A stretch of DNA of 22,224 bases, taken from the IMG/VR virus record IMGVR_UViG_3300032677_001195, positions 1 to 22,224 of that record; one strand, 5' to 3'. Shown one piece after another: positions 1-22,224 of this stretch. This DNA comes from a virus. The notes beneath the pieces are model-generated. The model ran no database searches. It was given only the letters and a program-made list of their open reading frames with translations, and was not told where the DNA came from. Position 1 is the stretch's first letter, and every line of letters begins with the position of its first letter. Made by a program: the position numbers and the translations under genes.

Positions 1-79
1 AAAAACTTTTGACGGCAATGCAACAGCAAAACTACTCTCAAAAATCGCAATTTACAGAAAGGAAATTAACAATGGCTAA
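1..79 (+). CDS. 3' end of an upstream gene (partial, unidentified)
   Basis: Reading from base 2, an open frame enters from the left edge and runs 25 codons to a TAA at 77-79. Its last residues are KLLSKIAIYRKEINNG. It overlaps the ATG of the next gene by 8 bp, the kind of tight coupling used throughout this window. The product cannot be named from 25 residues. The next genes (SSB-like, RusA) suggest a recombination or replication role, but that is only positional inference. The frame could also be open by chance. Confidence 0.5.
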   Translation, partial: KTFDGNATAKLLSKIAIYRKEINNG

Positions 80-338
80 CGGACACATCGCTCAAATGGG
101 CAAAGGGGTTTTATTTCAAAACGAAAAAAAGCATGACAGATCACCTGATTGGAAAGGCACTTTATTGCTTTCTGAGGACTACAAAGCTGGTCAAACACTT
201 AAGATTGCAGGATGGACTAAGCAAACGCCTAAAGGCAGCTTAATTTCACTTTCTGAGGATAATTGGAAACCTGATACAGGCGGCACTTATCCAAAAGAAG
301 TGAGTCGTAGGGCTGATGACTCTGAAGTTCCATTTTAA
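72..338 (+). CDS. Small SSB-like protein with acidic-aromatic C-terminal tail
   Basis: This is an 88-aa protein starting at ATG 72, which is preceded by AAAGGAAATTAAC, a good ribosome-binding site. Starts further upstream (TTG at 9, ATG at 18) lack one and would overlap the previous frame much more. The body, with GKGVLFQNEKK near residues 11-19 and a WKGTLLL strand, resembles short phage proteins that look like reduced single-strand DNA-binding OB folds. The last residues, ADDSEVPF, match the Asp-rich, Pro-Phe-terminated tip that SSB proteins use to recruit replication and repair partners. At 88 residues it is about half the length of a typical bacterial SSB. It precedes a zinc-ribbon protein and a RusA resolvase, which fits a DNA metabolism block. 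The SSB role is inferred from the tail and context, not from a full fold match. Confidence 0.65.
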   Translation: MANGHIAQMGKGVLFQNEKKHDRSPDWKGTLLLSEDYKAGQTLKIAGWTKQTPKGSLISLSEDNWKPDTGGTYPKEVSRRADDSEVPF

Positions 339-355
339 TCCAACGGGGGATAACG

Positions 356-589
356 ATGAAACATTGCAATAAATGTAAGCAAACTAAACCACTTACTGAA
401 TTTCATAAAGACAGAGCTAGGTCAGATGGATTTCAAATTCATTGTAAAGTTTGCAAAAATGCAGTTTTGAAAAATTGGAGAAGTCCTAACCGAGTTAAAG
501 TTAGCGAAGTCGATATTGGCAAAAACATGGAAAAATTGCATTGTTTGATGGATAAGATCATTCGCAACACTTTAAGGGAGGCTGTATGA
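356..589 (+). CDS. Small zinc-ribbon protein
   Basis: A 77-aa protein with a strong ribosome-binding site (GGGGGAT at 345-351). The N-terminal half holds two CxxC knuckles, CNKC at residues 4-7 and CKVC at 30-33, separated by KPLTEFHKDRARSDGF. This pattern is common in small phage proteins and also occurs as the zinc-binding part next to HNH endonucleases. No HNH motif is present. The C-terminal half is basic and probably helical. It likely binds zinc and possibly nucleic acid; no specific function is recognisable. Its stop codon overlaps the next ATG (ATGA), so the two genes are probably translationally coupled. Confidence 0.7.
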   Translation: MKHCNKCKQTKPLTEFHKDRARSDGFQIHCKVCKNAVLKNWRSPNRVKVSEVDIGKNMEKLHCLMDKIIRNTLREAV

Positions 590-729
590 AATATTTAATT
601 GGAATTGCATTAGTTTTGACATTATCAGTCAGTTACGCAGCCACTCGTTGTGAACGGGACAGCAGAGGAGGTCTTTGCTGCTGGGATACTCAAACCGATG
701 GTCCTTTTAAACCATTAAGCTGCTATTGA
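586..729 (+). CDS. Tiny secreted cysteine-rich peptide
   Basis: A 47-aa reading frame starting at ATG 586, which overlaps the stop of the zinc-ribbon gene (ATGA), with a GGGAGG Shine-Dalgarno sequence just upstream. The N-terminus is a textbook signal peptide: MKYL, then a hydrophobic core (IGIALVLTLSV), then SYAA with an Ala-X-Ala-like cleavage site near residue 18. The predicted mature part is about 29 residues with four cysteines (TRC, CC, SCY) and could form disulfides in the periplasm. There is no lipobox. Its stop overlaps the RusA start by one base. The function is unknown. The coupled start, strong ribosome-binding site and clear signal peptide argue that this is a real gene. Confidence 0.72.
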   Translation: MKYLIGIALVLTLSVSYAATRCERDSRGGLCCWDTQTDGPFKPLSCY

Positions 730-1112
730 TGATTTTAATGAATTTACCTTACCCGCCCAGTATCAACAATTACTGGATCGCTTCTGGCAATCGTAGATTT
801 GTTAGTAAGCGGGGTAGGGATTTTAAAGAAGCAGTAGCGGAGTATTGTGCTGAATGGAAAGTTCCTAAGTTTGGTGATAAACCGATGTGGGTTGACATCA
901 TTCTGAGACCTGCCACTAAGCGCCTTATGGATGTTGATAACTGTATTAAGCCGATTCTTGATGCTTTGCAAGATGCTGGAGTTTTTGACAATGATGTTCA
1001 AGTGCAATGGGTTCGTATTGAGCGAGGTTTACCAATGAAAGGCGGGGGTTGCGTTGTAATGCTAGACGCAATTGATCACACACCAGTTCAAGGGGAATCT
1101 GGCGTTAATTAG
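729..1112 (+). CDS. rusA: RusA-family Holliday junction resolvase
   Basis: A 127-aa protein of the RusA family of dimeric endonucleases that cut four-way DNA junctions during recombination, repair or packaging. RusA hallmarks are visible: an N-terminal MNLPYPPSINNYW strand, then RLMDVDNCIKPILDAL and VFDNDVQV. Numbered from ATG 729, Asp68, Asp70, Lys74 and Asp89 have the same spacing as the essential Asp70, Asp72, Lys76 and Asp91 of E. coli RusA, so the active site looks intact. The length is normal for the family (about 120 aa). ATG 729 overlaps the preceding stop (TGATG). ATG 738 would also keep the conserved start of the fold. A TTG at 726 is not needed. Neither ATG has a clear Shine-Dalgarno sequence, so translation is probably coupled to the peptide gene upstream. 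Confidence 0.93.
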   Translation: MILMNLPYPPSINNYWIASGNRRFVSKRGRDFKEAVAEYCAEWKVPKFGDKPMWVDIILRPATKRLMDVDNCIKPILDALQDAGVFDNDVQVQWVRIERGLPMKGGGCVVMLDAIDHTPVQGESGVN

Positions 1113-1148
1113 CCAGGTAGTTAGGGGTTGCGCCAGCCAACTACTTGG
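1113..1148 (+). other. Intergenic hairpin
   Basis: The gap after rusA holds an inverted repeat: CCAGGTAGTT at 1113-1122 pairs with AACTACTTGG at 1139-1148 (ten pairs, one G-U) around a 16-nt loop. A second possible stem, GCCAGC at 1132-1137 with GCTGGC at 1153-1158, would compete with it. There is no U-run after either stem, so this is not a standard terminator. It could be an attenuator, an RNA-processing site or a stabilising 3' structure ahead of the metabolic cassette. The structure is seen; its role is a guess. Confidence 0.45.
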
Positions 1149-1176
1149 ACAAGCTGGCACTATTTAAGGGGATAAC

Positions 1177-1368
1177 ATGAGTAAATTTAATTACGGCTTA
1201 GGCAAGACTTATACAAGCGCTTCTGAGGCGTTTAGAGATGCAGCATATTCCATTGCTATACAAAGACCAGTAAAACCTGAGTACGATGGTTTTTGGGCAT
1301 TTATAGGTGTATTGGCATTTGTTTCTTTGTTTGCTTATTGCTTTTGGCTAACTATTGGGCGCTATTGA
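1177..1368 (+). CDS. Small single-pass membrane protein
   Basis: A 63-aa protein starting at ATG 1177 with AAGGGGAT at 1166-1173 as its ribosome-binding site. The N-terminal 40 residues are polar. Residues about 40-60 (FWAFIGVLAFVSLFAYCFWL) form one strong transmembrane helix, followed by a short TIGRY tail. This would place the polar part on one side of the inner membrane. No family is recognised. Its TGA overlaps the ATG of the E1-alpha-like gene by one base (TGATG). The latter has no Shine-Dalgarno sequence of its own, so this gene probably drives its translation. Confidence 0.7.
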   Translation: MSKFNYGLGKTYTSASEAFRDAAYSIAIQRPVKPEYDGFWAFIGVLAFVSLFAYCFWLTIGRY

Positions 1369-1985
1369 TGGAATATTGCACTAAAGAGCAGCTTATTGCG
1401 TTTGAGCAAAAGGTTGCGTATCACTGGGAAGAAGGGGATCTTCCTTACCTCATTCACTTATCTGGTGGTAACGAGGATTTTTTAATTGATCTTTTTAAGG
1501 ACATGAGAGATGGAGATTGGATTTTCAGCACTCATCGGAATCATCATCACGCTTTATTGGCTGGAATACCCGAACATGAGCTTTTGGCACGTATTTTGCG
1601 TGGCGATTCTATGTTTGTGTTCGACAGCAATCGTAATTTCTTTACTTCGAGCATTTTGGCTAGCACTTGCTGTATTGCAGCAGGGGTGGCTTATTCATTA
1701 AAAGAGTCTGGCAGCGATAACTGGGTGTATTGCTTTTTAGGTGATGGGGCTGAAGAGCAAGGTCACTTTTACGAGGCAGTGATGTTTGTGGAAGGTCAAG
1801 ATTTGCCTTGTATGTTCATTATTGAAGATAACAACAGATCAGTGGACACTACTTTAATAGAACGTAATCCCACCAAATTTAGGTTTGAAATGCCATCTTG
1901 CGTCATTCGCAATGATTACAAAGCTACTTATCCTCATGCTGGCAACGGCACTAAAAAACACATTATTTTTAAAAATAAAAAATGA
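1368..1985 (+). CDS. Minimal ThDP-binding subunit, 2-oxoacid dehydrogenase E1-alpha-like
   Basis: A 205-aa protein resembling the ThDP-diphosphate-binding domain of E1-alpha (pyruvate, acetoin or branched-chain dehydrogenase). The ThDP motif is clear: GDGAEEQGHFYEA from residue 125 and the closing NN at 155-156, about 27 residues apart. These ligands bind Mg and the cofactor diphosphate. Upstream, STHRNHHHALLAG at 54-66 and the RGDSMFVFD segment match the active-site His loop and following region of E1-alpha. Full E1-alpha is usually 320-400 aa; here much of the N-terminus and most of the region after the NN motif is missing. The start is taken at 1368, overlapping the previous stop. A longer frame from 1293 would translate the membrane gene's bases in a second frame. 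The partner PYR-type subunit lies one gene downstream. The substrate is unknown and no E2 or E3 gene is present. Confidence 0.85.
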   Translation: MEYCTKEQLIAFEQKVAYHWEEGDLPYLIHLSGGNEDFLIDLFKDMRDGDWIFSTHRNHHHALLAGIPEHELLARILRGDSMFVFDSNRNFFTSSILASTCCIAAGVAYSLKESGSDNWVYCFLGDGAEEQGHFYEAVMFVEGQDLPCMFIIEDNNRSVDTTLIERNPTKFRFEMPSCVIRNDYKATYPHAGNGTKKHIIFKNKK

Positions 1986-2290
1986 ACGCAAATGAACCAG
2001 TAGCGTGGATGAACCCTAAAACTTTAGAGTGTGGCTATGGTGGTGATGTTGATTGGGAAGATACAGGCTGTATTCCACTCTACACCCATCCAGCAGAACA
2101 CGATTTAGGAATTGCAGAAGCTATTGGGTTTGATAAGGGTTACCAAGCAGCTATGGAAAAAACATTAACACCATTAACTGAAGATGAGTGTGAAGAAATT
2201 ATCAATAAGCACGATTGGTATTCAAAGTCTTGGCGTGAAATGGCAAAAGAAATACACGATGCAATATTAAGAAAGGCACAGGAAAAATGA
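1982..2290 (+). CDS. Eaa-like phage protein of unknown function
   Basis: A 102-aa protein overlapping its neighbours by ATGA on both sides. The N-terminal NEPVAWMNPKT and IPLYTHP segments resemble the PVAW...PLYT module seen in many small accessory proteins of temperate and lambdoid phages (Eaa and relatives), whose function is unknown. The C-terminal part is acidic and helical (LTEDECEEIINKHDW...MAKEIHDAI). It sits between the two ThDP subunit genes in what looks like one translational unit. It might be a physical partner of that complex or simply an inserted phage gene. The family call is from memory of the motif and is moderate. Confidence 0.6.
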   Translation: MNANEPVAWMNPKTLECGYGGDVDWEDTGCIPLYTHPAEHDLGIAEAIGFDKGYQAAMEKTLTPLTEDECEEIINKHDWYSKSWREMAKEIHDAILRKAQEK

Positions 2291-2802
2291 CCTATAAAGA
2301 GCAGATTACTAGCTCAAATACTGAGCTTGCAAAAGATCCTAAAACACGGTTCATAGGCTATGGTCTGCAAAAAGGTCGTGCATTAGGCACTTTAAAAAAC
2401 GTGTCAGACAATCAAATCTTAGAAATGCCTGTTGCAGAAAATTTGATGATGGGGGTTGCCATCGGAATGGCTCTAACAGGGTTAAAACCCGTTGTTTTTA
2501 TTGAAAGAATGGACTTTTTGATGAACGCAATGGATGCTTTAGTGAACCATTTGGACAAAATCAAAGAAATCAGCAAAGGTGAATTTGATCCTAAAGTCAT
2601 CATTCGTTGCATTGTAGGAAACATTACAAAACCGCTATATACAGGCGCTACACACGTTCAAGACTTCACTAGCGCACTTAGAGAAATGACCGATATACCT
2701 GTTTATAGCGTGTTAAATGAGGATTTTGCCAAAACAGCGTATGAGCTGGCAATGACAAGAAACAAATCTTGCATTATTGTTGAATACAAGGATTTAATGT
2801 GA
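2287..2802 (+). CDS. Minimal ThDP pyrimidine-domain subunit, E1-beta/transketolase-like
   Basis: A 171-aa protein matching only the pyrimidine-binding domain of E1-beta and transketolase. The segment EMPVAENLMMGVAIGMALTG (residues 46-65) carries the Glu (E51) that activates the ThDP aminopyrimidine in this superfamily. KPVVFIERMDFL, the THVQDF motif (residues 122-127) and the final CIIVEYKDLM follow the E1-beta order. Normal E1-beta is about 325 aa and continues into a transketolase C-terminal domain; this protein ends where the first domain ends. Together with the alpha-like protein it would give a small two-subunit ThDP enzyme, similar in layout to two-subunit decarboxylases such as sulfopyruvate decarboxylase. 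The start is ATG 2287, overlapping the previous stop, with AGGAAAA upstream. The stop overlaps the radical SAM start (GTGA). Confidence 0.85.
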   Translation: MTYKEQITSSNTELAKDPKTRFIGYGLQKGRALGTLKNVSDNQILEMPVAENLMMGVAIGMALTGLKPVVFIERMDFLMNAMDALVNHLDKIKEISKGEFDPKVIIRCIVGNITKPLYTGATHVQDFTSALREMTDIPVYSVLNEDFAKTAYELAMTRNKSCIIVEYKDLM

Positions 2803-3893
2803 AAAGTAACAAATACAGCAATTTTAAAATATTCCATTTTCCAGAAAAACTGAAATCTTTTGAGGCGGGGGAGGTTTTAGCACCGCTATATGTGCGTATA
2901 AAGCCAATCAACATTTGTAATCACGGATGCTTCTTTTGCGTGTATAGCACTGGTTTTAGGGTGAAAGACGGGGGAGAAGAAGAACACATCATTAGCGGTA
3001 TGCACGAAGATATGAAAGAAGATGATGTCATTCCTACCGAAAAGATGATGGAAATTTTGTATGACTTGCACTATATGGGTACTAAGGCAGTCACTTATTC
3101 TGGTGGGGGAGAGCCTTTAATGCATCCAGACATAGTGCCTATCATGCGTAAGACACTAGAGCTAGGTCTTGATCTATCTATAATTACAAACGGTCAAAAC
3201 TTGGCAAAGGAACGTGCGGAGGTATTGGCAAAAGCTAAGTGGGTAAGGGTCAGCATGGACTACACAAGCGGTGAAGAAATGAAGCGTTTTAGGAACGTGC
3301 CTGAAAAGAGTTTTGATTCTGTGTTGAAAAACATCAAGAATTTTGCTGCCATAAAAGATAAAAGTTGTAATCTAGGTGTTAATTATATTGTGCACCGCAA
3401 CAATTACAAAAATTTATGGGGGTTTAGTCAATTATTAAAAGAGGTAGGGGTTGAGAATGTGCGTTATAGCCCGATGTACGTGCCTGATTTTTATGATTAC
3501 CACAAGGAAATAGCGGATGAAGTCAATGAGCAGCTTGCAAAGATTCAAACTATTACTTCTGAAAACTTTAGTGTCAATAGCACTTACAACATTACTCCTG
3601 GCAGCAGTCACTCTAGTGTACGAAGCTATAAGAGATGTTACATCATGCAAACCGTGCCAGTCATCGGGGCGGATCTCAACGTGTATGCGTGTCATAACAA
3701 AGCCTACGATAAGACTGGTTGCATAGGATCTATTAAGGAAAAACGGTTTCCTACGCTATGGTTTAGTAATGAAACCAAAGAATACTTTGAGAAGTTCAAT
3801 GCTAAAACCACTTGTATGCACGAATGTTCTAACGATACAAAGAATATATTGATTAACGATTATGTAAACGCTAGTACCGACAACTTTATCTAA
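2799..3893 (+). CDS. Radical SAM enzyme with SPASM-like C-terminal cysteine cluster
   Basis: A 364-aa protein with a canonical radical SAM motif CNHGCFFC (Cys40, Cys44, Cys47; CX3CX2C) that holds a 4Fe-4S cluster for S-adenosylmethionine cleavage. SGGGEPL (101-107) is the SAM-binding GGE segment and LSIITNGQ matches the TNG strand. A C-terminal set of cysteines (280, 298, 308, 339, 343) lies in YKRC, VYACHN, GCIG and TTCMHEC contexts typical of SPASM or Twitch auxiliary cluster domains. Such domains occur in peptide-modifying and carbohydrate or cofactor-modifying enzymes. The start is GTG 2799 with AAGGA at 2788-2792; the next in-frame ATG (codon 68) would remove the Cys motif. It is coupled to the ThDP gene upstream and followed closely by a glycosyltransferase. 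The substrate is unknown. Confidence 0.9.
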   Translation: MKSNKYSNFKIFHFPEKLKSFEAGEVLAPLYVRIKPINICNHGCFFCVYSTGFRVKDGGEEEHIISGMHEDMKEDDVIPTEKMMEILYDLHYMGTKAVTYSGGGEPLMHPDIVPIMRKTLELGLDLSIITNGQNLAKERAEVLAKAKWVRVSMDYTSGEEMKRFRNVPEKSFDSVLKNIKNFAAIKDKSCNLGVNYIVHRNNYKNLWGFSQLLKEVGVENVRYSPMYVPDFYDYHKEIADEVNEQLAKIQTITSENFSVNSTYNITPGSSHSSVRSYKRCYIMQTVPVIGADLNVYACHNKAYDKTGCIGSIKEKRFPTLWFSNETKEYFEKFNAKTTCMHECSNDTKNILINDYVNASTDNFI

Positions 3894-3901
3894 GGAAAAT
3901 C

Positions 3902-4699
3902 ATGTCAAAAAAGAAAAAACTTGATGTAAAACAATTTCAAGAGCCATTAAAACGAGTGCCACCCAATGTATTTGTGGCTACTCCGATGTATGGCGGTATG
4001 TGCGCTGGTTTTTATACTCAATCAATCCTTCAATTGACTAAAGTGTGTGCAGATCATGGTGTTCAACTGTCATTTAGCTTTATGTTTAATGAGAGCTTGA
4101 TTACCCGTGCTAGAAATTCATTGGCTCAAACATTTTTGAAAACTGAGTGTACTCATTTAATGTTTATTGACTCAGATATTTTGTTTGATCCTAGAGATAT
4201 TGTTACCATGCTTCAAGCTGACAAAGACATCATTTGCGGTATTTATCCTAAGAAAGAAATCAATTGGAATAGTGTTAGACAGGCTATGGACAATGGTGTG
4301 GCTAACGATCAGCTTAAATTCCATACAGGCAGCTTTGTGGTTAACCTAGTGGACTACGCTGGAGAAGTAACTGTGCCTATTGACCAGCCAGTAGAGATTT
4401 TCAATGGTGGCACTGGCTTTATGATGATTAAACGTGAAGTTTTTGACGAGTTAAGACCACACGTACCAAGCTATTCTAATGATGTAATGGATTTGAATGG
4501 CAGCATGAAGCAAGGTGAACCTATTTCTGAATATTTTGCTACCTCAATTGAACCTGAAACCAATCGTTTGTTGTCTGAGGACTATCACTTTTGCCGAGAA
4601 TGGCGTTTAATCGGTGGCAAAGTGTTTGCTGCACCTTGGGTACGATTGGCACACGTAGGATCGTATGCCTTTGAAGGTCAACTAATTGCTACCGAGTAA
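3902..4699 (+). CDS. GT-A fold glycosyltransferase
   Basis: A 265-aa protein with the layout of a GT-A nucleotide-sugar glycosyltransferase. The N-terminal NVFVATPMYGG strand begins the nucleotide-binding fold. THLMFIDSDILF carries the DxD metal-binding motif (Asp90-Ser-Asp92). The segment FNGGTGFMMIKREVF and LSEDYHFCREW (about 224-234, with the acidic pair expected near the catalytic base) complete the core. There is no transmembrane helix, so it probably acts in the cytoplasm. AAGGAAAATC precedes ATG 3902. Similar proteins are frequent in aquatic phages, where donor and acceptor are mostly unknown. It may glycosylate a virion protein, DNA or a host glycan. It is the last plus-strand gene and its end overlaps the convergent spanin gene by 11 bp. 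Confidence 0.85.
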   Translation: MSKKKKLDVKQFQEPLKRVPPNVFVATPMYGGMCAGFYTQSILQLTKVCADHGVQLSFSFMFNESLITRARNSLAQTFLKTECTHLMFIDSDILFDPRDIVTMLQADKDIICGIYPKKEINWNSVRQAMDNGVANDQLKFHTGSFVVNLVDYAGEVTVPIDQPVEIFNGGTGFMMIKREVFDELRPHVPSYSNDVMDLNGSMKQGEPISEYFATSIEPETNRLLSEDYHFCREWRLIGGKVFAAPWVRLAHVGSYAFEGQLIATE

Positions 4700-5105
4700 T
4701 TGAATTGTATTGTTTGTAACAAGCATCCAGGGCAGTCCTTATTTCGTCTGCTCTGGTAGCTTCCCTGATAAGAAATTCTGCATCCTCGGCAGAAAGGGAT
4801 CTCCCAGTGCCGTCTTGTCCAATGTTGGTGCTGTATTGACTACGACTGGGTCTTGAGCGCAGCTTGATAAGAGCATTAGCAAGCTGATCGTTAATAGCAT
4901 TGATTTGAGCATCTTTATCTTTCCTTATTTGATCGGCAGCAGCCTGGTTTGCAGCCTCTTTCTGTTGGATGACTCTCTCCTGAGCAATTTTCTCGTTTGC
5001 AATTTTCTTCTCGTATCGCCAGCCGTTGATGCTCCAGCCAGCAATGAAAATCAAACTGGTAGCAATCAAGTAAGCAATCAATTTGAACTGGATTGAGCCG
5101 AACAC
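4689..5105 (-). CDS. Rz: Rz-like inner-membrane spanin (i-spanin)
   Basis: A 138-aa protein with one N-terminal membrane helix (residues about 7-24, FKLIAYLIATSLIFIAGW). A long charged, Ala- and Gln-rich coiled coil follows (KKIANEKIAQERVIQQKEAANQ onward). This is the layout of lambda Rz, which spans the periplasm and, with the o-spanin, fuses inner and outer membranes in the last step of lysis. The length is normal for Rz (about 150 aa). It starts inside the end of the endolysin gene (28-bp overlap). A nested o-spanin frame lies within it, which strongly supports the call. Its last 11 bp overlap the convergent glycosyltransferase gene. Confidence 0.88.
   Translation of the reverse strand: MFGSIQFKLIAYLIATSLIFIAGWSINGWRYEKKIANEKIAQERVIQQKEAANQAAADQIRKDKDAQINAINDQLANALIKLRSRPSRSQYSTNIGQDGTGRSLSAEDAEFLIREATRADEIRTALDACYKQYNSITR
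4739..4912 (-). CDS. Rz1: Rz1-like outer-membrane lipoprotein spanin (o-spanin), nested in Rz
   Basis: A 57-aa frame entirely inside the i-spanin gene in the +1 register. It begins MLKSMLLTISLLMLLSSC: a basic start, a hydrophobic core and a lipobox LSSC with the lipidated Cys at residue 18. The mature part is about 40 residues and contains several prolines (DPVV, AP, DPFLP, LPEQ), as expected for Rz1. An AAGGAAAG ribosome-binding site lies just upstream of ATG 4912. The fully embedded arrangement is the classical lambda Rz/Rz1 layout. The lipoprotein would sit in the inner leaflet of the outer membrane and bind the i-spanin across the periplasm. A second ATG at codon 5 could also serve as start. 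Confidence 0.88.
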   Translation of the reverse strand: MLKSMLLTISLLMLLSSCAQDPVVVNTAPTLDKTALGDPFLPRMQNFLSGKLPEQTK

Positions 5106-5542
5106 TTTTCATATTCCTCTGTTCTACGTTTCAATAGACCTGGCTCTACTTTACCGCCAGCCGTATCCCACTTTAACAGCTCCTTGCAAGCCCCGCCATA
5201 GTCACCTGAATTAAGTTTTTTATTAAGGGTTGAATGGCAGAAAGCAGACACCCCAACATTATAGGAAAAATCCAAATATGCATCGTATTCTCCTTGTGAG
5301 ATTGGCACATGAATACAGTTAGCCATTTCTTTTGCAGTTTGATCTACTGTATTTTGTAACTTTACTAAAGCCCTTACAGGGTTTGTAGTGTCACCCTTTT
5401 TAGTACCGTCAGCTTGTCCAAAACCAACGGTATAAACGCCTACCACGTCTTGATAAGCGGTACTCTTATAGCCTTCATTGACAGCAATGCCAACAAGCGC
5501 AGCAGCGCTTACAACTAGCGCAGCTACAGGCTTTCTATCCAA
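5078..5542 (-). CDS. SAR-type endolysin, GH24 lysozyme
   Basis: A 154-aa muramidase of the phage lysozyme family (GH24), which cuts the glycan chain of peptidoglycan. The catalytic triad has exact E-8aa-D-5aa-T spacing: Glu23, Asp32 and Thr38 in NEGYKSTAYQDVVGVYTVGFG. FSYNVGVSAFCHSTL and LLKRRTEEYEKC are further family segments. The N-terminus (residues 5-21) is a weakly hydrophobic Ala/Val/Gly-rich helix right before the catalytic Glu, as in signal-anchor-release endolysins such as P21 R and P1 Lyz. It would therefore be exported tethered and inactive, then released when a holin collapses the membrane potential. Cys56-region residues could add redox control, but this is not clear. It starts directly after the proline-rich protein ends and overlaps Rz by 28 bp. 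Confidence 0.93.
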   Translation of the reverse strand: MDRKPVAALVVSAAALVGIAVNEGYKSTAYQDVVGVYTVGFGQADGTKKGDTTNPVRALVKLQNTVDQTAKEMANCIHVPISQGEYDAYLDFSYNVGVSAFCHSTLNKKLNSGDYGGACKELLKWDTAGGKVEPGLLKRRTEEYEKCSAQSSSN

Positions 5543-5791
5543 TTATTGACCCTCTACAGGAGTTTCAATAGTAGATTCTGCTGGCACTTCGGGAGCTGGT
5601 TCTGGGGCAGGTTCAGGCGTTGGTTCAGGCGTTGGTTCAGGAGCTGGTTCTGAAACAATTTGCTCTGCTTCTGCTTGTGGTTCTAAACGATCCAAAAAAG
5701 CAGCAAACTGGCAAGCAATAACGTGAGCTTCGCTGCCAATACCTTTGCCAATGGAGTCCAAGAAATCTACAATTTTTTCTGCGTAGTTCAT
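5543..5791 (-). CDS. Small protein with Pro-Glu-Pro repeat tail
   Basis: An 82-aa protein ending directly before the endolysin ATG. The N-terminal half (about residues 1-38) looks helical and amphipathic (AEKIVDFLDSIGKGIG...ACQFAAFLDRL). The second half is a repeat of EPAPEPTPEP units, an extended stiff segment like those in TonB-type periplasm-spanning proteins. There is no signal peptide or transmembrane helix. The 12-bp DNA repeats that encode it lie near 5593-5650. Its place in the lysis cluster is suggestive but no function is recognised. The start overlaps the stop of the gene upstream (ATGA) with AAGGAAAAAAA as ribosome-binding site. Confidence 0.65.
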   Translation of the reverse strand: MNYAEKIVDFLDSIGKGIGSEAHVIACQFAAFLDRLEPQAEAEQIVSEPAPEPTPEPTPEPAPEPAPEVPAESTIETPVEGQ

Positions 5792-5946
5792 TTTTTTTCC
5801 TTATGCGGTTCAGTTTTGTGTGAGTCACGGGCAGTCTTAACACCAGCAGCTACAGGCAAAGATTCTGGTGCGCCTTGCTTGAGCTTTGGGTTCATGGTCT
5901 GACCGATGGCTTTTAAGTTAAGACCTTGTTTTAGATGACCTTTCAT
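5788..5946 (-). CDS. Tiny basic protein, unknown function
   Basis: A 52-aa frame filling the gap between two other small genes. Its ATG (5944-5946) overlaps the upstream stop by one base (TAATG) and its TGA overlaps the downstream ATG (ATGA). The protein is Lys- and Gly-rich at the N-terminus (MKGHLKQGLNLKAIGQT) and ends in HKTEPHKEKK. There is no membrane helix or Cys motif. The head-to-tail packing on both sides is the main evidence that it is real. Confidence 0.6.
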   Translation of the reverse strand: MKGHLKQGLNLKAIGQTMNPKLKQGAPESLPVAAGVKTARDSHKTEPHKEKK

Positions 5947-6161
5947 TAGTACACCTTCTTTCCACCTGGGAATGAACTAGAACTGTTTTTGCTGTCTTGA
6001 TTATCTTCAAAACGCCATACAGATTGGAAACCTCCTGCTGGCATAGTTCCAATGCGATAGTGTTTGTGATGACCATAAGTGTCGCTAACAGTTTCAGGTC
6101 TTACGGCAGTTGATTCTTTAGCCGTAAACATTTTGTTGCGTTTGCCGTTTTCTTCTTTCAT
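5946..6161 (-). CDS. Small hydrophilic protein, unknown function
   Basis: A 71-aa protein starting at ATG 6161 with TAAGGAAAATC upstream, where the TAA is the stop of the large structural gene. It is polar and charged, with VSDTYGHHKHYRIG in the middle and a Ser/Gly-rich end (SKNSSSSFPGGKKVY). No transmembrane segment, signal peptide or known motif is visible. It lies between the large structural gene and the lysis module; it could be a minor virion component or a regulator. Confidence 0.65.
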   Translation of the reverse strand: MKEENGKRNKMFTAKESTAVRPETVSDTYGHHKHYRIGTMPAGGFQSVWRFEDNQDSKNSSSSFPGGKKVY

Positions 6162-6169
6162 GATTTTCC

Positions 6170-8761
6170 TTATGCTTGTGATTCTTGCCAGCTTAAACGG
6201 GCAAAAATGGTTGCAGACGAACCGCTTACGTTGTTTGCTACTACATACAAAATATCTGGACCATCTGGGAACTGACCAGCATTTGTTCCTGAAGGTACGT
6301 TGTTGTTTAATCCACCGCCCAAGATAGCATTACCAATACCAGCAATAGAACTTAAAGCTAAAGTAGTTTGACCAGAGCTATTAGTAAAAGCAGCACCAAT
6401 TGACTCACCACCAGTAATGGTTGCAGTAGCATTGGAGTTTGAAGCCACTTGGCAAATAGATGATGTGTATGTATTGTTTTGAGTTGGTGAAGCAAATGAT
6501 CCTGTAAATCCTGTAGAAACACCGTTAAGAATCAATTGGATAAGGAATGTACCTGAAGTAACCACTCCCAATTCCTGTAATTGCAATTGCAAACGGTTAA
6601 TTACTTCTTTGTTTCCTAATGTGCCAGTTGTTCCATTGTCAACAGATGGAGCTACACGAATAGCAAGGATTGGTACTACACCACCGTTTGCGACACTGAC
6701 GTTTGAGGTTGTTCCGTAGTTAAACAGTAGTGAAACGTCATTATTAAATCCTCCATCCATAACAACAGATGATCCCCAATGTGAAATCACTGATACAGAA
6801 TCAGGTGGGGAGTATTCTACGGAAACTGGGGGAATAGCATTGGTTGATGGATATGCAGCAGTAAACGCTGTTGCAGCAGCACCGCCCGTCACACCACGTG
6901 TTACTCCTGTTAATTGATCGTAACCCAATCCTGAAGCCGAATTAGCAATAATACCTGTGTAGTTTGCATACTCAATTGCAGCATTTACAGCAGATCCAGT
7001 AATTTTAACTGTACCGCCTAATGGGTTAAATCCTACAGCAGACACAATTGGAATGACGTTAGCAGTATTGGTGATGCTTGAATACAAAGTGGTTACTTGA
7101 CCTTGACCATTAGATTCATAACGACTAGGCAAATTACCAGAACGTAAATAAGCACCAGATTGTATGTTGTTGCTTTGCAATTGATAAACGTAGTTGATTG
7201 TTCCATTAGTGGTTCTTAAACCCCAACGAACAACACCAGCGCCATACCAAGAATAATCCATGTACCACATTTGATTCTTGGTTAAATCAAGAGTGTAACC
7301 AGATGGTCCTGTTCCGTCACAAGGATCTAACCATTGCGAACTAGGAATTTTTAAATCAATTGTTTTTGATACTAAAGCGTTGGTTACGTTTGCCCCACGA
7401 TACTCAGGGTTAATATTGATGCTTGTATCGCTAAAAATATTAGTTACACGATAAGATTGACCACGAATAACAATGAAATCGCCAGGATTGATTTGACTTG
7501 TAAATGCCGTATTAGTACCAGTAACAGTTGCATTACCTTGAGTGCAGGCAACAACACCACTAATTTGGTTAATACTGTTTCGATAAACCGCATACAAAGT
7601 TTGTCCATCAAACTGAAAAAACATACCATTTTGGCTATCAAAAAAACCAATTTTGTTAGATGATCCATACCAAGAATATGGATTAACAATTGGTGGCAAT
7701 CCTGTAGCAGTTACCGCTACGTTGCTTGCAGGAGTTACGTTGTTTACAGTTGTGTAAGTAAGCGTATTGGCGTTAGGAGTGCTTTGAATCTTAAAAATAC
7801 CGTTATATACGTTGGAAGTTGCACCAGAAACTTGAACCGTTGCATTAGTAGTCAAGTTGTGTGGGGTTCGTGTAACAACAGTAATTACTGATCCGTTTGC
7901 AGTAACGCTTGTAGTCAATAATTTAGGTTTTAACACTGAACCAGTGGAAAACTGGATACCTTTACCAGACTGATAGCGGAAATAACGTCTTGTTTGACGA
8001 ATCATTTGCTGGTTAGGTACAGCAGAACCCGCAGTAAAGTTTACTGAACCGTTGTAAGCACGGGTTTCAACATATCCAGAAGGTCTTGCGTAAACAGTAC
8101 CTTGAGCTGTACCAGTTGTTACTGTGCCTGTTAAGCTAGTGGCAAAAGTAAACTGGTTGGCAGAAGGGATGCCAGTTACTACCCAAGCGCCATTTAAACC
8201 AGCAACACCAGTAGTGTTAGCAATGTAAATCAATGATCCAACAGACAAACCGTGTGCGTATGTAGTATTTACATAGGCTGTGCCAGAGTTCAAAATAATT
8301 GCAATAGTGCTAGATGGGGCTACTGCAATACCAGCATTGGTATAAAAATAGCCTTGGTATCCGTAAGTAGCGGTAGGGTTGTATAAAGTGCCAGAAGCAG
8401 TGTTAGCAGTTGTTGTAGCAATAATTGCCGTAGCATTTGATGATTGTGTCCACCACCATCCGTTAGCATTAGGATCTAAACATTCTTCCAAGAAAATTGG
8501 CTGATTAGCACCAATGTTTGAGGTAGAAGAAATGACAATTGTTGTTGTACCGTTACCAGCTATGTTGCTGATATTCAAAGGATTGTTGGTAAAGTAATAA
8601 ACAGACTGTCGGTTGTTCTCTAACGCTAATTGTTCCCATTTAGTAGATTGTTGACCATATTCAAAGTCAGTATCAATAAGCGATTGAGGTGTTGAAACCC
8701 TGTATTTGGCAACGGGATCGGTTTGTGCTGGCTGCGGTATGATTTGTATGCTATCTGGCAT
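6170..8761 (-). CDS. Large virion structural protein with repeated beta domains
   Basis: An 863-aa Thr-, Asn-, Ser- and Gly-rich protein typical of phage tail or fibre-like proteins. The N-terminal SLIDTDFEYGQQSTKWE (residues 27-43) and RRYFRYQSGKGIQ (about 258-270) are segments I associate with large structural proteins of marine and freshwater phages. At least two copies of a beta module are visible, one around residues 160-225 (YAHGLSVGSLIYIA... GAWVVTG) and one around 285-355 (TPHNLTTNATVQVSG... NGIFKIQ). The centre has aromatic-rich stretches (YSWYGSSNKIGFFDS, WYMDYSWYGAGVVRWG) suggestive of glycan contact or a compact beta fold. No enzymatic motif is seen. It is probably part of the tail or an adhesin; the exact role is open. 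Confidence 0.75.
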   Translation of the reverse strand: MPDSIQIIPQPAQTDPVAKYRVSTPQSLIDTDFEYGQQSTKWEQLALENNRQSVYYFTNNPLNISNIAGNGTTTIVISSTSNIGANQPIFLEECLDPNANGWWWTQSSNATAIIATTTANTASGTLYNPTATYGYQGYFYTNAGIAVAPSSTIAIILNSGTAYVNTTYAHGLSVGSLIYIANTTGVAGLNGAWVVTGIPSANQFTFATSLTGTVTTGTAQGTVYARPSGYVETRAYNGSVNFTAGSAVPNQQMIRQTRRYFRYQSGKGIQFSTGSVLKPKLLTTSVTANGSVITVVTRTPHNLTTNATVQVSGATSNVYNGIFKIQSTPNANTLTYTTVNNVTPASNVAVTATGLPPIVNPYSWYGSSNKIGFFDSQNGMFFQFDGQTLYAVYRNSINQISGVVACTQGNATVTGTNTAFTSQINPGDFIVIRGQSYRVTNIFSDTSININPEYRGANVTNALVSKTIDLKIPSSQWLDPCDGTGPSGYTLDLTKNQMWYMDYSWYGAGVVRWGLRTTNGTINYVYQLQSNNIQSGAYLRSGNLPSRYESNGQGQVTTLYSSITNTANVIPIVSAVGFNPLGGTVKITGSAVNAAIEYANYTGIIANSASGLGYDQLTGVTRGVTGGAAATAFTAAYPSTNAIPPVSVEYSPPDSVSVISHWGSSVVMDGGFNNDVSLLFNYGTTSNVSVANGGVVPILAIRVAPSVDNGTTGTLGNKEVINRLQLQLQELGVVTSGTFLIQLILNGVSTGFTGSFASPTQNNTYTSSICQVASNSNATATITGGESIGAAFTNSSGQTTLALSSIAGIGNAILGGGLNNNVPSGTNAGQFPDGPDILYVVANNVSGSSATIFARLSWQESQA

Positions 8762-8769
8762 ATTATTTC

Positions 8770-8988
8770 CTATTCAGTGTTAAGTTCAGTTTTAGCTTTC
8801 AGCCTGTCCTTAGTGTTAATGACAAGATAACTGAAAATGCTGAAAAAAGCCATCGTTACAAGCCTTTCCCAACGTGGGTCGTACATTGCCCAACACGCCA
8901 GACCAAACGACAGACCGAGTGACAATATCACCAGCAAACGGTCTGAGATGATTTCTAACGCTAGGCGAACAAGTGCTACAGCTTCCAT
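8770..8988 (-). CDS. Two-TM small membrane protein, holin candidate
   Basis: A 72-aa protein with two hydrophobic segments, about residues 18-35 (LLVILSLGLSFGLACWAM) and 43-58 (LVTMAFFSIFSYLVI), a short PRWER turn and a charged C-terminal tail (KDRLKAKTELNTE). Size and topology fit a class II or pinholin-type holin. Such proteins control lysis timing and would release the SAR endolysin encoded downstream. It is separated from the endolysin by the structural gene and three tiny genes, so the holin call rests on topology. A strong AAGGGGAT ribosome-binding site lies at 8994-9001. Confidence 0.65.
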   Translation of the reverse strand: MEAVALVRLALEIISDRLLVILSLGLSFGLACWAMYDPRWERLVTMAFFSIFSYLVINTKDRLKAKTELNTE

Positions 8989-9022
8989 TTAATATCCCCT
9001 TAAAGTTAAACAAAAACATAGT

Positions 9023-9229
9023 TTAACCTTCCTCATCATCTACTGCAATAAATCCGCTACCCCATTCATCATCACTAATCTTCTGCTTTAGCTTTTCAAT
9101 ATTCACCATGCGGTCAATAACTTTGCATTTATCAGTAAGAGAAGCCTGTTCGTCAGCCATTACTTCACGCAATAACTTAGCTACAGCATCCTCAAGATCG
9201 GGGTTTAATCCTTTTTGCTTTTTACTCAT
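9023..9229 (-). CDS. Small acidic phage protein
   Basis: A 68-aa protein beginning immediately after the stop of the 630-aa gene. It is helical and charged, with LEDAVAKLLREVMADEQASLTDKCKVIDR followed by an acidic tail (DDEWGSGF...DDEEG). I recognise this as a kind of small protein found near packaging and lysis genes in T7-like phages. A small-terminase-type role is possible, but no DNA-binding motif can be shown and no large terminase gene is in the window. The function is left open. Confidence 0.65.
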   Translation of the reverse strand: MSKKQKGLNPDLEDAVAKLLREVMADEQASLTDKCKVIDRMVNIEKLKQKISDDEWGSGFIAVDDEEG

Positions 9230-11122
9230 TTATTCACTAAACGCCTTAGTTGCCAAACCGCTGCCAACAGTAGCAGCAGCTCCATAACCCAACGCCCTGT
9301 AAACAAATAACTTAATTTTGTCTTTCATTTCGTTGGCATCCCTGACGGTCAACCTTACTTGCTCAATTTGACGTTGTAAGTCACGATATTGCGCTTGGTC
9401 AATTTGACCGTGTTGAAGCATCTTTTTAGCCAAGTTATTACTTGCAGCGGTAATTTTGGCTGGATCATTAGCAGCAACAGCAAGATCAGATTCAAAAGTT
9501 TGATAATCTTCCATCAACCTTTTCTTTTCTTGAGCAATAGCTTGTTCAGATTTAGCTGTTTTTCCTGCTGCTCCAGCACGTTGCTCATACTTTCTTAAAT
9601 CAATAGCGTATTTCTCAGCCATTGGCAAAGAATTGGTTTCCTTAAGCATTGAACGGTTTTGACGAATAAAGGTTTCCACTTCTTTAGCGGATGACTTACC
9701 CTCTAATTGGCTTGCAAAATAGCGTTTTGCTTCAGCTTCAGCCAATTTACGATCATTGCCAAAAGCAGAGATTAAAGCGTCAAAGTTCTCTCTTGACTTA
9801 AATACTCTGCCAGGAATGTCTTGTGCTGACACGCTGGCAAAGTTTTCACCTTTGCCTGGCAATTGAACGTCTGTTAGCGCTTTACCGACTTTGCTTTGAA
9901 AAACACGCAACGGTTCAGAATCCTTAGCGTATTGCTTTAAAAACTTATCAAATCCCGGGGAAAACTCTTTTTGAATGTTTCCTACCAATTCAGCTAATCT
10001 TCCAGCTTGTTGTTGATTGATAGCGTCAAAACCAGTTTCAGGAAAGCCAAAAGCTCTATCAGACAATCTACGTCTGACGTTTTCTAAACCTTCAAAACTT
10101 GCAGGTCTGCCAGTGACAATACCAGTAGTAGGATCAACTTGACGTGGATTGATGTCACTTAAAAACTTGCTTAAAACATCCCTAGATTGCTGATTAGGCA
10201 CGTCTGTCAAACCCGTTGCTGGGTTTTTAATAATTGCTTTAATTTCTTTTTCAGCAGCTTTATAAGAATCAGATTCTACGGGTTTACCCTTAGCATCTAA
10301 TACAGCATTGCCAGAAGCATCTAATTTATGAATAGGTTGAATACCTTTTGATTCTTTTTGAAAAGCGTCACCAAAGGCAACTTGTTTGTTTGTTTCAGCG
10401 TTAGCTGCACGTCTAGCTTTAAGGGTTTCCATTACCTTATTGGCAGATTCTTTAACCCTGTTTCCAATGTCTTGGAATGTTTGAGCTACTGGTTTAAATT
10501 TACCAGCTTCTTGTTCAACGCCTACGCCTGGCAATGGTTTTAAAGCGTAATCAGCGCCAGTTTGAGCTTTTTGTTCTGCTTTGTTGGCAATAGCAACACG
10601 TTGTTCAGCAGCGGTCATTTCCTCGCCAGTAGTTTTGGCGATTTCACCAGCTTTTCTTTCGCCAGTTGATCTTAACGATTCAGCTAATTCTTTAGCTGTT
10701 TTTCCTAATTTAAGTTGTTCAGCAAAACTTTTCCCAGCTCCATAAAGAGCTTTTCCACCTTTATACAAAGCAGTTCCAGTAGCAGCAACGGCAGGAGCTA
10801 GTTCACCAGCAGTAATATAATTTTTTACAGCAGGGTTTGGAGGTGGAGGCAAACCTAATTTAGTTAATCCTTCTCTAACATTCTCAGTCGTTGGAAATAC
10901 TGTTTCGTGACCTTTTAATACGCCTTTTCCTTGAACCCCTACTTGAGATCCACCAGGCAACATGGTTTCAATATCTCCTAGCGTACCTGGAATACTGGTG
11001 GCTAAACCGTAAACAAAACCTTCTGCTTTTTCTGGAAAGCTGGCTTTATTAGGAACAAGGGCAGCGTATGGATCTGATCCACCGCTACTTTTTTTAGGAA
11101 TTAGTGATTCGTAATCATCCAT
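9230..11122 (-). CDS. Large helical protein, probable internal/ejected virion protein
   Basis: A 630-aa protein, mostly charged helix rich in Ala, Lys, Glu and Gln. After a disordered start (MDDYESLIPKKSSGGSDPYAALVPNK) comes a Gly-rich hydrophobic patch (FVYGLATSIPGTLGD) and an amphipathic segment near residues 105-130 (AGELAPAVAATGTALYKGG). A long helical body follows. The C-terminus has a hydrophobic end (FVYRALGYGAAATVGSGLA) that could insert in a membrane. It is the last of four consecutive large low-complexity genes after the tail genes, where short-tailed phages often encode ejection proteins that form a channel through the cell envelope. No lytic transglycosylase motif is visible. Its ATG overlaps the upstream stop (TAATG). 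Confidence 0.65.
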   Translation of the reverse strand: MDDYESLIPKKSSGGSDPYAALVPNKASFPEKAEGFVYGLATSIPGTLGDIETMLPGGSQVGVQGKGVLKGHETVFPTTENVREGLTKLGLPPPPNPAVKNYITAGELAPAVAATGTALYKGGKALYGAGKSFAEQLKLGKTAKELAESLRSTGERKAGEIAKTTGEEMTAAEQRVAIANKAEQKAQTGADYALKPLPGVGVEQEAGKFKPVAQTFQDIGNRVKESANKVMETLKARRAANAETNKQVAFGDAFQKESKGIQPIHKLDASGNAVLDAKGKPVESDSYKAAEKEIKAIIKNPATGLTDVPNQQSRDVLSKFLSDINPRQVDPTTGIVTGRPASFEGLENVRRRLSDRAFGFPETGFDAINQQQAGRLAELVGNIQKEFSPGFDKFLKQYAKDSEPLRVFQSKVGKALTDVQLPGKGENFASVSAQDIPGRVFKSRENFDALISAFGNDRKLAEAEAKRYFASQLEGKSSAKEVETFIRQNRSMLKETNSLPMAEKYAIDLRKYEQRAGAAGKTAKSEQAIAQEKKRLMEDYQTFESDLAVAANDPAKITAASNNLAKKMLQHGQIDQAQYRDLQRQIEQVRLTVRDANEMKDKIKLFVYRALGYGAAATVGSGLATKAFSE

Positions 11123-12360
11123 TAGAGATCCTTACCAGTTTTTTCCTTAAACATTGCTTTAATTTTATCTTCTGGTGCGCCTTTTGCAATTGCCGCTTTA
11201 GCTCGACTGCGCTCAGAATCAATATCAATTTCACCATCTCCTTGAGGCACTTCGGCAACACGACCTGTTTTGTCGTAAACAGATTCTAATTTTGGTCTTA
11301 ATTGTTTAAAACCTGGATACACTTCTTCACTAATAGCAAGGTTATCCTGCAAAGTTTCTTTTACACCTTTAAGACGCTCCTCTAACGCTTGAGGTTTTAA
11401 ACCACGCCAATTGTAAATTGGACCAAGAATTTTTTGTTCGCTTGCGGTCAAAGATTTGCCACCAGTTTCAAATTCCATTGCTTGAATACGAGCTAATTTT
11501 TGAGAAAGCTCAGGAAAGTTCTCTTTTAAATTATTAAGCACGTCTGGCATATATTCAGTAGATACATTGATTAACTGACGATATTTAGGATCTTGCAATA
11601 AAGACTCAATATCCTCCACGTTTTTAATCATTTGAAAACGTGTTGTGTATTTGTTAATTGCGTCTTTATCTTTTGGAAGAACAATACCAGTTACATTATG
11701 TTTAGCAGCCAATTCACGCATTTTAATAATCATGTCGCTATTGCGTTTGGCAATTTCAGCAGCCACATCATCACGACCTGATTGAACTAATTGAGCAATA
11801 ACACCAGGGTTTGTAGAAGCAATTTCTTGCGCTTTTACTAAAGCAGCCTCTTTGTCAGTAACTCTTAACTTTTGATATTGATCTAAATTTTTGATTAAAC
11901 GATCATTTATTTCTTTAATTCGAGCCGTTTCTTTGTCAAAAGTTGCTTGCTCTTTAGTAAACAAATCTTTACGACCTGCTTGATAACCTTTGAGCATACC
12001 GCCCATAGCGTTTAAAGCGTTTAAAGATGACAGCTTTCCGCTGCCACCTAAAGCAATACCCATGGTAGCTACTAAACTAAACAAGCCACCAATATCCATC
12101 ATATTGTCTTGCGTAGGCTTAAACTCAGGAGCAGGTTGCATCAAGCTCATGGTTTCATCGTATTTAGCCTTATCTTCAGACGCAATTTTTTCTAAAGCCT
12201 CTCCTTTTTGCTTTAATACTTCACCTTCTTTAGCAGATTCCGCTTTGATTTTTGATTCAACGGCTTTTTCCTTTGCTGCTTTTTCTTCTTTTAAAAAGGG
12301 AAATGGCTTTAAATCCGTACCAACGGCTTCTGCTAATTGTTCATTATTTGTTTCAGCCAT
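11122..12360 (-). CDS. Probable internal/ejected virion protein with glycine-rich hydrophobic patch
   Basis: A 412-aa protein. The first 85 residues are a Lys/Glu/Ala-rich helix. Residues about 90-124 (IGGLFSLVATMGIALGGSGK and the following LNALNAMGGMLKG) form a Gly-rich hydrophobic hairpin that could enter membranes. The rest is a helical body with long coiled stretches (FDKETARIKEINDRLIKNLDQ). The end, AKAAIAKGAPEDKIKAMF, resembles a short C-terminal module seen on other phage virion proteins. This pattern of disordered charged ends around a membrane-active patch fits ejection proteins. It overlaps both neighbours by one base (TAATG), so the genes are likely expressed in fixed ratio. Confidence 0.65.
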   Translation of the reverse strand: MAETNNEQLAEAVGTDLKPFPFLKEEKAAKEKAVESKIKAESAKEGEVLKQKGEALEKIASEDKAKYDETMSLMQPAPEFKPTQDNMMDIGGLFSLVATMGIALGGSGKLSSLNALNAMGGMLKGYQAGRKDLFTKEQATFDKETARIKEINDRLIKNLDQYQKLRVTDKEAALVKAQEIASTNPGVIAQLVQSGRDDVAAEIAKRNSDMIIKMRELAAKHNVTGIVLPKDKDAINKYTTRFQMIKNVEDIESLLQDPKYRQLINVSTEYMPDVLNNLKENFPELSQKLARIQAMEFETGGKSLTASEQKILGPIYNWRGLKPQALEERLKGVKETLQDNLAISEEVYPGFKQLRPKLESVYDKTGRVAEVPQGDGEIDIDSERSRAKAAIAKGAPEDKIKAMFKEKTGKDL

Positions 12361-13388
12361 TATGAAACCCTTATAGGTTGACCACCAACAATACTTGCCA
12401 ATTGACTATAGAAATTGTTAGTAGATTGCTGTAATTGTTGATCCAGTTGCAAACCAGATTTAATAGCGCCCAAACTAATATTGTCACCAATTTGCATGAC
12501 TTGCAATCCGTATTTATATTGATTATCTAATAATGTTTGATAAATATTGGATATTTGAGTTGCTGCTTGTTGCGCTCCTACGCCACCACGATTGGCGGTA
12601 GCTTGGGCTAATTGCGCTTTGGCAGCGTCTAGGGCTTGTTGGCTTGTGGGAGTTAATTGTCCAGCTTGTGCTTGAGCAATCAATTGCTGACCTTGTTGTT
12701 GATAAGGAGCGGCAATGGCTTGCTGTTGAGCAGTAGCAGCTTGAGTTTGTGCAGCGCCTTTACGAGCTTGAGAAGCGCCATAAGCGCCCAAAGCACCAGC
12801 AAGACCTAATTTTCCTAAATCACCAATATTTAAACCTTTTAGCTGATCTGTTAAAGATTTTCCTTGATCGGTTTTTGCAGTTTTATCACCAGTATCTACT
12901 GTAGGTGTTGTTGGTTCTAATGCTGTTGCAGCGCCAGGCGCATTAGGATCAATTGTTGCGCCACCAGTAGCTCCAAATGCTGCTGTAGATGGCGCTCCAG
13001 ATGCTATTTGACTGGTTGGTAAAGATGCGTCACCTTGATATGATTGACCGCCACCACCACCAAAACCACTGCTATAACTAAGCGGATCAAAAGTTTGAGT
13101 TGGCGCTTGTGCTGAAGTTTGATCTTGTGTTTGCGCTTGAACTGGAGCAGGTGCTTGATCTTGAACTGGAGCAGGTGCTTGGTCAATAGGAGTTTGATCT
13201 CCCGTGTCATCAAATTGGGGTAAACCCGTATCTGGGTTAATATCACCACTACCACCATGACGTTTTAAAAGGGCGGCTTCTCTGGGGTTAATATGGGCAA
13301 GAATAGTATCTTTACCACGCCCTTTTGAGCGCAATAATTTAGCAATTGCAGCTAAATCCGTTCCCAATGTTTGTTCAAGTTTTGCCAT
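12360..13388 (-). CDS. Probable internal virion protein, Ala/Gln-rich
   Basis: A 342-aa protein with three parts. Residues 1-60 are an ordered-looking N-terminus (GTDLAAIAKLLRSKGRGKD and INPREAALLKRHGGSGDINP), a pattern I associate with structural proteins of aquatic phages. Residues about 65-180 are a Gln/Ala/Pro/Thr-rich linker (QDQAPAPVQAQTQDQ). After LGKLGLAGALGAYGASQAR (about 190-210), a Gly/Ala helix, comes a long Gln/Ala coiled coil. No enzymatic motif is seen. Position and composition suggest a DNA-ejection or internal core protein, comparable by place to the T7 gp14-gp16 group, although no homology to these is shown. Confidence 0.62.
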   Translation of the reverse strand: MAKLEQTLGTDLAAIAKLLRSKGRGKDTILAHINPREAALLKRHGGSGDINPDTGLPQFDDTGDQTPIDQAPAPVQDQAPAPVQAQTQDQTSAQAPTQTFDPLSYSSGFGGGGGQSYQGDASLPTSQIASGAPSTAAFGATGGATIDPNAPGAATALEPTTPTVDTGDKTAKTDQGKSLTDQLKGLNIGDLGKLGLAGALGAYGASQARKGAAQTQAATAQQQAIAAPYQQQGQQLIAQAQAGQLTPTSQQALDAAKAQLAQATANRGGVGAQQAATQISNIYQTLLDNQYKYGLQVMQIGDNISLGAIKSGLQLDQQLQQSTNNFYSQLASIVGGQPIRVS

Positions 13389-15512
13389 TTATATTCCTAA
13401 CGCATTTTTAAGTGATTCGGTATTCCAAACATTTTTACGAGCTTCATCCGTACCGAGCAAATAAGGTTCTGAGGTAGTTGATACGTCAGGTCTTGAGCTT
13501 AACGCACTTCCCAATAAAGCGCTAGATAGCGGGTCTGTAGAGATAAAAAAACCATTTAAAGCTGTTGTTGCAGGTGGCGCTGTTGGCGAAGTAGGCGCAT
13601 TTGTCGTTGCAGGTGGCAAAATTGTAGTTGTATCCGCAGTGGTTGTATCCGCAGTGGTTGTATCCGCAGTGGTTGTATCTGCGGGTGGCGCTGTCGTTGT
13701 GGCTGTTGGTGACGAAGTTGTATCTGCGGGTGGCGCTGTCGTTGTAGTTGTATCGGCAGTTGTTGCAGGGGGTGGCGCTGTCGTTGTAGTTGTATCGGCA
13801 GTTGTTGCAGGGGGTGGCGCTGTCGTTGTAGTTGTATCGGCAGTTGTTGCAGGGGGTGGCGCTGTGGTATCAGTGGTTGTAGCAGGTGTCGTAGTCGTAG
13901 CTGTGGTATCAGTTGTGGTCACTGGAGGTGCAGTTGTAGTATCGGTTGCAGTAGTAGTTGGAGTTGTCGTATCCGTAGCAGCCGCAGTTCCGCCAGTTCC
14001 GCTACTTGTTGCTGTGGTGTCTGCTGTGGTTGTTGATGTTTGTGTTTGCGCCTGTGTTTGAACAGCTTTATCCGCTGCTTCTTTTGCCATTGCATCAGCT
14101 ACGGCTTGGTCTTGCGCTGCTTTAGCTGCTGCTGCGTCTGCTGCTGCTTTTGCTTGTGCATCTTGTGCAGCTTGTGCGTCTGCCTGTGCCTGTGCTGCTG
14201 CTTGAGCGTCAGCTTGCGCTTGCGCTTGAGCTTGGGCTGCAACTTGAGCTGCCATTTGATCTTGAATAATTTTTTCTTGTGCCGCTTGAGCATCGGCTGC
14301 CGCTTGATCCGCTGCTGCTTTGTCCGCTGCTGCTTGAGCTGCCGCTTGATCTGCTAAAGCCTTGGCTTGAGCGTCAGCTTGCGCTTGCGCTTGTGCTTGC
14401 GCTTGTGCTGCTGCTGCGGCGTCTGCTGCTGCTTTTGCTTGTGCATCTTGTGCAGCTTGTGCGTCTGCCTGTGCCTGTGCTGCTGCTTGAGCGTCAGCTT
14501 GCGCTTGAGCCGCCGCTTGAGCCTGAGCTTGCGCTTGTGCTTGAGCATCGGCTGCTGCTTGGGCTGCCGCATCTGCTTGAGCCTTGGCTTGGGCATCCGC
14601 TGTTGCTTGGGCTTGCGCCTGTGCTTGAGCCGCCGCTTGAGCCTGAGCTTGCGCTTGTGCTTGTGCATCGGCTGCTGCTTTTGCTTGTGCGTCTGCTTGC
14701 GCTTGTGCCGCCGCTGCTGCGTCTGCCGCTGCTTTATCTGCTGCTGCCTTATCTGCCGCCGCCTGAGCATCGGCTGCCGCCTTAGCTTGAGCAGCTTGTT
14801 GCGCTGCGGTAATGTCACCGTTAGCGGTGGCTACTGCACCTTGGTAATTGGTGTAATTAGCGTTATAAGTGCTAATAGCGGATTGCAATGCAGCAGAATT
14901 AGATTGATAGGTAGATAAACTGTTGTTGTAATTAGTCTTTGCTGCCGCCGCTGCATTTTGATCGGCAGTATATTGATTTACTAAGGAACTTGTGTGACTT
15001 AAAGCGGCATTCCAACTTGCTCCCCAAAAATTAGCTGGAGAATACCCTCTAGATTGAGCCAAAGACATCATTTGACCAATTGTTAATGGGGAATTATTGT
15101 ATCTGACTCCACTTTGAGTATTTAGCCACTGATTGTAAGTGTTTGCGTAGTTTGCTTCGGCAGTGTTGTAAGCCTGTGCATATTGATTAACTTGAGATTG
15201 TTCAGAAGTTAATTGTTGTACTTGTGTCTGAATTTGAGTTTGTTGTTGCAATAATGCATTTGACATATTCTGGATCTGAGCGCTTAGATCCTGAGGCAAT
15301 ATGCTTTGAAAATTAGGTATTTCTGATTGAACAGCTTGAATTTGCGGATCTTGGGAAGTAAACTCTTGAGCAACTGGAGCAGCTACAGTAGATGCAATAT
15401 CAGAAGAAATCGGAGCAACAGTAGATGGGCTTGCATTTTGCAATCCCAATTGTTCATTTGATATTCCCTGTACGGTGACCGAGCCACCACCAGAGTCTAA
15501 TTCATCATCCAT
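13389..15512 (-). CDS. Repeat-rich structural protein: coiled-coil, Ala/Gln rod and Thr/Pro segment
   Basis: A 707-aa protein of very unusual composition. Residues 1-235 are Gln/Asn/Ser/Ala-rich, with heptad-like stretches and one ordered part ([26 protein letters not shown]). Residues about 235-490 are an almost pure A/Q/D/K repeat ([17 protein letters not shown]), probably a long single helix or coiled-coil rod. Residues about 490-645 are Thr/Ala/Pro/Asp repeats ([13 protein letters not shown] units), extended and mucin-like. The C-terminal 60 residues are ordered, ending [21 protein letters not shown] 15512 has an AGGTGAGAA ribosome-binding site. It probably forms a fibrous or internal virion part. 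The DNA repeats make length variation between relatives likely. Confidence 0.7.
13631..13675. repeat. 15-bp tandem repeat, 3 copies
   Basis: The unit TATCCGCAGTGGTTG occurs three times in a row without change, then decays. On the coding strand it adds the five-residue unit TTTAD near the end of the Thr/Pro segment of the 707-aa protein. The copies are identical, which suggests recent slippage. Confidence 0.9.
13729..13854. repeat. 42-bp tandem repeat, 3 perfect copies
   Basis: A 42-bp unit starting GGTGGCGCTGTCGTTGTAG is repeated exactly at 13729-13770, 13771-13812 and 13813-13854, with decayed partial copies on both sides (from 13684 and from 13855). It encodes a 14-residue Thr/Ala/Pro/Asp unit. 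The identity between copies suggests recent duplication by slippage or unequal recombination. Confidence 0.92.
14134..14507. repeat. 89-bp direct repeat (14134-14222 and 14419-14507) in the Ala/Gln rod
   Basis: Two 89-bp copies, read as identical, lie 285 bp (95 codons) apart within the Ala/Gln-rich part of the 707-aa gene. A shorter repeated block starting GCTTGAGCCGCCGCTTGAGC occurs at about 14505-14545 and 14625-14665. All spacings keep the reading frame, pointing to internal duplication under selection for an open frame. Confidence 0.8.
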
Positions 15513-15531
15513 TTCTCACCTGATTGTGCAA

Positions 15532-15553
15532 TGCAAAAAACCGATTTTTTTTG
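15532..15553 (-). terminator. Possible weak terminator or bent A/T tract between two virion genes
   Basis: In the 55-bp gap, read on the minus strand, ACCG and CGGT can pair around an A-rich 11-nt loop and are followed directly by six T residues. The A8/T6 runs could also pair with each other or bend DNA. The stem is only four pairs, so this might give partial termination before the repeat-rich gene or nothing at all. The adjacent A and T runs are the only notable feature in this gap. Confidence 0.3.
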
Positions 15554-15567
15554 GCGGTGGGGAACAT

Positions 15568-15909
15568 TTAATAAAGCCCCAAAGCTGAAGCGATTTGTTC
15601 ATGAATGGTGTAATGAGTGCCTAGCCAGTCATAAAAATCATTTTCTTTATTAAAATCTACATCAAGCATATTAAATGGATTACTTAATCCAAGGATGTCT
15701 GCAAGCGCTTGATGCTCTACTTGGTGAGCCAATAACCAGTCATCTAGGTTGTCAATATTGGCATCTGTAATAGGGAATTTTGAGTAAGTTTGACCAGCAT
15801 CGGTCAATGTTTCCCAAAATAACAGGTGTTGAGTGCCATTTTCAAACAAAAACTCTCCCAGGGAATCTTTATCCCCAAACTTCACGATTGAAAGAGTGTC
15901 CATGTTCAC
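15568..15909 (-). CDS. Small acidic phage protein, unknown function
   Basis: A protein of 111-113 aa. It can start at GTG 15909, overlapping the upstream TGA (GTGA), or at ATG 15903, three codons in; neither has a clear Shine-Dalgarno sequence. It is acidic, with two similar halves visible by eye: ITDANIDNLDDWLLAHQVEHQALADILGLSNPF and DVDFNKENDFYDWLGTHYTIHEQIASALGLY. Both follow a D/E-rich start, a DWL motif, a short His segment and an (A)xLGL end, so the protein may be an internal duplication of about 35 residues. No family name is recalled. It lies in the virion gene operon. Confidence 0.72.
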   Translation of the reverse strand: MNMDTLSIVKFGDKDSLGEFLFENGTQHLLFWETLTDAGQTYSKFPITDANIDNLDDWLLAHQVEHQALADILGLSNPFNMLDVDFNKENDFYDWLGTHYTIHEQIASALGLY

Positions 15910-16130
15910 GATTTGTCAGCTTTCATATCAATCTTGTCCAAAATACGGGCAAGAGTGCCTTTGATCTCCGCAATATCAATGCGGTAATCATCTTTCATGA
16001 CATAACCACGTTCAATCTCTTTAACATCCTCTTTAAGATCACGAATTGCATCCCAAAGGACTTTAAAAAGCCATCCAGCAATAGTTCCGACAATCGTTGA
16101 GGAAATGTTAAAGAGTAATTGAAAGTCCAT
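15906..16130 (-). CDS. Membrane-anchored coiled-coil protein (holin-like candidate)
   Basis: A 74-aa protein with an N-terminal hydrophobic helix (residues 4-26, including ISSTIVGTIAGWLFKVLW). A charged heptad region follows (DAIRDLKEDVKEIERG), then YVMKDDYRIDIAEIKGTL and a basic ADKS end. This YV-KDDY-DI-EIK pattern is shared by small membrane proteins in many podoviruses, where some are annotated as holins. With one membrane helix it could instead be a virion or lysis accessory protein. The frame is firmly placed, overlapping the next gene by a few bases. Confidence 0.7.
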   Translation of the reverse strand: MDFQLLFNISSTIVGTIAGWLFKVLWDAIRDLKEDVKEIERGYVMKDDYRIDIAEIKGTLARILDKIDMKADKS

Positions 16131-16133
16131 GTT

Positions 16134-16298
16134 TTAGCCTTGTGGTTGCTCTGGTTGCGGTTCTGCTGGTACTTGTGGATCAGCTTGAGTTTTAATTTTA
16201 GACAAAACTACCCAAGCGCCAGTCTTAGTTGGCTGTTCACCTAAAAGTTGTAGCAAATAGTTAACTTCGTTAATTTCTAAATCTAATGCAATTGCCAT
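16134..16298 (-). CDS. Short phage protein with helical head and Pro/Gln tail
   Basis: A 54-aa protein starting at ATG 16298 with AAGGGGAT at 16303-16310, which also contains the stop codon of the gene upstream (TAAGGGG). It begins MAIALDLEINEVNYLLQLLGEQPTK, a pattern of alternating hydrophobic residues that I associate with short, widespread phage proteins of unknown role found among tail genes. The tail is Pro/Gln/Glu-rich (PQVPAEPQPEQPQG). It fills the gap between its neighbours exactly. Confidence 0.72.
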   Translation of the reverse strand: MAIALDLEINEVNYLLQLLGEQPTKTGAWVVLSKIKTQADPQVPAEPQPEQPQG

Positions 16299-16308
16299 GT
16301 AAATCCCC

Positions 16309-16632
16309 TTATGCTGTTGCCCAAGGCAGCGGTGTGTTAGAAGGTGACACGGGCGGAGTCACCAATGAAGAAATTTGTCCATCAATGTTGGCGTAATAAT
16401 TAGCAAGATTGTCAGTTGCTTCGTTAATCCAGCCTAATACTTGAGCTTCTGTAAGTTGCTCGTATGGAGTAATATTTCCGCTTTCTGTTGGCGTAAACTG
16501 ACAATTGCCACCAATTGATGCGGTGTGAATGCCATCTGTACCTGATACAGTAAAAAGTACATTTACTACATATCCAGCAGGATTAGGCACTGTGTACATT
16601 GAATTGATTTTTGTTGTGTATGTGTTTGACAT
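16309..16632 (-). CDS. Small conserved-looking beta-rich phage protein
   Basis: A 107-aa protein starting MSNTYTTKIN at ATG 16632, with TAAGGATAG as ribosome-binding site, again containing the upstream stop codon. An extension to 16665 (11 more residues) would overlap the fibre gene and lacks a ribosome-binding site. The body (NPAGYVVNVLFTVSGTDG, GGNCQFTPTES, YEQLTEAQVLGWINEA) ends in PPVSPSNTPLPW. I recognise this as a small protein common in aquatic tailed phages directly downstream of structural genes; its function is unknown. One Cys lies near the centre. Confidence 0.8.
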   Translation of the reverse strand: MSNTYTTKINSMYTVPNPAGYVVNVLFTVSGTDGIHTASIGGNCQFTPTESGNITPYEQLTEAQVLGWINEATDNLANYYANIDGQISSLVTPPVSPSNTPLPWATA

Positions 16633-16640
16633 AACTATCC

Positions 16641-18284
16641 TTATGCTAAAGTGACTTTCTTCCAAGCACCGTTATAGATGTAGAAGGCGTTGTTAGTAGA
16701 ATCGTAATACATTGGTACGTGACCAGTAATTGCAGTTGGAGTGCCACTTGGAGCGCCAGCAGCAGAGGGAATGTAATAAAATCCCGCTGTCATATTTGTT
16801 GCGGATGTTGCGTTTAAATACGCATTTCCATTGGGATCTAAAACTTCTCTAGTGTTACCAGCGCCATCTGATAAAACAATATAGTTAGAACCTGTTGCCG
16901 ATATTGGTGCGCCACCGCCTGTGTAAGCTCCAATGATGACATTATAAGAACCTGAAGTTACAGCGTATCCAGCGTTGTAAGTATTTAATGGATTAGCTCC
17001 ACCAATAAAAGTATTTCCAACACCTGTTGTTAAACCATATCCAGTAAACCAACCTAAACAAGTATTTCCAGTTCCACTTGCAGTGTATCCAGCTTGATAA
17101 CCAATATAAGTGCTGTATGCTCCAGTAGTATTGGTATAACCAGCTTGATAGCCTACTGCGGTGTTGTTAGATGCGGTGGTATTGGAAACAAGGGCTTGAT
17201 AGCCTATTGCGGTGTTGTTAGATGCGGTGGTGTTTGCTTGAAGTGCAAATGAGCCTATTCCAATATTTGCCGCACCAGTAGTATTTGAATAAAGTGCTTT
17301 ATAACCAATACCAACTATTTCATTACCAATTGTATTTGAATACACAGAATTTGAACCAACAGCAACTACATCGTATCCAGTTGTATTGTTATATGCAGAA
17401 TTTGTACCTATCGCAACATTATTTCCACCACCTGCTGTATTTGAATAAAGGGAGTTATAACCTAAAGCGGTGTTATTAGAAATACTACCACCACCTAAAC
17501 CAACAGTAAGACCATGAATAGAAGCATCATTTACTGTGGAAAATCCTCCAGCAGCACTAAATGCGCCAACTAGAGTGCTATTTGTGTAAAAGCTAAGAGC
17601 ATTGGAATTTAATGTACCAATAGCCAATGGTGTGCTAACAGATTGCAAATAAACAGTATTTGCGGTATTGATGATGTTTTGACCTGGCGTATTATAGTTT
17701 GAGCTAGTAATACCGAGGTCACCATAATAGGTGGATGCAGTACCGCTGTTGTTACTTACAATAAAATCGGCTGAAGATGCTGTGCCAGATCCAATGTTTT
17801 GCAAAATAGTTTGCGTATAAGCATTGGCAGATGAGGTGTAAGAAGCGTAAATGTTTACGTCTGAGTACCCTAAAGTTCCGTAACTGTACGCACCAGCGCT
17901 TAAAGAACCTGTAATTGTGGCGTTTGCAACATAAGTGCTAGAGTTAACGGTAGTAAATACACCAGTAGAAGGGGTTACGTTTCCTATTGGAGTGCCGTTA
18001 ATAGCATCTAAAGTGAGTGCTACATTGCTTATAGTGCCACCAGTAATAGCTACATTTGAACTTGTAAGATTAGTTACAGTAGCATTTGTAGTTGTTACGT
18101 TGGTTAAAATAACTGATCCGCTAAGGATAGATACATTTCCAAGCGCTAAATTGTAAATAGTGCTGGTAGTATTGCCCAAATAAACAGCAGTATTGCCCAA
18201 AGTGATGGGCGTAGCAAAGTTAGTATCTAGCTGAGATAACGGTAGGGCTGTAGTAGCTGTTGCAAAAGTATAGGGTACTGTCAT
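16641..18284 (-). CDS. Tail fibre protein with YadA-head-like repeats
   Basis: A 547-aa receptor-binding fibre. Residues 1-50 (TFATATTALPLSQLDTNF, then LGNTAVYLGN) form a start typical of fibre proteins in aquatic phages, probably the virion-attachment end. A beta-helical or triple-stranded stretch rich in NATVTNLTSSNVAITGG follows. Residues about 270-440 are a ladder of NNTAIGYQAL and NTAVGYQAGY units, the same repeat style as the left-handed beta-roll heads of trimeric autotransporter adhesins such as YadA (Hep/Hag repeats). The C-terminus (SGTPTAITGHVPMYYDSTNN...GAWKKVTLA) looks like a tip domain. No peptidase chaperone motif is seen. It is likely a homotrimer. The ATG overlaps the upstream stop (TAATG). 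Confidence 0.86.
   Translation of the reverse strand: MTVPYTFATATTALPLSQLDTNFATPITLGNTAVYLGNTTSTIYNLALGNVSILSGSVILTNVTTTNATVTNLTSSNVAITGGTISNVALTLDAINGTPIGNVTPSTGVFTTVNSSTYVANATITGSLSAGAYSYGTLGYSDVNIYASYTSSANAYTQTILQNIGSGTASSADFIVSNNSGTASTYYGDLGITSSNYNTPGQNIINTANTVYLQSVSTPLAIGTLNSNALSFYTNSTLVGAFSAAGGFSTVNDASIHGLTVGLGGGSISNNTALGYNSLYSNTAGGGNNVAIGTNSAYNNTTGYDVVAVGSNSVYSNTIGNEIVGIGYKALYSNTTGAANIGIGSFALQANTTASNNTAIGYQALVSNTTASNNTAVGYQAGYTNTTGAYSTYIGYQAGYTASGTGNTCLGWFTGYGLTTGVGNTFIGGANPLNTYNAGYAVTSGSYNVIIGAYTGGGAPISATGSNYIVLSDGAGNTREVLDPNGNAYLNATSATNMTAGFYYIPSAAGAPSGTPTAITGHVPMYYDSTNNAFYIYNGAWKKVTLA
17143..17244. repeat. 51-bp imperfect tandem repeat in the fibre gene
   Basis: Two adjacent 51-bp units begin GCTTGATAGCCTACTGCGG at 17143 and GCTTGATAGCCTATTGCGG at 17194, differing at a few bases. 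They encode consecutive 17-residue YadA-head-like units (NNTAxGYQA). More diverged copies flank them. The near-identity suggests recent expansion. Confidence 0.8.
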
Positions 18285-20284
18285 TAGAATCTCACTCTTA
18301 GTTCATGTTCAAATTCAAAGCCGTTATAGACAAATCCCGCACTATTTGATGTTACAGTCAAACCAAGATATTTTCCATATTGGGAAGCATCCGATTTATA
18401 TAATTCGTAGCCCACAGAATCCCAGTTAATTGTTGATCCAAGATAATTTGTCCAAGGAATTGTGACAAACGAATTGTTTTGCCAAATAATTGCGCTAGAC
18501 AATGGATACACAGGGCTAGAACCAATTTCACTATCAACAGTAGCCGATAATGCGACCACATTACTGTTAGTAGCTTCAATAGCAAATTTTAACGCTTGTT
18601 TAGTTCTAATGGGGTCACCCATTGGCATTAAAGCAGTCTGAATACGGCTAGTAATAGTAGCGGTAGAGTTTGCATATAACTGGTACAAGTTTTGACCAGA
18701 TACCCCGTATAAAGTCACTTTACCGCCAACAGGTACAGAGGTAATATAAGCAAGACTATCGTTTTGACTAGTTAAAAACCATTTTTTCTCAAAAAATACT
18801 GCTTGAATATAGCGGTAGCTTTGAGTAAATACGGCATCGTAATATCTAAAATTAAATGCAGCGCAAAGAATGTTATTTAACAAAACCTGACCAGCGTAAA
18901 CAGGACTAGTGAAGTCAATGTTAGGAAACATACCATCTAAACTGTCGGATAGTTTGGAAGTGGTAGAACCTACAAGGGCGTACACCCCATAATCGTTCAT
19001 AAACAGCACAGAACGAAAATACGGAAAGATGGCATTAGGGCGTTTAGATCCTACAGAAGCGCTTACGTTTGTGTTTGTAAATATAGTAGTACCACTAGTA
19101 GTAACCCTAACATCCGAAAACACGTTGATTGAATCATCACCAAAAATATACAAAAAGTTATTAGCAGAAAGTAGTTGCTGTATATTTCCATGTAATGTCG
19201 AGTCTGTAAGGGTTACCGATCCAGCAGAAACGCTTGTAAAATCGCTATAAAGACCCGCAGCGCTGTAATAAACGGTTCTTCCTTGTGCTACCCACACCCT
19301 TCCCGAAAAAGTAGCTATTCCCACGTTTTGTGTGGTATTAACGATGCCTTGTAAAACGGCATTAGTTGTAGCTCCGCCACCGCTAATGGTTACCACTAAA
19401 TTTGAAGTGTTTGTGTAGCCCGTTCCAGGATTTGTCATCACCACTTGTGTGACCACATTTCCACTAATTATGGCTGTACCAGCAGCATTTGTGCCGCCAC
19501 CGCCTGAAATGGTGACTACAGTATTGGATGAGTTGGTGTAACCAGCTCCCCCGTTAATTACATTGATTGTGACCGTTCCAGTGGCAAAAGTAAGCAATCC
19601 CGCTACAGCTTTAGCGCCAGTACCACCACCGCCAATCAAAGTAACGGTCAGATTAGCTGCATTTGTGTATCCAGATCCAGCAGAAATCAAAGATATTGAA
19701 CCTACAGAATTTCCACCGCTAACTAATGATGTTGTAGCATTAGCTTGAGTGCCATTAGCATTGTCTGGTCCAGAAATGACTACAGTAGGAGCTGTGTTGT
19801 ATCCTGATCCTGGATTAGTAATTGCTACAACACCTACAGAACCAATAGATACTACATTGTTTCCATCCCATGAGTACAAACCCTTAGATGGATCAATAAT
19901 CAACATTCTGTCGTTGTACCATTGAGCGTATTCCACGCCAACATTAGAGAATGTACCCGCTACCGCTACGTTTCCTTGTGTGGCAGTTTGAATGTTGAAA
20001 TATTGAGCAGATCCGTCTGCCAAAAATGCAACAATGTAATCGTTAAGACCAATATTGACAGAAGCTAATTGGCTTACGGTATTTGACCAAGTAACTGCTA
20101 CATTTGATGCGTTGCTGACTTGATTGTAAGTAGGAACGATTTTAATGTTGGCATAACCAACTGGCTGGGCATTTTCAATCCAAGAAAACTCATCTTCCTC
20201 AATAGCGGTGCGGTTAGCCTTAGTGTTAAGCCCTTTAAATTGCTTAACAACTTGATATGATTTTTTCTGTTCCGCAGCAGCCAT
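18284..20284 (-). CDS. Tail hub/stabilisation protein, P22 gp10 / T7 gp12-like, with GxGY repeat insertion
   Basis: A 666-aa protein. The N-terminal VVKQFKGLNTKANRTAIEEDEFSWIENAQP (split over residues 12-42) is the opening typical of P22 gp10-like DNA stabilisation and T7 gp12-like nozzle proteins, beta-propeller-type parts that close the portal channel and hold the tail spike or fibre. The propeller body is seen in NDRMLIIDPSKGLYSWDG, GRVWVAQGRTVYYSA and SVLFMNDYGVYALVG. Between about residues 155 and 315, four modules with the pattern N-P/G-G-S/T-GY-T/N...VTISGGGG (such as ITNPGSGYNTAP) are inserted. The C-terminal part (FEFEHELRVRF) resembles the conserved end of such proteins. It lies directly after the adaptor gene, matching the gp4-gp10 and gp11-gp12 orders. 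Confidence 0.8.
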   Translation of the reverse strand: MAAAEQKKSYQVVKQFKGLNTKANRTAIEEDEFSWIENAQPVGYANIKIVPTYNQVSNASNVAVTWSNTVSQLASVNIGLNDYIVAFLADGSAQYFNIQTATQGNVAVAGTFSNVGVEYAQWYNDRMLIIDPSKGLYSWDGNNVVSIGSVGVVAITNPGSGYNTAPTVVISGPDNANGTQANATTSLVSGGNSVGSISLISAGSGYTNAANLTVTLIGGGGTGAKAVAGLLTFATGTVTINVINGGAGYTNSSNTVVTISGGGGTNAAGTAIISGNVVTQVVMTNPGTGYTNTSNLVVTISGGGATTNAVLQGIVNTTQNVGIATFSGRVWVAQGRTVYYSAAGLYSDFTSVSAGSVTLTDSTLHGNIQQLLSANNFLYIFGDDSINVFSDVRVTTSGTTIFTNTNVSASVGSKRPNAIFPYFRSVLFMNDYGVYALVGSTTSKLSDSLDGMFPNIDFTSPVYAGQVLLNNILCAAFNFRYYDAVFTQSYRYIQAVFFEKKWFLTSQNDSLAYITSVPVGGKVTLYGVSGQNLYQLYANSTATITSRIQTALMPMGDPIRTKQALKFAIEATNSNVVALSATVDSEIGSSPVYPLSSAIIWQNNSFVTIPWTNYLGSTINWDSVGYELYKSDASQYGKYLGLTVTSNSAGFVYNGFEFEHELRVRF

Positions 20285-20286
20285 AG

Positions 20287-21171
20287 TTAATTAGGACTAC
20301 TGTAAGCGCTTGGTATTCTCCTGGTGTAAACGGTATTGAGAACAGAAGCGATTTGTTTTTGATATTCCTGCTTAAATATTTCGGATTCACCAAAACTTTG
20401 CTCGTAAAACTTAGCAAGATAAGCAGCGTAGAATTTTACGCAAACTGTATAAGGATCGTTGATAGAGTCTGTTGCTGTTGAGGTATTTAAACTCAAGGCA
20501 GTTGGCAAAATGACAGTATCAATTTCTAATTGGTAAACCTGGTCTGGAACTGGTCCAAGATATATTTGGCTTTGCCCATAAATGGTAAAAGCCAAAGGTC
20601 TGCCAATGTAATTCTGCCAAAAACGCAAACGAGCATTAAAGTCAGACCAAGACAAATAATCAAGCGGTACACGAGTATTACCCCAGTACAAATTGATATT
20701 AAGAATGTCCAGTGTATTTGATCCTTGTGGCAATGCTGAATAGTAAATATTCTCGCAGTTACCTACATATTGCAATTTAGCCGTTCCGTCAGAAAACGGT
20801 GTGCTTGGCGGATAATTGCTTGCGTTAGAAGTTGTTGCGTTAGGATATGGAGGCGCAGAAGATCCTGATACTCCAGCCTGAGTATATTGATAAATATAAA
20901 TATTACTAAAAACAAAAGTGTTCAAAGACACTGTTGTATTTGCTACCCACTGCGTTGGGTTGGCTGGTGTAGCACCGTTAGCCGTTGCTGACGATGGTAC
21001 TTGATAAGGTGTTTGAGCTACTTGAATTGTGCGTAAGCACCCAGTATCTCTAACTGTTCTTTCTCTTGCAGAATTGATGTAATCCGTTAACTGTGTGTCG
21101 GTGTAGAAGTTAGCGTTAGCATCATGCAGCAATCTGCGTACATCAGTGATATAGCTTGAAAGGGTTGCCAT
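20287..21171 (-). CDS. Head-tail adaptor (P22 gp4 / T7 gp11-like)
   Basis: A 294-aa protein. The N-terminal DVRRLLHDANANFYTDTQLTDYIN (residues 10-33) followed by SARERTVRDTGCLR is the classical opening of head-tail adaptors, which form a ring below the portal. The middle (LDYLSWSDFNARLRFWQ, IYLGPVPDQVYQLEIDTV) and the helical C-terminus (VKFYAAYLAKFYEQSFGESEIFKQEYQKQ) also fit. Residues about 73-137 contain an insertion (WVANTTVSLNTFVFSN, QAGVSGSSAPPYP, SDGTAKLQYVG) that resembles small beta modules found on phage surface proteins, so this copy is longer than usual adaptors. Its start has no strong Shine-Dalgarno sequence. Confidence 0.83.
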   Translation of the reverse strand: MATLSSYITDVRRLLHDANANFYTDTQLTDYINSARERTVRDTGCLRTIQVAQTPYQVPSSATANGATPANPTQWVANTTVSLNTFVFSNIYIYQYTQAGVSGSSAPPYPNATTSNASNYPPSTPFSDGTAKLQYVGNCENIYYSALPQGSNTLDILNINLYWGNTRVPLDYLSWSDFNARLRFWQNYIGRPLAFTIYGQSQIYLGPVPDQVYQLEIDTVILPTALSLNTSTATDSINDPYTVCVKFYAAYLAKFYEQSFGESEIFKQEYQKQIASVLNTVYTRRIPSAYSSPN

Positions 21172-21185
21172 TTATTTGCCATAGT

Positions 21186-21521
21186 TCATGCTACCGCTTG
21201 AAGGACTTTTCCCCCTGCCTTTTTAACGGGCAAGGGTACTCTTTCCACCAACGGGGATAACGATTGGTTCTTTTTTGGTGGTTCAGTGGACAATTCCCAT
21301 TTAGACAAATTCTCTAATGCTTTATCTAAATCATTGGAAGTAATCATCCATCCTAACCTTGCCAAGTAAGGCTCTTTATTATCCACTCCGTAACCAAATA
21401 TGTGACGAGCAGCTTCAACAGGAATCTCTATTGTTTTAGCAGGTTCAAACACATAAAAGACACCAGCATAGCCATCTTTATGGGGTTTGTCGGTGTGATT
21501 GGTTACGAATATATTGGACAT
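21186..21521 (-). CDS. Small phage protein, virion-operon unknown
   Basis: A 111-aa protein beginning MSNIFVTNHTDKPHKDGYAGVFYVFEPAKTIEIP as split segments and continuing with AARHIFGYGVDNKEPYLARLGW (split at about residue 48). The first 70 residues look like a small beta/helix fold; the rest is a charged helix and a Pro/Lys-rich tail. I associate this N-terminal pattern with proteins next to capsid and head-completion genes in aquatic phages, function unknown. The start overlaps the upstream stop by one base (TAATG). Confidence 0.72.
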   Translation of the reverse strand: MSNIFVTNHTDKPHKDGYAGVFYVFEPAKTIEIPVEAARHIFGYGVDNKEPYLARLGWMITSNDLDKALENLSKWELSTEPPKKNQSLSPLVERVPLPVKKAGGKVLQAVA

Positions 21522-21991
21522 TAGAATTGGACTACATCGCCATATACAGCAAAGTTAACAGTGTTTGCATTACCTGCAACAGTGTTTACGTTAATGTATA
21601 GAGCTTGGGTTTGAAAACCAGTAACAGTTGTATTGGCGTTATAAGGCGCAGCAATGTTGAGGTCTTGATAAGTATTACCAGCGGTAATATTTGTCAACAC
21701 TACGTTTGCTACAACGGCATTAGAAATGTTTTGGTCGTTGCTAGTAGTAATGGAAATGTTGGCAAGCGACACATTTCCGCTAGATCCGTTAACAGTAATT
21801 CTGCGAAGAATTACAGCGCCAGATCCAACGGTTGCGTTTGCGTTTGTCAAGCCACCACTTAACAAAGGAATGGTAATGGTTGTTGCAGCATTACTGGTTA
21901 CTGTGTTTAAAGCGGTAGCTTTGACAACTGCAAGTCGAGTATATCCAAAACTGTCTTGCAACAACGATGCGACTCTGTTTGCGCTAGACAT
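21521..21991 (-). CDS. Beta-rich structural protein, head decoration candidate
   Basis: A 156-aa protein, Thr/Asn/Val/Ala-rich with alternating hydrophobics (AATTITIPLLSGGL, VILRRITVNGSSGNVSLAN, ALYINVNTVAGNANTVNFAV), suggesting a beta-sandwich. A short N-terminal arm precedes it (SSANRVASLLQDSFGYTR). There are no Cys residues and no membrane segment. Its place upstream of the head-tail adaptor fits a decoration, cement or head-fibre protein. A start at ATG 21991 is supported by TAAGGGGTA at 21996-22004, which contains the stop of the preceding gene. Confidence 0.7.
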   Translation of the reverse strand: MSSANRVASLLQDSFGYTRLAVVKATALNTVTSNAATTITIPLLSGGLTNANATVGSGAVILRRITVNGSSGNVSLANISITTSNDQNISNAVVANVVLTNITAGNTYQDLNIAAPYNANTTVTGFQTQALYINVNTVAGNANTVNFAVYGDVVQF

Positions 21992-22001
21992 AGATTACCC
22001 C

Positions 22002-22224
22002 TTAGACGTTGTTAAATGTGCCAGTTACAGACTGACCACCGTTTACGGTCAACAATACCATTGTGGTGTTAGTGGTTGCGTTAGCAGCCATGTTTATACC
22101 ATCAGAGATAATTACGCCACCAGAGTTAACTGGATATACGTTTGACCATGTGGCTACGTTAGTTGTGGAGTTATAAGCAGACACAGCGCTAATTACTACG
22201 TTAGACGTTGCGAAAGCAATATAA
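22002..22224 (-). CDS. 3' part of a structural protein gene (partial)
   Basis: An open frame running off the right edge; 73 codons are visible plus the TAA at 22002-22004. The visible protein (YIAFATSNVVISAVSAYN, then ATWSNVYPVNSGGVII and TMVLLTVNGGQSVTGTFNNV) is beta-rich with the same Thr/Asn/Val composition as the next protein. A GTG at 22184 is in frame, but the frame remains open upstream, so the true start is beyond the window. It may be a minor capsid or decoration component. Confidence 0.65.
   Translation of the reverse strand, partial: YIAFATSNVVISAVSAYNSTTNVATWSNVYPVNSGGVIISDGINMAANATTNTTMVLLTVNGGQSVTGTFNNV

Follow-up and report, generated by a model that had tools for sequence, protein, structure and literature searches.

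A 57-codon open reading frame nested inside an Rz-like gene raises the question of whether this viral DNA carries both members of a spanin pair, or one spanin gene with a fortuitous second reading in it. The stretch analysed (the window) is 22,224 nucleotides long. The first-pass annotation had described a 57-aa frame with a signal peptide, an LSSC lipobox and a Pro-containing mature part, placed fully within Rz in the +1 register and preceded by its own ribosome-binding site. These elements are exactly where they had been put: the open reading frame list of the window has a 57-codon frame that starts with ATG at 4912 and runs to 4739 on the minus strand, a strand assignment that we add, while the plus-strand reading of the same stretch from 4739 is interrupted by stops. 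The frame (4739..4912) lies wholly within the i-spanin frame running from 5105 to 4689, read in the +1 register from a start offset by 193 bases, and takes up the portion from 0.46 to 0.88 of that gene; an o-spanin gene wholly inside an i-spanin gene in another register is what defines the embedded class. By motif and hydropathy, the first 17 residues of the product resemble a lipoprotein signal peptide and lead into an LSSC lipobox whose Cys, the only one in the protein, stands at position 18, giving the lipoprotein signal with a lipobox Cys that is looked for in an o-spanin. The mature part would be 40 aa long with 5 scattered Pro and no Pro run. The putative ribosome-binding site region (4913..4933, minus strand), which also encodes i-spanin, has AAGGA 9 bases before the ATG.

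The enclosing gene (4689..5105, minus strand) encodes 138 aa from a GTG start and was assigned as an Rz-type i-spanin from PHROG matches, hydropathy and an AlphaFold2 model. Its relatedness to known spanin families comes from two PHROG matches, both to Rz-like spanins: phrog_2466 (E 1.3e-9, best stretch residues 6-74 of 138) and, second, phrog_1327 (E 7.9e-7, residues 8-135). Pfam gave sub-threshold matches only (DUF2514, E 0.024). A single N-terminal hydrophobic segment was found at residues 5-23, where hydropathy reaches 1.81 against 0.10 for the next best segment, and the model has helices at 2-83 and 106-137 joined by a poorly predicted linker (mean pLDDT 76.4, pTM 0.31), so that hydropathy and model together give the one N-terminal transmembrane segment and helical periplasmic part predicted for an i-spanin. 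The at least one Cys expected of a two-component spanin is supplied by C129 of the i-spanin, the one Cys of that protein, which lies near the C-terminal end and is invariant in 27 aligned sequences. For the nested product, PHROG matches to Rz-like spanins are weak and confined to residues 1-30 (E about 1e-3), and no Pfam match was found; 10 of 15 aligned o-spanin members match the same spanin PHROG families at E 0.1 or better. Its model, of modest confidence (mean pLDDT 72.5), has a signal helix followed by two short helices at 33-37 and 41-48.

Directly upstream lies a GH24 endolysin gene (5078..5542, minus strand; 154 aa, TTG start as listed), identified by Pfam Phage_lysozyme (E 1.1e-35) and PHROG endolysin (E 5.7e-41), the end of which overlaps the i-spanin start by 28 bases. 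In phage lambda the spanin genes likewise adjoin that of the endolysin. SAR endolysins are recognised by an N-terminal segment, weakly hydrophobic and rich in Ala, Gly and Ser, that precedes the GH24 catalytic residues; here the N-terminus is hydrophobic and Ala/Val-rich, with VAALVVSAAALVGIAV spanning residues 6-21 and a hydropathy of 1.86 over the 19-mer from residue 6, and this may be a SAR endolysin. A possible holin, judged by hydropathy, is the 72-aa product of 8770..8988 (minus strand), located beyond a tail gene, which has one clear and one weaker hydrophobic segment; its only match, at E 0.0042, is to a PHROG family without an assigned function.

On its other side the i-spanin frame meets an oppositely oriented gene (3902-4699, plus strand) that matches phrog_1574, of unknown function, at E 4.3e-51 and glycosyltransferases more weakly; the two frames overlap tail to tail by 11 bases (4689-4699). 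Three further plus-strand frames precede this one. The product of 1389-1985 (198 aa) resembles part of the pyruvate dehydrogenase E1 alpha subunit (NCBIfam E 2.3e-27, far under the cut-off for a model of 315 positions), and that of 2287-2802 (171 aa) part of the E1 beta subunit (E 3e-15, under the cut-off; model of 327 positions), making a thiamine-diphosphate enzyme-like pair in a phage. They are followed on the same strand by a radical SAM/SPASM protein (2799-3893, Pfam E 1e-20). The last two genes of this run, which follow the E1-like pair and converge on the spanin gene, are possibly a sugar or surface-modification cassette. Elsewhere in the window, 13389-15512 (minus strand) is a low-complexity frame of 707 aa that abounds in Ala-Gln and Thr-Pro repeats and for which PHROG gave no match at E 0.01.

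The plainest alternative to a nested gene is that the 57-aa frame is a chance opening in Rz, and that its apparent conservation is a by-product of the conservation of the i-spanin. Its length is readily accounted for in this way. When Rz was resampled synonymously with the codon usage of the window, a +1 open reading frame of at least 57 aa arose in 2383 of 20,000 sequences (12%), and when Rz's own codons were shuffled it did so in 6984 of 20,000 (35%); because such frames are common, the length of the frame alone is no evidence. The signal behaves differently from the length: a +1 frame of at least 50 aa with a lipoprotein-type signal arose by chance once in 20,000 with window codon usage and 3 times in 20,000 with shuffled codons, and even with the bar lowered to 25 aa the count was 23 of 20,000 (window codon usage model only). 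Set against synonymous resamplings of Rz, the frame length is thus unremarkable and the lipoprotein signal is remarkable.

A second line of evidence comes from relatives. These were collected in three scans of viral contigs, which confirmed 100, 387 and 245 candidates and from each of which we took the best 80, many contigs being shared between scans, and in one scan of genome contigs, which gave a single hit. After exclusion of the window's own record and one phage record (L081 and L162), the pooled set held 238 loci with 126 distinct i-spanin segments; in some loci, e.g. L190, the contig ends before the i-spanin start is reached. A small +1 frame with a consensus lipobox is present inside Rz in 123 of the 126 distinct segments, 116 of them found by script and the others by eye (six, L172, L175, L177, L189, L190 and L206, together with L201). 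The first-pass annotation had proposed that conservation of the lipobox and start in Rz homologues be checked, and the same 123 of 126 segments bear out its view of an o-spanin embedded in i-spanin, with lipobox, start and frame all retained. The counter-evidence it had named, a broken lipobox beside an intact Rz, occurs only once (L169, 2667-2837, with SVSC instead of LxSC), too rarely to overturn this reading. Of the other exceptions, L237 (768-1175) keeps the o-spanin frame intact but has Rz interrupted by an in-frame stop, and L202, truncated where its contig ends, was set aside; the L169 lipobox and the L237 stop may be sequencing errors or real decay.

Details of the nested frame are equally constant across the set. 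The lipobox Cys stands at position 18 in all 124 segments in which one was scored by motif, among 125 distinct segments, and the o-spanin start is ATG in all 80 loci of the first scan, in which script-assigned i-spanin starts are ATG in 59, GTG in 14 and TTG in 7, some contigs being cut near the start. An SD-like motif lies 5-16 bases upstream of the o-spanin start in 117 of 119 distinct relatives scored (119 of 126 in an alternative scoring that mis-placed a few starts). The other forward frame across the same interval is open in none of 119 distinct relatives (1 of 125 in another scoring). One antisense frame over this interval is open in 75 of 125, which may be a by-product of codon constraint, and therefore open frames alone prove little. 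The distance from the o-spanin stop to the Rz stop is 8 to 50 bases in relatives other than L201 and L237. A change from embedded to overlapped architecture was looked for and was not found among the 126 distinct segments, since L201 has an intact Rz and L237 an in-frame Rz stop; a published survey reports no such change for any family with embedded members (PMC6139136).

A further observation concerns synonymous change in Rz, measured on the sequences of the first scan that exceed 360 bases, 51 of 53 distinct ones. For pairs of codons with the same amino acid, the fraction that differ is 0.422 before the overlap, 0.169 inside it and 0.433 after it (p about 1e-11 in a Mann-Whitney test on codon columns, which are not independent). 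A third position in Rz is a second position in the small frame, and the drop is therefore what a second translated gene would be expected to leave. Protein identity of the i-spanin is itself raised in the overlap, to 0.71 from the 0.45 found before it, which speaks for a by-product; the o-spanin is conserved to the same degree (0.71). However, conservation of the i-spanin protein does not explain suppression of synonymous change confined exactly to the overlap, which therefore counts against a chance frame, as do the rarity of the signal in resampled genes, the closed alternative forward frame and the lipobox with its Cys at position 18 in 124 of 125 segments. As judged from these alignments, conservation and suppressed synonymous change together make a chance origin of the frame untenable, and we regard that explanation as having a vanishingly small probability.

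A translated lipoprotein might still have some other role, such as that of a Bor-like outer-membrane protein, and merely happen to lie inside Rz. In PHROG, residues 2-30 of the nested product do match a Bor-like outer-membrane protein weakly (E 0.19), but the gene that encloses this product is an Rz-like i-spanin with an endolysin adjacent, and the relative start of the nested frame, 0.46 of Rz, agrees with that of embedded o-spanins as given in the survey (PMC6139136). A two-component i-spanin moreover needs an o-spanin partner, and by a motif and hydropathy rule applied to all six frames the 57-aa frame is the only lipoprotein-like open reading frame of at least 40 aa with a stop in the window, whose 22,224 bases may be a fragment. 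A 74-aa protein (15906-16130) was considered as an alternative lipoprotein from its match to PHROG family 462, 'lipoprotein' (E 3e-8), but it was rejected as its translation has no Cys. We think it very unlikely that the 57-aa product has such a separate role.

The nested frame (4739..4912) is accordingly listed as a putative Rz1-type outer-membrane lipoprotein, and the two genes are almost certainly an embedded two-component spanin. By analogy with lambda, the i-spanin would be anchored in the inner membrane by its N-terminal segment, with its two helices and flexible linker extending into the periplasm, while translation of the o-spanin would begin at a separate start within the i-spanin gene, and the exported product, with a lipid on Cys18, would be held in the outer membrane. 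The C-terminal parts of the two proteins would meet in the periplasm to form the complex, which, after degradation of the peptidoglycan by the adjacent endolysin, may disrupt the outer membrane, probably by fusion with the inner membrane. The association with an endolysin extends to relatives: 208 of the 238 loci, counting repeat contigs, extend over more than 700 bases before Rz, and in 137 of these an endolysin relative is on the same strand, directly upstream of Rz in 65 and downstream in 72, and 71 loci have no match to the window endolysin.

The first-pass annotation had also held that the nested frame confirms a spanin-type lysis pathway and so a Gram-negative host. The spanin reading stands; 'confirms' is too strong for the host, since the pair implies only a host with an outer membrane, and a Gram-negative host is a sound inference from it. 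Searches for the host itself gave little to set beside this. The window as a whole has no near match, the i-spanin matches no isolated phage record at an E limit of 1e-3, and the best isolated-phage match to the o-spanin (E 5) is at chance level. The endolysin matches 2223 phage records, all at less than 60% identity, and these matches are too widespread to name a host. Two structural proteins of the window match two Manatee Spring phages whose records do not state a host, and one of these phages (MW202753) is annotated with a different lysis gene, a peptidase M15. In the scans of viral and genome contigs, close relatives occur only in uncultured viral contigs and in one contig of a metagenome-assembled genome; this contig of 3,250 bases (L082), in a Bacteroidetes assembly, is the sole cellular clue and may be mis-binned. 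A literature search on freshwater embedded Rz1 genes found no report.

The arrangement is real and conserved but ordinary, having long been known from phage lambda, as has its role. Its interest here lies in the support that the pair gives to an outer-membrane host for this phage group, in a clean, well conserved nested gene of a kind that gene callers tend to miss, and in the many relatives, which make a good data set on double-coding constraint. The published survey of 677 phages (Kongari et al. 2018, PMC6139136) counted 528 two-component spanins, of which 182 were embedded, and 196 of the 528 o-spanins, all architectures together, were without any annotation; at least one Cys in either protein was present in 507 of the 528. 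The same survey places embedded o-spanins in both the +1 and -1 registers, gives a start at 0.4-0.5 of the i-spanin and an end at 0.9-1 for about 70% of them, and predicts some to be partly helical (PMC6139136). The window pair agrees in its +1 register, its start at 0.46 and its short predicted helices, and differs in that its o-spanin ends at 0.88, just under the usual range.

Measured against lambda Rz/Rz1 as described in that survey (PMC6139136), the pair has the same plan, with an o-spanin wholly inside the i-spanin in the +1 register and a mature lipoprotein of 40 aa, an i-spanin model that resembles the alpha1-linker-alpha2 organisation of Rz, and a Cys near the i-spanin C-terminus. It differs in the mature o-spanin, which has 5 Pro in 40 aa against 10 in the lambda protein as described there, lacks the penta-proline run, and has instead a conserved C-terminal stretch, PFLPRMQNFLSGKLPEQ. 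Because the penta-proline run is missing, we do not file the window o-spanin in the lambda Rz1 sequence family. It is possible, and we suggest it tentatively from a comparison that covered phage records and PHROGs, that the pair represents a spanin sequence family of its own, so far encountered in this analysis only in uncultured phages, in which a conserved short helix and a C-terminal LGxPFLPRMQNFLSGKLPEQ replace the proline-rich region of the o-spanin. If so, this o-spanin might contact the i-spanin or the outer membrane differently from lambda Rz1.
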